Shown in pieces: positions 1 through 64,000 of a DNA stretch of 64,000 nucleotides. How positions within the stretch are numbered: position 1 is the first letter of the stretch; the number at the start of each line of letters is the position of its first letter. The stretch comes from an uncultured Paracoccaceae bacterium (lineage in GTDB: Bacteria; Pseudomonadota; Alphaproteobacteria; Rhodobacterales; Rhodobacteraceae): the NCBI GenBank assembly GCA_913041145.1, contig CAJWHE010000007.1, positions 1 to 64,000 on the forward strand. The letters run 5' to 3'. Under the pieces are notes generated by a model. It was not told where the DNA came from and did not search any database. It saw nothing but the letters and a program-made list of their open reading frames with translations. A program made the position numbers and the translations under genes.

Positions 1-92
1 TCGCGGGAGTGGTTGCCTTTCTTCTTTCGTCTGATTCTAGCTATATTACGGGCCAACTTATTAACGTCGACGGCGGTATAATTAACGGGTAG
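1..92 (+). CDS. C-terminal end of an SDR-family oxidoreductase (partial)
   Basis: Bases 3-92 are open in one frame and end at TAG (90-92). The peptide contains SYITGQLINVDGG, the hallmark C-terminal segment of classical short-chain dehydrogenases of the FabG type. The catalytic Tyr-Lys pair and the Rossmann motif lie upstream of the window, so the substrate cannot be inferred. About 29 residues are visible. The next 204 bases (93-296) hold no gene I can support. Confidence 0.8.
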   Translation, partial: AGVVAFLLSSDSSYITGQLINVDGGIING

Positions 93-296
93 CCACTAAC
101 TAACTAAAGAGAGAAGAGGCTTAAAGTGCGATTTTAAAGCTGTCTGGGAATTGGTATTAATAGCTGTTTTATTTGCACAAATAGCTGCTTTTTCGTGGAG
201 AGCTTGTGCATTGCTTGATAGTTGTTACACTAAATAATAATCGTTAAATCATAAATTTTCTTACAGAAAATAGGATACGCATGATTGGTTGAATAA

Positions 297-695
297 ATGA
301 AATATTTCTTACCCACTTTTATTACTTTGATATTATCTATTCTTCTAACAACCGTAGCAAATGCGAACCATCAACAGCAACAGGCAGATAAAACTCCCGT
401 CGTTTTGGAATGTAGCCTGCCACCATTTACATTTACTGTGTATCCATCTTCGAGCACAGTATATATCCATAAACTCAATAAACAAAATCCTACATACATA
501 AGACAGGCTAAGGTCAGCCGAGAGGGAAGTGGTGTTTGCCGCCACAGTGTTTGGACATTTTATATGGGAGTGCATATGGAAGTGCCAATAACTGTTCGCG
601 AACTTGCGTGTTGGGGGGAAATGGACCCGCCTGAAAATGCAAAGGCTTATGTAGACACCGTACCATGGACACGTAATGAACACTTTTGTTATTAA
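297..695 (+). CDS. Small secreted cysteine-containing protein of unknown function
   Basis: The 132-residue product starts with a classical Sec signal peptide: a Lys, about 18 hydrophobic residues, and a likely cleavage after VANA near residue 23. The mature part of about 110 residues has four cysteines (in ECSLPP, GVCRHS, LACWGE and the C-terminal HFCY), which suggests two disulfides in the periplasm or outside the cell. I do not recognise a family. No good Shine-Dalgarno sequence precedes the ATG. A 112-codon frame on the opposite strand overlaps it almost fully; the signal peptide and cysteine spacing favour this strand. It stands alone, convergent with tsf. Confidence 0.6.
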   Translation: MKYFLPTFITLILSILLTTVANANHQQQQADKTPVVLECSLPPFTFTVYPSSSTVYIHKLNKQNPTYIRQAKVSREGSGVCRHSVWTFYMGVHMEVPITVRELACWGEMDPPENAKAYVDTVPWTRNEHFCY

Positions 696-1021
696 AAATG
701 TAAAAGTCTGCCACTCAAAATATCAGAAGGTTTCTTGTTTTCCTTAGGGTAAAGATAGAGAGAAATTGAATGTGGTTACATCATAGTCTGATATCTTGAG
801 GAATTGGTAAGGTATCTATGCGGAAAAAGTGATAACGCTTTAACTTTAAGTAGGGCCGCAATTTGGTGAAAGGAAAGGAACAATGGTAAAAAATAGCAAA
901 TCAATATATATCTAGTTGTCTGATAATATATATTATGTTAACTAAATTATAATATACACTTTTATTTAAACAATATAACGTAATGATAACAATAGATTGC
1001 AGACCTTACTGAATGTTAACA
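696..1021. other. Non-coding gap between the small secreted protein gene and tsf
   Basis: This AT-rich stretch separates two convergent genes. I see no tRNA, no convincing terminator hairpin and no gene. A 10-codon frame at 883-915 has a purine-rich AGGAAAGGAA just upstream but nothing else to support it. pyrH, which often follows tsf in other bacteria, is absent here. Confidence 0.5.
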
Positions 1022-1897
1022 TTAAGCTTTTAATTGAGCAGCTACTTCCTCTGCAAAGTTTTCCTGCTTCTTTTCAATTCCTTCACCAACTTCAAAACGT
1101 AAAAAGCCAAGAATCTCAACTCCTACTTCAGCTGCGGCTTTTCCTACAGTAAGATCAGGATTAATAACAAAGTTTTGGCCAAGTAATGTAACATCTGCTA
1201 AAAACTTTTTTAATCTTCCTTCGATCATTTTTTCAATAACTTGCTCTGGTTTGCCACTTTCACGTGCTTGTTCGGTCAAAATAGACTTTTCGCGTGATAA
1301 TATGTCAGAACTCAAGTCATTTTCACTTAAAGACGCTGGGTTAGTAGCTGCTACATGCATCGCAACCTGTTTAGCAAAATCTGAATTATCACCTTTTAAA
1401 GCCACTAAAACGCCTATTTTGCCCATTCCTGGCGCAACAGAGTTATGTATGTAAGATGCAACTGTATCTCCTGAAAGTTTTGCCATCCTACGCAAAGACA
1501 TATTCTCTCCAACAGTTGCTATTTTATCTGTAAGGATTTCACTTACCTTTTTATCTGCAATTAACGTACCATTTAAGTCATCGATATCAGACACGCTTAA
1601 GGCACATTTGGCAAAGCTACCAACCATATTTTGAAAATCTTGATTTTTTGCTACAAAATCAGTTTCAGAGTTCACTTCGATCACGACGCCTGTTCCGTCC
1701 GAAACATCTACTGCGACCAAACCCTCTGCTGCTGTACGACTCGATTTTTTTGCTGCTGTAGCTAATCCTTTAGTACGCAACCAATCAATCGCCGCATCCA
1801 TATCTCCGTTATTCTCTGTAAGAGCTTTTTTAGCATCCATCATGCCAGCGCCACTTACATCCCGAAGTTCTTTTACCAATGCTGCTGTTATAGACAT
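1022..1897 (-). CDS. tsf: Elongation factor Ts
   Basis: EF-Ts is the guanine nucleotide exchange factor that recycles EF-Tu-GDP in the cytoplasm. The 291-residue protein begins with the UBA-like N-terminal domain holding the family signature [16 protein letters not shown] (about residues 11-26), followed by the highly conserved TDFVAKN (about 79-85) that contacts EF-Tu, then the two core subdomains. The length is normal for the family. AGGAG lies 9 bases before the ATG, which supports this start. It follows rpsB on the same strand after a 100-bp gap, the usual bacterial rpsB-tsf arrangement, and is probably transcribed from the rpsB promoter. The next gene downstream is convergent, so the operon ends here. 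Confidence 0.98.
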
Positions 1898-1997
1898 AAT
1901 ATTTTCTCCTTAACTAGTACAGTTCCCTTAAGTTAACTTTTTAAAGGCCCTGTAGATAATAAATTAACTATATAAAAACCGGCTTAAGTCACTTACT

Positions 1998-2960
1998 TTA
2001 AGAACTTTTACTCTCTACTTCAGAGACATCAGGCTTATCTGATTTTTCTGAATCCTTATTTTCAGGATCAATTACTACTGCATCTGCAGTAACTTCTTGA
2101 GGAGTATTTAATAACATATCGGAGTCATCCACTGGTTCTTCAACAAACAGAGCTGCATCAGACACAGTTTCAATTTTCTTAACATTAGAAGTTTTACTAT
2201 CTTTCTCTTCAACTAAAGCTTCCTCTATCGGCGCTTCTTCAGCTTCTCCAATATCGATCCCAGCTGCACCCATTTGTGCTGTCATCCCATCCAAGGCCGC
2301 TCTAGCGACCAAGTCGCAATAAAAAGAAATTGCTCTCGAAGCATCATCATTACCCGGAATAGGATAATCTATCCCATCTGGAGAAGAATTAGAGTCAACT
2401 ACTGCAACAACAGGAATTCCAAGCTTGTTAGCTTCAGCAACAGCTAAGTCCTCCTTATTAACATCAATGACAAAAAGTATATCTGGAACTTTTCCCATTT
2501 CGCGAATTCCGCCCAAAGATGCTTGGAGCTTCGATTGGTCTCGTTCCATACCTAAACGTTCTTTTTTTGTTAATCCCTCAGTTCCAAGCTCCATTGCACT
2601 GTCGATTTTCTTTAAGCGAGCTATTGAATTAGAAACTGTTTTCCAGTTAGTCAGAGTTCCACCAAGCCATCTGTGATTCATAAAGTATTGAGCAGACTTT
2701 TCTGCTGCTTCGGCAATGGGCTTTTGAGCTTGTCGCTTGGTGCCAACGAACAATACGCTACCACCTTTTGCGGCAACATCTCTAACGACCTCTAACGCCT
2801 TATCAAGCATGGGAACAGTTTGAGTTAAGTCAATTATATGAATTCCATTTTTTGATCCATATAAGTAACGTTCCATCTTTGGGTTCCAACGCTTAGTTTG
2901 GTGACCAAAGTGGACACCAGCCTCAAGAAGTTGTCGTAATGAAAAATCTGGAGTAGCCAT
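1998..2960 (-). CDS. rpsB: 30S ribosomal protein S2 with acidic C-terminal tail
   Basis: S2 binds the 16S rRNA head late in 30S assembly and with S1 helps recruit mRNA. Family motifs are clear: [17 protein letters not shown] (about residues 11-27), the IHIIDLTQT strand, and [24 protein letters not shown]-type residues near 180-205 that mark the conserved C-terminal part of the core. The protein is 320 residues against about 240 in E. coli. The extra 80-90 residues form a low-complexity tail rich in Glu, Asp, Ser and Lys, a kind of extension I know from alphaproteobacterial S2 proteins. GGAAAG precedes the ATG. A promoter and a structured leader lie upstream, and tsf follows. Confidence 0.97.
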
Positions 2961-3069
2961 AGTAAAGTTTCCTTTCCGGTTTGTGCCTCGGCGGGGTGTT
3001 AGAGATTTCTCTCAACCGGTGGACATCAGAGGATTTCTCCCTCTTTAGCCCGAACCCTGCCTGTGAATT
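2961..3069 (-). promoter_or_regulatory. Structured 5' leader of rpsB-tsf
   Basis: This roughly 109-nt untranslated leader is much more GC-rich than its surroundings and full of complementary pairs. AACCGG (3014-3019) can pair with CCGGTT (2976-2981), enclosing a small AGAG/CTCT hairpin (3001-3012). A second hairpin is formed by GAGG (3029-3032) and CCTC (3040-3043). The 2976-2981 arm ends about 15 nt from the start codon, next to the ribosome-binding site, so folding could control translation. Feedback by S2 through such leaders is known in other proteobacteria; that it occurs here is inference. Confidence 0.55.
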
Positions 3070-3075
3070 TACCGC

Positions 3076-3104
3076 CGTATAGATAAAAGGTTAGACCTGT
3101 ACAA
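3076..3104 (-). promoter_or_regulatory. Predicted sigma-70 promoter of rpsB-tsf
   Basis: On the minus strand TTGTAC (3104-3099) is followed by a 17-nt spacer and TATACG (3081-3076). This is a good match to a housekeeping promoter, with a predicted start near 3069, immediately before the GC-rich leader. Confidence 0.55.
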
Positions 3105-3179
3105 GTATTCTTTTTAATAACACTGATAAAAATTAGTTTCGAACTTGCAACTTACAGTATTAGATATCAATAAAGTGTT

Positions 3180-4070
3180 ATGACAAAAGCAACACAAATA
3201 GTCTGTATTGGTTCAATTCTTTGGGATATTATAGGTCGGTCTTCAAAAAAATTAACGCGTTCTGATGATATAGAAGGACACATAGAGAAATTACCTGGTG
3301 GTGTAATCATGAACTTAGCAACAAGACTAAGAAGTCACGGGATAATACCTTCGATACTTTCTACTTTAGGGGATGACTCAGCTGGCAAAGAACTAATCAA
3401 GGTATGTGAGCAAGCAGGCATAATCTGCAAAAGTATTATTATAAAACCAGGCTCAAAAACTGATTATTATATGGCTATTGAAGATAAAACTGGTGTTGCG
3501 CTTGCTGTAGCAGATACAACTTTGCTAAAAAGTGCAAAGGATGCGATATTAGATCCACTTTTAGTGGGTGATTACAAAGACTGGAAAGGCCCTATAGCGG
3601 TAGATAGTAATTTATCCCCAGCAGTATTAAAGATTCTCCGCCACAACGAACGATTTAAAGTATCTGACTTTAGATTGGCCCCAGCTTCTCCCAGCAAGGT
3701 AACTCGATTAAAAATTTTCTTAGACCATCCAGGCGCAAATATATATTTAAATTTAAAGGAAGCAAATTCAATTTCAGAGATGCAGTTTGATACATCTAAG
3801 GAGGCTGCTACTTCACTACTTTCAAATGGGTTAAAAACTATTTTAATAACAGATGGTCCAAACGCAGCTTGTTTAGCGTCTAAAAGTGGAATTATTGAGC
3901 TTCAGCCACCTAGAGTAAAAGTTAAGAGACTAACCGGTGCGGGAGATGTCCTTATGGCATCACACATAGCGAAAGTTCTAAAAGGTGAAGATAACTTTGT
4001 AGCATTCAAATATGCCATTGAGCAGACAAGTAAATTTATTTCTGAGGATCTAACTAATGAAACCAATTAA
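3180..4070 (+). CDS. psuK: PfkB-family sugar kinase, probable pseudouridine kinase
   Basis: A ribokinase-fold kinase of 296 residues. The N-terminal half has the GGVIMNLATRL nucleoside/sugar-binding segment (near residue 40), and the C-terminal PfkB signature has TGAGDVLMASH (about 251-261), where the Asp of GAGD is the catalytic base. The next gene encodes pseudouridine-5'-phosphate glycosidase and overlaps it by 14 bp. In other bacteria this pair phosphorylates pseudouridine and then splits it to uracil and ribose 5-phosphate, so kinase activity on pseudouridine is inferred mainly from context. Other nucleosides cannot be excluded from the sequence. The ribosome-binding site is weak. Confidence 0.85.
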   Translation: MTKATQIVCIGSILWDIIGRSSKKLTRSDDIEGHIEKLPGGVIMNLATRLRSHGIIPSILSTLGDDSAGKELIKVCEQAGIICKSIIIKPGSKTDYYMAIEDKTGVALAVADTTLLKSAKDAILDPLLVGDYKDWKGPIAVDSNLSPAVLKILRHNERFKVSDFRLAPASPSKVTRLKIFLDHPGANIYLNLKEANSISEMQFDTSKEAATSLLSNGLKTILITDGPNAACLASKSGIIELQPPRVKVKRLTGAGDVLMASHIAKVLKGEDNFVAFKYAIEQTSKFISEDLTNETN

Positions 4071-4965
4071 ATTTTCAGTGGAAGTCAAAAAAGCAAGAAG
4101 CTTAGGTCTACCTATAGTAGCACTAGAGAGCACGATAATAACCCACGGAATGCCCTACCCTAAAAATTTAGAAACGGCAAAAATTGTAGAAAAAACTGTA
4201 AGGGATAATGGAGCTACTCCAGCAACAATTGCAGTTATTAAAGGAAGTATTCATATTGGACTTGAATCCAAGCAATTAGAGACCTTAAGTCAGGTTAAAA
4301 CTGCTGAAAAACTATCACGGTCAGATTTGGTGACTTGTCTTGCAAAAAGACAAACAGGTTCAACAACTGTTGCAGCAACCATGATTCTAGCGAACCATGT
4401 TCAAATTAAAGTGTTTGCGACCGGAGGGATCGGTGGAGCTCATCGTGGATCAGAAATTGATTTTGATATTTCAGCGGATCTTTATGAGCTATCAAAAACG
4501 CCTGTAAATGTAGTTTGTGCAGGACCAAAGGCAATTTTAGATATACCTAAAACTTTAGAGATATTGGAGACTCTCGGAGTTCCAGTAATTACTTATGGGC
4601 AAAATAACTTACCAGGTTTTTGGTCTAAATCTTTAAACATAAAATCACCATCAAGAATGAACAGTACTACACAAATTGCTGAAGCTTTTAAAATTCGACA
4701 AGAGTTAGGGCTTTCTGGAGGCCAATTAATTGCAAACCCCATACCAAGTTCAAAAGAGATACCCTGGTCAGAGATATCAAAGGTTGTGGCCCAATCTATA
4801 TCAGAGTCCCAAGAGTTAAAAATAAAAGGTAAAGATGTGACACCTTTTTTACTTAATCGAATTTTTGAAATTACAAATGGGAAATCTTTAGAAGCAAATA
4901 AAGCTTTAATCATCAATAATGCACGGTTAGCAGCCAAAATAGCGATTAACTTAATGGAATCATAA
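4057..4965 (+). CDS. psuG: Pseudouridine-5'-phosphate glycosidase
   Basis: The enzyme breaks the C-C glycosidic bond of pseudouridine 5'-phosphate, giving uracil and ribose 5-phosphate, the last step in reuse of pseudouridine from RNA turnover. The 302-residue sequence carries the family blocks ALESTIITHGMPYPKN (about residues 22-37), GSTTVAATMILA (about 101-112) and VFATGGIGGAHRG (about 118-130), all strongly conserved in PsuG, and the length is normal. Its ATG lies inside the end of the kinase gene, consistent with translational coupling. The weakly conserved C-terminal third reads through without interruption. Confidence 0.95.
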   Translation: MKPIKFSVEVKKARSLGLPIVALESTIITHGMPYPKNLETAKIVEKTVRDNGATPATIAVIKGSIHIGLESKQLETLSQVKTAEKLSRSDLVTCLAKRQTGSTTVAATMILANHVQIKVFATGGIGGAHRGSEIDFDISADLYELSKTPVNVVCAGPKAILDIPKTLEILETLGVPVITYGQNNLPGFWSKSLNIKSPSRMNSTTQIAEAFKIRQELGLSGGQLIANPIPSSKEIPWSEISKVVAQSISESQELKIKGKDVTPFLLNRIFEITNGKSLEANKALIINNARLAAKIAINLMES

Positions 4966-5058
4966 AAATGTCATATAATTCTTAACCTTGTCATTAAGTC
5001 TCAGAAGCATTAAAAACCGTTCTGTTACTCTGTTCAATCATTCGCAGTTAGGTATAAA

Positions 5059-5724
5059 ATGGCAATAAGAGATAAAAATCTCAATAATAGCTATAGTTTC
5101 CGGGTTCTTGCCAAAGTTCGAGGAAATTTTCTTGCTGGTTTAATAGTCATCGCACCAATTGGTTTCACCATGTGGATAATTAACTCCATTATTGGCTGGA
5201 TTGATGGCTGGGTATTACCTTTGATACCATATAATTATCAATTCGCCGAGTATATAGGTATAAACCTCAAAGGCCTAGGAGTGATATTTTTCTTAGTTTT
5301 TACTGTTATTGTTGGTTGGGTAGGCAAGGGTATTCTTGGAAGAACTTTTCTCAGAATTGGTGAAAATTTAGTAGACAGAACTCCTATTGTAAGATCTGTT
5401 TATAGCGGCATAAAGCAGATTGCGGAAACCGTGCTGTCCTCCAGAGATAGTTCGTTTGATAAAGCTTGTTTGATTGAGTATCCACGTAAAGGAATTTGGG
5501 CAATTGCATTTGTAGCTTCAGATTCTAAGGGTGAAATTGCAGAAAAAAATCCAAATAAAAAAAATCAACTGGTTTCCGTATTTATACCAACTACCCCAAA
5601 TCCAACTTCAGGTTTTTTATTATTTATTCCCAAGTCAGACATCACATATTTAGATATGACTATCGAAGAGGCAGCAAAATTAGTTATTTCCGCGGGTTTA
5701 GTTTACCCTAAAGAGAAAAAGTAA
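5059..5724 (+). CDS. DUF502 family inner-membrane protein
   Basis: The 221-residue protein starts with a short basic segment, then has two hydrophobic helices (about residues 24-45 and 74-97) with FLAGLIVIAPIGFTMWI and the polar GWVGKGILGRTFL stretch, followed by TPIVRSVYSGIKQIAETVL. These blocks are typical of DUF502 proteins, which occur widely in Gram-negative bacteria and plants and have no settled biochemical role. The C-terminal half forms a soluble beta-rich domain containing VFIPTTPNPTSGFLLFIP. It sits alone on the plus strand, 93 bp after psuG, and meets the racemase-like gene tail to tail. Confidence 0.9.
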   Translation: MAIRDKNLNNSYSFRVLAKVRGNFLAGLIVIAPIGFTMWIINSIIGWIDGWVLPLIPYNYQFAEYIGINLKGLGVIFFLVFTVIVGWVGKGILGRTFLRIGENLVDRTPIVRSVYSGIKQIAETVLSSRDSSFDKACLIEYPRKGIWAIAFVASDSKGEIAEKNPNKKNQLVSVFIPTTPNPTSGFLLFIPKSDITYLDMTIEEAAKLVISAGLVYPKEKK

Positions 5725-5851
5725 TTATATTACTTCTTTGTTGAGATGAGTGTGTTGCGAATGAGGATCTGGAAAGACGTTTGAGAGTTATAATTTGTGT
5801 GTTTGAATGATTTTTGTCTGAGCAATAAAGAACCGTGAGTGTGGTGTTTCT

Positions 5852-6520
5852 TCACAAAAATTGAGGGTTTACCGAATTTGGCAGTTTAGATTCTATTGCT
5901 GTCAAAATATCGTATATTGCGATTGGTTTAATTCGTCTAATCCCTGATTTGTAGGGAGGTAAATTAGTGCACTCTAGTAGTACCGCTTTCGTCTTTGATG
6001 ATGTTCCTTTTTGAAATGCACAACAAAGGTCATCGCTGGCCATGTTCTCATCTAATATAGTCAAGTCATTTGATATGACTTTCCTGAGGTGCGAACTTAA
6101 ATCTAGGCCAAAGATTGACTGTTCAAATTTTTTGCAATCTGTAGGTAGATGTATACCCCCAAACTTTGCCGCATCAAATGTAATAATACTCAGTTCTTGA
6201 GGCGAAAACAAAGTACTCAGGTAAGAAAGTTGAACTAGTGCAGACGCAACAAACCCAACTTTGCAATACGGCTCCAGAACAGTTTGTAATGGCGCCATAA
6301 ACCCACAAGAAGTAGTGACTAAATCTCCTGTTGCCTTTGAGAGGGCATCTTTAAATAGGCAAAGATCAAGCTGAGATGGATCATCTGTTACCACCTCAGA
6401 AACAGTCATATTTGGAACTCTAATGATTTCTAATTCACATTGAAACGTCTCTGCGCAACCAACATCTCCCGCTATCCGAGGAAAATGCGTATCAAGTTGT
6501 AAAACACTTAATTTAGTCAT
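5852..6520 (-). CDS. Asp/Glu/hydantoin racemase superfamily protein
   Basis: A 222-residue protein with the two-cysteine layout of cofactor-independent racemases: Cys72 in TTSCGFM and Cys184 in LLECTNLPPY, which in the family act as the pair of acid/base residues. Related families include aspartate racemase, hydantoin racemase and arylmalonate decarboxylase, and I cannot choose between them. It is the last gene of the dctP-dctQ-dctM TRAP operon, starting 3 bp after dctM, so its substrate is probably what the transporter imports or a derivative of it. A shared palindrome links this operon to the hydantoinase island near 38 kb, which makes a hydantoin-type substrate attractive; that is inference. 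Confidence 0.8.
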   Translation of the reverse strand: MTKLSVLQLDTHFPRIAGDVGCAETFQCELEIIRVPNMTVSEVVTDDPSQLDLCLFKDALSKATGDLVTTSCGFMAPLQTVLEPYCKVGFVASALVQLSYLSTLFSPQELSIITFDAAKFGGIHLPTDCKKFEQSIFGLDLSSHLRKVISNDLTILDENMASDDLCCAFQKGTSSKTKAVLLECTNLPPYKSGIRRIKPIAIYDILTAIESKLPNSVNPQFL

Positions 6521-6522
6521 TT

Positions 6523-7830
6523 CTAATTTCGTTGCCTGATATTATCTGGTAACCAGGTTGCTAGTTCTGGAAAGACAACCAATATTACAACCATCAACAA
6601 CATAAGACCAACCATTGGAATTGCAGTTTTTGCAATATACCCTATTTCATGATTGGTCATACCTTGTAGAACAAACAAGTTAAAACCAATGGGTGGGGTG
6701 ACTTGTGCGGTTTCAATAACCACTACTAAAAATATTCCAAACCAGATCACATCAATCCCTGCCTGCCGGATCATTGGTTCTACAATTGCCATTGTCAAAA
6801 CCACAGACGATAATCCATCCATAAACATACCTAGTATCAAATAGAATATGGTCAAAACAGCAATAAGGCCAATAGGTGAGAGGTTGTAGCTTTCGATTAA
6901 CTCTGCCATCGCACGGGGCAGACCCGTGAAGCCCATAGATAGTGAAAGGAATGCAGCTCCCATCAAAATTAACGCAATCATCGCGGACGTACGAGTTGCG
7001 CCCATCAAGCTTTTAGAAAATGTTTCCCACGTGAGCGATCGCTGTCCTGCCGATAACACTAGTGCCCCAACAACTCCCACAGCAGCCGCTTCAGTCGCTG
7101 TTGCGTATCCTAAATACATTGAACCAATAACAACAAACACCAAACCCATAACAGGAAGCAAAAATAAACTCTCTGCCATCATTTTTCCAAATGGCATTGA
7201 CGGTTCTGGTTCTGGGCGTTCCCCTTTTGTGAAAAAGTGCCAGAAAATAATATAGGACATAAATAAACCAGCTAGAACAAGCCCTGGAAATACACCTGCC
7301 ATAAATAGCTTAGTGATACTTTCGTTAATCGTGACACCATATACGATCAAAGTAAGGGAGGGAGGTATCATAAGTCCCAGTGTTGCAGCTCCAGCGAGTG
7401 TCCCGATTATCATGTGTTCTGGATAACCACGTGACCGCAATTCAGGAATCGACATTTTGCCAACCATGTTCAGAGTAGCGGCAGATGATCCTGATACTGC
7501 AGCAAAAATTGTACAACCTGCAATATTGGTATGTAATAAACCACCAGGTAAGAACCGCATCCACGGCGCAAGACCACGAAATAAGTCTTGTGATAGCCGT
7601 GTTCGAAATAATATTTCACCCATCCAAATAAACAGAGGCAATGCAGTTAATGTCCAACTGGAAGCGCCTGTCCAAATAGTGGTTATCATTGCATCACCTG
7701 CGGGACGGCTAGTGAACATTTCCATTCCAACCCAGGCAACACCCATTAATGCAAGTCCAACCCAAACGGAGCTTCCTAAAAGTAGAAATAAAACAAATAA
7801 AAAGACTAAGATAGCATAAATTTCTGTCAT
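6523..7830 (-). CDS. dctM: TRAP transporter large permease subunit
   Basis: The 435-residue, very hydrophobic protein has about twelve membrane segments and is the sodium-driven transport subunit of a tripartite ATP-independent periplasmic transporter. Characteristic blocks include LPLFIWMGEILFRTRLSQDL near residue 64, the MIPPSLTLIVYG loop (about 155-166) and VTPPIGFNLFVLQG near residue 380, all conserved in DctM. Length is normal. It overlaps dctQ by 4 bp (ATGA), indicating translational coupling, and is followed directly by the racemase-like gene. The class matches C4-dicarboxylate or carboxylate carriers, but substrate choice lies in the binding protein. Confidence 0.95.
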   Translation of the reverse strand: MTEIYAILVFLFVLFLLLGSSVWVGLALMGVAWVGMEMFTSRPAGDAMITTIWTGASSWTLTALPLFIWMGEILFRTRLSQDLFRGLAPWMRFLPGGLLHTNIAGCTIFAAVSGSSAATLNMVGKMSIPELRSRGYPEHMIIGTLAGAATLGLMIPPSLTLIVYGVTINESITKLFMAGVFPGLVLAGLFMSYIIFWHFFTKGERPEPEPSMPFGKMMAESLFLLPVMGLVFVVIGSMYLGYATATEAAAVGVVGALVLSAGQRSLTWETFSKSLMGATRTSAMIALILMGAAFLSLSMGFTGLPRAMAELIESYNLSPIGLIAVLTIFYLILGMFMDGLSSVVLTMAIVEPMIRQAGIDVIWFGIFLVVVIETAQVTPPIGFNLFVLQGMTNHEIGYIAKTAIPMVGLMLLMVVILVVFPELATWLPDNIRQRN

Positions 7831-8540
7831 TCGACTGTCTCACTTTTAATGCTTGTTTTTTGATTTATCAATAAACGGAAAAGATTGTCCCAAACCGCAA
7901 TTGCTAACAAAACCGTACCAATCGACATTGCGATTTGTGGTAACCAGATTGGAGTAAACACCATCTGTGATCCAGATTGAGCCCAAAGCTGGCTCCAGTT
8001 CCAAGGCCAAGTTCCAAACATCGTGACAAGGGTTAAGAGCCACTCTGGGACTTTATCCAACCCCTGAGTTCGATCATTTAATATTTCAGACATAAAGTTT
8101 GTTTTTACTGCATATCGCGCAAAGTAGGTTGCGATGATAGCTGCAATAAACATAGCAAATGCATCTAGCCAAAAGCGTAAGAAAGCATTCATATTAAGAA
8201 AAACTGAAACTCTGATATGTGCGCCATGGTTCAAAGTATACGCCAATGCAAAAAATGACGTACAGGCCATCATATACCCTGCCAATTCAGTTCCTCCCGG
8301 AAATACAACATTGGACCACCTGGTAGTCATCTGCCCGACGATTAGAACTAAAATCATAACTAAAAAGCCAGCAGCGATAACACCAGATATTTGATATACT
8401 CGATCCAGTATTCGCCAAACGGGTAAAAGAATTCGGCGTGCCGAATTACGATAAAAAAGGCAGTAAAAGCCAAAAGACCCTGGAAATATAAACAGCCAAA
8501 CCCACAAGTAAAGTCCAAGAAAAGGTTGCCAGTCACGCAC
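7827..8540 (-). CDS. dctQ: TRAP transporter small permease subunit
   Basis: This 237-residue membrane protein pairs with the large permease of a TRAP carrier. The TRAP_DctQ core is recognisable from GGTELAGYMMACTSFFALAYTLNHGAH-type residues (about 80-107), where the conserved HGAHIRV precedes a membrane segment. An N-terminal extension of about 40 residues adds one more hydrophobic helix (FLGLYLWVWLFIFPGSFG). The start is GTG at 8540, with GGAAC seven bases upstream. It lies 56 bp after dctP, across a terminator-like hairpin, and overlaps dctM by 4 bp. Confidence 0.92.
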   Translation of the reverse strand: MRDWQPFLGLYLWVWLFIFPGSFGFYCLFYRNSARRILLPVWRILDRVYQISGVIAAGFLVMILVLIVGQMTTRWSNVVFPGGTELAGYMMACTSFFALAYTLNHGAHIRVSVFLNMNAFLRFWLDAFAMFIAAIIATYFARYAVKTNFMSEILNDRTQGLDKVPEWLLTLVTMFGTWPWNWSQLWAQSGSQMVFTPIWLPQIAMSIGTVLLAIAVWDNLFRLLINQKTSIKSETVE

Positions 8541-8552
8541 TTCAAAAGTTCC

Positions 8553-8586
8553 TAAAAAAATAAAGGCCCCATTTTACTGGGGCCTT
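8553..8586 (-). terminator. Partial terminator or attenuator between dctP and dctQ
   Basis: On the minus strand, AAGGCCCC and GGGGCCTT form a perfect 8-bp stem (8563-8586) with an 8-nt loop, followed by TATTTTTTT. This is a textbook intrinsic terminator placed inside the operon. It would let the binding protein be made in large excess over the permease. Confidence 0.85.
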
Positions 8587-8596
8587 AGGTTTGTAA

Positions 8597-9580
8597 TTAG
8601 TTAGTCATCGCTTTATAATCGTCTAAGATTGCTTGACCATCTGCACCAGTAGCAGTCAACCAATTAGCTGTCATTTTCTTACCGATTGCTTCTAACTCAG
8701 CCAAGAACTCTGGCCCAGCATCCTCAACAGACATACCGTTTGCAGTAAGCTGTTCAAAATACCAATTCGCTAGTTCTTCTGATTTTGCAGTACACGCTGC
8801 ACCAGTTTCATCCGCCGCCTTTGTGATATTAGCTCTTGTGCTATCACTTAAACCATCCCAAACACCTTTATTCACGATAACATAGTTGCGTGGTAACCAG
8901 GCGTTTACTTTGTAGTAATGCGTTAAGGACTCCCAAACTTTACGATCATATCCAGTTGAACCAGATGAGATGAAGGCCTCTGCCACACCTGTCGCCAAAG
9001 CTTGTGAAAGTTCTGCCGCTTCAATTTGTACTGGAATCATTCCCAGTTCTTCTGCAAATGTCGCAGTAGCAGAATTATAGGAACGGAACTTAATACCTTG
9101 AGTATCTGCAGATGAATTTACAGACTTATTAAAATAAAAGCCTTGGCCGGGCCAAGGGCAGGTATAAAGTGCGACAAGGTTTAAATCAGCTAGCTGTGAA
9201 TTTACTTTTCCTTTAGCTGCAGACCATAATTTTTCGTTAGTGGCGTAGGTCGTTGCAAGAAATGGAACATTATCCCAGCCTAATAGAGGTGCCTCGTTTA
9301 CATGCGCAGACATGAAGCGTTCTCCAATGGGTGCTTGGCCCGTTTGAACGGCACGTTTTATTTCGCCACCTTTAAATAAAGAACCACCTGCGTGAACTGT
9401 GATATTGATGTCTCCAGCTGTGTAATCACGTACTTTATCCGCAAAAACAACACCCATTTCGGAATGGAAATTACTTGCAGAGTATGCCATTGGCATATCC
9501 CAATTGTCGGCCATCAACACGCTAGTTGACATAAAGCCAGCAACACCAGCTACTATAATATTTTTAAAGTTAGTATTCAT
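8597..9580 (-). CDS. dctP: TRAP transporter periplasmic substrate-binding protein
   Basis: A 327-residue DctP-family binding protein with a Sec signal peptide of about 24 residues (hydrophobic stretch, then VLMADNW). The family pattern is visible: an N-terminal lobe with ITVHAGGSLFKGGEI (about 60-74), then GIKFRSYNSATATFAEELG (about 151-169), containing the conserved Arg that usually binds a substrate carboxylate, then IEAAELSQALATGVAEAFISS (about 174-194). GGGAGG lies 6 bases before the ATG. The gene is first in the dctPQM-racemase operon; a near-perfect copy of the iclR-region palindrome lies in its upstream region. The ligand is probably an organic acid. Confidence 0.93.
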   Translation of the reverse strand: MNTNFKNIIVAGVAGFMSTSVLMADNWDMPMAYSASNFHSEMGVVFADKVRDYTAGDINITVHAGGSLFKGGEIKRAVQTGQAPIGERFMSAHVNEAPLLGWDNVPFLATTYATNEKLWSAAKGKVNSQLADLNLVALYTCPWPGQGFYFNKSVNSSADTQGIKFRSYNSATATFAEELGMIPVQIEAAELSQALATGVAEAFISSGSTGYDRKVWESLTHYYKVNAWLPRNYVIVNKGVWDGLSDSTRANITKAADETGAACTAKSEELANWYFEQLTANGMSVEDAGPEFLAELEAIGKKMTANWLTATGADGQAILDDYKAMTN

Positions 9581-9620
9581 TGTATTCCTCCCTTTGTAAG
9601 TCTAAACTCTATCAACCTCA

Positions 9621-9634
9621 TTCACATATGTAAA
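9621..9634. promoter_or_regulatory. Candidate operator upstream of the first TRAP operon
   Basis: TTCACATATGTAAA lies 41 bp before the dctP start. It differs at one position from the perfect palindrome TTCACATATGTGAA between iclR and the divergent SDR gene at 38054-38067; with the preceding A, a run of ATTCACATATGT is identical. This suggests one regulator, possibly the IclR protein, acts at both places. Confidence 0.45.
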
Positions 9635-9755
9635 TCTGAAAGGATTTTTTTAATTATCACTTTTGTGTTGTTGAGTTTTTAAATAATCAAGTTTATTTAA
9701 TCTACAGCAAAACCTTTAAAATTTTCACTATTAAATTAAAGAGGCTTATATTCAT

Positions 9756-10349
9756 ATGAAGAATATGATGCATATTAGAAAAGCAAGTATAGAAGATAGT
9801 ACTAATCTTGCCCTATGTTTGGATATGGCGGCTCGAGGGTTATCAGCATGGGGATGGGGACAATTTGCTCAAAAGGGGCAATCACCTTTTGAATTTGGTA
9901 GAGAGAGGATTAGGACCGATAATAGCAGTAATCTATATTTTGAAAACTGGTTCGTAGCTGAGAAAAATAATAAATTGATTGGTGCTTTTCTTGGATTTAT
10001 TGTCGAAGATCCCTACCCAGTCAGAGATTTTGATACCATACCAAAATACTTTCATCCAATAATTGAGCTAGAGAAATGTGCAAGTGGGTGTTGGCTTTTA
10101 CAAGCGATTTCTATTTTACCAGAATTTAGAGGTAAGGGTTATGCGAAGCATTTATTAAAAAAAGTAGAAGAAGTAGCAAAAAATACCGGTATTGATAAAA
10201 TAGCTTTGCAGGTTGAAGATGAAAATACTGTTGCCTTTAGTTTCTATGAGAAAAGTAATTATCGTGAAGTTGATCGTAGACCATCAATTCCTTTTCCAGG
10301 TTCTCAAGACAGTGGTGACTATATCTTAATGTCTAAGTGTTTAGACTAA
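9756..10349 (+). CDS. GNAT-family N-acetyltransferase
   Basis: The 197-residue protein has the GNAT acetyl-CoA-binding core. LQAISILPEFRGKGYAKHLL (about residues 113-132) contains motif A with the pyrophosphate-binding R-G-K-G-Y/A turn, followed by ALQVEDENTVAFSFYEKSNY (about 150-169), where the Asn and Tyr typical of motif B occur. The N-terminal half holds an unusual Trp- and Gly-rich stretch (LSAWGWGQFAQ). The acceptor substrate cannot be told. It is transcribed divergently from the TRAP operon with 175 bp between, and AGAGG precedes the ATG. It stands alone, followed by a weak AT-rich hairpin. Confidence 0.88.
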   Translation: MKNMMHIRKASIEDSTNLALCLDMAARGLSAWGWGQFAQKGQSPFEFGRERIRTDNSSNLYFENWFVAEKNNKLIGAFLGFIVEDPYPVRDFDTIPKYFHPIIELEKCASGCWLLQAISILPEFRGKGYAKHLLKKVEEVAKNTGIDKIALQVEDENTVAFSFYEKSNYREVDRRPSIPFPGSQDSGDYILMSKCLD

Positions 10350-10361
10350 CTTAACTATAAT

Positions 10362-10383
10362 TTATCAAAGTGTTAATTGATAA
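10362..10383. terminator. Weak bidirectional hairpin between convergent genes
   Basis: TTATCAA (10362-10368) pairs with TTGATAA (10377-10383). The stem is AT-rich and lacks a strong T tract, so it is at best a weak shared terminator for the acetyltransferase and the YejA-like gene. Confidence 0.3.
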
Positions 10384-10405
10384 GTACCCTCCTCATTTTA
10401 ACTAT

Positions 10406-12217
10406 TTACCTTTCAAACCACCAAACGTCTGGTAAGAAATTTATCCAATCGCCATAAGCTGGCAGATAATCTGGGTATTTTAAGTTTGAATCATGGGCAA
10501 GCATAGAATAGGGCGAGTACCAAATTGGCACTACATATCTTCCAGAAGTTAATATTCGATCTAAAGCCCTAACTGCAGATATATAATCCTCTCTATCTGG
10601 AGAGTTTAACATAAGTCTTACCATCTCTTCTGCTGCCGTAGAATTGATACCCATCCAATTTCTAGAGCCTGGATTATTAACACCACTTGAGCCCCAATAT
10701 AAAAGTTGTTCGTTGCCAGGGCTTAATGATAAACCTCGCCTATAGTATGTCATATCAAAGTCATAGAGGTTGGTCCGCTCTTTATATTGAGCGCTATCAA
10801 TAATTGTGACCTTAGGAAATATCCCCAATCGTTTAAGCGACTCTAAATATATATTAGCAATAGCTTTTAGTTCAGAGCTCCCTTGTCTTAAAAGAATCTC
10901 AAATGAGAATGATTTATTATTACTATCTCTCAAAATTCCATCAACCACCCTATAACCTGCCTCCTCTAGCAAGTTAGAGGCCTTGATTATACCAGCTCTA
11001 TTTCGTTCAGAACCATTTGAAATCGGTAGATCATACCCTTCTAGTGCTCCAGGCAATAACTCACTTGAAAATGGTAATAAAAAGTCTTTTACTTTCCCAA
11101 CAGCTGGCCCCTCCTCTTTACCCAGTACTGAATTTGAAAAATAAGAAGTAACTCTTGGCATTTTTCCGTTATTTAATTTTTTATTTATAAATTCGAAATT
11201 AAAAGCTTGGATTAATGCTTCTCGCACACGCCAGTCTTTAAATAAGGGTTTCCTAGTATTCATCACAAAGCCCGATATCCCGGAAGGCCTCTTATGTGGA
11301 ATTATTGACTTAGTAATTTCTCCATTTTTTATTTTAGGAAAGTCGTACTGTTGATCCCATTTCGCACCATTAGATTCACGTAAAGAGCTTAGTTTTCCAA
11401 TTTTAAACGCTTCTTTAAGAGCGTTACCATCTGCAAAAAATTCTATTCTAATTTCATCAACATTGTTAGTGCCACGACGAAACGGTAGATCCCTACCCCA
11501 ATAATTCTTATTTCTTTTAAGTCTTATGAATTTTCCAGCCTCAAAATCCCTAATTACGTAAGGCGCGGTCGAGATGGGTACCATCTGCAGACCACTTTCC
11601 TTAAAACTATGCTCTTGCCACTGTGCTTTTTTCAAGATCGGCCTTAAACCCATAATTAGAGCTAGCTCTCTGTCAGGTTCATTAAATACAAATTTAACCT
11701 TTTGGTTTGAAATTTTTTCAGATTTTTTGATTTTTTTCCAAGTATTAGCGTATCGTGGGTGCCCAATTGTTCCAAGTGTTTCGTACGACCACAATACATC
11801 ATCAGCGGTAACAATGGATCCATCAGAAAACTTGGCACCTTTTCTAATGGTAAACTCCACCCATAGACCCTTGGGATCAACTTCTATCGATTCGGCAAGT
11901 AAACCATAAAGAGTAAACGGTTCGTCCCAACTTCTACCCATAAGGCTTTCATAGGCTAAAAAACGAAGTTGCCAGGGTACCCTTCCCTTTCTGATGTGAG
12001 GATTAAGGGAATCAAAGCTCCCAACTTCGCCAGTAACATAAACCCCTCCTTTTGGTGCATTTTTGTTTACGTAAGGAAGGGACACAAAATCTTGTGGTAA
12101 AGCAGGCTTTCCATACATAGATATCCCATGCTGCGCTTCAGCGATGACATTTAAAGAACAAAAAAAACTAAAACAAAGAAGTGTTAAAACTGATATTATT
12201 TTACCTTTAGTTTTCAT
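10406..12217 (-). CDS. YejA-like extracellular solute-binding protein (family 5)
   Basis: A 603-residue periplasmic binding protein with a Sec signal peptide (about 26 residues, ending ...VIAEAQ). It starts with the YejA hallmark HGISMYGKPALPQDF and YVNKNAPKGG, then GEVGSFDSLNPHI, all seen in the YejA branch of the peptide/opine SBP_bac_5 family. In E. coli YejA works with YejB, YejE and YejF, and the family is linked to uptake of oligopeptides, including peptide antibiotics. No permease or ATPase gene adjoins it here: neighbours are an acetyltransferase and a candidate small RNA. It may use a transporter encoded elsewhere, or the Dpp-type system at 38.9-44.5 kb. Confidence 0.9.
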   Translation of the reverse strand: MKTKGKIISVLTLLCFSFFCSLNVIAEAQHGISMYGKPALPQDFVSLPYVNKNAPKGGVYVTGEVGSFDSLNPHIRKGRVPWQLRFLAYESLMGRSWDEPFTLYGLLAESIEVDPKGLWVEFTIRKGAKFSDGSIVTADDVLWSYETLGTIGHPRYANTWKKIKKSEKISNQKVKFVFNEPDRELALIMGLRPILKKAQWQEHSFKESGLQMVPISTAPYVIRDFEAGKFIRLKRNKNYWGRDLPFRRGTNNVDEIRIEFFADGNALKEAFKIGKLSSLRESNGAKWDQQYDFPKIKNGEITKSIIPHKRPSGISGFVMNTRKPLFKDWRVREALIQAFNFEFINKKLNNGKMPRVTSYFSNSVLGKEEGPAVGKVKDFLLPFSSELLPGALEGYDLPISNGSERNRAGIIKASNLLEEAGYRVVDGILRDSNNKSFSFEILLRQGSSELKAIANIYLESLKRLGIFPKVTIIDSAQYKERTNLYDFDMTYYRRGLSLSPGNEQLLYWGSSGVNNPGSRNWMGINSTAAEEMVRLMLNSPDREDYISAVRALDRILTSGRYVVPIWYSPYSMLAHDSNLKYPDYLPAYGDWINFLPDVWWFER

Positions 12218-12288
12218 TACTTGGACCTCGATAAGTTGTTGTAATAATACTAGTTAACTAAAAATTTATAATATTAAAACTTTTAACT

Positions 12289-12316
12289 TTGACTTACTTT
12301 CTAATTTCTTTATAAA
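12289..12316 (+). promoter_or_regulatory. Predicted promoter of the candidate small RNA
   Basis: TTGACT (12289-12294), a 16-nt spacer and TATAAA (12311-12316) make a near-consensus sigma-70 promoter. The predicted start is near 12323, and a strong intrinsic terminator lies about 70 nt downstream with no protein-coding frame between. Confidence 0.6.
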
Positions 12317-12322
12317 CAGTTT

Positions 12323-12397
12323 ACTGCTCGATAGGTTTCTGCCTGTATGAAACCTGCCTCAATAACTCAGCGCCAGCTTCGGCTGGCGTTTTTTTTT
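12323..12397 (+). ncRNA. Candidate small regulatory RNA of about 75 nt
   Basis: The interval is bounded by a good promoter (12289-12316) and a strong terminator, with no gene upstream on this strand: the neighbouring YejA-like gene runs the other way. It folds simply. AGGTTTC (12333-12339) pairs perfectly with GAAACCT (12349-12355) around the loop TGCCTGTAT; a single-stranded GCCTCAATAACTCA follows, then the terminator hairpin with a 9-nt T run. The pyrimidine-rich TGCCT and GCCTC stretches could pair with Shine-Dalgarno regions, and the T-rich 3' end suits Hfq binding. I do not recognise an Rfam family. Confidence 0.6.
12371..12397 (+). terminator. Strong intrinsic terminator of the candidate sRNA
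   Basis: CGCCAGC (12371-12377), the stable tetraloop TTCG and GCTGGCG (12382-12388) form a 7-bp GC-rich stem followed by nine T residues. It is oriented to end plus-strand transcription. Confidence 0.9.
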
Positions 12398-12729
12398 GAT
12401 AAACTAAGTTCTCATATTCTCTCTACATCTACGTACTTTAAAAGTAATCAGTTTATTCAATCTTTAAATAAATAATATAGTTTGCTTCACTTTAAAATTA
12501 CTAACTGATTAAAAAAAAACCTATCATAATTTGGTATCATGTATCCTTATTTTAATTAAAGATATGCAATAAATAACTTTATTGAATTATAGAATTTAAA
12601 TAATAATTTAATTTAAGTACATTTTAACAAATTTTAGGTTGCAAATCTCATAAGTTGAGACCATCATCGGTTAAGCTTGATTAAAATTGATCAATAGCTG
12701 TCAAAAATAAACTAAGGAGGAATGTTAAT
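12398..12729. other. AT-rich upstream region of the second TRAP operon
   Basis: About 330 bp without a gene. It must hold the promoter of the TakP-like operon, but it is so AT-rich that no single -35/-10 pair stands out. The palindrome TTGATCAA (12687-12694), in the context TTGATTAAAATTGATCAA, is a possible operator. AAGGAGG (12714-12720) is the strong ribosome-binding site of the next gene. Confidence 0.4.
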
Positions 12730-13815
12730 ATGAAACGTCGTAAATTTATTACAGGAGCCGCATTGGCTGGTACTGGAGTTGCGTTAGCAGCACCGGCAAT
12801 TGCTCAAGGTGTTAAAACCATCACAGTTGTATCTACTTGGCCTAGGGATTTTCCAGGACTAGGTATCTCAGCACAACGTCTTTGTGCTCGTATTGATGCA
12901 ATTTCAGGTGGAGCTCTTAAAACTGAGTATTTTGCTGCAGGAGAAAAAGTTGGAGCTTTTGATAGCTTTGATGAAGTTGCCGCAGGAAATTCACACGCAT
13001 ATATCGCTGCTGAGTACTACTGGGGTGGAAAGCATGCCGCATACAACTACTTCACATCAGTACCTTTCGGGATGACTACTCCTGAGTGGAACGCATGGAT
13101 CAAGTTCAAGGGTGGTCAAGAGCTATGGGATGAGCTCGCATCTGGATTCAATTTGAAAGCTCTTACTTGTGGCGGTACTGGCGCTCAGTGTGGCGGTTGG
13201 TTTAATAAAGAAATTAATTCTCCTGAGGATTTGCAAGGTCTAAAAATGCGAATTCCTGGACTTGGAGGAACGGTTCTTTCAAAACTAGGTGTTTCAACTG
13301 TATCACTTCCAGGCGGACAAATTTATGAAAACCTTGTTTCTGGATCTATTGATGCTACTGAGTGGGTGGGCCCATACAATGATTACTTCATGAAGTTTTA
13401 TGAAGCTGCCCAGTACTACTACACAGGTGGAATGCACGAGCCAGGTGGAGGTCTTGGCTTTGGAATGAACTTAGATTTCTGGAATAATCTTACAGACCAC
13501 GAAAGAGCTGTAATTGAAGCCGCATGCATGGAAGAGAATGCTGCTCAGCCAGAAGAAGCGATGGCAAACAATGGAACTTATCTTAAAAAGTTAGTTGATG
13601 ATCATGGAACAAAACTTCGATCCTTCAATGATGATGTTTGGGATGCTTTTGGTGATGCCGCTGCTGAAGTTTTCGAGGAAACTCGTCAACACTCAGATCT
13701 AGCTGCAAGAGTTAACGATTCTTACCAAGCTGCCCTTAGGGATATTGGTGGTTTCCGAGCGATTGCTGAGATCGAGTTTTCCAGCCAACGTAATAGAGTT
13801 TTAGGTTTAACTTAA
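12730..13815 (+). CDS. TRAP substrate-binding protein, TakP-like, with Tat signal
   Basis: The 361-residue protein begins MKRRKFITGAALAGTG, a twin-arginine signal peptide, with probable cleavage after PAIA near residue 25. The mature part closely follows the TakP branch of DctP proteins: WNAWIKFKGGQELWDEL (about 123-139), GLKMRIPGLGGTVLSKLG (about 174-191) with the ligand-binding Arg, and DATEWVGPYNDYFMKFY (about 213-229) with the Trp and acidic residues typical of alpha-keto-acid binders. A 2-oxo or hydroxy acid ligand is therefore likely. AAGGAGG lies 9 bases before the start. It leads an operon with both permease subunits, bdhA and an acyl-CoA synthetase. Confidence 0.93.
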   Translation: MKRRKFITGAALAGTGVALAAPAIAQGVKTITVVSTWPRDFPGLGISAQRLCARIDAISGGALKTEYFAAGEKVGAFDSFDEVAAGNSHAYIAAEYYWGGKHAAYNYFTSVPFGMTTPEWNAWIKFKGGQELWDELASGFNLKALTCGGTGAQCGGWFNKEINSPEDLQGLKMRIPGLGGTVLSKLGVSTVSLPGGQIYENLVSGSIDATEWVGPYNDYFMKFYEAAQYYYTGGMHEPGGGLGFGMNLDFWNNLTDHERAVIEAACMEENAAQPEEAMANNGTYLKKLVDDHGTKLRSFNDDVWDAFGDAAAEVFEETRQHSDLAARVNDSYQAALRDIGGFRAIAEIEFSSQRNRVLGLT

Positions 13816-13835
13816 AACCCTTTAAATCAAAAAAA

Positions 13836-13865
13836 TAGGGAGTTGCATTTAATTGTGGCTCCCTA
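13836..13865 (+). other. Hairpin between the TakP-like gene and the small permease gene
   Basis: TAGGGAG (13836-13842) and CTCCCTA (13859-13865) form a 7-bp stem with a 16-nt loop that may pair further. No T run follows, so it is more likely an mRNA-stabilising or partial-termination structure than a full terminator. Its position matches the hairpins after the other two binding-protein genes in this window. Confidence 0.55.
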
Positions 13866-13911
13866 AAAATTGATAGACTAGATTTGACTGTATTTCGTCC
13901 GGAGTAACTTG

Positions 13912-14907
13912 ATGGTTCCATCAACCCCCACCTCTCAAACTACATTAGATGGCCAGCCGGCTATACTAGTTCGTTCCGTAGGCTGGTTAACTTTAGCATT
14001 TTTAGTAGCTTTTCTGATAAATAATATCTTACTATTAGGATTTGGGATTCCTTCGGGGCGAGAGTTATTTTCTGATCCATCTATTAGAAACTTAATACAG
14101 CCCTTAGTTTATGTTATTTGCTTTCTAAGTATAATTTATTGGGTAAATAAAACACCAAATAGAACTTTACGTACTGACGCAATTCAAATCACAAACTTCA
14201 ATACTTACTTTATCCGTGCTTGCTTTTTTTCAGTCTTATTTGTTGGAGTAGTAGATGCGTCCATTGCCTGGCTCCGAGTGGAAAGTTTACTGCCAGTATT
14301 GTTTAATGAGGCTACAGCATCAGCTCTCCTACGTTCTAGTTTTATAGGAACAATGATACATATCCCTCTTATAATTTTAGGTTTTATTATTGCATTGTTC
14401 ACCCGTACCTTAGGATTTTTTTGGCTTGCATTAATGATTGTTGGAGCAGAGCTTTTGATAGTTATTTCAAGGTTTGTTTTTTCTTATGAACAATCTCTTA
14501 TGGGAGATTTAGTGCGGTACTGGTATGCCGCACTCTTTTTATTTGCTTCTGCATACACGCTTCTCCAGGAGGGCCACGTCAGGGTGGATATTCTATACTC
14601 TGGGTTCAATTCTCGAAAAAAAGGTAAAGTAAACGCTTACGGCTCAGTATTTCTTGGAATGATGACAGCTATAACAATATTTTTAATTTGTCTCTGGTCT
14701 AAGCAGGCGATTGTTAATTCACCAGTAATGAATTTTGAAGTCACACAAACTGGAACTGCGGGTATGTATACAAAATACCAAATGGCTGCATTCTTATTGA
14801 TTTTTGCTATTACAATGCAAATACAATTCGTAAGTTCTTTTTTAGAATCCGTAGCTGATATTAGAAATGAGCCAGGTAAGCGAGAAGTCGCTCCTATTTC
14901 ACACTAA
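13912..14907 (+). CDS. TRAP small permease subunit, enlarged
   Basis: This 331-residue membrane protein is clearly longer than a normal DctQ (about 160-240). Its C-terminal half carries the DctQ-like part with the conserved LLQEGHVRVDILYSGF (about 221-236) between membrane helices. The first 190 residues add about four further hydrophobic segments. I chose the ATG at 13912 because GGAG lies 7 bases upstream; an in-frame TTG directly before it is an alternative. It follows the binding protein after a hairpin and ends 10 bp before the large permease start. Confidence 0.85.
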   Translation: MVPSTPTSQTTLDGQPAILVRSVGWLTLAFLVAFLINNILLLGFGIPSGRELFSDPSIRNLIQPLVYVICFLSIIYWVNKTPNRTLRTDAIQITNFNTYFIRACFFSVLFVGVVDASIAWLRVESLLPVLFNEATASALLRSSFIGTMIHIPLIILGFIIALFTRTLGFFWLALMIVGAELLIVISRFVFSYEQSLMGDLVRYWYAALFLFASAYTLLQEGHVRVDILYSGFNSRKKGKVNAYGSVFLGMMTAITIFLICLWSKQAIVNSPVMNFEVTQTGTAGMYTKYQMAAFLLIFAITMQIQFVSSFLESVADIRNEPGKREVAPISH

Positions 14908-14917
14908 GGAAAAATCA

Positions 14918-17578
14918 ATGGAATTATTTTTTCTAGCAGTACTTGTAATAATAATGGCTACAGCACTCGGCTCTGGTTACCCTGTAGCTTTTGCTTTGCC
15001 TGGTGCAGCTATAATAACAATTATTCTTGCCGGAGTATCTGGTCTAGTTTTCTCAGGAGATCCATCTGCCTACTTTCATCAAGGAGGACCGTCTCAATGG
15101 CTATCCTCGGGAGTGACAAACCTCAGAGGAGTTTATTGGGAAGTTGAAAGAGATACATTGATAGCAATCCCATTATTTATTTTTATGGGTATTATGCTTC
15201 AAAAGTCTAAAATTGCTGAAGATCTTTTAGTAACAATGGCTAACCTTTTTGGCCCTGTCCCTGGTGGACTTGGAATATCAGTTGTATTTGTGGGCGCACT
15301 GTTAGCTGCAACCACTGGAATAGTTGGGGCTACTGTTGTGGCTATGGGCCTCATATCCTTACCTGCTATGCTAAGAAACAATTATTCCAAACCACTTGCA
15401 TCTGGCACAATTGCTGCATCTGGAACTTTAGGCCAAATAATACCACCATCTATTGTTCTTATTATACTGGCAGATCAACTGGCATCAGCCGCTGATCAAG
15501 CTGGTACAGCTCGCAAACTGCTACACAAAGAGGCAACCGGTGAGCTCTCGATGCCCAGTATGTTTGATGTTGGCTCTACAAGTGCTGGAGAAATGTTTTT
15601 AGGGGCTCTAGTTCCTGGAATTGTTTTAGTCGCCGTATATATGCTATTTATTTTAGTTTTTGCTACTTTCTTTCCAAAGGCAGCACCTGCAGTAAGATAT
15701 AAAGGTGTAATGGATCTAAAGTTTTGGGGTGGTTGTGTATTAACTATAGTTCCTCCACTAGGACTTATTTTTTTAGTTCTTGGGTCGATTATTACTGGAA
15801 TAGCCACAGTAAACCAAGCAGGTGCAATCGGCGCCTCTGGTGCACTAATAATGGCGGGTTATCGCTTGATAGAGGGGACTAAGGCAAGATATTACCCTGC
15901 AATTCTTGCAATACTATCAATACTTTTGATTGCTTTTTGTTTATCAAATTACACCATGAATGTTAAAGCGATTATCGTTAATGGCGGTAATAGTACAGGT
16001 ATCTGGTTGGGTCTATTAGCGACATTAGGTCTAATTACCTCACTGGTTTGGAGTGGACTTAGAGTATTAAAACTAAACAATACGCTTCATGAAGTAATGA
16101 TTGAAACAGCGAAAACAACATCACTAGTATTTATTATTCTACTCGGTGCAGCAATGTTAACAGCTGCGTTTAGAGCCTTTGGCGGTGAGGACCTTGTTAG
16201 GGACTTCCTAAACTCTCTACCAGGCGGTTTTTGGGCAAAGTTTGTTATAGTTATGGCTGTTATCTTTGTACTAGGTTTCTTTTTAGACTTTATTGAAATT
16301 GCTGTTGTCGTCGTGCCAATCGTAGCACCTATACTCCTCGCAGATCCATCTGCTAATATAACTGCAGTATGGTTAGGCGTAATGATTGGACTAAATATTC
16401 AGACCTCATTTCTAACTCCACCATTTGGTTTTGCACTATTTTATCTCAGGGGAGTGGCTCCATCATCTGTCAGAACTGTTGATATATATAAGGGTGTAAT
16501 CGCATTTATCTGCTTACAATTAATTGCACTTGGAATTGTTGGATACTACCCGCAACTTGTTAATTATTTGCCAAATAGAATGAGCCTTTTGGGAGAATCT
16601 TCTCCACCACCAAGAAATCCCAAACTTCAAATCTGTCTAGAAGAGTATTCTAATCTCGAAGTAATTGATAACAAAGATCAAATTTTAGGTACCATAGCTA
16701 AAGCTAAAGCGTTAGATTTAACATTTCTACCAAAGAAAATTTCATCAAATTTAACAGGGGCATTTAGCTCCGCAGAGACCGCCCTTGTACAATTGGATCA
16801 AATATTTATTGCAGAAAAATTAGTCAAAGATAATACTTCCAGTTACCGACCATTATTAACTGTTGTTCGTGGTATTGAAAGTGCGATCAGGAGCGCAGAA
16901 AATGAGTCAAAAGAGCTAAAAGGTTCTTTGGCATATTTGAAATCTGAAGAAGATGTCAAAAAAAGAGAGCAAGTAATTGCTAAAATGAAATCTTTAGAAA
17001 AAGAAATTGTACATCTTAAGTCTGAAATCCCTGACGAGTGGAAGACTACTTACAAAACCTTTAGTAAACTAACTAAAGCTGAAAACAGCGCTAGAATAAA
17101 ATATCGAAGAGCTGCAGACAAATCCTATGAACCCGTATCTGAGTTAGTTCTGATAATTGAAGAAAATGATAAGCTTTTAGCCCTCGAGTCAGAGCTAGTA
17201 TCTCTTAGGGTCTTGATCAACAACGATACTGATGGGGACTCTTTATTAGAAGTTAAAAAATTAGCTAAGAAGTTTGGAAAAGTTAAAGGAGCATCCTCCA
17301 TAAAATCTTCTCTAGGAAAGGTAGCCAGACAGCTCAAGCCAGGTAAGGTCAAACTTGAAAAAGCATTAAAGGAGTATGAAAAATCTCTAAAGATATTTAC
17401 TACTAATAAATCTTGGAGAGTAGCATTAAAGACTAATACTCATAAAGATTTAAAAGAGTACCTAAGTGGTATTGCTGAGAGCATTGGAGCGAGAAAACAA
17501 TCTCAATTAACTCGAAAACAGGGCCTTTATTTAGCAAAATGTGGTGCAATTCATAGGGATATTTCTCTGAATTTCTAA
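14918..17578 (+). CDS. TRAP large permease fused to a C-terminal coiled-coil region
   Basis: The first 550 or so residues are a DctM permease with multiple membrane segments and the signatures LPLFIFM-like AIPLFIFMGIMLQKSKIAEDL (split around residue 75), IIPPSIVLIILADQ (about 171-184) and FLTPPFGFALFYLRG near residue 508. An insert around residues 185-225 (hydrophilic, ending before EMFLGALVPG) is common in TakP-associated permeases. After PNRMSLLGESSPPP the protein continues for about 330 hydrophilic residues rich in Lys, Glu and Leu, with heptad-like stretches such as AKMKSLEKEIVHLKSEI, predicted to be cytoplasmic coiled coil. Total is 886 residues against about 430-640 usually. I chose ATG 14918 because TAAGGA lies 7 bases before it; the frame extends 51 bases further upstream into the preceding gene. 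Confidence 0.88.
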   Translation: MELFFLAVLVIIMATALGSGYPVAFALPGAAIITIILAGVSGLVFSGDPSAYFHQGGPSQWLSSGVTNLRGVYWEVERDTLIAIPLFIFMGIMLQKSKIAEDLLVTMANLFGPVPGGLGISVVFVGALLAATTGIVGATVVAMGLISLPAMLRNNYSKPLASGTIAASGTLGQIIPPSIVLIILADQLASAADQAGTARKLLHKEATGELSMPSMFDVGSTSAGEMFLGALVPGIVLVAVYMLFILVFATFFPKAAPAVRYKGVMDLKFWGGCVLTIVPPLGLIFLVLGSIITGIATVNQAGAIGASGALIMAGYRLIEGTKARYYPAILAILSILLIAFCLSNYTMNVKAIIVNGGNSTGIWLGLLATLGLITSLVWSGLRVLKLNNTLHEVMIETAKTTSLVFIILLGAAMLTAAFRAFGGEDLVRDFLNSLPGGFWAKFVIVMAVIFVLGFFLDFIEIAVVVVPIVAPILLADPSANITAVWLGVMIGLNIQTSFLTPPFGFALFYLRGVAPSSVRTVDIYKGVIAFICLQLIALGIVGYYPQLVNYLPNRMSLLGESSPPPRNPKLQICLEEYSNLEVIDNKDQILGTIAKAKALDLTFLPKKISSNLTGAFSSAETALVQLDQIFIAEKLVKDNTSSYRPLLTVVRGIESAIRSAENESKELKGSLAYLKSEEDVKKREQVIAKMKSLEKEIVHLKSEIPDEWKTTYKTFSKLTKAENSARIKYRRAADKSYEPVSELVLIIEENDKLLALESELVSLRVLINNDTDGDSLLEVKKLAKKFGKVKGASSIKSSLGKVARQLKPGKVKLEKALKEYEKSLKIFTTNKSWRVALKTNTHKDLKEYLSGIAESIGARKQSQLTRKQGLYLAKCGAIHRDISLNF

Positions 17579-17601
17579 GTTTACCTAATTTAACTTTTAG
17601 A

Positions 17602-17615
17602 GTAATTTAACACGA
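17602..17615 (+). repeat. 14-bp direct repeat, copy 1, at the start of bdhA
   Basis: GTAATTTAACACGA ends on the first base of the bdhA start codon. An exact copy lies at the bdhA stop codon (18385-18398). Confidence 0.6.
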
Positions 17616-18388
17616 TGGAATTATTAGGAAAAACTGCACTAATTACAGGCTCCACTTCTGGAATAGGCTACTCAATTGCAAGCAAACTTGCAGCTAAGGG
17701 AGCAGACATATTCCTGAATTCCTTCACAGACACCCCAGGTGATCGCAGATTAGCAACTGACCTTTCTCAAAAACATTCAGTTTCTGCAAAATATATTAGT
17801 GCTGATCTAAGAATTGCTTCACAAGCGCGAAGTCTTGTAACTCAAACTAAGCATATTGACATTCTTGTGAATAATGCGGGAATTCAACATGTTAGTTCAA
17901 TAGAGGCTCTACCATTGGAAAAATGGGACGATATGATTGCGATCATGCTAAGTGCGGTTTTCCATACAACAGCGATAGCCTTACCCATGATGAGAAAAGC
18001 GAAATGGGGTCGTATAATAAATATATCATCCGCGCATGGTTTAGTCGCATCACCGCAAAAAGCGGCGTACGTAGCTGCAAAACACGGGGTAATTGGGCTA
18101 ACTAAAGTGGCAGCCTTAGAGACTGCAGAAGAGCCGATAACTGTAAACGCAGTTTGTCCTGGATTTACTGAGACACCACTTTTAGAAAAACAAATACCCA
18201 CCTTAATGAAACAGTACTCTATGACAAAAAAAGAGCTCATAGATAATATTCTTATGGAACGGCAACCTTCTAAAAAATTTGTGACTTCTGAACAAATTAG
18301 TGGTTTAGTTCAATTTCTCTGTTCAAAAGATGCAGACCAAATTACTGGTTCAGCAATTAGTATTGATGGTGGTTGGACAGCATTGTAA
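17615..18388 (+). CDS. bdhA: D-3-hydroxybutyrate dehydrogenase
   Basis: A cytoplasmic NAD-dependent SDR enzyme of 257 residues that interconverts D-3-hydroxybutyrate and acetoacetate. It has TGSTSGIG for NAD binding (residues 11-18), NNAGIQH (86-92), the catalytic Ser139, Tyr152 and Lys156 (in AYVAAKHG), and the BdhA-specific blocks SSAHGLVASPQKAAYVAAKH, VCPGFTETPLLEKQIP and QPSKKFVTSEQI, ending ITGSAISIDGGWTAL. These match known hydroxybutyrate dehydrogenases far better than general FabG enzymes. It lies 36 bp after the TRAP permease gene and before an acyl-CoA synthetase, suggesting import, oxidation and CoA activation of a ketone body or a close relative. Confidence 0.92.
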   Translation: MELLGKTALITGSTSGIGYSIASKLAAKGADIFLNSFTDTPGDRRLATDLSQKHSVSAKYISADLRIASQARSLVTQTKHIDILVNNAGIQHVSSIEALPLEKWDDMIAIMLSAVFHTTAIALPMMRKAKWGRIINISSAHGLVASPQKAAYVAAKHGVIGLTKVAALETAEEPITVNAVCPGFTETPLLEKQIPTLMKQYSMTKKELIDNILMERQPSKKFVTSEQISGLVQFLCSKDADQITGSAISIDGGWTAL

Positions 18389-18398
18389 TTTAACACGA
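18385..18398 (+). repeat. 14-bp direct repeat, copy 2, at the end of bdhA
   Basis: This GTAATTTAACACGA spans the bdhA stop codon and matches 17602-17615 exactly. The two copies frame the gene. Confidence 0.6.
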
Positions 18399-18465
18399 AG
18401 ATCCTAAAAAATTAAAAGAGTACACATCGATGATCTTTACAAAATATATTCTTTTGGACAAATAA

Positions 18466-19989
18466 ATGACGTCAGTGTTTCAATCTGGGTTTCACCCACC
18501 CTGCCCGTCAAATTTTAATCTTACTCAATACGTACTTTCCCAAGCCCATACGCATAGGACTAAAAATGCGTTAGAATTAGTTACATCTCAGGGTTTAAGC
18601 GCTTGGACATACCTAGAGCTATCAAATGCCATTATAGGTACTGCTTCAATGCTAATATCTATCGGTCTAAAAAAAAATGACAAAGTACTTTTACGATTAG
18701 GAAATACCATTAATTTTCCAATCACATTTTTAGCATGTATATGGGCTGGTATTGTCCCAGTGCCTACATCGGCTCAATTAACAAAAAATGAAATAAATAG
18801 AATATATAAAATTATAAATCCAAATTTAATTATAGCTGGTGACAAAATTTCATTACCAGATACAACCATAAAAATACTTTATGAAAAAGACCTTAAACCT
18901 GAAACCTACCTTGATAAAATTCCTGCTGATTTGGGAACACCTGAAAGGTTGGCATATATAGTTTTTACTTCAGGAACATCTGGAGAGCCAAAGGGAGTAG
19001 CTCACGCGCATCGTGCAATTTGGGCACGAAAAATGATGTTTAAAGACTGGTATGACATGGATTCTGAGGATCGAGTATTACATTCAGGCGCATTTAACTG
19101 GACTTATACACTTGGCACAGGTCTCCTCGATCCGTGGACTTTGGGAGCAACATCAATAATCTTCAAAAATACTTTTAATCCAGCTAAATTTAATCAATTG
19201 GTTGAAAATAATAAAATCACAATTTTTGCCTCATCCCCAAGTACATATAGACAAATTATAAAATACTCTACGCTCGAAAAAACAAAACTATTACGGCATT
19301 GTTTATCAGCAGGTGAAAAATTACCTAAAAATATAAAAGAGGACTGGTACAAAAAAACTAACTCTAGAGTTTATGAAGCTTTTGGTATGTCTGAGTGCTC
19401 TACCTTTATTTCGGAAGTTCCTGGAGCGATTAACTCCAAAGGTAAAAACAGTATTGGAAAACCTCAACGAGGACGGAAAGTTGCAGTTTTAAATGAGTTA
19501 TTAGCACCAGTGCCATTTAACCAATCAGGACGGTTGGCTATAGCCACTAGTGATCCAGGATGTTTGATAAACTACGTTGGAGAAAAAAAGCTTTGTGGAG
19601 ATTGGCTCGTTACTAATGACACAGTGAAAATGTCAAAGCTTGGGGAAATTACCTTTTTAGGACGAGCTGACGATATTATTAATGCTGGTGGGTATAGAGT
19701 TTCCCCAATTGAATTAGAGAACCTTTTCAGCTTAATCGAGGGTATAGAATATGCAGCAGCTATTGAAGTGACTATAAAGGCTAACACATCGATAACTGCA
19801 ATATTTTACAAGTCAAATAGCTATATTGATGAAAGGGTGTTTAAAGAAGTCTCTTCCAAGAACTTAGCGCGCTATAAACAGCCTAGATTATTTGTTCGAG
19901 TTGATAGTTTTCCACTATCAGGGAATGGAAAGTTAAATCGAAAAAAACTGAAATCTGATTATGAAAAAAAAATAAAGGACAAAAGCTAG
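18466..19989 (+). CDS. AMP-forming acyl-CoA synthetase
   Basis: The 507-residue enzyme belongs to the ANL adenylating superfamily: it makes an acyl-AMP and then the CoA thioester. Visible motifs are the P-loop-like FTSGTSGEPKGVAHAHRA (about 167-184), YEAFGMSECSTF (about 303-314), the hinge region GRADDIINAGGYRVSPIELE (about 401-420), and the C-terminal catalytic Lys in LSGNGKLNRKKL (about 484-495). The AHAHRAIWARK segment resembles medium or aromatic acid ligands, but the specificity cannot be read. Its position after bdhA suggests activation of acetoacetate or of another acid imported by the TRAP carrier. It ends 1 bp before the convergent ggt gene. Confidence 0.88.
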   Translation: MTSVFQSGFHPPCPSNFNLTQYVLSQAHTHRTKNALELVTSQGLSAWTYLELSNAIIGTASMLISIGLKKNDKVLLRLGNTINFPITFLACIWAGIVPVPTSAQLTKNEINRIYKIINPNLIIAGDKISLPDTTIKILYEKDLKPETYLDKIPADLGTPERLAYIVFTSGTSGEPKGVAHAHRAIWARKMMFKDWYDMDSEDRVLHSGAFNWTYTLGTGLLDPWTLGATSIIFKNTFNPAKFNQLVENNKITIFASSPSTYRQIIKYSTLEKTKLLRHCLSAGEKLPKNIKEDWYKKTNSRVYEAFGMSECSTFISEVPGAINSKGKNSIGKPQRGRKVAVLNELLAPVPFNQSGRLAIATSDPGCLINYVGEKKLCGDWLVTNDTVKMSKLGEITFLGRADDIINAGGYRVSPIELENLFSLIEGIEYAAAIEVTIKANTSITAIFYKSNSYIDERVFKEVSSKNLARYKQPRLFVRVDSFPLSGNGKLNRKKLKSDYEKKIKDKS

Positions 19990-19990
19990 G

Positions 19991-21607
19991 TTAAAACTCT
20001 ACCTCACCCCACATACCATCTCCTACTGGATCTGCTCCACCATCCATACCCGTTTCTCCTACTCTTATGGCGTGAACTCTAGGGTTGATGTAACTCGCTG
20101 GATTCCTATAAGTTGGATAACCAGAAGTTTGTAATTGACGTTCTACAGACCGAAATATCCTATTGGAAAGTTCAATTCTATTCGAAGTGACACAAAATCG
20201 AGGTGCAGATACGGCCTCGTTGGCTGACATTCCAAAATCTACGACATTTAAAATACCTTGTAACACTCCCATTGTAATTGTCGTTCCCCCAGGAGCGCCA
20301 AGTGCAAGTTTAACATTGCCATCTTTCAAAAGCATAGTAGGGCACATCGCTGTAAAACGCGCCTTACCGGGAGCTAATGACCCTCTCCTACCCTTCCGAG
20401 GGTCAAACACCATCATACAATTATTGTACATAAAGCCTAACCCTTCAGTAACAACTCCAGAGCTAGATCCAAGCGAGTGTGTAAGATTAACTACATTCCC
20501 ATCACTATCAGCTACAACCAAGTGAGTTGTGTCTTTGCTCTCCAGAAATTCTCCAGTTTCCCTTACAACATTGGCCTTATGCCCACTAAGAATTAACTGA
20601 GCTTTTTCTTTAGCATACTCTTTACTAGATAATTCTTTAATTGGAACAGAGATAAAATCTGGATCCCCCATAAGTCTATCTTTATCAATTGTTGCCAGTT
20701 TCATAGCTTCAGAGACAGTTGCTATATATTCAGCAGAGTTATGCCCCATTTTTTTTAAATCAAAATTTTCTAAAATATTCAACATTTCTAAAATCATTAA
20801 ACCACCACCAGGTAACTGATTAGTCGTAACATCGAAGCCATGATAACTTCCACAAAGAGGAGAAGATGTTACAATCTTACATTCTGCTAAGTCCTCTTGA
20901 GTTAAGAGCCCACCATTTTTTCTCATATCTTCAGAAATTAATTTGGCGATTTCTCCCGTATAAAAGACTTCTATTCCTTCATTTGCTATTCGTTTGTAAA
21001 GGTTACCCATATCTGGATTTTTTATAATATCACCAACAGCAGGAATATTTCCAGAATTTGTTAAGTAGATTTTTGAGGTTGCAGGAAATTTATTAATTAC
21101 AGAGATTCTAGCCATTCGACCCGCTTGTTCGGGAGCATTCCAAAAGGCATGTAGCTTTGGTCTAACTAAAAAGCCATCTACACAATAATTAATAGCAGCT
21201 TGCATATTTTCACTGAGAGATTTTTTACCAAATTTTTGTTGTGCTAAATGTAAGGCTTTCAAAGTTAAAGGTGTTGTTAATGATTTGTAACCAAACTCAT
21301 TAACCCGACCTTTTAATACATAACCAAACCCATCTTCACATTCCTTTTCTATTAAATGTTCCCACATTCCTTCAACTGCAGCAAATGGTGCGCGGCCATG
21401 AAAATCGATAGCAGTATGTCCACCAAGGTTTGGCATATAAATCTGCATTGATCCAAAGCCCGCAATTCCACACATTTGAGGGTCAACAGCGGTTTGTACA
21501 AAGGCAGCACTGATGGCGGCATCGATCACATTGCCACCATTTTTTAGAGTCTCAAGCCCAGCTTCTACAGCTTCAGGTTGAGGAGCTACTACCATTCCTT
21601 TTGTCAT
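19991..21607 (-). CDS. ggt: Gamma-glutamyltransferase family protein
   Basis: A 538-residue N-terminal-nucleophile hydrolase of the GGT family, which removes or transfers gamma-glutamyl groups from glutathione and related amides. The precursor is normally self-cleaved before a Thr; here Thr360 in the KDTTHLVV block is the expected nucleophile, followed by DSDGNVVNLTHSLGSSSG and the LGAPGGTTI loop. No signal peptide is seen, unlike E. coli Ggt, so a cytoplasmic enzyme is likely. I start at ATG 21607, with GGA upstream; a TTG four codons earlier is the alternative. The next minus-strand gene upstream is an M20 peptidase 43 bp away, so both may act on glutamyl peptides or conjugates. Confidence 0.9.
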   Translation of the reverse strand: MTKGMVVAPQPEAVEAGLETLKNGGNVIDAAISAAFVQTAVDPQMCGIAGFGSMQIYMPNLGGHTAIDFHGRAPFAAVEGMWEHLIEKECEDGFGYVLKGRVNEFGYKSLTTPLTLKALHLAQQKFGKKSLSENMQAAINYCVDGFLVRPKLHAFWNAPEQAGRMARISVINKFPATSKIYLTNSGNIPAVGDIIKNPDMGNLYKRIANEGIEVFYTGEIAKLISEDMRKNGGLLTQEDLAECKIVTSSPLCGSYHGFDVTTNQLPGGGLMILEMLNILENFDLKKMGHNSAEYIATVSEAMKLATIDKDRLMGDPDFISVPIKELSSKEYAKEKAQLILSGHKANVVRETGEFLESKDTTHLVVADSDGNVVNLTHSLGSSSGVVTEGLGFMYNNCMMVFDPRKGRRGSLAPGKARFTAMCPTMLLKDGNVKLALGAPGGTTITMGVLQGILNVVDFGMSANEAVSAPRFCVTSNRIELSNRIFRSVERQLQTSGYPTYRNPASYINPRVHAIRVGETGMDGGADPVGDGMWGEVEF

Positions 21608-21650
21608 AATTTTTTCCAAACATTTAATAGTTTTTATAAAATATTTTTAA

Positions 21651-22790
21651 CTAAGTAAGATTTAATATTAATTTTCGTAATAGATTCATTCTGGGCTGAA
21701 GGGAGGAAATATTTAAATACTCAGATAGTGTATGGGGACCAACGCCATCGACACCAAGGCCATCTAAAGTAGGTATTATTTCGGCAAGAAAACTACCATC
21801 ACTCCCTCCCCCTGTATGCATTCCAACCAATTCAAAGCCAACTTCTGCAGCAATTGCACTCGCCTTAACAAACAAATCTCGACTTTCTTCTGTTTGAGAA
21901 AAAGGAGGTCTATTCATATTACCTTCAATTAAAACCTGTGTATTTTCTTGAATAGGTTTTAAATCTCTTAACTTACTATCAATTTCATTTGCTAATTTTG
22001 TACTCTCTACTCTTAAATCTACTGTAGCTTCACAATAATCTGGAATGGTGTTATCTGCTGTACCACCACTAATCTTACCAATATTGAGTGTAATACCTCG
22101 CTCATAATCTGTCATATTTTCAATTTTTAAAATCTGACCTGCCATTTCCCTAATGGCACTACTACCGTCTTTGTGATTAACTCCAGCGTGAGCTGCTAAC
22201 CCTCGAGTTACAATCTTATAGCGGCCAACACCACGTCGACTTATAACAATTTTTCCACCATCTCTAGCTGGCTCAGTTACCAGTATATACTTTGCTGATT
22301 TGCCAGCATCCTCGATTAAAGATCTTGAAGTTGGACTGCCGACTTCTTCGTCAGACGTACATAGAATATGGATAGGAAGTGATGGTTTTTCTGTACTATT
22401 CACTATTAATTTAAGTGCCCAGTAAGCTATGTACGCTCCCCCTTTCATATCAAGGATTCCGGGTCCAGTCACTCTATCGCCATCTATAACAAATTTATTC
22501 TCTCCAAAGCTGCCGTGCGGATGAACAGTATCCAGGTGAGTTAAAATTAATATTCCTGTGTTACTTAAACTGTTTTCCTGACCCCAGTTTGATTTTATGG
22601 ATAGATGATCTCCAAATCCATCCCTGCCTGGGATTCGTACGACATCAAAGCCAATACTACTCCAGTCAGTCTCAGCTAGTGTCATCATACGATTCACTGC
22701 TTCAGCGTCTGAAGTTGGGCTTTCACATTCAACCCATGATCTCAAACCATCAAGAATATTTTTATCAATTTTATCCACACTTAACCTCAT
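21651..22790 (-). CDS. M20 family metallopeptidase, carboxypeptidase G2-like
   Basis: A 379-residue zinc peptidase of the M20 family. Metal and catalytic motifs are in order: LILTHLDTVHPHG (about 82-94), with His and the catalytic Asp, GPGILDMKGGA (about 111-121) with the bridging Asp, CTSDEEVGSPTS (about 152-163) with the Glu-Glu pair, TEPARDGG (about 176-183), and the late His in GPHTLSEYL (about 354-362). The order and the HTGGGSDGSF stretch recall glutamate carboxypeptidases such as CPG2, which cut C-terminal glutamate from folates or dipeptides. No signal peptide is visible. It leads the two-gene set with ggt and is divergent from the tandem M20 pair. Confidence 0.88.
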   Translation of the reverse strand: MRLSVDKIDKNILDGLRSWVECESPTSDAEAVNRMMTLAETDWSSIGFDVVRIPGRDGFGDHLSIKSNWGQENSLSNTGILILTHLDTVHPHGSFGENKFVIDGDRVTGPGILDMKGGAYIAYWALKLIVNSTEKPSLPIHILCTSDEEVGSPTSRSLIEDAGKSAKYILVTEPARDGGKIVISRRGVGRYKIVTRGLAAHAGVNHKDGSSAIREMAGQILKIENMTDYERGITLNIGKISGGTADNTIPDYCEATVDLRVESTKLANEIDSKLRDLKPIQENTQVLIEGNMNRPPFSQTEESRDLFVKASAIAAEVGFELVGMHTGGGSDGSFLAEIIPTLDGLGVDGVGPHTLSEYLNISSLQPRMNLLRKLILNLT

Positions 22791-22938
22791 TATTAAAATA
22801 TATTAATAATATATTGATTAATGTAACAAATTTATGCAAGCTTTGATATGGAAATACAAAAAAAACTGCTAGTTTTAAGATAGGCAATTTATGTTTACTT
22901 AACTAACTTTCTATCAACTTAAATGAAAATGAGAAACA

Positions 22939-24330
22939 ATGACAAGAAAAGCCACAATAGAGCACTCCCTAGATTACTTTGATAATGGTAGCTTTAAAAA
23001 CGACCTTAGTAAGCTAGTCGAAATACCTACTGAAAGTCAGGTTAAAACAGGTGTTAAGCACTGTTTAAGATATTTAAATTCTTCTATGGTGCCTGCCTTT
23101 GAATCAATGGGTTTTAAGACAAAAATATATGAAAACCCTATCCCATATGCTGGCCCTATTTTATTAGCAACGCGGATAGAGGACCCAGACTTACCAACAG
23201 TTTTAGGGTATGGACATGGTGATGTGATATTAGGCTTTGATGAATCTTGGACAAAGGGTAACGGACCTTGGAAAGCAACACAAGTTGGTGATCTACTTTA
23301 TGGTCGTGGAACGGCTGATAATAAAAGCCAACATTGGATAAATATGTCTGCTCTTCGTTCACTTTTATCTATCAGAGGTAACTTAGGCTTTAACGCAAAA
23401 TTTATAATAGAAACTTCTGAAGAAAATGGTTCTAAAGGATTACGAGAAGTTATAGCATCAGATCTTTCTGCATTTTCTGCTGATGTATTTATTGCCTCAG
23501 ATGGACCCAGAGTGCGTCAAGATTGGCCAACTATTTCATTGGGTGCAAGAGGTGCAGTAAATTTTGATCTCACTTGTAACTTACGAGAAGGAGGACATCA
23601 CTCAGGGAACTGGGGCGGTGCACTTCCAGACCCAGGAATTATATTATCACAGGCGATATCGTGTATAACGACTTCAACAGGAGAAATTAAAATTCCTGAA
23701 TGGCGACCAGAAACGCCATCCACTGAAGTTCGAGATTTACTAAAAGATATAAAACTTGATGCTGGAAAAGATGGCCCAATTCCTGACTCTAACTGGGGAG
23801 AACCCTCATTTAGTGCTGCAGAGAATGTCTTTGCCTGGAACTCTTTTACTGTTTTAGCCATGACAGCTGGAAACCCTCAAAACCCGATAAATGCAATAGC
23901 ACCAAATTCTCGTGCACACTGTCAACTTAGGTATATTGCTGGAACAAAGCTAGACCAAGTACTTCCTTCTCTTAGGCGCCACTTAGATGAAATGGGCTTT
24001 TCTAATGTTAAAATCGAACAACCTCCTCTAGAAAACCAGGGAGGTTTTTTAGCAAGTAGAACCGAAATTACTAATCCCTGGGTTTCAGTAGTTAGAAAGT
24101 CATTAAAAAAGACCTGTGGGGTTGATCCAGCCATCATCCCGCAGATGGGTGGATCAATCTGCAACGATCTCTTTACTGACTTATTAGGCCTTCCAGCTAT
24201 TTGGGTGCCTCACTCGTACTCAGGGTGCTCACAGCACGCACCAGACGAACACATTATCCTCCCAGTATGTCGGCAAGCCCTTAGCCTTATGGCTGGGCTC
24301 TACTGGGATCTTGGGAAGCCTAAAGTGTGA
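22939..24330 (+). CDS. M20 family metallopeptidase (tandem copy 1)
   Basis: A 463-residue M20 zinc hydrolase (ArgE/DapE/carnosinase clan). The metal site shows in GYGHGDVILG (His93 and Asp95), GRGTADNKSQH (bridging Asp near 125), ETSEENGSKG (Glu pair near 160) and ASDGPRV. The dimerisation-domain motif GGHHSGNWGG lies near residue 220, and the C-terminal His is in SYSGCSQHAPDEHI (about 431-444). The N-terminal residues carry no signal peptide, so it is cytoplasmic. The likely role is hydrolysis of a dipeptide or N-acyl amino acid. It overlaps the next, clearly paralogous gene by 4 bp. Confidence 0.87.
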   Translation: MTRKATIEHSLDYFDNGSFKNDLSKLVEIPTESQVKTGVKHCLRYLNSSMVPAFESMGFKTKIYENPIPYAGPILLATRIEDPDLPTVLGYGHGDVILGFDESWTKGNGPWKATQVGDLLYGRGTADNKSQHWINMSALRSLLSIRGNLGFNAKFIIETSEENGSKGLREVIASDLSAFSADVFIASDGPRVRQDWPTISLGARGAVNFDLTCNLREGGHHSGNWGGALPDPGIILSQAISCITTSTGEIKIPEWRPETPSTEVRDLLKDIKLDAGKDGPIPDSNWGEPSFSAAENVFAWNSFTVLAMTAGNPQNPINAIAPNSRAHCQLRYIAGTKLDQVLPSLRRHLDEMGFSNVKIEQPPLENQGGFLASRTEITNPWVSVVRKSLKKTCGVDPAIIPQMGGSICNDLFTDLLGLPAIWVPHSYSGCSQHAPDEHIILPVCRQALSLMAGLYWDLGKPKV

Positions 24331-25757
24331 CTAATTGTAAAGGTAATTTAGAAGACGCATTAGTCACAGCAACAAGGGACTATGAGTCCCCAGATGGATA
24401 CTTTAAAAAACTTTCTAACTTAGTGTCCTTTAGAACTGAAAGCCAACTACCTGAAAGTACTTCGGTCTTATATGATTATATCTTTAAAGGAGTAGGTCCT
24501 TTATTTAAAGAGTTAGGTTACTCATTGGAAGTATTTGAAAATCCAATTGTAGGGCTTGGCCCAATTTTGTTAGCAGAACGTAACGAAGAATCTCCTCTTA
24601 CTGTCTTAGGCTATGGCCATGGAGATGTTATTCATGGACAAGATTCTCAATGGAATAACGATAGAAGCCCTTGGGAGTTAAGCTTTGAGGGTGATAAAAT
24701 CTATGGTCGTGGAACAGCAGATAATAAAGGCCAACACCTTGCACATATCAGTGCCCTTAAGGCCATTCTTAAGACTCGTGGAAAGTTAGGCTTTAACCAC
24801 CGTTTTATAATTGAAATGGGAGAAGAGAATGGATCACTTGGTTTTAGAAATTTGGTTCAGAAAAATTTAAAAAAATTTTCTGCTGATGTTTTTTTTGCCT
24901 CTGATGGACCTAGAACTGAATACAATCGTCCAAATATAACGCTTGGAAACCGAGGTGTTATTAATTTTGATTTAAGTTGTAACTTGAGGCAAGGTGGTCA
25001 TCACTCAGGGAATTGGGGTGGATTATTAGCTAACCCCGCTATTGTTTTAGCAAATGCAATAGCAAGCATTATTGATGGCAAAGGTGTGCTAAAAGTAGAT
25101 TCCCTTATTCAAAAAAATATTCCTAAATCTGTTAGAAATGCCCTAAAAGGTATTTTGAGAGATGGAGGTCCAAATTCTCCTATAATTAATAAAAATTGGG
25201 GCCCAATAAACCGAACAACTATTGAAAAAGTAACAGCTAGTAATACTTTTGAAGTATTGAGCTTTAGTTCTGGAAATGCACTTAATCCAGTAAATGCGGT
25301 ACCACCAAAAGCTATAGCGGCGTGCCAAGTACGTTTTGTTATTGGGACAAAACTGAACGATATTATACCTACTATTCGGGCGCATTTAGATAAAAATAAC
25401 TTTGAACAGATAGAAATTTGTAAACCATTAGAGTGTAATAGTATTGCTTTTGAAGCTACTAGAACAGATCCAGATAATTTATTTGCACAGTGGGTCCGGT
25501 CCATAGTGTCAAAGTCTACTGACTTAGAATGTGGAATACTTCCAAATTCAGCTGGGTCTAATATGACTGAAGTAATTCAATACGATTTAAAGATTCCAAT
25601 TGTGTGGTTGCCGTTAAGCTATGCAGGATGTTCCCAACACGCACCGAATGAACACATAATTAAGCCATTAATGCGCGAAGGTATAAGAACCGTAACGGAG
25701 GTTTATTGGCATATGGGTGAAGAACACAATAATGTGAAAAAAATTTCTAGATATTAA
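24327..25757 (+). CDS. M20 family metallopeptidase (tandem copy 2)
   Basis: A 476-residue paralogue of the preceding gene. Shared blocks include LGYGHGDVIHG, YGRGTADNKGQH, MGEENGSLGF, FASDGPR, GGHHSGNWGG and SYAGCSQHAPNEHI, with all metal ligands kept, so both copies should be active. It starts with GTG overlapping the previous stop (GTGA), which indicates coupled translation and perhaps a mixed enzyme pair. Many differences outside the motifs suggest an old duplication with split substrate ranges. Its last 4 bp overlap the end of the convergent OYE gene. Confidence 0.86.
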   Translation: MTNCKGNLEDALVTATRDYESPDGYFKKLSNLVSFRTESQLPESTSVLYDYIFKGVGPLFKELGYSLEVFENPIVGLGPILLAERNEESPLTVLGYGHGDVIHGQDSQWNNDRSPWELSFEGDKIYGRGTADNKGQHLAHISALKAILKTRGKLGFNHRFIIEMGEENGSLGFRNLVQKNLKKFSADVFFASDGPRTEYNRPNITLGNRGVINFDLSCNLRQGGHHSGNWGGLLANPAIVLANAIASIIDGKGVLKVDSLIQKNIPKSVRNALKGILRDGGPNSPIINKNWGPINRTTIEKVTASNTFEVLSFSSGNALNPVNAVPPKAIAACQVRFVIGTKLNDIIPTIRAHLDKNNFEQIEICKPLECNSIAFEATRTDPDNLFAQWVRSIVSKSTDLECGILPNSAGSNMTEVIQYDLKIPIVWLPLSYAGCSQHAPNEHIIKPLMREGIRTVTEVYWHMGEEHNNVKKISRY

Positions 25758-26827
25758 GAAAAACGTTCAGCCCTTTGATATTGCGATGGTATAGAAGAGG
25801 AAGCATTGAGCGCTTTTGCTGCTTTCCAAGTCCAGCGTGGATCCCTAAGGAATTCCCTTGCAAGGGCAACCATATCAGCTTGACCAGTTCTAATAATGGA
25901 ATCAGCCTGAATTGGTTCAGTAATCATACCAACCGCAATAACTTGAGCACCAGTTTCTTTTCGAATATGAGCCGCCATGCTAGTTTGATATGCGTTCCCA
26001 AGAGGTATTTTTTGTTTAGTAGAAATTCCTCCGCTTGAAACATGGATAGAATCACATCCGCTCTCAATTAATAATTTACTAAATTTAGTGGTTTGATCAA
26101 GATCCCAACCCCCATCTACCCAGTCCGTGGCCGACACTCTCATGATAAGTGGGATTTCACTTGGTAAAACCTCTTTTACTGCTTCCAGAATCTCTAATGG
26201 ATACCTAATACGATTGTCAAAGGATCCTCCATATGAATCTATTCTCTCATTACATATAGGCGATAGAAATTGGTGCAGTAGATATCCATGTGCACAATGT
26301 AGTTCAACAGCATCAACCCCCATCCTCACAGATCTCAGTGTTGCTTCAACAAACTTATCTTTTATCCGCTTTAATCCTAATTCATCTAATTCTACTGGTG
26401 TATGCCACCCTTCAGAAAATGCATTTGATGAGGAACTATAGGTTAACCAGCTATCCTCTTTGTTTAAAGCGTTTCCCCCTTCCCAAGGGCGTTGAGAAGA
26501 AGCTTTTCTGCCTGCGTGCCCCAGTTGAATTGCAACTTTACTATGGCCTACACTTTTACAAAACTTTATGACCCTTTGCATTTCTTTTTCATTTTCATCT
26601 GAATAAAGACCAGTACACCCATGGGTTATTCTACCAGCTGCTTCCACAGCAGTCGCTTCAATTGTTATCAGTCCTGGCCCACCAATTGCAATTTGTCCTA
26701 AATTTACTAAATGCCAGTCGTTCATTGTTCCTGAAACTGCTGAGTACTGACACATTGGAGCAACATTTATCCGGTTTTCTAGTGTTAAACTTCCCATTGT
26801 AATTTTATCAAAAAGGCCTACTGACAT
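25754..26827 (-). CDS. Old yellow enzyme family NADH:flavin oxidoreductase, YqjM-like
   Basis: A 357-residue FMN-binding TIM-barrel ene-reductase. The start VAPMCQYSAVSGTMNDWH has the Cys and Tyr of the YqjM branch, QLGHAGRKASSQRPWEGG (about 121-138) is the classic FMN/substrate loop, LHCAHGYLLHQFLSP (about 177-191) holds the conserved HGYLLHQF motif, and the barrel ends with ARGFLRDP-like AREFLRDPRWTWKAA. Such enzymes reduce activated C=C bonds of unsaturated carbonyls with NAD(P)H. I start at ATG 26827, with AAGGA 8 bases upstream; the TTG just before it is less likely. The physiological substrate is unknown. Confidence 0.93.
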   Translation of the reverse strand: MSVGLFDKITMGSLTLENRINVAPMCQYSAVSGTMNDWHLVNLGQIAIGGPGLITIEATAVEAAGRITHGCTGLYSDENEKEMQRVIKFCKSVGHSKVAIQLGHAGRKASSQRPWEGGNALNKEDSWLTYSSSSNAFSEGWHTPVELDELGLKRIKDKFVEATLRSVRMGVDAVELHCAHGYLLHQFLSPICNERIDSYGGSFDNRIRYPLEILEAVKEVLPSEIPLIMRVSATDWVDGGWDLDQTTKFSKLLIESGCDSIHVSSGGISTKQKIPLGNAYQTSMAAHIRKETGAQVIAVGMITEPIQADSIIRTGQADMVALAREFLRDPRWTWKAAKALNASSSIPSQYQRAERFS

Positions 26828-26973
26828 CAAAAAAATCCTTACATATATATTTTGTGTATATTTTCTTATTAAACTATAAGAAAGTAAATCAATAACTGCA
26901 TAAAATATTTAAATGACTATGGCAAAGCTTAAATAGCCGTTATATTATTTTGCTGTAACCTTGGAGACAATAA

Positions 26974-28479
26974 TTGGACATTGATAACAAAAGTAATATT
27001 AATAACCATGAAAAGTTATTGAAAAAAGATTTTGCTAAATTGAATTATCCAATTAAAAACTGGGTTCCGACGACTCTAGGACCAAACAAACTACCTTTAC
27101 TTGACGTTCTTGTAATTGGCGGTGGAATGAATGGTTTAGCCGCCTCATTTTCTTTACGTGCACAGGGTATTCAAAATATTAGACAAGTTGATCAACAGCC
27201 ATTAGGGCAGACTGGCCCATGGTTGAACTTTGCTAGGATGGAATATTTAAGATCGCCAAAACACTTAACTGGACCTAGCCTAAATATTCCCAATCTAACC
27301 TACAGAGCTTGGTGGGAGGCCGTAAATAGCGGATATAGTTGGGAGGATGTTGGGTTCATAAAACGTGAGGACTGGGCAACTTACCTTAGATGGTTTGAAA
27401 AAGTAACTGGTTCAAAGGTTGAATACGACACAAAGGTTACCAACATTGAAATTGGAGATAATAAAAAAAATACAAATTCTGATCTTATTAACTACTACAG
27501 TGTTGATTTAATTAATACTCATAATTCACTGAAAAATAACGTTAAAAATTCTATTGAAAGAATTTATACTCGCTATATAGTTCTTGCAAATGGTAGAGAG
27601 GGGTTGGCACAGCCGAGGGTGCCAAAACTACTAAAAAATTTAGGATCAAAAAAAGTTTTTCACTCATCTTCAAAAATTAACTTCTCTTCATTCAAAGGTA
27701 AGACTGTTGTCGTAGTGGGAGTTGCCGCCTCCGCACTTGATAATGCTGCTTGTGCTGCTGAAGCTGGAGCGTCTGTTACTGTTGTAGCAAGATCACCAAA
27801 AATGCCATTACTAAACAAAATGAAACAAACAGTATATCCTGGATTTGCAGAAGGTTTTTATTCACTACGCGATACAGAAAAACTGGACTGGATGACCCAC
27901 ATTCAAAATCAACGAATAGCCCCTCCAAAGCATACCGTAGAAAGAGTTAGTAAATTAAATATAAAGCTAATGTTGGGAAGTGAAATAGAAAGCCTTAGAG
28001 AGACAAAATCAAATTTAAAATTAACAATCTCAACTGGAAAAATTAAGACAAATATGACTGCCGATTTCATTATTTTGGGCACAGGTTTCGTAATCGATCT
28101 AAATAAAGTTCCAGAGTTGAAAAAACTTTCAAAAGATATTTTGTTATGGCGCAATGTTCTCAAAGAGGTATCAAATGAAAATACCCAAACTAATGAACTG
28201 TTAAGTTTCCCCTATCTTGGAAAGAACTTTCAACTTAAATCAATCGACCCCTCAAAAAATATGATACTAGGAAATATACGATGCTTTAATCATGCTGCTC
28301 AATTATCATTGGGGAACTTAGCCAATGATATTCCACATAGTTCAGAAGGTGCTCAAAGGTTGGCAAAAAGTATTGCTGCTGATCTGTTTGAAGAAGACAA
28401 AAAAGTCCACTTCGAAAGATTAAAAAATTATACTGAAGTAGAAATTAATGGTTCTGAATGGTCTGAGATCCCAGATTAG
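26974..28479 (+). CDS. FAD-dependent, NAD(P)-binding oxidoreductase
   Basis: The 501-residue protein has two dinucleotide-binding folds. The first is VLVIGGGMNGLAASFSLRAQG (split near residues 45-65) for FAD; the second, VVVVGVAASALDNAACAAEA (about 246-265), for NAD(P)H has a GxAxS variant rather than the usual GxGxxG. IILGTGFVIDL (about 366-376) matches the ATG motif of flavin monooxygenases such as the CzcO, SidA and Baeyer-Villiger group, so a monooxygenase-like role is possible. The start is TTG at 26974, supported by GGAG 7 bases upstream. Its end overlaps that of hyuB by 4 bp, tail to tail. Confidence 0.75.
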   Translation: MDIDNKSNINNHEKLLKKDFAKLNYPIKNWVPTTLGPNKLPLLDVLVIGGGMNGLAASFSLRAQGIQNIRQVDQQPLGQTGPWLNFARMEYLRSPKHLTGPSLNIPNLTYRAWWEAVNSGYSWEDVGFIKREDWATYLRWFEKVTGSKVEYDTKVTNIEIGDNKKNTNSDLINYYSVDLINTHNSLKNNVKNSIERIYTRYIVLANGREGLAQPRVPKLLKNLGSKKVFHSSSKINFSSFKGKTVVVVGVAASALDNAACAAEAGASVTVVARSPKMPLLNKMKQTVYPGFAEGFYSLRDTEKLDWMTHIQNQRIAPPKHTVERVSKLNIKLMLGSEIESLRETKSNLKLTISTGKIKTNMTADFIILGTGFVIDLNKVPELKKLSKDILLWRNVLKEVSNENTQTNELLSFPYLGKNFQLKSIDPSKNMILGNIRCFNHAAQLSLGNLANDIPHSSEGAQRLAKSIAADLFEEDKKVHFERLKNYTEVEINGSEWSEIPD

Positions 28480-30299
28480 CTTTTATACGTATCTTCGCGG
28501 TCGTCAGTGGCATTATAAAAATCTCTTCTATGAAACATTTTTTTTGATGTTAAAACAGTTTTTCTTTTCTTAGCAGTTTCCGTTTCATTAACGTTTCTTT
28601 GATCTTTTGTCAGAACAACACCATAATCTTTTTTGGCACTTTCAGGTGAGACTTTACCATCAAGAACATCATTTAGGACGTCTGATGCTTTCCGATCATA
28701 AGGAGATCCCCAGCCCCCGCCACCGGGTGTGATAATTCGAACAAGATCACCATACTTTAATTTATTACCATCACTAAGGGGTTTCAATTCAACAGGTTTT
28801 GAGATGTCTGGATTTATTATCACTTTTCCCTCACCACCAGATAAGCCACCGTTAACGCCAAATGCTGGGTATTTACAGTTATCGATCCTAATTCCAAGAG
28901 TCATTTCATCAAGTAAGACTCTCACATCTCTGACGATTCCACACCCTCCGCGATACTGCCCAGGCCCACCAGAATCCTTATGGAAAGAGAAGCTTTCAAT
29001 CTCTACCCCAAATTCCATTTCAGCAAACTCAATCGGATAATTCTCTTGCGCCACGTAATAGACTGCGTCTAAGCCATCTGCAAAACTCCGTGCACCATAC
29101 CCAACTGACAGTCCTTCAATGCAAAGTTCTTCTCCGCCACTAGCAGACTTTCCTCTTAGGTAATATAAGACATAAACTGGTGACGCAGCAGAAGATTTTC
29201 CATCAGTAGCCTGCGCTAACGCTCCAAATAAACAAGAGTTAACACGAAACATTGAGTGTGATCTCAGTCCCAATGGCGCTGGGGAAATTGGATTCAAAAG
29301 GCTCCCAGGACGCGTCTTAACATCACTTATTGCACGTTGAAAGCCTGCATTCATGCCAACGTTTGGGTCGTGTTGTGTTAAGAATAAACCAAGCATAAAT
29401 TTAGGCACACTGTCGTGCATAACAAAGTTAATTGGACCTGTTGCTTGTTTTTCTGTTTGAGAAAAATCTAAACTAAGGTTACCATTTTTATGAGTCATAG
29501 CTAAATCTATAAAATAACTATCATCCGTAACTGCATCACTATCAATTCGATCTCTGAAAAACCATTCTCCTTCAGGAATCCTGTTTGAAATTTCTGATTC
29601 AATTGCAAATTGTGTTTGTTGGATAATTTCTTCAAAAGCTTGTTCCAAAGCAATCGATCCATGTCGTTTAATAATTGCTTCAACTCTGTGCTTACCAAGA
29701 TCACAGGCTGCCATTATACTGTTTAAATCTCCCTCTAACAAATCTGGAAATCTTGTATTTTGAATAAAAATCCGAAAGACTTCTTCATTTCGAATTCCGT
29801 TTCGAATAATTCTTACTGGTGGAATCATTATTCCCTCCTGAAATACGGAGGTTGCTGTTGGGCTTATGGATCCCGGAACCGCACCACCAATATCCCATAA
29901 ATGACCCCAACACTCAACAAAAGCTACAAGTTTTCCATCAGAAAAAACCGGTGTAATGAAAACCATATCTGGTAAGTGGCTTACAGCGCCGTTGGTAAAG
30001 TATGGATCATTGTACCAGTAAACATCACCATCAATCATAGTATTGATTGGATAAACTTTTAGTACAGATTCTAATAGGTTGCCGGCCAATGTTAAACTCG
30101 TAGAAACTACTAACTCTCCATCACGATTAAGGATTGCAGTGAAGAAATCTTTTTTCTCTCTGATAAAAGGTGACATAGAGGTACGTGTAATAACGGCTTC
30201 CATTTCCCTTCGTGCTGCTGTTAGCCCTCCTTTTATAAGCTCAAAGACTATTCTATCACTTGCCTTTACAGTCAGTATTTGGGCGTCCGACTTACTCAT
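28476..30299 (-). CDS. hyuB: Hydantoinase B/oxoprolinase family protein (pair 1)
   Basis: A 607-residue HyuB subunit, which works with HyuA in ATP-dependent opening of cyclic amides (N-methylhydantoin, 5-oxoproline, caprolactam) or, in related carboxylases, carboxylation of ketones. Family features are the N-terminal TAARREMEAVITRTSMSPF-type segment (about 28-46), DGDVYWYNDPYFTNGAVSHLPD with the metal-site Asp and His residues (around 95-116), and GGGGWGSPYDR (about 524-534) near the end. GGGAG lies before the ATG, which sits 8 bp inside the end of the partner hyuA gene. It is the last gene of the IclR-led operon. Confidence 0.92.
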   Translation of the reverse strand: MSKSDAQILTVKASDRIVFELIKGGLTAARREMEAVITRTSMSPFIREKKDFFTAILNRDGELVVSTSLTLAGNLLESVLKVYPINTMIDGDVYWYNDPYFTNGAVSHLPDMVFITPVFSDGKLVAFVECWGHLWDIGGAVPGSISPTATSVFQEGIMIPPVRIIRNGIRNEEVFRIFIQNTRFPDLLEGDLNSIMAACDLGKHRVEAIIKRHGSIALEQAFEEIIQQTQFAIESEISNRIPEGEWFFRDRIDSDAVTDDSYFIDLAMTHKNGNLSLDFSQTEKQATGPINFVMHDSVPKFMLGLFLTQHDPNVGMNAGFQRAISDVKTRPGSLLNPISPAPLGLRSHSMFRVNSCLFGALAQATDGKSSAASPVYVLYYLRGKSASGGEELCIEGLSVGYGARSFADGLDAVYYVAQENYPIEFAEMEFGVEIESFSFHKDSGGPGQYRGGCGIVRDVRVLLDEMTLGIRIDNCKYPAFGVNGGLSGGEGKVIINPDISKPVELKPLSDGNKLKYGDLVRIITPGGGGWGSPYDRKASDVLNDVLDGKVSPESAKKDYGVVLTKDQRNVNETETAKKRKTVLTSKKMFHRRDFYNATDDREDTYKS

Positions 30300-32358
30300 T
30301 AGTACACTCCCTAATTAGTAAGTTTCCAAACTTATCTACTTTAAGTTTCTGATCTTTGAGTATCAAAGTCGTTGAATCCAGTTGATCAATTATTGCTGGC
30401 CCCAAAATTTCATGACCATCTAAAAGAGTTTCCCTGTTAAAAACAGGTACATTTTCATATCCAGCTTGATCAATTACAACTCGCCTAACAGATTTATTTT
30501 TTGGTTCGTTGCCATCTGATTTCATAATTAAGGGCGGGCCAATATGGTCTGATTTACCCAATGCTTGAACTCGTAAATTTATTATTTCAACTGGAGAGCT
30601 GTCATCTGAAAAAGTGTACAATTGCTTATGTAAATCATGAAACTCTTTTACAGCTGTCTGGGTTGTTTGCTTGGTAACCAAGCCTGGAGGAAAGTTAACA
30701 GTTAGTTCTGTTCCCTGCCCTGCATATCTTAAGTCGACTGCACGATTTATTACTCTTCGATTCAGTGAAACACGATCTTCCGATAGACGAAGTTGGGCAC
30801 TTTTTTCTAAATCCTCAAAGACCAAGTTCATTGCATTGTAATCATAATTGTTAGCTCGTTGTAGCTTTGTTAATGCAAAATCATATTTTAAGTCAGTCGT
30901 AAGCAGCCCATTTGCACATAAGATCCCTGGGTACCTTGGAATTAGTAAACCACTAGCAGAAAGTAATCTCATCAAATCACCACCGTGAACAGGGCCCGCA
31001 CCACCAAAGGCAGTCAATATAAAGTCTGCTGGGTTTAACCCACGCTCAACAGACATTAGTTTTAACGCTCCATGCATGGTTTCATTAACAATTTTAATTA
31101 TTCCTAAGCTGGCTTCAAGTACGTTTGTGCCCAGTGGTTTCGCTACAAATTCATCAATTGCTTTGTAAGCGGCATTCTCGTCTAAAGGCACAGTCCCTCC
31201 TAACAAGTGAGGAGGAATTCTACCTAGTATTAAATTAGCGTCTGTTACTGTTGGACGAGTGCCACCTAGATTGTATGCTGCAGGACCCGGTGTTGCCCCA
31301 GCACTTTCTGGTCCAACTAATATAGCACCATTTTTTGCAACAGATGCAATAGATCCACCGCCAGCTCCAATTGTATGAATGTCAATTATAGGTAGGGCTA
31401 AAGGTTGATGATTGATCCGAGCTCCAGTGCTTGTTTGCAACATGCCGCCTTTAACCAAAGCTACATCTGCACTAGTCCCGCCCATATCAATCGTAATAAG
31501 GTTTTTGTACCCCGCTATTTTACCCGTATATGCAGCACCACTCATACCTGCAGCAGGTCCAGATAATGCCATATGTACACCATATTTAGCAGCTTCTTTT
31601 GGGGTAAAAATACCTCCATTTGATTTCATAATGAATAAAGGTGAAGTAATCTTTAAGTTCTCAAGTTCAGACGTAAGCTCTTTCATATAAGAGCCAACAA
31701 TCGGTTGGACAGATGCATTTATAACCGTTGCCATTGCTCTCTCATACTCCCTAAAGATAGGAAGAACTTCAAAGGAAAGTGAAATTTCAATATTTGGTAA
31801 CAGCTTTCTTAACTCTTTCCCTAACTTTTTTTCATGTGTTGGGTTCGCGTAGGAATGCATGAGTGAAATTGCAACAGCGTTATAATGTTCTTCTTTTAAA
31901 ACTTTAACTATATTATTTAAATTACTGATATCTATAGGTAAAATTATAGTTCCATCGTGACGAATTCTTTCTGAAATTTCAAAGATGTCTCGAGGTTTTA
32001 TTGGACGATTTGGTTTGATCCATCCATAAAGGTTCGACTCTCTTGGTATTTCTGCTCTACCAATTTCCAAAACATGTCGAAATCCCTTAGTAGTGATTAG
32101 TGCTGTTTTTGCACTTTTATTCTCCAATATTGCATTTGTAACTACAGTTGACCCATGTAAAACTACCTCTACTGAACTTGGATCAACACCTGCCAACTTC
32201 AAAACCTTAGTGACACTCTTGATAAAACCTTGTGAAGGATTGTTGGGAGTGGAGGCTGTTTTAGCAACCTTAAATACTTCCCCCTTTTTGTTAGCGATCA
32301 CAGAATCGGTAAAGGTACCACCGATATCAATTGCTATTGAAAAGTCTTTACCTTCCAA
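30292..32358 (-). CDS. hyuA: Hydantoinase/oxoprolinase A family protein (pair 1)
   Basis: A 688-residue HyuA subunit carrying the ATP-binding actin-like fold. It opens with AIDIGGTFTDSVI (about 9-21), the phosphate-binding loop, followed by VLHGSTVVTNAI (about 65-76), ITIDMGGTSADVALV (second phosphate loop, near residue 288), IGAGGGSIA and FGGAGPVHG (near residue 445). HyuA phosphorylates or activates the ring amide for opening by HyuB. The start is TTG at 32358, with GGAGG 8 bases upstream, just after the SDR stop codon. It differs widely from the second HyuA at 35180-37237, so the pairs probably handle different substrates or successive steps. Confidence 0.92.
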   Translation of the reverse strand: MEGKDFSIAIDIGGTFTDSVIANKKGEVFKVAKTASTPNNPSQGFIKSVTKVLKLAGVDPSSVEVVLHGSTVVTNAILENKSAKTALITTKGFRHVLEIGRAEIPRESNLYGWIKPNRPIKPRDIFEISERIRHDGTIILPIDISNLNNIVKVLKEEHYNAVAISLMHSYANPTHEKKLGKELRKLLPNIEISLSFEVLPIFREYERAMATVINASVQPIVGSYMKELTSELENLKITSPLFIMKSNGGIFTPKEAAKYGVHMALSGPAAGMSGAAYTGKIAGYKNLITIDMGGTSADVALVKGGMLQTSTGARINHQPLALPIIDIHTIGAGGGSIASVAKNGAILVGPESAGATPGPAAYNLGGTRPTVTDANLILGRIPPHLLGGTVPLDENAAYKAIDEFVAKPLGTNVLEASLGIIKIVNETMHGALKLMSVERGLNPADFILTAFGGAGPVHGGDLMRLLSASGLLIPRYPGILCANGLLTTDLKYDFALTKLQRANNYDYNAMNLVFEDLEKSAQLRLSEDRVSLNRRVINRAVDLRYAGQGTELTVNFPPGLVTKQTTQTAVKEFHDLHKQLYTFSDDSSPVEIINLRVQALGKSDHIGPPLIMKSDGNEPKNKSVRRVVIDQAGYENVPVFNRETLLDGHEILGPAIIDQLDSTTLILKDQKLKVDKFGNLLIRECTNE

Positions 32359-32359
32359 G

Positions 32360-33136
32360 CTAAGGGCCTCCTGTTACCGCTAAAGTTTGACCAGTAACCC
32401 ACTCAGCTAAGTCTGAAGCAAAAAACATTGTGGCATTTGCAATATCCTCAGGTCTTCCAACTCTTCGCAATGCAATAGATTTTACTAATGCGTCCTGTCC
32501 AGCTTTTCCATAGGAGTTCCACTGTTTTATGTAATCAGGGCTTGTAGGCATAAAGCCTGGGGCTACTGAGTTAACAGTAATTCCAAATTGACCAAGTTCA
32601 GCTGCAAGCTGTTTAACCAAACCAATCTGAGCTGCTTTTGCAGTTCCATAACTTTGTATTCCTGTTAACGAAACACCAATCCCTGCTCGACTGGAAATAA
32701 CAATTATTCTGCCTTTTCCAGCTCTCTTCATTCCTGGCACGACAGCTCTAGCAATGTTAAAACTGCCATCTAGATTTACTGATTGAATTATACGCCAGTC
32801 CTCATCTGTAACGTCCTCAATTGGCGTTTTGACTCGTGAACGTACTCCTCCAGCGGAATGAACTGCAACATCTACTGACCCTGAGATCGAAACAGCCTCT
32901 ATATCAGTGACTACTTTTTTTACAGCAATAGGATCTGTTATGTCACAGTGGACACAAGAAATTCTTGAAGAAATATTATCTGGTAATCCTTTGGTTATTT
33001 CACCAAGTAAACCCTCTTCAATATCTAACGCCCAGACTTTTGCTCCATTTTTAGCAAATTCTCTAACGATGGAACGCCCTATTCCTCTGACACCTCCAGT
33101 AACTAGTACTGAAGATCCCTCAAAACTAATTGTCAT
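32360..33136 (-). CDS. SDR-family oxidoreductase in the hydantoinase operon
   Basis: A 258-residue classical short-chain dehydrogenase with VTGGVRGIGRSI (about 12-23) for NAD(P) binding, DVAVHSAGG (about 88-96, where NNAG is usual), VISSRAGIG with the catalytic Ser near 147, and Tyr-Lys in SYGTAKAAQ (about 161-169), ending VTGQTLAVTGGP. The HSAGG and AVTGGP variants are less common than the standard forms. GGAGG lies 8 bases before the ATG. It sits between the two HyuA/HyuB pairs and overlaps neither, so it is part of the same transcript and probably acts on a hydroxy or keto group of the same substrate family. Confidence 0.9.
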   Translation of the reverse strand: MTISFEGSSVLVTGGVRGIGRSIVREFAKNGAKVWALDIEEGLLGEITKGLPDNISSRISCVHCDITDPIAVKKVVTDIEAVSISGSVDVAVHSAGGVRSRVKTPIEDVTDEDWRIIQSVNLDGSFNIARAVVPGMKRAGKGRIIVISSRAGIGVSLTGIQSYGTAKAAQIGLVKQLAAELGQFGITVNSVAPGFMPTSPDYIKQWNSYGKAGQDALVKSIALRRVGRPEDIANATMFFASDLAEWVTGQTLAVTGGP

Positions 33137-33168
33137 TTGGTAGCCTCCATTAAATTGCTTACAAAAAC

Positions 33169-35190
33169 TTAATTATTTCTTTTATTTTCTAATTCAGGAA
33201 AGTCTTTTAACATTTTGTTATAAGTTGATTCTATAGCAGCACCATTTAACCTGTTTGAGTCTGAGGGGTCCCAATTTTCAATCTCTGAAAAAATCCGATG
33301 TTTTGCGTAAAACCGCCACGTAATTGGTAAGTTAGCCAAACATTTTGTTAAAACATCATAATTTGTTTTATTCCAAACCTTTTCATACTCTATTCGAGCG
33401 TCACAAGGGCTGTAGAATGAAGTATTAGGTGCTTCCGAGGCTCTTATTGTATCTCTTAATTTTTTTGTCTCAACTTTGTCTACTATTGGTAAATTATTTT
33501 TCTCAAAAGAAATAACAACACCGTAATCTAATCTTGCTCCGTCGACTGAAACCCAATCTCGTTTTACATCAAGTAAAACGCTCTCAGGATCTCGGTTTAA
33601 AGCATTACCCCAGCCACCAGCACCACCACAGGTCACATGGATCCTATCACCTGGATCAAGAGATAAAATATCAGTATTTCTCAAATTAAACTCTTTGTCT
33701 GTATTAGGGTTTCGGATAAATTTAGACGCACCTCCAGCTCTTCCTTCAGAAATACCCCAACCAGAAAACCGGGTTCTATCTCTATTTCTCGCTGTAACTT
33801 TTGTATTTGGAGATAGTGCCTCAAAAATAAAGTCAGTTCCTAAACCTCCTCTATGTTCTCCAGGTCCTGCAGAGTCCTTGCTTAATCCATAGCTATGAAC
33901 TCGAATACCTGCTTCTACCTCATTTACCTCTACTGGTGAGTTCTTTAAAAAGCCAGAATTTGCTCCAGACCCATCTGTTCCGTCTGCAAGTTTTGTTCCT
34001 CCTGAGCCTCCTGTCATAGGGTTAACAGCAGCCATAATCCTTCTTCCAGTCAGAGTATCTGTAGTATTTACATTTAGGATTGGTCCACCACTCGCAGGAG
34101 CGCCCATTAGACGATCTGGTACAGCTTTTGCAAAAGCTCCAAAGGTCAAACCGTGAAGTCTATTACATGATAACGTCCGCATTCCTACGGCAGCAGGAAA
34201 ACTAGGATTAACAATAGTCCCAGAAGGTAATATACATTTACATGCTCGCGTGATGCCAGAATTAAGATATAAACGTGGGTCAAGAGAGTATAGCACATAT
34301 ACTACCCCAACCATCATCAACACATGCCTAGGATCTCCACCAGTTGGCATATTCATAGAACTTTCCAACTGAGGATCTGAACCAGTAAAATCAAGTATTA
34401 ACTCATCACCCTTTATAATTAATAATAAACGAAGCCTACAAGGCCACCCGTTAACAGAATCTTCATCAATATATTCTGAGAAATCATATTCTCCATCGGG
34501 CAACTCAGAAATAATTGCCCTAGCTTGCTGTTCAGCATAATCTAACAAGTCACCAACACCGTTTTTAAATGTATCAACTCCAAAACGTTCGATCATCTCA
34601 TGAACTTTACGTTCTCCCGTATTACATGCTGCAATTTGAGCTTTTAAATCACCCCAGTTTTGCTCTGGTGCTCGGACATTAGTAAGAAAAACATCTAACA
34701 TTTTCTGGTTTAGCTTTCCCTCTTCCAAAATTTTCATTGGTGGCATGCGAACTCCCTCTTGATGAACCTCGGAGAGACTTCGTGATAATGAAGCTGGCAC
34801 GGCTCCACCTACATCAGTATTGTGGATATGACCCACAGAAAAAGCTACAAGTTCGTCTTTATGAAATATAGGCTTCCAAATGTGCATATCCGGTGGGTGA
34901 GTGCAAACAAATCCAGAATATGGATCATTTGTCATGCAAATATCACCCGGCTTATAGTCATTTATTAACTTTATAGCGCCCGAGTAATTAAGGCCAACGA
35001 ACCAAGTTGCTCCTAATTCGGTAGGTGTTGCAAATGTTTCACCTGTTGGTGTTGTCAATCCAGTTGTAAAATCCTCAGTTTCTTTAACAAATGTTGAATG
35101 AGCCGTGCGATACAGAGTAAATGCCATACTTTCTGCAGCCGCCCTAGTATGATTTTTTAATATTTCGAGGGTAATTTTATCAATCGCCAT
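33169..35190 (-). CDS. hyuB: Hydantoinase B family protein (pair 2) with C-terminal extension
   Basis: A 673-residue HyuB subunit. The N-terminal TLEILKNHTRAAAESMAFTL, DICMTNDPYSGFVCTHPPDMHIWKP region (about 92-116) and VGHIHNTDVGGAVPASLSR (about 128-146) hold the acidic and His residues of the family, and GGAGGWGNALNRDPE lies near residue 529. Beyond the usual end, a tail of about 80 residues (from about 590) has aromatic-rich, helical sequence including NLPITWRFYAKHRIF. The other HyuB here lacks this. GGAAGATG precedes the start, which lies 11 bp inside the end of its HyuA partner. Resemblance to acetone/acetophenone carboxylase subunits is possible but not decisive. Confidence 0.9.
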   Translation of the reverse strand: MAIDKITLEILKNHTRAAAESMAFTLYRTAHSTFVKETEDFTTGLTTPTGETFATPTELGATWFVGLNYSGAIKLINDYKPGDICMTNDPYSGFVCTHPPDMHIWKPIFHKDELVAFSVGHIHNTDVGGAVPASLSRSLSEVHQEGVRMPPMKILEEGKLNQKMLDVFLTNVRAPEQNWGDLKAQIAACNTGERKVHEMIERFGVDTFKNGVGDLLDYAEQQARAIISELPDGEYDFSEYIDEDSVNGWPCRLRLLLIIKGDELILDFTGSDPQLESSMNMPTGGDPRHVLMMVGVVYVLYSLDPRLYLNSGITRACKCILPSGTIVNPSFPAAVGMRTLSCNRLHGLTFGAFAKAVPDRLMGAPASGGPILNVNTTDTLTGRRIMAAVNPMTGGSGGTKLADGTDGSGANSGFLKNSPVEVNEVEAGIRVHSYGLSKDSAGPGEHRGGLGTDFIFEALSPNTKVTARNRDRTRFSGWGISEGRAGGASKFIRNPNTDKEFNLRNTDILSLDPGDRIHVTCGGAGGWGNALNRDPESVLLDVKRDWVSVDGARLDYGVVISFEKNNLPIVDKVETKKLRDTIRASEAPNTSFYSPCDARIEYEKVWNKTNYDVLTKCLANLPITWRFYAKHRIFSEIENWDPSDSNRLNGAAIESTYNKMLKDFPELENKRNN

Positions 35191-37237
35191 TTCGCATCTT
35201 CCTTTTACTAATAATCAAGTTTTTAAATTGATCAACTTTTACATCGAAATCAGGTAAAACTACCGTTGTCGTATCATTTTGACTTATAATTGCGGGGCCA
35301 GTAAAATGATGCCCTGGCTCTAATTTATCTCTCTCAAATAAAGATGCGTTAAATTCTTGTCCATCCAAGTAAATCGTGTGGGATATTAAAGGCTTGGCTA
35401 GTTGTTTATATTCTGGATGAGTTAAAAACTTTGGTTTTGGAACTTCTCCAGAAATAACAAGTCTGAGATTAACTATTTGAACCTCCGCATTTGGGTCTGA
35501 ATGCTCATAAATTGAATGATGGGCTTCATGAAACAACCTAGCTAAACCATCAACAACTAATGCGTCTAAATCATTTTTTTCGAAAGCAGTTTCGATCTCA
35601 TATGACTGACCACGATATCGCATGTCAGCAGACCATGAAAGTTTGGACTCTCCATCAAACCCTTGCTCCTTTCTTAACCAGTGAGTAGCTTCCTCTTCCA
35701 AAAATTTTGCTGTTTCTCGTAAGTTTGAAAGACCATTTTGATCCAAATCAATCATTACTGTTCTAATAAAATCATTTCTTATGTCAGCGATCAAGCCACC
35801 GTATGCAGATAAAACTCCCGGTGTTGGTGGCACAATGACTTCTCTTAAACCTAACTCCCTGGCTAGAAAGCAACCGATCATAGGCCCTGCTCCACCAAAA
35901 GGTAGTAGGCTGAAGCTCCGAGGATCGGCACCAAACCTTGAAAGTAGCTTAGTAGTTTCTAAAAACATTCCAGATACTGAGACGTCTATAATACTTTGAG
36001 CCGTCTTTTTAACATTCATGGATAGCGCTTCAGCTAGTGGTAGTAAGGCATCTCTGGCTGCTGATACGTTAAGTTCGACCTTGCCATAACCTAGTTTCCC
36101 TTCACCAAGGAGGCCCAAGACAGCAAAAGCATCAGTGATTGTGGGCCTCTTTCCTCCTTGTCCATAACAAGCTGGACCTGGATTTGAACCGGCGCTTTCT
36201 GGTCCAACCTTTAAGACGCCAAAATCATCAACCCAAGCAATTGATCCTCCACCTTCTCCAATTGATGTAACAGAAACAGTTGGTACATATATTGGAAAGT
36301 CACCAACCATCTCACCACTGCTGTAAGCTGGTTCACCATTACTTATAACGGCAACATCAGCACTTGTGCCTCCCACATCAAAACTTAAGATACTGCTAAC
36401 ACCAACTTTTTTTGCAATCTCTGCCGCACCAATCACACCAGTGGCAGTTCCAGATAATAGCATAGAAATAGGATCAGATTTTCCTAATTCTGCTGTCATA
36501 ACACCCCCGTTTGATTTGCCGATCATTGGGATTGCTGGAATTCCAGCTGATTTAAGCGCATTTTGAAACGCAGTTAAATAGTTTGCGACGCGACGTTGAA
36601 CGTATCCGGCAACGGTTGTTGTTACCGTGCGTTCATATTCCCTGATAACGGGCCAGACATCAGATGATAAAGTAACAGCCATTTCAGGTTCAATTGAATT
36701 TATAATTTCTCTAATACGTCTTTCATGCTTATTGTTTGCATAGCTATGCAGAAGCGCTATCACTATTGTATCACTACCCATATCTTTAGCAGACTGTATG
36801 GCTTTTTTTACTGTCTCTTCATTCAATTCAGAATCAACACTTCCATCTTTTAATATCCGTTGTGATATCCCAAAAACTCTTTCTCTGGGGACTAAAGGGT
36901 TAGCTCTCTTAGAGAAAATATTGTAAGGGTCTGGTACTTTTAACCTAGCTACTTCCAAAACATCTTCAAAACCACTCGTAACAAATAAAGCTAGTTCTGC
37001 ACCTGATCTTTGAATAACTGTATTGATGCCCACTGTCGTTCCGTGACTAAACCAAGAGACCTCAGTTGGATTTAATACTCCTTTTTCCTGAAGTTCAGAC
37101 ACACCAAGTACTATTTCTGACCCAGGATTGTTGGGGGTTGAAAGAACCTTGTGAGTATTCAGAGATGAGTTTTTTTCATTAAAAACACAAAAATCCGTAA
37201 ACGTTCCCCCGATATCTACTGCTACTCTATATGCCAT
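35180..37237 (-). CDS. hyuA: Hydantoinase/oxoprolinase A family protein (pair 2)
   Basis: A 685-residue HyuA subunit with AVDIGGTFTDFCVF (about 6-19), WFSHGTTVGINTVI (about 62-75), the DVWPVIREYERTVTT segment, LSFDVGGTSADVAVI (near 286), SIGEGGGSIAWV and LPFGGAGPMIG (near 450). These make up the actin-like ATP-binding core. It is the first enzyme gene after iclR, with only 4 bp between, and overlaps hyuB by 11 bp, so pair 2 is translated in close coupling. Function is ATP-driven opening of a cyclic amide or carboxylation; which one cannot be settled from sequence. Confidence 0.92.
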   Translation of the reverse strand: MAYRVAVDIGGTFTDFCVFNEKNSSLNTHKVLSTPNNPGSEIVLGVSELQEKGVLNPTEVSWFSHGTTVGINTVIQRSGAELALFVTSGFEDVLEVARLKVPDPYNIFSKRANPLVPRERVFGISQRILKDGSVDSELNEETVKKAIQSAKDMGSDTIVIALLHSYANNKHERRIREIINSIEPEMAVTLSSDVWPVIREYERTVTTTVAGYVQRRVANYLTAFQNALKSAGIPAIPMIGKSNGGVMTAELGKSDPISMLLSGTATGVIGAAEIAKKVGVSSILSFDVGGTSADVAVISNGEPAYSSGEMVGDFPIYVPTVSVTSIGEGGGSIAWVDDFGVLKVGPESAGSNPGPACYGQGGKRPTITDAFAVLGLLGEGKLGYGKVELNVSAARDALLPLAEALSMNVKKTAQSIIDVSVSGMFLETTKLLSRFGADPRSFSLLPFGGAGPMIGCFLARELGLREVIVPPTPGVLSAYGGLIADIRNDFIRTVMIDLDQNGLSNLRETAKFLEEEATHWLRKEQGFDGESKLSWSADMRYRGQSYEIETAFEKNDLDALVVDGLARLFHEAHHSIYEHSDPNAEVQIVNLRLVISGEVPKPKFLTHPEYKQLAKPLISHTIYLDGQEFNASLFERDKLEPGHHFTGPAIISQNDTTTVVLPDFDVKVDQFKNLIISKRKMRNGD

Positions 37238-37241
37238 ATTT

Positions 37242-38039
37242 TTACCTTACACTAAGCTGTCTAATGTTACTGTTGTCTTGTTTGCTAAATAATGTATTTT
37301 CTATTGCTTTTGCAGATCTTTTAACTTCTTGAATAATACTATCTTTACGTTTAAAAAAACGTGGCGTTAGCATAACCATATTAAGGGCAGCCTTTGGTAA
37401 GCCGGACGCATCAGTGATTGGAACTGCTACTCCGCTTGCTCCCTCGAATCTCTCATCAACAGATAATGAATACCCTCTATTTCGGCAAATTCGGATACGC
37501 TCCATTATCGTACTTGTTGAAGTTAAAGTTTTTGGAGTTAACGAAACTTTAGAAACCCTATTTATATATTTATAACTTTCATCTTCAGGCAGACATGAAA
37601 GAATAGCATGCCCAAGTGATGTACACCAACCTGGAATAGTAGGAGACTTTGCGACTGAGTAACTCATTAATTGCGATGATTGTCGAAAACCTGCAATTTT
37701 TACATCATATCGATCATTTGGAACTCCTAGCACTACGCTTTCTTCAAAAAGGACTAAGAGGCGATCCATCTCTTTTGCTGCAGTACGTCTAATTGCTCCG
37801 TCTAACCCCCCTACCCAACCAACAGATCTTTTAAGGTTTGAATTTAGAACAAAAGAGTTATGAGATATTTTTTCTAGGTACCCTTCTTCCACCAAAGTAT
37901 ACACTAAGGTATGAGCAGAACTCTTAGGAATTGATAGGTTAGAGCTTAGTTCCCCTAAGGAAACTGAGGCAACCGCAGACTCACAGTATTCTAGGATTCT
38001 CAGGGTACGTACAGCTGATTTAACATTATTATTAGGCAT
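37242..38039 (-). CDS. IclR-family transcriptional regulator
   Basis: A 265-residue regulator. Residues 6-65 form the winged helix-turn-helix (LGELSSNLSIPKSSAHTLVYTL), and the rest is the IclR effector domain, with PGWCTSLGHAILSCLPEDE (near 135-155) and the C-terminal GYSLSVDERFEGASGVAVPITDASG stretch (near 195-220) that lines the ligand pocket. It is the first gene of the hydantoinase operon and divergent from the SDR-ABC transporter operon, so it most likely controls both. A perfect palindrome, TTCACATATGTGAA, starts 15 bp upstream of its start codon, a natural autoregulatory operator. Confidence 0.93.
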   Translation of the reverse strand: MPNNNVKSAVRTLRILEYCESAVASVSLGELSSNLSIPKSSAHTLVYTLVEEGYLEKISHNSFVLNSNLKRSVGWVGGLDGAIRRTAAKEMDRLLVLFEESVVLGVPNDRYDVKIAGFRQSSQLMSYSVAKSPTIPGWCTSLGHAILSCLPEDESYKYINRVSKVSLTPKTLTSTSTIMERIRICRNRGYSLSVDERFEGASGVAVPITDASGLPKAALNMVMLTPRFFKRKDSIIQEVKRSAKAIENTLFSKQDNSNIRQLSVR

Positions 38040-38053
38040 ATCACTCTCATTAA

Positions 38054-38067
38054 TTCACATATGTGAA
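38054..38067. promoter_or_regulatory. Perfect palindromic operator between iclR and the ABC operon
   Basis: TTCACATATGTGAA is a perfect 14-bp palindrome, followed 6 bp later by a half site TTCACAA (38074-38080). Location between a regulator and its divergent operon, right next to the iclR start, fits a repressor site. A 13/14 copy occurs at 9621-9634. Confidence 0.6.
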
Positions 38068-38115
38068 GGACAGTTCACAATTATAAAATAAACTATTGAC
38101 TTATATTAGATTTAT

Positions 38116-38143
38116 TTGTCAAGTTTTATATATATATTATATA
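38116..38143 (+). promoter_or_regulatory. Possible promoter of the SDR-ABC transporter operon
   Basis: TTGTCA (38116-38121), a 16-nt spacer and TATATA (38138-38143) fit a sigma-70 promoter about 35 bp before the SDR start codon. The region is a run of AT repeats, so alternative -10 elements exist; TTGACT at 38096-38101 is another possible -35. Confidence 0.35.
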
Positions 38144-38177
38144 TTTATAAAAAGATTAAGTGGGGATAATTTTTATA

Positions 38178-38936
38178 ATGACAGTATCAGAAAATCGAGT
38201 TTCGTTAGTAACCGGCGGTGCTCGGGGAATAGGTAGAGGTTGCGCTCTTAAGTTAGCAAGTCTTGGGTCCTCTATAATTTTGGTCGACCTTCTTGAAGCA
38301 GAAATGAAAAACACAAAAAAAGAAATTGAGAATTTAGGGGTCTCTTGCCTAACTTATATTGCCGACGTCTCTGACCATAATAGAGCCAAAGAAATAGCTT
38401 CTGATGTTTTCAAAAAGTGGGGAAGAATTGATGTTCTTGTTAACAATGCAGGAAAAGCAAACCCAAAAGGAATTTTAGAAATTACAGAAGAAGAGTACGA
38501 CACAACACTGAACATTAATTTAAAGAGCTGTTTTAACTATATCCAAGCAGTCGCGCCATATATGCTAGATGCTAAGTGGGGTAGAATTATCTCAATGTCG
38601 TCATTAAATGCTCATAGTGGTGGGGTAACAGCAGCAGTATCAAAATTCTCCTACACTTCTGCTAAAGCAGGAATACTCGGGATGACAAGAGCCTTGGCAA
38701 AGGAATTAGGTCCGGACATCTTAGTGAATGCGGTATGCCCTGGTCTTATAAAAACTGAAATTACTAAGAATGCTGTGATCGCAGCGCGAGAACCGGAATT
38801 AGTAAAAGGTATAGCTCTAAAACGTGTTGGAACCCCAACAGATGTCGCAGAGTTAGTAGGTTTTCTTGCCCTATCTGAACCTAATTTTATTACTGGGCAA
38901 GATATTACCATTGATGGATTTCAATGGAATCGTTGA
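38178..38936 (+). CDS. SDR-family oxidoreductase, FabG-like
   Basis: A classical short-chain dehydrogenase of 252 residues: LVTGGARGIGRGCAL for NAD(P) binding (about 8-22), NNAGKANPKG (about 84-93), SMSSLNAHSGG with the catalytic Ser near 137, Tyr-Lys in FSYTSAKAGILGM, and ITGQDITIDGFQWNR at the end, where GG is usual after DG. I chose ATG 38178; the frame is open to a GTG six codons earlier, but the internal ATG better fits other SDR starts. It leads the plus-strand operon with the dipeptide-type transporter and is divergent from iclR. Confidence 0.9.
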   Translation: MTVSENRVSLVTGGARGIGRGCALKLASLGSSIILVDLLEAEMKNTKKEIENLGVSCLTYIADVSDHNRAKEIASDVFKKWGRIDVLVNNAGKANPKGILEITEEEYDTTLNINLKSCFNYIQAVAPYMLDAKWGRIISMSSLNAHSGGVTAAVSKFSYTSAKAGILGMTRALAKELGPDILVNAVCPGLIKTEITKNAVIAAREPELVKGIALKRVGTPTDVAELVGFLALSEPNFITGQDITIDGFQWNR

Positions 38937-38967
38937 CTAAAATTATCACCAAAGAAAGGAAAATATA

Positions 38968-40533
38968 ATGTTTAAGATTAATATTATAAAAAGCCTGACT
39001 CTTGTTATGGCTTTAATACTTGGGGGTACGATGATTACCCCAACAGGTTTGGAGGCAAAAAATAAGTTTATTTTTGCTAACTCTTCACCTTATGACACCA
39101 TGGACCCTCACGCATTGTATGATGTCGGCCGGGTTGCTTATCGTATCAATCTTTATGATGGTTTGCTAAGATGGTTAGACAACCCACCAAAGCTATCTCC
39201 GTGGTTAGCTGACAGTTATGATATTTCAGAAGATGGTACTTCTTATACTTTTCATTTAAATAAAGGTGCAACTTTTCATGATGGCTCACCAGTAGAAGCA
39301 AGTGATGTTGTGTATTCAATTGAACGTATTTTGGCTCTGAAAAAAGGAGCTTACTCTCTTTTTACTAAATCAGTTGAACCAGGATCTACAAAAGCTATTG
39401 ACGCACATACAGTGCAATTTAACCTTGTTGAAGCATCCTCTATTTTTCTAGCAACAGTTCCTGCTATCCATATTTTAAACTCATCACTTGTACAATCACA
39501 CGAAGTTGATGGTGATTTAGGTGCTAAATGGCTCTCTCAAAATGATGCAGGGTCTGGTTCATTTGAGCTTGATAGATATGATCCAGCAATAGGGTTCTCA
39601 GCTAAACGTTTTGAAAATCACTTTATGGGTTGGGGCGACAAGTATCTTGATGAAATCGAATTTAGAACTGTAATCGAGATTAATTCTCGAGTGCTTGGAC
39701 TAATGAATGGCGACTTTCATGGAACAGATGGTTACCTTCCACAAGATCAGGTTAAGCGTTTAGAAGCCTCTGATAATGTAAATGTGCAAGTAGAAGAATC
39801 TATGCGTATCTTTTATGTTATTTTGAATCACAATCGTGAGATAATGCAGGATATTAATTTCCGAAAAGCTCTTTCATATGCATTTGATTATGATTCTTTC
39901 ATAAATGACATATTGGGTGGTTCTGTAGCACGAAACCCAGCTCCTATGCCTAATAATATCTGGGGAAATCCAACAGAAGAAAAAGGCTATACTTACGATA
40001 TGGATAAGGCACGTGAATACCTTGCGAAGGTAAAGAAACCTATTCCTGAATTTGTTCTTGGTGCCTTAGCTGGCTACGGACAAACTGGACAAGCTGCGGC
40101 TTTATTTCAAAACAGTCTAACCAAGCTTGGTTTAAAAACTAGAATCGTTGAAGAGCCATGGTCAGTAGTTTCTAAGAAGATGAGAGACGAACAGCAAATG
40201 TACGACTCATTATTTATTTGGAAATCTACATATTATGCAGATCCAAATAACTGGATAGGTGAGCTCTATTCTTGTGACCAAATTGGTGCCAGAAATAACT
40301 CCTGGTACTGTAATCCTGAAGTAGACGCGCTACTAAATGCGGCGCGCGTTGAACCAGACCAAGCCAAAAGAGCTGTAAACTATAAAAAAGCGGCGAAGTT
40401 GGTAATGGATGATGCTGGCGGTATTTTTGTGTATAATACTGTTTGGTTCGGACCTTATAACAAAGATGTTAAAGGCGTTCGCTTTTCACCAATTGGCAAC
40501 GCTCAAGAAATGCGTTGGGTTTACTTCGATTAA
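38968..40533 (+). CDS. ABC transporter substrate-binding protein, family 5 (DppA/OppA type)
   Basis: A 521-residue periplasmic binding protein with a Sec signal peptide (about 30 residues, hydrophobic LTLVMALILGGTMI). Family marks are DTMDPHALYD (near 45), the SBP_bac_5 signature YTFHLNKGATFHDGSPVEASDVVYSIERIL (spread over about 90-120), and SYAFDYDSFINDILGG (near 307). Members bind peptides, nickel-chelates, opines or other amides. AAAGGA precedes the ATG. It comes 31 bp after the SDR and before the four membrane/ATPase genes, so the operon encodes a full importer. Context suggests a cyclic amide or peptide-like ligand. Confidence 0.93.
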   Translation: MFKINIIKSLTLVMALILGGTMITPTGLEAKNKFIFANSSPYDTMDPHALYDVGRVAYRINLYDGLLRWLDNPPKLSPWLADSYDISEDGTSYTFHLNKGATFHDGSPVEASDVVYSIERILALKKGAYSLFTKSVEPGSTKAIDAHTVQFNLVEASSIFLATVPAIHILNSSLVQSHEVDGDLGAKWLSQNDAGSGSFELDRYDPAIGFSAKRFENHFMGWGDKYLDEIEFRTVIEINSRVLGLMNGDFHGTDGYLPQDQVKRLEASDNVNVQVEESMRIFYVILNHNREIMQDINFRKALSYAFDYDSFINDILGGSVARNPAPMPNNIWGNPTEEKGYTYDMDKAREYLAKVKKPIPEFVLGALAGYGQTGQAAALFQNSLTKLGLKTRIVEEPWSVVSKKMRDEQQMYDSLFIWKSTYYADPNNWIGELYSCDQIGARNNSWYCNPEVDALLNAARVEPDQAKRAVNYKKAAKLVMDDAGGIFVYNTVWFGPYNKDVKGVRFSPIGNAQEMRWVYFD

Positions 40534-40543
40534 TAAGCACATC

Positions 40544-40573
40544 TTAGGAGCAGCAAAAATAAGCTGCTCCTAA
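40544..40573 (+). other. Strong hairpin between the binding-protein and permease genes
   Basis: TTAGGAGCAGC (40544-40554) and GCTGCTCCTAA (40563-40573) form a perfect 11-bp stem with an 8-nt loop. No T run follows. It most likely protects the upstream binding-protein mRNA from 3' decay, or reduces read-through into the permease genes. Confidence 0.8.
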
Positions 40574-40632
40574 CGCTAAACAACATTTTAAATTAAAAAA
40601 ACAATAAAGTTAATTATAGATTAGAAAGAATT

Positions 40633-41637
40633 ATGCGAATTTTATACTTAATTTTTAATAGACTCGTTTGGTTCTTTCCAACAGTATTTGGTCTATTGTT
40701 GCTCGTTTTTACTATCAGTCACATTATTCCAGCAGACCCAGTGGCTTTTTTAGCTGGAGATAACGCAACAAATGAGCAAATTGCAGATTTAAGAGCACAA
40801 TACGGTTTTGACAAACCGCTATACATTCAGTTCATAAATTATGTGTTGGGCACCTTTCAAGGCGACTTAGGAATTAGCTTGTACACACAAAGACCAATAT
40901 CAGATGATTTATTGGGGAGACTACCTGCTACACTAGAGCTAACTTTTGTCTCTGTTCTAATTTCAGCTATACTCGGTGTCCCGTTAGGTGTAATCGCAGC
41001 CGTTTATCGAAATTCTGTTGCTGATCATATTCTTAGGTTAATAACGGTATCTGGTCTCGCAATTGCTAGCTTTTGGTTAGCTATATTATTTCAGTTATTT
41101 TTTGCAATGGAGCTTCAATGGACACCACTTCAAGGGCGAATTGACGGTTGGGGTCCAGATCATATCACAGGATTTTTTCTATTAGATAGTCTTTTAGTAG
41201 GCGATTGGGAATCTTTTGGAAGTGCCTTTAGCCATCTAGTCTTACCTGTAGCAACTTTAGCTTTCCCTGCTATGGCAACCATAATGAGATTCACCCGGGC
41301 TGGTGTCTTAGACGCAATTAATTCTAACTACGTACTATATGAACAGGCTATGGGGTTCCCAGAGAGAATTATTATTTGGAAGTACATCCTTAGAAACGCG
41401 TTAATTGGAACCGTCACACAGATAGGTCTTATATTTGGTCTTCTACTAGCTGGCACTGTAGTTGTTGAAGCTGTTTTTGATTGGCCCGGTCTTGGTCTAT
41501 ATGCTGTTCAATCAATAATGAACTCAGATTATAACGCAATTATGGGATTTACATTAATTACTGGCACTATGTTTATTCTTATCAATCTATTAGTTGATGT
41601 TCTTCAAGGAGTAATGGATCCTAGGAGTGAGCTTTAA
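40633..41637 (+). CDS. ABC transporter permease, DppB/OppB type
   Basis: A 334-residue inner-membrane protein with about six helices. The start MRILYLIFNRLVWFFPTVFGLLLLVF and HIIPADPVAFLAGDNAT are typical of DppB. The cytoplasmic EAA loop, which contacts the ATPases, is in YVLYEQAMGFPERIIIWKYI (about 236-255), though it reads EQAMGFPE rather than the standard EAARAxG. TVVVEAVFDWPGLG (near 277-290) is another family mark. It is preceded by a strong hairpin after the binding-protein gene and shares one base with the next permease (TAATG). Confidence 0.94.
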   Translation: MRILYLIFNRLVWFFPTVFGLLLLVFTISHIIPADPVAFLAGDNATNEQIADLRAQYGFDKPLYIQFINYVLGTFQGDLGISLYTQRPISDDLLGRLPATLELTFVSVLISAILGVPLGVIAAVYRNSVADHILRLITVSGLAIASFWLAILFQLFFAMELQWTPLQGRIDGWGPDHITGFFLLDSLLVGDWESFGSAFSHLVLPVATLAFPAMATIMRFTRAGVLDAINSNYVLYEQAMGFPERIIIWKYILRNALIGTVTQIGLIFGLLLAGTVVVEAVFDWPGLGLYAVQSIMNSDYNAIMGFTLITGTMFILINLLVDVLQGVMDPRSEL

Positions 41638-42497
41638 TGTTTGAAACAGTCAAGTTTTTAATAAAAAAATTAGTCCAGGATCGTACTGCAGCAATCGGAG
41701 TTTTTCTTATTTTAAGTTTAATTTTAATTGCAATTTTTGCACCAATTCTTGCAACCCACCCCGCAGATATTACTGAGTTTCATCCACCAGAAAGACTACA
41801 AGGCCCAAGTTCAGAACATTATTTTGGAACTGATAGGATGGGATCTGACATATACTCAAGGCTTTTATATGGGGCACGAATAACAATAGCGATAGCATTA
41901 ATCGCTATAAGTGTTTCTGTAATCATAGGTGTGCCAATAGGCTTACTAGCAGGTTACTATAGAAATTGGGTGTCGGACGCATTAATGCGTGTATCAGATA
42001 TCTTTCTTGCAGTTCCACAAATTATTTTAGCAATCGCAATTGCTCAAACCTTGGGGCCATCAATCCAAAATGTTATTTTAGCACTTTCTGCAACATATTG
42101 GCCTTTTTGGACACGGCTAGTTTATGCAGAGACACGATCTGCTCTAAATGAGCCTTATGTTGAAGCATCAATCGCACTTGGTGCGTCTCCAAGTAGGGTA
42201 ATGATTTTGCACGTACTTCCTAATATTTCGTCTTCTATCATTGTTAGAACAACTATTGGTATGGGTGGCACTATTTTAACAGCTGCTGCACTTGGCTTTT
42301 TAGGGTTAGGCCCCCCTCCTCCAAGTCCAGAATGGGGAAGAACAATTGCTGAAAGTCGTGAGTTTTTACCTGAAGCATGGTGGTATGCCGCAGCACCTGG
42401 AATAGCGATTTTCCTTGTTGTTATGGGCTTCAATCTTCTTGGTGATGGGTTGCGCGACATACTTGATCCTCGAACTCGGAGGAGTAAAGGTGGATAA
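41637..42497 (+). CDS. ABC transporter permease, DppC/OppC type
   Basis: The 286-residue second permease has the DppC start (a hydrophobic helix after DRTAAIGV), then HYFGTDRMGSDIYSRLLYGARI (about 61-82), the family signature, the VSDIFLAVPQIILAIAIA helix (near 120-137), the EAA loop in EPYVEASIALGASPSRVMILHV (about 172-193) and the C-terminal LGDGLRDILDPR. Length is normal. It overlaps the downstream ATPase gene by 8 bp. Confidence 0.94.
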   Translation: MFETVKFLIKKLVQDRTAAIGVFLILSLILIAIFAPILATHPADITEFHPPERLQGPSSEHYFGTDRMGSDIYSRLLYGARITIAIALIAISVSVIIGVPIGLLAGYYRNWVSDALMRVSDIFLAVPQIILAIAIAQTLGPSIQNVILALSATYWPFWTRLVYAETRSALNEPYVEASIALGASPSRVMILHVLPNISSSIIVRTTIGMGGTILTAAALGFLGLGPPPPSPEWGRTIAESREFLPEAWWYAAAPGIAIFLVVMGFNLLGDGLRDILDPRTRRSKGG

Positions 42498-43527
42498 CAC
42501 ACTATTATCAGTCAAAGGCTTAGAGGTTGGGTTTGATACAGAACAGGGCTTAGCGAAAGTATTAGATAAAGTGAATTTTGAAATAATGCCTGGTGAAATT
42601 GTGGGGCTTGTAGGGGAGTCCGGTTGCGGGAAAACAACATTAGCCAGAGCTATTTTAGGTGTATTACCAAAAAACTCAGCTAGAATTTCTTCTGGTACAA
42701 TAAATTTTAACAATAATGAATTATTAAAACTCTCATCAAAAGATCTTGCAGATAATATTCGCGGTAAACTTATAACTTTTATACCTCAGGATCCCCTCAC
42801 ATCTTTTAATCCAGTGTTTACCATAGGCGCACAAATGATGGATTTAATGAAATGGAAATCACCTGACAGTGTAAAAGGGAAGTACTTCACGAGATATAAA
42901 AAATCTCGACAAATAACAGATAGAAAAAGAATTATCGATCTACTTCACACTGTACAACTTCCTGACCCAGAAGGAATTTTACGAAAATACCCACACGAAG
43001 TATCAGGCGGACAAAGACAACGCCTTATGATAGCAATGGCTTTATTACCTGAACCAAGGATGATCATAGCTGACGAACCCACAACAGCACTTGATGTAAC
43101 AATCCAAGCACAAATCTTAAAATTACTGCGTGGCGTAGCGGTAGATAGAGGTGTTTCAGTATTATTCACCACACATGATTTAGGTGCTGCCTATGAGATA
43201 TGTGACAGGATAACTGTAATGTATGCGGGCCAAGAGGTAGAGACGGCGATTTCAAATGACTTTTTCTCCAAGCCACGTCATCCCTACACTAGAAAACTTT
43301 TACAAAGTTTGCCAAACAATTCTCAAACCTTAAAGGGAATACCTGGTCAAATTCCGGCATTAATTAATCCACCATCAGGGTGCCGTTTTCATCCTCGATG
43401 TGATGAAGCAATAAGTGAATGTGCTAAACTCAGACCTGCGGTTACATGGCCTAAAAAAGGTCATATGCTAAGATGTTTTAATAGCAAATCAGCACCGGCT
43501 AAGGAAACAAAAAATGTCGTCATATAA
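42490..43527 (+). CDS. ABC transporter ATP-binding protein, DppD/OppD type
   Basis: A 345-residue ATPase with Walker A GESGCGKTT (42-50), Q-loop near ITFIPQDPLTSFNP, signature VSGGQRQR, Walker B MIIADEPTTALD and switch His in FTTHDLG. The C-terminal OppD domain carries the Cys-rich CRFHPRCDEAISEC, which in this family can hold an iron-sulfur cluster. I start at GTG 42490 because GGAGG lies 6-7 bases upstream and the sequence then begins like other DppD proteins; the open frame runs 75 bases further into dppC without support. Confidence 0.92.
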   Translation: MDNTLLSVKGLEVGFDTEQGLAKVLDKVNFEIMPGEIVGLVGESGCGKTTLARAILGVLPKNSARISSGTINFNNNELLKLSSKDLADNIRGKLITFIPQDPLTSFNPVFTIGAQMMDLMKWKSPDSVKGKYFTRYKKSRQITDRKRIIDLLHTVQLPDPEGILRKYPHEVSGGQRQRLMIAMALLPEPRMIIADEPTTALDVTIQAQILKLLRGVAVDRGVSVLFTTHDLGAAYEICDRITVMYAGQEVETAISNDFFSKPRHPYTRKLLQSLPNNSQTLKGIPGQIPALINPPSGCRFHPRCDEAISECAKLRPAVTWPKKGHMLRCFNSKSAPAKETKNVVI

Positions 43528-44524
43528 TATAAATGATACTTTAGACGGAATAGAAATTCCTACAGGGGAACCTATCTTAGGTGTAAAGAATTTCTCTAAA
43601 TGGTTTCCGATAAACAACTCTTGGAACCGACAAACTGGTTGGTTAAAGGCTTTAGATAATGTCTCTCTTACGGTTAATAAGGGTGAAATCGTAGGAGTTG
43701 TTGGCGAGTCCGGTTGTGGAAAATCAACGCTTGGAAAAACCATTATGGGAATACATAAGTTAACAGAAGGATCAGTTAACTTTGAAGGGAGTGAAATCGG
43801 TCACCTTAATCCCTCCGAGTCCAGACAGCTAAGGCGTAGACTCCAGTATACGTATCAAGACCCTGGTGCTTCGCTTGATCCAAGATGGAAAATTGGGAAG
43901 TCACTACATGAACCATTAGAAATCCACACTACGCTAAAAAGAGCTGAACGAGAGGAGCGTGTAAAAGCAATTTTAACTGCTGTTAATCTTCCAGAGGCAC
44001 ACCTTGATCTCTACCCACACGAGATATCTGGAGGGCAACAGCGCCGAATAGGCCTTGCCAGGATTTTAACGCTGCATCCAAGTCTTATAGTTCTAGACGA
44101 ACCAACTTCAGGATTAGACGTATCTGTACAGGCTACAATCTTGAATTTGTTTCTTGATCTTCAAAAGCAGTTTAATCTTACCTATATATTTATTAGTCAT
44201 GATCTTTCAGTTGTACGCATGATTTGTGATCGGGTAGCTGTAATGTATCTGGGAAAAATAGTTGAAATTAATGAAACAGAGAAACTTTTTTCTGATCCTA
44301 AACACCCTTATACTCAATCTTTATTATCAGCTATTCCAGTCATAGGTGGAAAAAAAGTAACAGAGAACTTTTGGCTTGAAGGTGAACCGCCGAATCCAAG
44401 TAATCTTCCCTCAGGTTGTAGTTTTAGAACACGTTGTCCAAAAAAAACAGATCAATGCTTACAATCACCACCACCCTTAACGAACACAGATGGAGAGCAC
44501 TCGGTAGCCTGCTTTAATACATAG
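43514..44524 (+). CDS. ABC transporter ATP-binding protein, DppF/OppF type
   Basis: A 336-residue partner ATPase: Walker A GESGCGKST (64-72), QDPGASLDPRWKIG after the Q-loop, signature ISGGQQRRIGLAR, Walker B LIVLDEPTSGLD and switch His in FISHDLSVV. The C-terminal CSFRTRCPKKTDQC again has the OppF cysteine motif. The Arg-Lys-rich NNSWNRQTGWLKALDNV near the start is typical of DppF. Its ATG lies 14 bp inside the upstream ATPase gene. It completes the importer; the next gene, 45 bp on, is the deacetylase/imidase-like enzyme. Confidence 0.93.
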   Translation: MSSYNINDTLDGIEIPTGEPILGVKNFSKWFPINNSWNRQTGWLKALDNVSLTVNKGEIVGVVGESGCGKSTLGKTIMGIHKLTEGSVNFEGSEIGHLNPSESRQLRRRLQYTYQDPGASLDPRWKIGKSLHEPLEIHTTLKRAEREERVKAILTAVNLPEAHLDLYPHEISGGQQRRIGLARILTLHPSLIVLDEPTSGLDVSVQATILNLFLDLQKQFNLTYIFISHDLSVVRMICDRVAVMYLGKIVEINETEKLFSDPKHPYTQSLLSAIPVIGGKKVTENFWLEGEPPNPSNLPSGCSFRTRCPKKTDQCLQSPPPLTNTDGEHSVACFNT

Positions 44525-44569
44525 TACCTCCCTTCCCTAAATGTAACCAATCACCCACAGGAGATCCCC

Positions 44570-45490
44570 ATGAGTAAGGACACAGGCCACATAATTCCAG
44601 AACAACCAGAAAGCTGGCGGTGGCCAGAAGAAAAATGGAGAGGCATCGTTAATAAAATCAGAGCTGGACGAAGTATGAAGCCAGCTCAGTGGCCAAATGG
44701 AGCAAAAGTTGCAGTAGCACTTTCTTTTGACTCAGATCATGAGACCCAAACATTAAGGTGGGGTCACCATTCTCCGGGAAAATTAAGTCAAGGTGAGTAT
44801 GGCAATCGAGTTGGAGTACCAAGAGTATTAGATGTACTTAAAAAATATCATGCTCAAGCCACATTTTTTGTTCCTGCTGTAATTGCAATGCTTTATCCAG
44901 ATGAACAAAAAAGAGTTATTGCAGAGGGTCACGAAGTGGCTATCCATTCTTGGATCCACGAGCTTAATAGTGCATTAGCACCGGAAGACGAACGAGAACT
45001 GCAAATGCGGTCTGCGGACAAGTTAGAAGAAATAACAGGAGTACGGCCAGTTGGCATTAGAACACCCTCTTGGGATTTCTCACAGCATACGATGGAAATT
45101 ACTCGTGAAATGGGTCTTATCTATGATAGTTCTCTGATGGCTGATGATGAGCCCTATGAGATTTTAGAGAACGGTCAACCTACTGGAGTAGTTGAATTGC
45201 CTGTTGAATGGATACGAGACGATGCCCCCTATTGGGCAATGGATCGTTTTACAGGACTTAGGCCTTACACTCCTCCGTCAGGTGTGCTCGAAGTGTTCAA
45301 ACGTGAGTTTGACGGCGCTTACGCAGATAATGGATTATTCCTTTTAACTATGCATCCACATTTTATAGGTCATAGATCTAGAATTCAGGTCCTAGAGGAA
45401 CTCTTACAGTATATTAGCTCTCATCCAGACGTATGGCTTAGTACACATGCAGATATAGCTAGATACTGTCACGAACAAGCACCTGGATAA
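44570..45490 (+). CDS. Polysaccharide deacetylase-fold hydrolase, cyclic imidase/allantoinase-like
   Basis: A 306-residue cytoplasmic protein with a NodB-type metal site: SFDSDHE (Asp54, Asp56, His57) and HSWIHE (His126, His130), followed by GIRTPSWDFSQHT, where the conserved Arg and Trp line the site. The SFDSDHET form, without a signal peptide, belongs to the branch that includes PuuE allantoinase, peptidoglycan-deacetylase-like HpPgdA and bacterial cyclic imidases, rather than to secreted chitin deacetylases. AGGAGA precedes the ATG. Its place directly after a transporter and opposite two hydantoinase pairs suggests it opens a cyclic imide or amide ring; that is inference. Confidence 0.85.
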   Translation: MSKDTGHIIPEQPESWRWPEEKWRGIVNKIRAGRSMKPAQWPNGAKVAVALSFDSDHETQTLRWGHHSPGKLSQGEYGNRVGVPRVLDVLKKYHAQATFFVPAVIAMLYPDEQKRVIAEGHEVAIHSWIHELNSALAPEDERELQMRSADKLEEITGVRPVGIRTPSWDFSQHTMEITREMGLIYDSSLMADDEPYEILENGQPTGVVELPVEWIRDDAPYWAMDRFTGLRPYTPPSGVLEVFKREFDGAYADNGLFLLTMHPHFIGHRSRIQVLEELLQYISSHPDVWLSTHADIARYCHEQAPG

Positions 45491-45529
45491 TTGCTACAGT
45501 ATGTTAGAGAGCTAAAAGGTTTAAACTAA

Positions 45530-46732
45530 ATGGGTAAAGTATGGTTGCCATTTCTGTGTGTTTTATTTCCACAAATGGCACTAGCCATAATAAACCATGG
45601 CAAATTAGTTTTAGCTCCTCTTTATATATCAGCAGCAGGTTTATCTCCTGAAACAGTTGGTATAATCGGAGGCTTAAGTGGGCTTGGATCTGTTTGGTTT
45701 TTCTCTGCAAATAGTGTAATTTTACCAAGTTTTGGTCCAGTTAGAGCCTTAATATTTGGTTGTTTCTTAGCTCCTTTTGGCGCTATGTTATTGTTTTTCC
45801 ACCAACCTTGGCTTATCTTTACAGCGGCCGTAATAATGGGTTTTGGTTATGCCATTACAGCGCCAGCAGGAAGTCAGATTTTAGCTGCTCATACGCCTAA
45901 AAGATTGTGGGGCACCCTTTTTTCTATTCGAATGGCAGGCGTCCCAGTCGGTGGAGCCTTAGCTGGGCTAGCTGGAGGTAGTATTGCAAGTTTATATGGA
46001 TGGGAAATTGCTCTTTTAGTAATTGCATTGCCAGCAGTAGCAACTGGGTTGTTTCTTGCAATAGTAAAGGGAAAGATCAGTGATTCAAATGATAGGGTTA
46101 AGTTCAGATTTTTTAATTTATTTAATCCCTTAAATCTCCTAAGCCCTTTTAAAGTTCTAAAGAAAGTTCCTGGTTTACCTCTAATTACGTTTGTGAGCAT
46201 AGGCTATGCATCTATCCAAGGTGGAGTCTTTACCTTTTTAACCACATATTTAATGACCGAATTAAAGATGCCTTTGGTTCTAGTTGGTGGACTTTATGCA
46301 ACTATGCAAGTTGCAAGTTTTGCAGGTCGAATTTCTGTTGGTGTATTAGCAGATCGCTTTTTTTCACCACGCTCTGTCTTAATAATATTAGGCTTAATGG
46401 GGCCATTTGGAATTTATATTTTAACTATTTTAAATAATAATTTTTCTCCATTTTTCTTATTCCCTGCAATGGCTTTGATTGGTGTGTCGATTGCTAGTTG
46501 GAATGGGTTATTTATGACAGAAGTTACTAATGTAGCTCAAAACCATGACGTTAGTGAGGCCACGTCTGCGTCTACTTTCTTTACATTCATAACGTACATG
46601 TTGGCTCCTTTAGTGTTTGGTTTCATAGCATTATCTTATGGCTATAAATATGCATTTTATTCAGTTGGAGCATGTGGTTTGGCTTCCGTGGTGGCTCTAT
46701 TAATTAAAGCATTTAAGGAGAGGACCAAATGA
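45530..46732 (+). CDS. MFS transporter
   Basis: A 400-residue membrane protein with twelve predicted helices and a central hydrophilic loop around residues 180-205 (KGKISDSNDRVKFRFF). The motif A equivalent between helices 8 and 9 reads GRISVGVLADRFFSPRSVL (about 264-282), a good match to the MFS consensus GxLaDrxGrr. The N-terminal copy of motif A is poorly conserved. It follows the imidase-like gene and overlaps the next gene by 4 bp, so it belongs to the operon; it could export an end product or bring in a second substrate. The ligand is unknown. Confidence 0.85.
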   Translation: MGKVWLPFLCVLFPQMALAIINHGKLVLAPLYISAAGLSPETVGIIGGLSGLGSVWFFSANSVILPSFGPVRALIFGCFLAPFGAMLLFFHQPWLIFTAAVIMGFGYAITAPAGSQILAAHTPKRLWGTLFSIRMAGVPVGGALAGLAGGSIASLYGWEIALLVIALPAVATGLFLAIVKGKISDSNDRVKFRFFNLFNPLNLLSPFKVLKKVPGLPLITFVSIGYASIQGGVFTFLTTYLMTELKMPLVLVGGLYATMQVASFAGRISVGVLADRFFSPRSVLIILGLMGPFGIYILTILNNNFSPFFLFPAMALIGVSIASWNGLFMTEVTNVAQNHDVSEATSASTFFTFITYMLAPLVFGFIALSYGYKYAFYSVGACGLASVVALLIKAFKERTK

Positions 46733-47727
46733 AGGCTTCATATTACACTAAAACAGGTAGTGCGAGAGATGTACTGATTAACGGTAACTTGGAAGTGTCA
46801 AAGCCTGGTGCTGATGAGGTCCTCATCTCAGTTAAAGCATCTGGAATAAATCCCTCAGATGTAAAACGGCGGGCCGGATGGCAAAGTAAAGATTTACCAT
46901 TTCCATTGATTATTCCTCATTCAGACGGAGCGGGACAAATCGTAAAAGTTGGAAGAAATATATCCACAGACCTAATCGGAGTCGCTGTATGGATTTGGAA
47001 TGCACAAGGTGGCTATGCAGGGCCTGGAAGAGCTTTTGGTACTGCTGCTGAATTTATAACCATACCGGCCACCCAAGTAGCAAAATTACCTAGCAACATC
47101 ACATTCGAAGAAGGTGCTTGCTTGGGTGTCCCATTAAGAACCTCACACCGAGCAGTTTTTGCTGACGGACCAATTGCTAATAAAGTTATTTTAGTTCAAG
47201 GGGCTGGCGGTGTAGTTGGAAATTTTTCAGTTCAGCTAGCTTCTCAATTTGGTGCCACAGTTATTGCCACTGCGGGCTCAAAAGAACGAATGTCACATGC
47301 ATTAGATGCTGGCGCTCATTACGTTGTTAACCGTCATGATCCTAAATTTAAAACCAAAATTATGGATATAACTAATGGCCTAGGTGTAGATCGTATTATC
47401 GAAATCGAATTTGGAGGTAACATAGATACCGACATTGATATACTTAAACCCAATGGAATAATTGCCGCGTACTCTTCGACAACGGTACCAAACCCAAGCT
47501 TTCCGTATTATAAATTAGCCGCTAAAGGAGGTCAGATTAACCTTATACAAAGCTTCAACTTACCCTTAGATTCAGAAAAGCAATGCCAAAGGGATCTCCA
47601 AGAGCTATGTGAGGCAAGAAAATTTAAAGTTGCAATAGGAAAAGTTTTACCAATAAGTGAGATTTCCTCTGCCCATGAGTTGGTCGAAGCAAAAACAATT
47701 ATTGGCAATGTTGTTCTAAAAGTATAG
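46729..47727 (+). CDS. Quinone oxidoreductase-like medium-chain dehydrogenase/reductase
   Basis: A 332-residue MDR protein of the zeta-crystallin/NADPH:quinone reductase type. It has the GroES-like N-terminal domain with VKASGINPSDVKRRAG (about 34-49), then the NADP-binding fold with LVQGAGGVVGNFSVQLA (about 161-177). The zinc-binding cysteines of alcohol dehydrogenases are absent, so it is probably zinc-free and reduces quinones, enones or other carbonyls. GGAGAGG lies before the ATG, which overlaps the MFS stop codon (ATGA). It is the last gene of the plus-strand operon. Confidence 0.88.
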   Translation: MKASYYTKTGSARDVLINGNLEVSKPGADEVLISVKASGINPSDVKRRAGWQSKDLPFPLIIPHSDGAGQIVKVGRNISTDLIGVAVWIWNAQGGYAGPGRAFGTAAEFITIPATQVAKLPSNITFEEGACLGVPLRTSHRAVFADGPIANKVILVQGAGGVVGNFSVQLASQFGATVIATAGSKERMSHALDAGAHYVVNRHDPKFKTKIMDITNGLGVDRIIEIEFGGNIDTDIDILKPNGIIAAYSSTTVPNPSFPYYKLAAKGGQINLIQSFNLPLDSEKQCQRDLQELCEARKFKVAIGKVLPISEISSAHELVEAKTIIGNVVLKV

Positions 47728-47807
47728 TTCCAATTAATTTACAAGAATAAAATTCTAGGTAAATATTTATTTTTTTAAATAATTTATATTATTGGTTGAT
47801 ATAAAAA

Positions 47808-48149
47808 TTAAAGGTTTTTAAAATTTAAGATACAGTCCACCTCATTGAAGGTTTTCCAAGGAAGGTCGCCATGCTTCTCACTATAACTTCCATCGACCTT
47901 TATTGAGATTTCAACATGCTCAGTACTGCTAACTAATTTAAATTGTACCATATCTTTACTAGCACTTATTAATGAGAATTTATTACCATATAGTAAAATA
48001 GTTTTTTTTGAGTCATCCCAAACTCCAACCATTTTCTCTACCCCTCTCCAGCAACCAAATGAAAATTCTACAGCCAAACAATCAAATGGAATTAGTGAAA
48101 GACTAATAATTATAGGTAATAAACTCTTCAAGTAACTCACCCTAAACAA
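47808..48149 (-). CDS. Small secreted protein of unknown function
   Basis: A protein of up to 113 residues with a Sec signal peptide (LLPIIISLSLIPFDCLA) and a mature part of about 85 residues. The mature start FSFGCWRGVEK is followed by a run of short beta-strand-like stretches and ends VDCILNFKN, with two cysteines that could form a disulfide. The overall pattern is lipocalin-like or a small beta barrel, but I do not recognise a family. Start is uncertain: TTG 48149, GTG 48140 and TTG 48134 are all in frame, and the last, after GGGTGAG, gives the cleanest signal peptide. The gene is alone on this strand. Confidence 0.55.
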   Translation of the reverse strand: MFRVSYLKSLLPIIISLSLIPFDCLAVEFSFGCWRGVEKMVGVWDDSKKTILLYGNKFSLISASKDMVQFKLVSSTEHVEISIKVDGSYSEKHGDLPWKTFNEVDCILNFKNL

Positions 48150-48364
48150 AGTAATTAAAAAATTTGGTAATCGCTAACTAACTACTTACCCTACAACCTA
48201 AAACTAAATGAAGTAGCCTAATATTTTCTTTAATACTCCTACCCACCTATTTTGACTACAAAATTATACTCTTCTTACTAGTCATTGTCCTCTTGCCTTG
48301 GTAACAACCCTTAGAATTTAATCCCCTTTTAAAAATCTAACATTGTATGTAGTGGAGAAATTAA

Positions 48365-50389
48365 ATGAATGACACTCTTTTGGCCCCTTGGGACTCTCCT
48401 TACGGAGTTCCGCTGTTCTCAATGATTGATGATACCGATTTTGAAGAGGCTTTTAACCAAGCCATGAAAAATGCTGAAACTAATTTTACTAAGATTACAA
48501 ATAATCTAGAGCCTCCAACTTTTAAAAATACTATAGAGGAAATGGAGAGAGGTGATAGAGAACTCGATCAGGTTTCAAGGATTTTTTTTAATTTAGTCGG
48601 GACAGACAGCAATCCAAAAAGAAATAGTATTCAAACAAAAATTTCTCCAATGCTTGCAGCTTTCAACTCAAAGATTTTAACAAATAATAAGCTGTGGGAA
48701 CGTGTTTCTGCAGTTTATAAACATCGAAATGAATCTAAGTTAACTAAAGAGCAAATCAGAGTAAGTGAGCTTTACTATGAGATGTTTACGCGTGCTGGAG
48801 CAGTATTAAGTGAAATAAAGAAAAAACGGTATACTGACATAATGCAAAATCTTGCTGAATTAGGAACTAAATTTTCTCAAAACCTTCTGTCAGATGAAGG
48901 TAGCTGGTGTCTTAGTTTAAATGAGAGCGATTTGGAGGGATTGCCAGAGTTTGTAATAAATTCCATGTCTCAAGCGGCATTAGATCGAGATGTAAATGGG
49001 TACGCACTTACGTTAAGCCGATCCATACTCGAGCCATTCCTTCAATTTTCTTCAAATCGAGAACTAAGAGAAATAGCTTACCTAGCCTGGAGTAGCCGGG
49101 GAATGAACGGTGGTGACACCGATAATATCAATATTGCAAAAGAAACGCTTTCGTTAAGAACTGAGCGAGCTAATATACTAGGATATAATTCTTTTGCTGA
49201 CTTTAAACTTGAAAATCAAATGGCAAAAAACCCAAAAAGAGTACGTGACCTCTTAATGGCTGTATGGGAGCCTGCCAAAAGAAAAGCTAACATTGATGCG
49301 AAAAATCTACAGAAAATTATGCTCAAAGATGGAAATACTGAAGCACTTAAAGCTTGGGATTGGCGGTATTATGCTGAAAAGTACAAGCAAAGTGAGTACT
49401 CCTTGGACGAAACTGAAATAAAGCCATACTTCCAACTAGATAAAATGATTGAGGCAAGTTTTCATTGTGCAAACAAATTATTCAATCTTGAGTTTAAAGC
49501 AATCAAGTTGGATCTTTACCACCCCGATGTAAAAGCTTGGGAGGTCTCCAGGTCTGGAAATCATGTCGCGATCTTTATAGGTGATTACTACGCGCGTTCG
49601 TCCAAAAGATCTGGAGCTTGGTGCTCATCTCTAAGAGGCCAATCAAAGTTCGATGGGTTAGAGCACCCCATAGCAATAAATGTCTGTAACTTCACAAAAC
49701 CAAAACATAATCAAGCCTGTCTGTTAAGCTTTCAAGATGCTGCAACTCTGTTTCACGAATTTGGTCACGCTCTGCATGTGATGCTTTCAGATGTTACATA
49801 CCCATTTATTTCATGTACTTCAGTGTCTCGTGATTTCGTTGAACTACCCAGCCAGTTATTTGAACATTGGCTTGAAGTTCCTGAGGTCTTAAACATGTTT
49901 GCTTTACACTTTGAGACAGGGGAACCAATGCCACCTTCCCTAGTCCAAAAACTTCTCAAGGCACGAAACGCTGACCAGGGGTTTTCAACCGTCGAGTACA
50001 TATCATCTGCTTTAGTGGATTTGACCTTCCACGAACAAATAAATGAAACTGATCCTATAAAATTACAAGACAGAGTTTTAAATGAACTCAATATGCCCGA
50101 AGCGATAGGAATGAGACACTCAACGCCAAACTTTTCTCATATTTTCTCTGGTGATGGTTATTCTTCAGGGTACTACTCATATATGTGGTCAGAGGTTATG
50201 GATTCTGACGCATTTATGGCCTTTACTGAGGTTGGAGATCCATTTGACACCACAACAGCAAAATTACTTCATGACTGTATTTACTCATCTGGTGGTTCAA
50301 GCTCTGCAGAAGATCTATACATAAAGTTTCGTGGTGCTATGCCTGGAGTTAGTGCAATCTTAAAGCAAAGGGGGCTTAACACAGAATAG
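48365..50389 (+). CDS. M3 family zinc oligopeptidase (oligopeptidase A/Dcp type)
   Basis: A 674-residue cytoplasmic thimet-type peptidase. The zinc site is HEFGHALH (His464, Glu465, His468), with the third ligand Glu493 in DFVELPSQLFEHW. Nearby conserved blocks include QDAATLFHEFGH, the SGDGYSSGYYSYMWSEVMDSDAF stretch (near 600-620), whose Tyr residues clamp the substrate, and the preceding NVCNFTKP strand. Length and order match PrlC and Dcp, which degrade peptides of up to about 20 residues and signal-peptide fragments. There is no signal peptide. GTGGAG lies shortly before the ATG. It is monocistronic or leads to the NicX-like operon 80-140 bp downstream. Confidence 0.93.
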   Translation: MNDTLLAPWDSPYGVPLFSMIDDTDFEEAFNQAMKNAETNFTKITNNLEPPTFKNTIEEMERGDRELDQVSRIFFNLVGTDSNPKRNSIQTKISPMLAAFNSKILTNNKLWERVSAVYKHRNESKLTKEQIRVSELYYEMFTRAGAVLSEIKKKRYTDIMQNLAELGTKFSQNLLSDEGSWCLSLNESDLEGLPEFVINSMSQAALDRDVNGYALTLSRSILEPFLQFSSNRELREIAYLAWSSRGMNGGDTDNINIAKETLSLRTERANILGYNSFADFKLENQMAKNPKRVRDLLMAVWEPAKRKANIDAKNLQKIMLKDGNTEALKAWDWRYYAEKYKQSEYSLDETEIKPYFQLDKMIEASFHCANKLFNLEFKAIKLDLYHPDVKAWEVSRSGNHVAIFIGDYYARSSKRSGAWCSSLRGQSKFDGLEHPIAINVCNFTKPKHNQACLLSFQDAATLFHEFGHALHVMLSDVTYPFISCTSVSRDFVELPSQLFEHWLEVPEVLNMFALHFETGEPMPPSLVQKLLKARNADQGFSTVEYISSALVDLTFHEQINETDPIKLQDRVLNELNMPEAIGMRHSTPNFSHIFSGDGYSSGYYSYMWSEVMDSDAFMAFTEVGDPFDTTTAKLLHDCIYSSGGSSSAEDLYIKFRGAMPGVSAILKQRGLNTE

Positions 50390-50532
50390 GGTTTTATCTA
50401 AAATAAATTCGTTTACAAAAAATAGATAATTTAAATTTTATGAAAACAATTTACCTTTAAGTTACTATATTGTTGTATGGCTATGAATATATGCTGATAG
50501 TGCCAAGTACAAAAAGTTCTGAAGGAATAAAT

Positions 50533-51570
50533 ATGCTAAATGATCGAATAGAAGCGCATTGGATAGATAGTTTTGAAAGTATCTTTAAATCTTGCAAGTT
50601 AAAAACTTCTGAAACAGCTATAATTTTATCAGAGACACAAAGCAGGGAAATTAATTGCAATCTTGCAGAACTAGCATTGAGTAGAATGGGTGTACCCTTT
50701 TATTCAATTAAGGTATCAAGCCCCAGGCCAGTTTCAGAGGCAATAATCAGATCTAGCGGCGCCTCCTTAGCGTTAAATGAACAGGATAAAGCGGTGACTG
50801 CCTTATGCGATGCAGACTTTATTATTGATTTAACTCTTGAGGGACTTATGCACTCTGCTCAGACACAGAAAATTCTTGAATCTGGCGCGAGGATTATGAC
50901 TATATCTAATGAACACCCTGATATTTTAACAAGACTAATGCCAACTGAAGATCTAAAACAGAAAACTTTAGAAGCATCTAGGCTTTGTCGGAAATCAAAA
51001 GAAATGACGGTTACTAGTAATCAAGGAACGAATTTAACTGTCGACATGCAAGGAAACAATACGGTTGGTGTTTGGGGGTTTACAGATAAACCTGGGACAC
51101 TAGCCCACTGGCCTGGAGGATTAGTCGTATCCTTTCCCACAGCAGGAAGTGTAAATGGAACCTTAGTTCTTCAACCCGGTGACATTAATCTTACTTTTAA
51201 GAAATACTTTGACTCTGAGGTAATACTGACAATCGAAAATGACTATGTCGTTTCAATTGATGGCAAGGGCTCAGATACAAGACTAATGTCAAATTACCTT
51301 TCATCTTTTGGAGATAAGGATTGTTACGCCACTAGTCACGTTGGTTGGGGTTTGAACACGCTATCTCGCTACGAGTCACTGACGATGTACGATAAAAAAG
51401 ATTTAAACGGCACAGAGTTAAGGTCATTAGCAGGGAATTTTCTCTATTCTACCGGAGCAAACGAATTTGCTAATAGATTTACAGATGGTCACTTTGATTT
51501 ACCAATGATGGGTTGCACGATCAGTATTGATGGACAAAAGGTTGTCGTCGATGGGGCCCTTGTGGAATGA
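50533..51570 (+). CDS. NicX-like 2,5-dihydroxypyridine dioxygenase family protein (M29-like fold)
   Basis: A 345-residue protein of the aminopeptidase T (M29)-like family that includes the ring-cleaving NicX of nicotinate degradation. As I recall, NicX (about 350 residues) binds iron through two His and one Asp spaced H-52-H-x-D; here His269 (in TSHVGWG) and His320-x-Asp322 (GHFD) have nearly the same positions and spacing. The gene overlaps by 4 bp an alpha/beta hydrolase like NicD, the next enzyme of that pathway. I chose ATG 50533 because AAGGA lies 6 bases upstream and it gives NicX length; the frame extends to a TTG at 50470. An aminopeptidase cannot be excluded. Confidence 0.7.
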   Translation: MLNDRIEAHWIDSFESIFKSCKLKTSETAIILSETQSREINCNLAELALSRMGVPFYSIKVSSPRPVSEAIIRSSGASLALNEQDKAVTALCDADFIIDLTLEGLMHSAQTQKILESGARIMTISNEHPDILTRLMPTEDLKQKTLEASRLCRKSKEMTVTSNQGTNLTVDMQGNNTVGVWGFTDKPGTLAHWPGGLVVSFPTAGSVNGTLVLQPGDINLTFKKYFDSEVILTIENDYVVSIDGKGSDTRLMSNYLSSFGDKDCYATSHVGWGLNTLSRYESLTMYDKKDLNGTELRSLAGNFLYSTGANEFANRFTDGHFDLPMMGCTISIDGQKVVVDGALVE

Positions 51571-52349
51571 AAGAAGTTTGTGGAATAACGTATCAAGATT
51601 ATGGAAATTCTGAAATCCCAATTATTTTCCTTCATGGAATAGGTGGCAATTCTGACAGTTTTAAACCACAACTTGAGAAGCTCAGTGGAGCTCATAGGGT
51701 TATCTCTTTAAATCTTCCTGGTTATGGTAGCTCTGAGAGCTTATCCAGCTTAAGTTTTAAAAATTTTGCTGATAAGCTTGTCGAGTTTATGGAGGCACTA
51801 CATTTATCAAAAGTACATTTGTGTGGGCAATCTATTGGGGGAATGATCGCCTTAGAAACAACTATCAGAAACCCAAATTATGTAAAATCCTTAACATTAA
51901 TTGCTACCACATCGGCATTTGGAGGAAAAGACAAGACCTTCCAAGATGAATTTATAAAGGCTCGATTGAAACCCTTAGACATGGGAATGACACTTGAGGA
52001 ACTCGCTGTGAAGTTTATTCCTGAAATTATGGGATCTGGCGCTACAGACGCAGTAAAGCAAGAAGCAATAAAGTCGATGTCTGATGTCTCTGCGACTACT
52101 TATCGTGATATTATTCAGTGTCTGGTGACATTTAACCGAAGAAATGATATGAAGAATCTCGGTTTACCCTGCTGTTTAATAGCAGGTGAGGAAGATACAA
52201 ATGCCCCACCTAAGACAATGAGAAAAATGGCTGAGGTAATTCCACATGCGGAGTATCATCAAATACCTGGTGCTGGCCATCTTACAAATCTCGAAGATGG
52301 TAAAAGCACCAATAAGATCTTAAGTAATTTTTATCAGGGTTTACAGTAA
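51567..52349 (+). CDS. Alpha/beta hydrolase, possibly NicD-like deformylase
   Basis: A 260-residue alpha/beta hydrolase with FLHGIGGNSDSF (oxyanion-hole HG, about 21-32), nucleophile elbow GQSIGG (Ser89), Asp in GEEDTNAPP (about 209-217) and the catalytic His in GAGHLTNLE. Family members include N-formylmaleamate deformylase NicD, beta-ketoadipate enol-lactone hydrolases and general esterases. Its 4-bp overlap (ATGA) with the NicX-like gene makes a role on the ring-cleavage product attractive. The sequence itself does not settle the substrate. Its stop codon shares one base with the start of the next gene (TAATG). Confidence 0.8.
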   Translation: MKEVCGITYQDYGNSEIPIIFLHGIGGNSDSFKPQLEKLSGAHRVISLNLPGYGSSESLSSLSFKNFADKLVEFMEALHLSKVHLCGQSIGGMIALETTIRNPNYVKSLTLIATTSAFGGKDKTFQDEFIKARLKPLDMGMTLEELAVKFIPEIMGSGATDAVKQEAIKSMSDVSATTYRDIIQCLVTFNRRNDMKNLGLPCCLIAGEEDTNAPPKTMRKMAEVIPHAEYHQIPGAGHLTNLEDGKSTNKILSNFYQGLQ

Positions 52350-53599
52350 TGTCACAAGATCATCCAATATTTGAAGAAAAGGCCTGGGATTTAAACAGGA
52401 AACAAGTTAAACTGACAAGGCTTGCCAGGAAACTTGGTCAAGAGAAATTTGCCTCAAGAGCTGCTCACTACGACCGGACCGCAACGTTTCCAACCGAAAA
52501 TTATAAGGATCTCTTTGAGAGCGGCTTAATAGGTGTTTGTATTCCTGAATCTAGTGGCGGTCATGGCGCAGATTTTAAGACATATATGCTTACTGCCGCT
52601 GAAATTGGTAGGTATTGCGGTGCTACAGCACTAACATTCAACATGCATGTCTCATCATGCCTTTGGAGCGGTCATTTGATTGATACTCTTGATATAGATA
52701 AGGCCGACCGGAAAAAACATAATGCCTCAAGAGAAATTCACTATAAAAGAATTTTAAATGAAGGTGCTATTTATGCACAACCATTCTCTGAAGGTGGCTC
52801 AGCCGCTGCGGGCTCTAGTACTTTCCAAACCATAGCACTAAAAGTAGACAATGGTTGGATTGTAAATGGAAAGAAAATTTTTGCATCACTTTCTGGCCAT
52901 GCAAATTACTATGGAACACTTTGCACCGAAATATCAGAAGCTGGTGGAAATCAAGATAGAATGAATACGACCTATTTAGCAATTCCAGCTAACTCTGAGG
53001 GTGTCTCGGTAGAGGGCGAGTGGGATCCACTTGGCATGAGGGGAACTGTTTCGAGAAACTTAATCTTTAAGGATGTTTTCGTTCCAGATAATGCAAAACT
53101 TATGCCCTCAGGCGTGTACCATAAGGCTGCTAAGAGATGGCCTCATATGTTCATGACCCTGACGCCAGCCTATATGGGAATATCGCAGGCGGCCTATGAC
53201 TTTACTATAAAATACCTTCGAGGTGAAATGCCAGGTACTCCGCCTGTAAAACGAAGAATGCATCCCACCAAACAAATTGCAGTTGCCGAGATGCGCATAA
53301 TATTAGAACAGACAAAAGGTATTTGGTTCCAAGCAATTACTGAGGCCGGCCCCTACCCTTCGCGAGAAAGCTTATTGCGAGCATGGGCGGCACAGTACAC
53401 GGTAATGGAAAACTCAAATAAAATTGCTCAATTGGCAATAAGAACATGTGGTGGGCAGTCGATGTTAAAAAGTTTACACTTAGAACGTCTCTACAGAGAC
53501 AGTAGATGTGGATCACTGATGTTACCTTGGACTAGTGAGCTATGCCTCGACATGTTAGGAAAAGCGACACTTTACGAGTCTGGAGAAAGAGATGAGTAA
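52349..53599 (+). CDS. Acyl-CoA dehydrogenase-fold flavoprotein
   Basis: A 416-residue flavoenzyme. The N-terminal helical domain has GLIGVCIPESSGGHG (about 58-72), the first family signature; the middle domain has AQPFSEGGSAAAGSSTFQT (about 148-166) where FAD binds, and GWIVNGKKIFASLSGHANYY; the C-terminal domain holds RTCGGQSMLKSLHLERLYRDSRCGSLMLPW (split near 370-400). A typical catalytic Glu in a GGxGyxxe-like context is not obvious, so an acyl-CoA dehydrogenase or an FMN monooxygenase of the DszC type both fit. It lies between the NicD-like gene and an acyl-CoA ligase. Confidence 0.82.
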   Translation: MSQDHPIFEEKAWDLNRKQVKLTRLARKLGQEKFASRAAHYDRTATFPTENYKDLFESGLIGVCIPESSGGHGADFKTYMLTAAEIGRYCGATALTFNMHVSSCLWSGHLIDTLDIDKADRKKHNASREIHYKRILNEGAIYAQPFSEGGSAAAGSSTFQTIALKVDNGWIVNGKKIFASLSGHANYYGTLCTEISEAGGNQDRMNTTYLAIPANSEGVSVEGEWDPLGMRGTVSRNLIFKDVFVPDNAKLMPSGVYHKAAKRWPHMFMTLTPAYMGISQAAYDFTIKYLRGEMPGTPPVKRRMHPTKQIAVAEMRIILEQTKGIWFQAITEAGPYPSRESLLRAWAAQYTVMENSNKIAQLAIRTCGGQSMLKSLHLERLYRDSRCGSLMLPWTSELCLDMLGKATLYESGERDE

Positions 53600-53602
53600 G
53601 TT

Positions 53603-55111
53603 TTGAATGAGAGTTCATCGACGCTAGACGCCTGGTTTGCGAAAGAAACCGCAGAGCAATCTCACAAACTTGCATTAAGTTTTAATAATGAGGACTGGAC
53701 GTATTTAGAGTTTAGTAATTTCATTACAAAAGTAGCAGCAAAGTTATGTTTAGACTTTAATGTTAAACGTGGTGACAGAATTGCCTATTACGGCACCAAC
53801 AGCTCTTTAGAGGTGGCACTTTTCTTTGCGAGTGCAAAGCTCGGGTTAATAGTGGTGCCCTTGAACTGGAGATTAAGTTCTGGTGAATTAAATGAGATTA
53901 TTAAAGACTGCAGCCCAATAGTAATTATTTACGAAGACCGATTTCAGGAAAATCTGCCATTAATTCTTAGAGGTTCAGACTGTAGAACGATTGATACGCA
54001 ATTATTTCGTGAAGAACTGGAAAATGAAGAGCAAAAGAATTCTAATATAAGCTGTATAAGTAGCATAAATGATCCGTTGCTCATTGTTTATACATCCGGC
54101 ACAACTGGTTTCCCTAAGGGCGCTGTTTTAACACAAAATGCAATTCTCTCTAATGCAATAATTAGTGTAAATGCGCATGATATGACAGGGGATGATCATA
54201 TCTTAAACTTACTACCACTTTTCCACGTTGGTGGTATTAATATCCAAATGTTTCCTGCTTTTTATGTTGGTGCCCACGTTACTTTGTTGCCAGTATTTGA
54301 TCCTGAAAGAGCGATTGAAAAACTAAGATACGCTGGAATTACTTCAATGGTCTGTGTGCCGACTATAATTACGGCGATTTCTAACAAAATTGACTGGAAT
54401 AAAAAAGTTTTTCCCGATCTCAGGGTGATAGCAATTGGGTCAACTGATGTTCCAGTTAGTTTTATAAAAGACAGCCACAACCGAGGTATTCCGATGATAC
54501 AAATCTATGGTGCCACGGAAACAGGTCCAGTAACTATTTATCAAAAACCAGATGAAGCTTTCTCTACAGAAGGGTCAATCGGGAGATCGGGGTTAAATAC
54601 AGAAATAAAGCTCATGCAAAGCGACGGCTCCGAAGCTCCTATAAATGTAACTGGAGAAATCTGGGTAAAAGCGCCTAATAACTTTTCATACTACTGGAAT
54701 AACCCAGACGATACCCGGAAAGCGATTCAGGATGGGTGGTTTAAAACGGGTGATCTGGCGATCAAAGATGAGGATAATCTTTATTGGTTCACCGACCGAT
54801 TAAAGCACGTCATAATTTCAGGGGGTGAAAACATATATCCAGCTGAACTTGAACGCGTCTTAAATAATACCACAGAAGTTAAGGAATGTGCTGTTGTAGG
54901 CCGCCATGATACAAAATGGGGTGAAATACCAATTGCTGTAGTCGTGCTCAATGACACAACTAAAAGATCAGTTGATATCTTAAATATATTTAAAGACAAA
55001 GTTGCTAGCTTTAAGCAACCAAAAGAAATATTATTTCTTAAGGAACTACCCAGGAATGCAATGGGAAAAGTTCAAATTGAACACTTAAAAAAGCTAAGCT
55101 CTTTAAAGTAA
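53603..55111 (+). CDS. AMP-forming acyl-CoA synthetase
   Basis: A 502-residue ANL-superfamily ligase with VYTSGTTGFPKGAVLTQNA (about 163-181), IYGATETGPVTIY (near 307), the hinge GWFKTGDLAIKDEDNLYWF (about 382-400), TDRLKHVIISGGENIYPAELE and the catalytic Lys near the end in PRNAMGKVQIEHL. The group is that of medium/long-chain and aromatic acid-CoA ligases. The start codon is TTG at 53603, the only plausible start in this frame, 3 bp after the dehydrogenase gene. It ends 1 bp from the convergent amidohydrolase gene. A role in activating the product of the ring-cleavage steps for beta-oxidation is inferred. Confidence 0.87.
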   Translation: MNESSSTLDAWFAKETAEQSHKLALSFNNEDWTYLEFSNFITKVAAKLCLDFNVKRGDRIAYYGTNSSLEVALFFASAKLGLIVVPLNWRLSSGELNEIIKDCSPIVIIYEDRFQENLPLILRGSDCRTIDTQLFREELENEEQKNSNISCISSINDPLLIVYTSGTTGFPKGAVLTQNAILSNAIISVNAHDMTGDDHILNLLPLFHVGGINIQMFPAFYVGAHVTLLPVFDPERAIEKLRYAGITSMVCVPTIITAISNKIDWNKKVFPDLRVIAIGSTDVPVSFIKDSHNRGIPMIQIYGATETGPVTIYQKPDEAFSTEGSIGRSGLNTEIKLMQSDGSEAPINVTGEIWVKAPNNFSYYWNNPDDTRKAIQDGWFKTGDLAIKDEDNLYWFTDRLKHVIISGGENIYPAELERVLNNTTEVKECAVVGRHDTKWGEIPIAVVVLNDTTKRSVDILNIFKDKVASFKQPKEILFLKELPRNAMGKVQIEHLKKLSSLK

Positions 55112-55112
55112 C

Positions 55113-56255
55113 TTACGTTGAGTGCCACCATTTTCCGTTTAGTACGACACCGTCGAGCTCAATTTTCTTATCACCGACAACTGTCTCACCCTTAACGTCA
55201 ATATAGTTATAAGCGCCGATATCAATTCTTAAAAGTGTAACATCTCCGACAGAGCCAACTTTGAAAGTCCCAAGTTCGGGTCTATTAAGAGCCTTTGCAG
55301 CGTTTACAGTTGACTGCTCAATCACATTATAAAAGGGAACACCTAAGATTAGAAACTTTGACAGCGTTGTAAGTTGATCAAAAGCAGGTCCATTAATACA
55401 TAGTTTATGAACATCTGAAGAAATAACATCGGGCTGAAAATTATTCTCAAGCATTAATCTAGCTACTTTAAAAGAGAATGAGCCCTTACCGTGGCCAATA
55501 TCAAATATTACGCCCCTTTCTCGAGCTTCGAGAACTTCTGGCAGAACTTTCCCGTTAGCCATGATTGGCGTATTTGGGAACGGCCTAAAGCAGTGTGTAA
55601 GGATATCTCCCTTCCGAAGTCTGGAGATAATGTGAGCATATGAGGGCGGAGGCTCATCAATGTGAACCATAATTGGTAATCCAGTTTCTTCTGCGACTTG
55701 CAATGCATACTCGTAAGGAATAGTACCATGAACGCCTGAGGCAATCCGGCCAAGCCTTACTTTTATTCCAACAATTACGTCTCTATTTTCATTTACCACT
55801 TCGATTGCCGTAATTGGATCCATCAAGTCAAGGTTTTTACTCTCACCAACCATCACCCTATCTGAAAAGGCATATACACCAGCGTGAGACACGTGCAGAT
55901 ATGCTAAAATTCTTGCGTCTGACTTATCGATGACATGCTTGCGAAATCCAGCAAAGTTTCCAGGACCGGCTGAGCCCGTATCGACTGCCGTTGTGACGCC
56001 GTTATGCCTACAAAAGTCATCTGCGTCGATACCCAGGGAAGTACCACCCCAATAGACATGTGTATGTAGATCAATCAAGCCAGGGACAACAATCGATTTA
56101 CTGACGTCCCTAACGTCATTTCCATCACTTCCAGGTATTTCATCGCTAACCTTGGAGACTTTTCCATCTGTAAATGCGATATCTTGGACCTTATCGATAC
56201 CTTGAGAGGGATCAACAACGTGACCACCTTTTAATATTAAATCATATTGGCTCAT
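55113..56255 (-). CDS. Amidohydrolase/deacetylase-family metallohydrolase
   Basis: A 380-residue amidohydrolase-superfamily enzyme with a two-metal site: VVPGLIDLHTHVYWGG (HxH, about 56-71), Lys in GIKVRLGR (near 160), His in IMVHIDEPP (near 195), His in ILTHCFRP (near 218) and Asp in ISSDVHKLC (near 280). It begins with the typical YDLILKGGHVVDPSQG and ends with GKWWHS. This arrangement is that of the Atu3266-like amidohydrolase/deacetylase group, with N-acetyl or ester substrates in characterised members. It is the last of a three-gene minus-strand set with the M81 and AhpD-like genes, though 119 AT-rich bases separate it from M81. Confidence 0.87.
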   Translation of the reverse strand: MSQYDLILKGGHVVDPSQGIDKVQDIAFTDGKVSKVSDEIPGSDGNDVRDVSKSIVVPGLIDLHTHVYWGGTSLGIDADDFCRHNGVTTAVDTGSAGPGNFAGFRKHVIDKSDARILAYLHVSHAGVYAFSDRVMVGESKNLDLMDPITAIEVVNENRDVIVGIKVRLGRIASGVHGTIPYEYALQVAEETGLPIMVHIDEPPPSYAHIISRLRKGDILTHCFRPFPNTPIMANGKVLPEVLEARERGVIFDIGHGKGSFSFKVARLMLENNFQPDVISSDVHKLCINGPAFDQLTTLSKFLILGVPFYNVIEQSTVNAAKALNRPELGTFKVGSVGDVTLLRIDIGAYNYIDVKGETVVGDKKIELDGVVLNGKWWHST

Positions 56256-56374
56256 TTACGTTAACCTTTTCATTTTTAATAGCACCTTTTCATACCTAAT
56301 TAGCTTATAATCATATATAAATCTACAGATATATATATTATATATAAATATATTAAATATTAGACTATTTTATG

Positions 56375-57838
56375 TTACTTATGCGGGTTTTCTACTTTTG
56401 GCCAGTAGTTCCCATCACGTTTCTTATAGGGAATAGTGGCACTATCAAAGCTCATTGCCCCAGGCCCTGAGACATGAATTATTTCCTCAGCAACCACATC
56501 AAAACTATTAAAGAAATGATTAGAAGATTTCACAATAATAGTACCTAATTTTTCTAACTCTATCCCTATCTCTAGAAATGGAAGACGACTAAGAGCCTGA
56601 TTACGTACGTCATTGACCAAGATATTAATATTATTTTCCATCCTTAACCATACAAGTGTACCAAGAGGCATCATAACGTCTCCATCACCCATAGCTTGAG
56701 CTTGATGAGTTGTGACATTCATAATTTCTGCATTTATATTTAAAGGTAAACCAGAAACCACACCGTGCTTGCCGCCTAAACATAAATCGAGAACTGCTCC
56801 CTTACCAGCCGCCTTACAAATTCTAACAACACCGGGATCCCAAAAAATACCTATAGCAACGTCATCCATATCTTTTTCTAACACGGCCCTAAGCATAACA
56901 GTTGAGTCAGATGGTGCACCACCTCCCGCATTATCAGATATATCTGCTAACACTATTGGATGCTTATTGCTTTCATGTGAATAAGTAAGGGCAGTATCTA
57001 TTGAGGGGAAGTCAACTCTGAAATCCTCCCGTAACTCCCAAATCTTTTGTCCAAATTCCTCAGCTAAACTACTGGCAAGATCTGGATCATTATCTGTAAT
57101 AGCCATCATTCTTGTGCCTACGTCTGGCATATCTCCTGTTGGAAACCCGTGACATAGCGATAGTGAGAGAACACCGGGCTCTTTTTCTCTTTCTTTCATC
57201 TCGGCTACGAAACTTGCCATGGGCTCAATTGGAGTTCGGTAAAATGCAATCATCTTACAATCCCAAAAACGCATTACAGGCGTAATTTTCTGTTCTGCGG
57301 ATGCTATGGCTAAATCATATAATTCATCAGCTCTCTCATCGATATCGTCATGTGGGTAATGTTTAAAAAATACTAATAAATTTGCGCTATCCATCATTTT
57401 ATCTGTTAGGTGACCGTGGAGGTCTAATTCAGTGCCAACAATTACCTTTTCGCCAACAATTTTTCTGATTTCTGCCATAAGGTCACCCTCACAGTCGTCA
57501 TAACCTTGCGCAATCATCGCGCCATGTTGGGACAAAAGGACTATATCTACTGGCCCTGCGGCTCTTAAATCATCGAGGACCATATCTCTTAGTTCTTCAT
57601 AAACATGCCGAACCGTAATACCGGCAGGCATTGCAAATGTGGACAATGAGCAAATAACCTCATGACCATCTTCTTTAGCCCGTTTATTCCAAAGATGCAT
57701 AGGTGAGTTGAACAATTTTGAAGGCTGAGACAGCGTATCATGCCTATAAAAATAACATTCCTCAAAATCTTCCCAGCCTGTCGGCATTGGTGCAAATACG
57801 TTTGTCTCAGTCCCAAATGAGGCCATAAAGATTTTCAT
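56375..57838 (-). CDS. M81 family metallopeptidase (MlrC-like)
   Basis: A 487-residue protein of the M81/MlrC family, named after the enzyme finishing microcystin breakdown in Sphingomonads, though most members have unknown substrates. The start MKIFMASFGTETNVFAPMPTGWEDF is diagnostic; metal-site motifs are LSQHGAMIAQGYDDCEGDL (about 103-121), ELDLHGHLTDKM (about 137-148) and FKHYPHDDIDERA (about 158-170). The central ADISDNAGGGAPSDSTVMLRA (split near 296-316) is also conserved. It is cytoplasmic. The family often co-occurs with transporters and amidohydrolases of cyclic-peptide or amide catabolism, which fits the neighbours. Confidence 0.9.
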   Translation of the reverse strand: MKIFMASFGTETNVFAPMPTGWEDFEECYFYRHDTLSQPSKLFNSPMHLWNKRAKEDGHEVICSLSTFAMPAGITVRHVYEELRDMVLDDLRAAGPVDIVLLSQHGAMIAQGYDDCEGDLMAEIRKIVGEKVIVGTELDLHGHLTDKMMDSANLLVFFKHYPHDDIDERADELYDLAIASAEQKITPVMRFWDCKMIAFYRTPIEPMASFVAEMKEREKEPGVLSLSLCHGFPTGDMPDVGTRMMAITDNDPDLASSLAEEFGQKIWELREDFRVDFPSIDTALTYSHESNKHPIVLADISDNAGGGAPSDSTVMLRAVLEKDMDDVAIGIFWDPGVVRICKAAGKGAVLDLCLGGKHGVVSGLPLNINAEIMNVTTHQAQAMGDGDVMMPLGTLVWLRMENNINILVNDVRNQALSRLPFLEIGIELEKLGTIIVKSSNHFFNSFDVVAEEIIHVSGPGAMSFDSATIPYKKRDGNYWPKVENPHK

Positions 57839-57884
57839 AGTATACTCCCTAAATTATGTATTTATATTCGATTTAAATTAAATA

Positions 57885-58436
57885 TTACTTACCTGAGTGG
57901 TACTGGGATGCCTCATCTTCCATCTCTAACTGCATGACATCATTAAATTTATTAAAGAATGTGCACAAAGTTATTCGAAAGGTTAGCTCAACCATCTGCT
58001 CTTCAGTTAAGTGTTCTCTTAGTTCATTGAACTGAGTGTCTCGAACTCTGTTATGATCTCTGGTTACTTGAACAGCGTAGTCTCGCACTAGTAGTTCTAA
58101 TGGGCTCAATCCGGGACAATTTTGATTTAATATATTGTCTACTGTGTCTCGGGGTAGGCCTGAAGCTTCCAGTTTAGGGCCGTGATGGGCAACGCAGTAT
58201 TCACAACTATTTATTGCAGACACAGCAACGATAGCAATTTCTAAGTGTCGCCTCTCAAGTATTGGGTTATCCGCCATTTCTAGTAACATTCCCATTATAT
58301 ACTTTAATGCGATAGGACGGTGCGCAAATACTTTAGCTTGATTTGCAAATGGACCATATTCTTCTACATAGCGTTTATATATGGGCTGAACATCGGCTGG
58401 GACTTCCTCAATTTCAACATCACGAACTCTTGCCAC
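57885..58436 (-). CDS. Carboxymuconolactone decarboxylase/AhpD-like family protein
   Basis: A 183-residue helical protein with the AhpD-type redox motif in INSCEYCVAHHGPKL (about 93-107): CxxC followed by His. This pattern marks alkylhydroperoxidase D-like and peroxidase-related enzymes, while true carboxymuconolactone decarboxylases usually lack the CxxC, so a disulfide redox or peroxide role is more likely. It is the first gene of the minus-strand trio with M81 and amidohydrolase genes. A near-palindromic 19-bp site lies 39 bp upstream of its ATG, a likely operator. Confidence 0.85.
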   Translation of the reverse strand: MARVRDVEIEEVPADVQPIYKRYVEEYGPFANQAKVFAHRPIALKYIMGMLLEMADNPILERRHLEIAIVAVSAINSCEYCVAHHGPKLEASGLPRDTVDNILNQNCPGLSPLELLVRDYAVQVTRDHNRVRDTQFNELREHLTEEQMVELTFRITLCTFFNKFNDVMQLEMEDEASQYHSGK

Positions 58437-58474
58437 TTTACTCTCCTATGCTAACTATTTTTAAACGCTAAAGC

Positions 58475-58493
58475 GTACTTACTAAGTCAGTAC
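58475..58493. promoter_or_regulatory. Candidate TetR-type operator upstream of the AhpD-like gene
   Basis: GTACTTACTAAGTCAGTAC matches its own reverse complement at 16 of 19 positions. Its length and symmetry suit a TetR dimer. The only TetR gene in the window is about 1.2 kb upstream, so it is a possible but unproven partner. Confidence 0.4.
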
Positions 58494-58599
58494 CTTACTT
58501 AAAATCAACTTATCGCAAGCACTAGTAAGGTCAATACAAAATATATTTAAAATATACTTAACTAACTTATTCATTGTAAAGTCGATCGAGAACTTTATC

Positions 58600-59490
58600 T
58601 TATTTACTTTTTGTATATTCTAAAAAGGTATTAATCATAACTGCTGAGATAACTACCGATCCACCCAAAATTGTCCATTGGGTGGGTACTTCATTAATAA
58701 AAATCCACACCCAAATAGGTCCAAGTGTAAACTCCAACAACATAAAAAATGTTAACTCAGCTGCCAAAAGATGTCTTGAAGCTATTATAAATATTGCGTT
58801 ACTGAAGCCGGCAACAAGACCGCCAAGTGTAAAGCATAATAATAAATCAGTGATTGGTATTACAAGATTGCCCCACCGAACCGTTAGCACAATTACCATA
58901 ATTATAGCGCTAGACACGACGAACGTTGGCAACATTTCAACAGTACGATTTCGACGGACAATCGTGGCGTAACCTGAAAATCCCAACGCACATAAAAATG
59001 CCATTAGGTTTCCAAATAAAGTTCCAAAAGCAAATCCCTCTACCAGCATAACTGATATACCAAATGCCGCAAATATCATTGTTATAAATGTACTTTTTTT
59101 TATTTTTTCAGCTAAAAAGAACCACGCAAAGGCAGCGGTTATAAAGGGGATAGAACTAAGTGTAAAAAGAGTTGCAGCAACTGTCGTGTTCGTAATTGCT
59201 TGAAGAAATGTAATCCCAGCCCACGCCAACAAAAACCCAGCTAAAACTCCAAACCAACCAATGCCAACAAATTGTTTTACAGTAGAGCTTCTATATCGAA
59301 ATAATAGGACAAGACTTATTGCAAAAGCGAACGCAATCGACCTATAAAAGTTTATCTGCCAGGTATCTGCAGTTTCAATGTTTCTAATAATTAATCCACC
59401 AAAACTTATTACTATTGAACTTATAATCATAAGTATCATAGCATTTAAGCGCCTTGGTGTTGGTTGCAAATAATTTCTGGTCATAGCCAT
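58600..59490 (-). CDS. EamA/DMT-superfamily transporter
   Basis: A 296-residue membrane protein with ten predicted helices in two repeats of five, the drug/metabolite transporter layout. The first repeat contains SFGGLIIRNIETADTWQINFYRS-type residues (near 23-50) and ALTNTTVAATLFTLSSIPFITAAFAWFFL-like sequence around 95-125; the second ends with EFTLGPIWVWIFINEVPTQWTILGG (split near 252-276), the typical DMT helix 9-10 loop. Members export amino acids or metabolites. It lies 152 bp downstream of the TetR gene on the same strand, at the tail of the paa cluster. The substrate is unknown. Confidence 0.87.
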   Translation of the reverse strand: MAMTRNYLQPTPRRLNAMILMIISSIVISFGGLIIRNIETADTWQINFYRSIAFAFAISLVLLFRYRSSTVKQFVGIGWFGVLAGFLLAWAGITFLQAITNTTVAATLFTLSSIPFITAAFAWFFLAEKIKKSTFITMIFAAFGISVMLVEGFAFGTLFGNLMAFLCALGFSGYATIVRRNRTVEMLPTFVVSSAIIMVIVLTVRWGNLVIPITDLLLCFTLGGLVAGFSNAIFIIASRHLLAAELTFFMLLEFTLGPIWVWIFINEVPTQWTILGGSVVISAVMINTFLEYTKSK

Positions 59491-59642
59491 AAAAATTAAC
59501 CTAAGTGATTGTATAAAAGGTCACTTGTCTAATCGCGACAAGTTTCATCCCAAATATAATTAATTTTGTAATATCTACTATCTATATTCAAGGTGAAAAC
59601 TTTAATACATAACAGAAAAACTAACCCACTGGGTTGTGGATA

Positions 59643-60230
59643 TCAAATACCATTTAGAAAAACCTTTACAGCAAAACGTGCATAGTTTCGTCTACCCTTT
59701 AAGCCTCGACCACCGTTCCAAGTATAATACCAATTTAACATTCCAAACAGAGACATTGTCGCCATACGAAGGCTCTCATCGTCCGCACTAAATACAGCTG
59801 GACGCGCCTCCTTTATAACAGCAGAAACGTACGACACTAATTTTCTCATTTCTCCTACTAATATTTTTTGGTCTTTAACATCCAATTGTCCAAGTGCATG
59901 TATTTGTAATTCATGCACTGCATCATTTCCTTGATATTGTATTAGGATCTCCTCAACCATATAGGCTAAATAGTCTTCAGCCGAGAGATCTAATCGCTTT
60001 AAACCAAGGACATGACTGGTCAATTGAGATAAATGTTGATCAAGAACAGCAAATAAAATTGCATTTTTACTTGGAAAATAATGATAAAGGGCCGCTTTAG
60101 ATGAGCCACACTCTTTGGCAACTTGAGCCATGGAGGCTCTATCAAACCCGACATCGGCAAATATTTTACTAGATGCAGTTAAAATCGCTACTCTCTTATT
60201 TTCATGATTTTTTGCAATTGTACGAGCCAC
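59643..60230 (-). CDS. paaR: TetR-family regulator, probable paa repressor
   Basis: A 195-residue TetR regulator. The helix-turn-helix is in the first 60 residues: SMAQVAKECGSSKAALYHYF (33-52), followed by PSKNAILFAVL. The C-terminal ligand domain shows the MFGMLNWYYTWNGG-like SLFGMLNWYYTWNGGRGL (near 158-175), typical of TetR proteins linked to aryl- or acyl-CoA catabolism such as PaaR. It starts 3 bp after the paaK stop codon, so it is co-transcribed with the phenylacetate genes and probably represses them until phenylacetyl-CoA appears; the ligand is inferred from context. Confidence 0.85.
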   Translation of the reverse strand: MARTIAKNHENKRVAILTASSKIFADVGFDRASMAQVAKECGSSKAALYHYFPSKNAILFAVLDQHLSQLTSHVLGLKRLDLSAEDYLAYMVEEILIQYQGNDAVHELQIHALGQLDVKDQKILVGEMRKLVSYVSAVIKEARPAVFSADDESLRMATMSLFGMLNWYYTWNGGRGLKGRRNYARFAVKVFLNGI

Positions 60231-60233
60231 GTT

Positions 60234-61532
60234 CTATCTCTCAACCCGATTATCTAATATACGTACTGCCTTACCTTCAGATCGAGGAACTTCACCAGTT
60301 TTTTTAATTTCAACTTTTGCAGAAATTCCAACAGTATCTTTTATTTTTGACGTAAGTAGTGAACTTAGATCTGTATCACTATGGCCACCTAAACTTTCAA
60401 CATGAACGGTCATTTGATCTAACCTTTTCACACGTGTTAACTCTAATTGAAAATGTGGGGCCAATCCTTTTACTGAAAGAATTTGCTCTTCTATCTGTGT
60501 TGGAAATACATTAACTCCACGCAAAATAATCATATCATCTGATCTCCCAGTAACTTTATCCATGCGGCGCATAGATCGTGCAGTACCAGGCCGTAACGTC
60601 GTTAAATCACGTGTTCGGTATCGAATTATTGGGAAGGCCTCTTTTGTTAATGACGTAAATAATAATTCACCACTCTCACCATCTGGCAAGCTATTGCCAC
60701 TACTTGGATCAACGATTTCTGGATAAAAATGATCTTCCCAAATATGTAAGCCATCTTTTGTTTCCACACACTCATTAGCTACACCTGGCCCCATTACTTC
60801 TGACAATCCATAAATATCTACGGCGTGCATATCAAAAGCATCCTCTATTTCGCGTCGCATAGCATTTGTCCAAGGCTCAGCTCCAAAAATACCTACATCT
60901 AGTGAGCACTCTCTTGGATCTAAGCCGTTTTTTCTAAACTCATCTAATATATTCAAAACATAAGATGGAGTGACCATAATTGTACTTGGCTTAAAATCCT
61001 CGATTAAAGTCACTTGCCTCGCAGTCATTCCACCTGAAACTGGAACTACTGTACACCCCAGTTCTTCAGCTCCATAGTGCGCCCCTAGCCCACCAGTAAA
61101 AAGACCATAACCATAAGCAATATGAACTAAATCACCTTTTTTTGTACCGGAAGCTCGCATTGATCTAGCCATAACTTTTGCCCATACGTCCAAATCATTT
61201 TTAGTGTATCCAACTACTGTCGGCTTTCCTGTTGTCCCCGAGCTAGCATGCACACGCGAGACCTCACTTCTGGGGACTGCAAACATTCCAAAAGGATAAT
61301 TATTTCGTAAATCTTGCTTGGTTGTGAGTGGAAATTTTTTAATATCCTCTAATCCAACCAAATGATCAGGATGCACACCAACGGAGTCAAATTTCTGTTT
61401 GTAAAAAGGAACATTATTGTAGGCGTGTCGCACTGACCACTTCATTCTCTGGAGCTGTAATGATGATATTTCATCTCGAGAAGCAAGCTCAATGGGGTCA
61501 AGGGTCTTAGGATCAGCTGTTAAATCTTTCAT
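60234..61532 (-). CDS. paaK: Phenylacetate-CoA ligase
   Basis: PaaK converts phenylacetate, CoA and ATP into phenylacetyl-CoA, the entry step of the aerobic CoA-dependent pathway. The 432-residue sequence has the adenylate-forming motif HASSGTTGKPTVVGYTKNDL (about 94-113), ending with TVVGYT as in PaaK, GIFGAEPWTNAMRREIE (about 213-229), IYGLSEVMGPGVANEC (about 239-254), GRSDDMIILRGVNVFPTQIE (about 328-347) and the catalytic C-terminal Lys in GEVPRSEGKAVRI. Length is normal for the family. It lies 23 bp after the paaI gene within a cluster of paa genes. Confidence 0.96.
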   Translation of the reverse strand: MKDLTADPKTLDPIELASRDEISSLQLQRMKWSVRHAYNNVPFYKQKFDSVGVHPDHLVGLEDIKKFPLTTKQDLRNNYPFGMFAVPRSEVSRVHASSGTTGKPTVVGYTKNDLDVWAKVMARSMRASGTKKGDLVHIAYGYGLFTGGLGAHYGAEELGCTVVPVSGGMTARQVTLIEDFKPSTIMVTPSYVLNILDEFRKNGLDPRECSLDVGIFGAEPWTNAMRREIEDAFDMHAVDIYGLSEVMGPGVANECVETKDGLHIWEDHFYPEIVDPSSGNSLPDGESGELLFTSLTKEAFPIIRYRTRDLTTLRPGTARSMRRMDKVTGRSDDMIILRGVNVFPTQIEEQILSVKGLAPHFQLELTRVKRLDQMTVHVESLGGHSDTDLSSLLTSKIKDTVGISAKVEIKKTGEVPRSEGKAVRILDNRVER

Positions 61533-61555
61533 TGTTTCCTCATTGACAGTTTAAA

Positions 61556-61975
61556 TTAAAATAAACTTCCCTCGACTTTACGGGAGAACCCACGCATTTC
61601 AACACACACTTTACCCTCTTGGTTCGTAACGCATACGTCGTATATCCCTGAGTTCCGACTTCTGCTAACTTCACGCGCTTCAGCATTTAAAACATCGCCT
61701 GACAAAATAGGTCTTAGGTAAGTAATCATGTTATGTTGGGCTACACATCTTTCATTATAACTGTTACACGCGAACGCAAAGGCACTGTCGGCAAGCGCAA
61801 AACTTACTGCTCCATGACAATTACCATGGCCATTGCAGTGTTGTTTCTCAACGGGCAGAGTTAATTGTGCATATCCCGGTGCAACACTCTCAATTTTCAT
61901 ACCAAACCACTTGGACGCAGCATCACTTTCCCACATGATTTTCGATGATTTTTCTGCAATTTCTTGTGAATTCAT
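61556..61975 (-). CDS. paaI: Hydroxyphenylacetyl-CoA thioesterase
   Basis: A 139-residue hot-dog thioesterase. The signature GHGNCHGAVSFALADSAFAF (about 51-70) contains the Asp (in ALADSAFAFA) that activates water in PaaI, and HNMITYLRPILSGDVL follows. PaaI hydrolyses dead-end ring-hydroxylated phenylacetyl-CoA compounds and so rescues CoA when the pathway stalls. The gene is packed 1 bp after paaG and 23 bp before paaK. Confidence 0.94.
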   Translation of the reverse strand: MNSQEIAEKSSKIMWESDAASKWFGMKIESVAPGYAQLTLPVEKQHCNGHGNCHGAVSFALADSAFAFACNSYNERCVAQHNMITYLRPILSGDVLNAEAREVSRSRNSGIYDVCVTNQEGKVCVEMRGFSRKVEGSLF

Positions 61976-61976
61976 T

Positions 61977-62771
61977 TTAGTTTCCTTCGAAATTTGGTTT
62001 TCGCTTTCCTAAGAATGCTCGAACGCCTTCTTTGTAATCATTACTACGACCACAAATTCCCTGAAATTTAGCCTCTTGAACTAAATGAGAATCGTAACTT
62101 TGATTTACAGAATTTTGAATGGCTATTTTGGTAAGCCCAAGTCCAATCGTGGGTCCATTTGCCAAGTTAACTCCCAACTGCCTTGCCTCGTCTAAAAATT
62201 CATTTTCTGTAACAGCCTTCCAGATCATGCCCCATTCAACCGCCTGCCTTGCTGGCAAAGGGTAAGCTGTCATTGATAATGCCTTGGCACGAGCTTCTCC
62301 TATCAATCTAGGCAACATCCAACTTCCACCTGCGTCAGGAATTAAACCAACTTTTGAAAAACTTTGTATAAACTTAGCCTTTTCATTTGCTATGACAATA
62401 TCACATGCAATTGCAATATTTACTCCTGCACCTGCCGCCACACCATTAACAGCACAAATGACAGGCTTTGGCATTTCTCTTATTAGTCTTACCAACGGGT
62501 TATAAAGCTCTGAGATGGTCTTTTCCAAGTCAGGCGCCTCACCCATGGTGTCAGGGTTTCGGTTTCCTAAGTCTTGTCCAGAACAGAAACCCCGTCCTCT
62601 ACCAGTAATCAAAATAGCGCGAGTGCCCTCATCATCCCTTGCGTGCTCTAAAGTACTAATTAACGCCCTACTCATCTCTTCATTAAATGCATTTAATTGA
62701 TCAGGTCTATTGAGATGTATCTCAAGCAATTGACCGTTCTCAATCTCAATAATAGTTTCACTTTCTTTCAT
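61977..62771 (-). CDS. paaG: 1,2-epoxyphenylacetyl-CoA isomerase
   Basis: A 264-residue crotonase-fold enzyme. PaaG rearranges the ring epoxide of phenylacetyl-CoA to oxepin-CoA and also moves double bonds later in the route. Seen are HLNRPDQLNAFNEEM (about 19-33), the oxyanion-hole segments GRGRGFCSGQDLGNRN (about 58-73), with CSGQDL typical of PaaG, and AVNGVAAGAGVNIAIACD (about 107-124), then FSKVGLIPDAGGSWMLPRL (about 140-158), in which the Asp of PDAG is the key acid/base residue. It is 26 bp after paaZ, in an operon. Confidence 0.95.
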   Translation of the reverse strand: MKESETIIEIENGQLLEIHLNRPDQLNAFNEEMSRALISTLEHARDDEGTRAILITGRGRGFCSGQDLGNRNPDTMGEAPDLEKTISELYNPLVRLIREMPKPVICAVNGVAAGAGVNIAIACDIVIANEKAKFIQSFSKVGLIPDAGGSWMLPRLIGEARAKALSMTAYPLPARQAVEWGMIWKAVTENEFLDEARQLGVNLANGPTIGLGLTKIAIQNSVNQSYDSHLVQEAKFQGICGRSNDYKEGVRAFLGKRKPNFEGN

Positions 62772-62797
62772 AATGAATACTCTCTTTCACAAGACAC

Positions 62798-64000
62798 TTA
62801 TTTCTTGCCGTAGGAACACATGGTCAAAAGCTCATACTGTGCAACTCTTTCATCACTCTGATTACTGATTTCAACCAACCACCTTACCTCACCATATTCG
62901 TTCGTACGACGCGTTTTTTTCATAACCGTTAATGTTGCATAGATCTCATCCTCTGGAGAGACAGGTTTCAAAAATATAAGGTTATTAAGTCCAGTATTTG
63001 CAAGCACAGGTCCCGGGTTTGGCTCAACAAAGAGACCTGCTGCAAATGCTATTAAGAGATAACCATGTGCCACGCGTCCAGGAAAAAATGGATTTTCCTT
63101 TGCAGCCACTTCATCCATATGCGCATAAAATAAATCTCCAGTGAAATTGGCAAAAAGTTCGATATCCTCTAAAGTAACTTTTCGTTTTTTAGTTGTTATC
63201 ATCTCACTAATTTTTAATTCTTCAAAAACTCGTTTGAATGGATGTGACGGAGATATACTCCTCTCGGCCCCTGATATATAACTCCCACTAATCGCTGTGA
63301 GTAAACTAGGGTGCCCTTGAACAGCCGTTCGCTGCATGTACTGCATAACCCCGCGAATACCGCCTAATTCCTCTCCTCCGCCAGCCCTTCCAGGCCCGCC
63401 ATGTACCATGTGAGGCAATGGAGCTCCGTGACCAGTTGCAGACTTGGATGAATTCAAATTATTAAAATATAATCTTCCATGCCAGGGTCCGCACTGATAG
63501 GATATTTCACGTGCAAATTCTCCCGAATTGGTGAACACTGAAGCAACAAGTGATCCTCCACCCTTGTTTAGCAAACGCGCCACATGCTCCAAATCTTTGT
63601 AACCCATAATTGTGGCCACTGGACCAAAGGCCTCTACACTGTGAACATATTCAGAGTTGTCAGGATCTTTGCAATGAAATACTAGTGGATTGAAAAAAGC
63701 TGTTTTTGTTAGTGCTTTTTGCGGAATTTCTCCTATTACGACTTCGGCTTCTTGAGCTAAAATCTTTACCTTTTCTAGAACATTGTCGTATTGAGTAGTG
63801 GATACTAATGGGCCCATACGCGTATCTTCATTTCTAGGGTCGCCTATAATAGTCTTAGAGAGCTTTACATCTAAGGCTGCGATAACTGGAGCAACCATTT
63901 TAAATGGAACAAAAATACGTCTAATAGCAGTACATTTTTGTCCAGCTTTCACAGTCAGTTCTCGTAGAACTTCTTTAATAAATACCCCAAAATCTTGGTC
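62798..64000 (-). CDS. paaZ: Bifunctional aldehyde dehydrogenase/oxepin-CoA hydrolase (5' end outside window)
   Basis: The frame is open to the window edge: 400 C-terminal residues of a protein that is about 680 in E. coli. The first visible part is the end of the aldehyde dehydrogenase domain, with its catalytic Cys in KAGQKCTAIRRIFVP (fragment residue 23) and the FGPVATIMGYKDL region. The last 140 residues are a MaoC-like hydratase domain with FTGDLFYAHMDE and FPGRVAHGYLLIAFAAGLF, carrying the Asp and His of the active site. PaaZ hydrolyses oxepin-CoA and oxidises the resulting semialdehyde. The internal GTG at 63952 is not a start: the sixteen codons before it fit the family. Confidence 0.95.
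   Translation of the reverse strand, partial: DQDFGVFIKEVLRELTVKAGQKCTAIRRIFVPFKMVAPVIAALDVKLSKTIIGDPRNEDTRMGPLVSTTQYDNVLEKVKILAQEAEVVIGEIPQKALTKTAFFNPLVFHCKDPDNSEYVHSVEAFGPVATIMGYKDLEHVARLLNKGGGSLVASVFTNSGEFAREISYQCGPWHGRLYFNNLNSSKSATGHGAPLPHMVHGGPGRAGGGEELGGIRGVMQYMQRTAVQGHPSLLTAISGSYISGAERSISPSHPFKRVFEELKISEMITTKKRKVTLEDIELFANFTGDLFYAHMDEVAAKENPFFPGRVAHGYLLIAFAAGLFVEPNPGPVLANTGLNNLIFLKPVSPEDEIYATLTVMKKTRRTNEYGEVRWLVEISNQSDERVAQYELLTMCSYGKK

Follow-up and report, generated by a model that had tools for sequence, protein, structure and literature searches.

StsR (formerly RSs0827) of Rhodobacter sphaeroides is a small RNA of 72 nt that binds Hfq and depends on RpoHI/RpoHII; its partners are UpsM and the dcw 5' UTR, where it promotes cutting by RNase E, and it slows growth (PMC8307010, PMC11354728). 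UpsM (RSs0682) is the mraZ-leader RNA of the same species and comprises 206 nt. Under stress it is cut by RNase E in an Hfq- and RpoHI/RpoHII-dependent manner, yielding a 3' fragment of 130 nt, and the long mraZ leader with a terminator was reported to be exclusive to Rhodobacteraceae (PMC5089854). Promoters read by RpoHI/RpoHII are reported to carry TTG at -35 and TAT at about -12 (PMC3441632, PMC10673084).

A counterpart of StsR is probably encoded in the window, by which the whole stretch of 64,000 nt analyzed here is meant. With a probability of roughly 0.88, the interval 12323-12397 is read as encoding a trans-acting small RNA of the StsR type, an ortholog of StsR, whose pairing would open the leader to RNase E and dampen the division genes under stress. 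There is strong support for the interval being a genuine small RNA gene equipped with a promoter and a terminator of its own. An earlier note on this DNA had described a promoter (TTGACT, 16 nt, TATAAA) with a start at 12323, a perfect 7-bp hairpin, and a GC-rich 7-bp terminator with a TTCG loop and nine T, all of which are present in the sequence (Table 1). The predicted start is a purine, and the terminator consists of CGCCAGC-TTCG-GCTGGCG plus flanking pairs. The 75-nt strand folds with a predicted energy of -24.9 kcal/mol, compared with -15.6 +/- 2.8 for shuffled versions (z -3.3; 0 of 200 shuffles as good). In 149 relatives, the RNA measures 71-80 nt, mostly 74-75, when its T-run is counted up to 7; hairpin 1 has a loop of 9 nt in the window and of 10 nt in most relatives.

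Table 1. Parts of the small RNA locus and the adjacent gene (positions in the window)
Feature	Position	Strand	Basis or remark
Conserved element AAACTTTTAACTTTG, partly overlapping the -35 element, otherwise directly upstream	12277..12291	+	family consensus CAAACTTTTAGCTTGGA
-35 element TTGACT	12289..12294	+	read from sequence
-10 element TATAAA	12311..12316	+	16-nt spacer separates -35 from -10
Putative StsR-type small RNA, about 73-75 nt	12323..12397	+	covariance-model match
Single-stranded 5' end ACTGCTCG, nearly invariant	12323..12330	+	invariant in alignment A2
Hairpin 1, 7-bp stem AGGTTTC/GAAACCT, 9-nt loop TGCCTGTAT	12333..12355	+	sequence, fold, alignment
Predicted target-pairing segment GCCTGTATGAAACCT (loop and 3' arm of hairpin 1)	12341..12355	+	
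Terminator stem-loop AGCGCCAGC-TTCG-GCTGGCGTT	12369..12390	+	scan and compensatory changes
Terminator tail, nine T	12389..12397	+	read from sequence
yejA-like extracellular solute-binding protein, family 5	10406..12217	-	SBP_bac_5, E 1.9e-63

Comparison with other genomes carries the case for the gene. In blastn searches, the interval has a single match in its own genome, occurs in 34 of the 36 same-family genomes searched (own included) and in four Paracoccus replicons, and finds no convincing match in other families. A pattern scan of named genomes yielded at least 118 loci, in which conservation of the core is partly built in by the search pattern. The loci listed all bear Rhodobacteraceae/Rhodobacterales genus names or unresolved alphaproteobacterial titles, and the genera among them include Paracoccus, Ruegeria, Leisingera, Cereibacter, Rubellimicrobium, Neomegalonema, Planktomarina, and others. 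A covariance model derived from relatives matches the window at 12323-12395 (94.4 bits, E 2.3e-20) and detects the RNA in 198/198 genomes of the order, all from the window's family (Rhodobacteraceae); among about 285 other genomes of the class (Alphaproteobacteria), no score exceeds 31.6 bits, and the seven weak matches outside the family, at most 31.6 bits, are taken as chance. Six genomes (G122, G174, G180, G184, G200, and G247) show two matches to the model each, possibly second or partial copies. In Paracoccus pantotrophus (pPAN3) and P. versutus (pTAV4), the gene lies on a secondary replicon of 1.5-1.7 Mb recorded as a plasmid.

Within these loci, the first 40 nt of the RNA show almost no variation: the exact 40-mer ACTGCTCGATAGGTTTCTTGCCTGTATGAAACCTGCCTCA occurs in 25 of 30 blastn loci and the form of the window, with one T fewer, in three of the 30. 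The stem of hairpin 1 never varies among relatives, and its evidence is therefore one of constraint rather than covariation. The terminator stem changes in sequence and keeps its pairing, with eight of nine pairs altered in both partners. For the structure as a whole, pairing holds in 97.8% of cells, and covariation scores 0.307, versus 0.102 in shuffles. The earlier note had proposed conservation of the two stems in close relatives as a check, and this comparison is decisive in its favor; its reading of the interval as a small RNA carrying a promoter and a terminator of its own is borne out by the presence in all 198 genomes, the fixed promoter, and the compensating terminator stem.

The promoter is fixed in place as well, with -35, -10, start, both stems, and T-run at constant spacing across about 147 related loci. 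Aligned on the core, 147 loci give the consensus CAAACTTTTAGCTTGGA, then TATAaag at a constant distance, then the invariant start ACTGCTCG. CTTGG occupies a -35 position fixed relative to the core in about 108-125 of them, TATA lies exactly at the -10 position in 129, and the upstream element reads AAACTTTT in 108. The conservation of CAAACTTTTAGCTTGGA, ahead of and overlapping the -35 element (12277-12291 and homologous positions in relatives), is stronger than that of an ordinary promoter. CenR (TGA-N8-TGA) came into question as the protein reading the conserved AAACTTTTAGCTTGG / CAAACTTTTAGCTTGG element and was set aside because its motif does not fit. In most loci, the TTG/TAT spacing equals the published RpoHI/RpoHII spacing, and sigma-70 fits it too; judged by its spacing, the promoter would be compatible with an RpoH-type sigma factor, of which the window's own genome has one.

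The presumed target lies on another contig. In the window's own genome, 15 nt on contig 4 (8165-8179) are identical to 12341-12355, and mraZ, which heads the division and cell-wall (dcw) cluster, follows immediately on the minus strand. In the 5' to 3' direction, the mraZ leader thus carries AGGTTTCATACAGGC, a perfect 15-nt complement of the loop and 3' arm of hairpin 1. This site is situated about 170 nt upstream of the likely mraZ start codon and 136 nt ahead of the T-run of a strong leader terminator. The earlier note had considered pairing with ribosome-binding sites possible, whereas the main conserved match falls in this distant part of the dcw leader (UpsM). Across 40 mraZ loci of the family, the median perfect complementarity is 16 nt, compared with 7-10 nt for the other strand and 7-11 nt for shuffled RNAs; four of the 40 loci have a match of chance length (8-9 nt). 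When 41 whole family genomes are searched with up to one mismatch allowed, CAGGTTTCATACAGGC usually turns up at just two places, namely within the RNA gene and in the leader of mraZ; its reversed control has zero matches in these genomes. Pairing is predicted to gain a net 10-20 kcal/mol. A second contact is suggested by CGAGCAG, the complement of CTGCTCG in the 5' end of the RNA, which 27 of 36 leaders carry at a distance of 41-61 nt downstream from the main site, a count whose weight is limited by the shared ancestry of the leaders; pairing of this segment is predicted in Cereibacter and has one mismatch in the window's own genome. In another genome (G035, contig 17, 169550-169569), 20 nt perfectly complementary to the RNA immediately precede the start of a flagellar motor gene, called MotB-like from its N-terminal sequence, and might represent a lineage-specific additional target at a ribosome-binding site. 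With rpoE considered as a second target, searches for ChrR had no match in Cereibacter flavus or in the window's genus.

The RNA is in all likelihood the ortholog of StsR, to which it is likened by published target, length, range, and promoter rather than by letters. Cereibacter flavus, of the same genus as R. sphaeroides 2.4.1, carries the small RNA; there, 134 nt separate the end of the pairing site from the 3' end of UpsM, a distance that would be compatible with a site adjoining the required start of the published 130-nt fragment. The UpsM-type leader and the small RNA are each confined to Rhodobacteraceae, and this shared range is counted for the identity. As the likeness is drawn from the description of StsR, a different, undescribed family-wide small RNA might also pair with the dcw leader, with StsR (RSs0827) being another gene. 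This is improbable, given the same target, length (72 nt published; 71-80 here), and family range and a compatible promoter; moreover, the 16-mer complement is usually unique per genome, so that a second RNA acting at the site would be hard to accommodate. A literature text search with the core sequence matched no relevant paper. A further ortholog may be 'Intergenic 134' of P. denitrificans, with a length of 84 nt and, judging from its numbering, a probable location on chromosome 2.

The genomic neighborhood could suggest a different function. A yejA-like gene is divergent from the small RNA in 132 of 139 loci, by eye including Cereibacter flavus; in the window it runs opposite to the RNA, as the earlier note had stated. 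The RNA could accordingly be thought to regulate chiefly this peptide transporter gene via shared or divergent transcription, with the dcw match being secondary. Such a role is very unlikely: the two do not overlap in antisense, seven loci keep the RNA without a yejA-like neighbor, and the invariant loop matches the mraZ leader instead. The genes downstream of the RNA vary between genomes. In the window, a frame of 903 codons at 14867-17578 resembles, by eye, a TRAP large permease at its beginning and closes with a long extension that is charged and coiled-coil-like; its length is unusual for such a permease.

The interval is also crossed by an ATG frame of 42 codons (12347-12475), overlooked in the earlier statement that no open frame lies in it. 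A short protein-coding gene starting at ATG 12347 would agree with this frame being open in the window and with MKPASIT-stop in many relatives. The frame is, however, not conserved: it ends after seven codons in most relatives and after five in many Paracoccus, and is shifted by indels of 1-2 bases in others. As every base of the core is constrained, including third codon positions, a coding function can hardly be maintained.

Generic consensus scans found three promoters versus 5.0 expected and one terminator versus 1.1 expected; the promoter of the small RNA is missing from the list because its -10 box ends in A. On these scans alone, neither element is exceptional, and the case for the gene therefore rests on conservation. 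A functionless chance arrangement of promoter and terminator, with which scans no better than shuffles would agree, is refuted by the RNA's presence in 198/198 genomes and by the compensatory changes.

For the StsR-type RNA preferred here, a course of events can be proposed from R. sphaeroides. Stress and stationary phase would raise transcription of the small RNA through an RpoH-type sigma factor, and the hairpin 1 loop would nucleate pairing with the leader, present in both UpsM RNA and dcw mRNA. Hairpin 1 would then open, its 3' arm lengthening the duplex, whereupon the leader could refold and RNase E cleave just downstream. Less UpsM and dcw mRNA and slower division would be the outcome.

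One part may surprise specialists. Two profile models and a protein search did not find hfq in four genomes of the window's genus (97, 93, 78, and 74% complete), a result subject to the caveat that the assemblies are incomplete or that Hfq may have diverged strongly; the gene is present in each of the nine other family genomes tried. This suggests that Hfq may have been lost in this AT-rich genus. The window's genome nevertheless keeps the small RNA and its site in the mraZ leader, so that, if the loss is true, pairing would be Hfq-independent or proceed via another chaperone. That the family-wide pair of RNA and leader controls the division and cell-wall cluster, and does so without Hfq in the window's genus, is put forward tentatively, at slightly less than even odds. 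In this genus, nature provides a test of whether such long pairing of loop and leader requires Hfq, and Hfq co-precipitation may be impossible there since hfq was not found.

Rhodobacteraceae are a dominant marine and soil family. In one model organism, StsR ties cell division to stress sigma factors. Because the RNA, with its nearly letter-perfect core, and its main target site are maintained throughout the family, the circuit is probably of ancient origin and general, not peculiar to R. sphaeroides. The small RNA merits an Rfam family of its own.

Among described RNAs, Rfam holds nothing for the interval at gathering threshold, and to this extent the earlier view that it belongs to no known family stands; it does not stand as regards the StsR/RSs0827 type, which is absent from Rfam. 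BjrC1505 (RF02356; 27 bits, cut-off 50) and SorY (RF02651; 22.5 bits, gathering cut-off 111) were rejected; both are small alphaproteobacterial RNAs ending in a terminator, and the weak similarity lies mostly in the terminator part. SorX, which originates in the 3' UTR of a gene for an OmpR-type regulator, was set aside, as the window's gene lies beside yejA. RydC of enterobacteria is a small RNA linked to yej transporter genes; the yej link is shared, whereas here yejA is a genomic neighbor, with no apparent sequence relation or pairing. StsR differs from the window's RNA in two respects, namely that the loop is one base shorter in the window's genus and that StsR binds Hfq in R. sphaeroides, whereas this genus has no detectable hfq. 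In common, the two have a length of about 72-75 nt, an intrinsic terminator, an RpoH-compatible promoter, the occurrence in Rhodobacteraceae, and pairing, here by complementarity, with the mraZ/dcw leader (UpsM) beside the region of RNase E cleavage. UpsM is the partner and target of the small RNA, not its homolog, and in the window's own genome, as in other Rhodobacteraceae, the mraZ leader is long and contains both a strong terminator and the pairing site.
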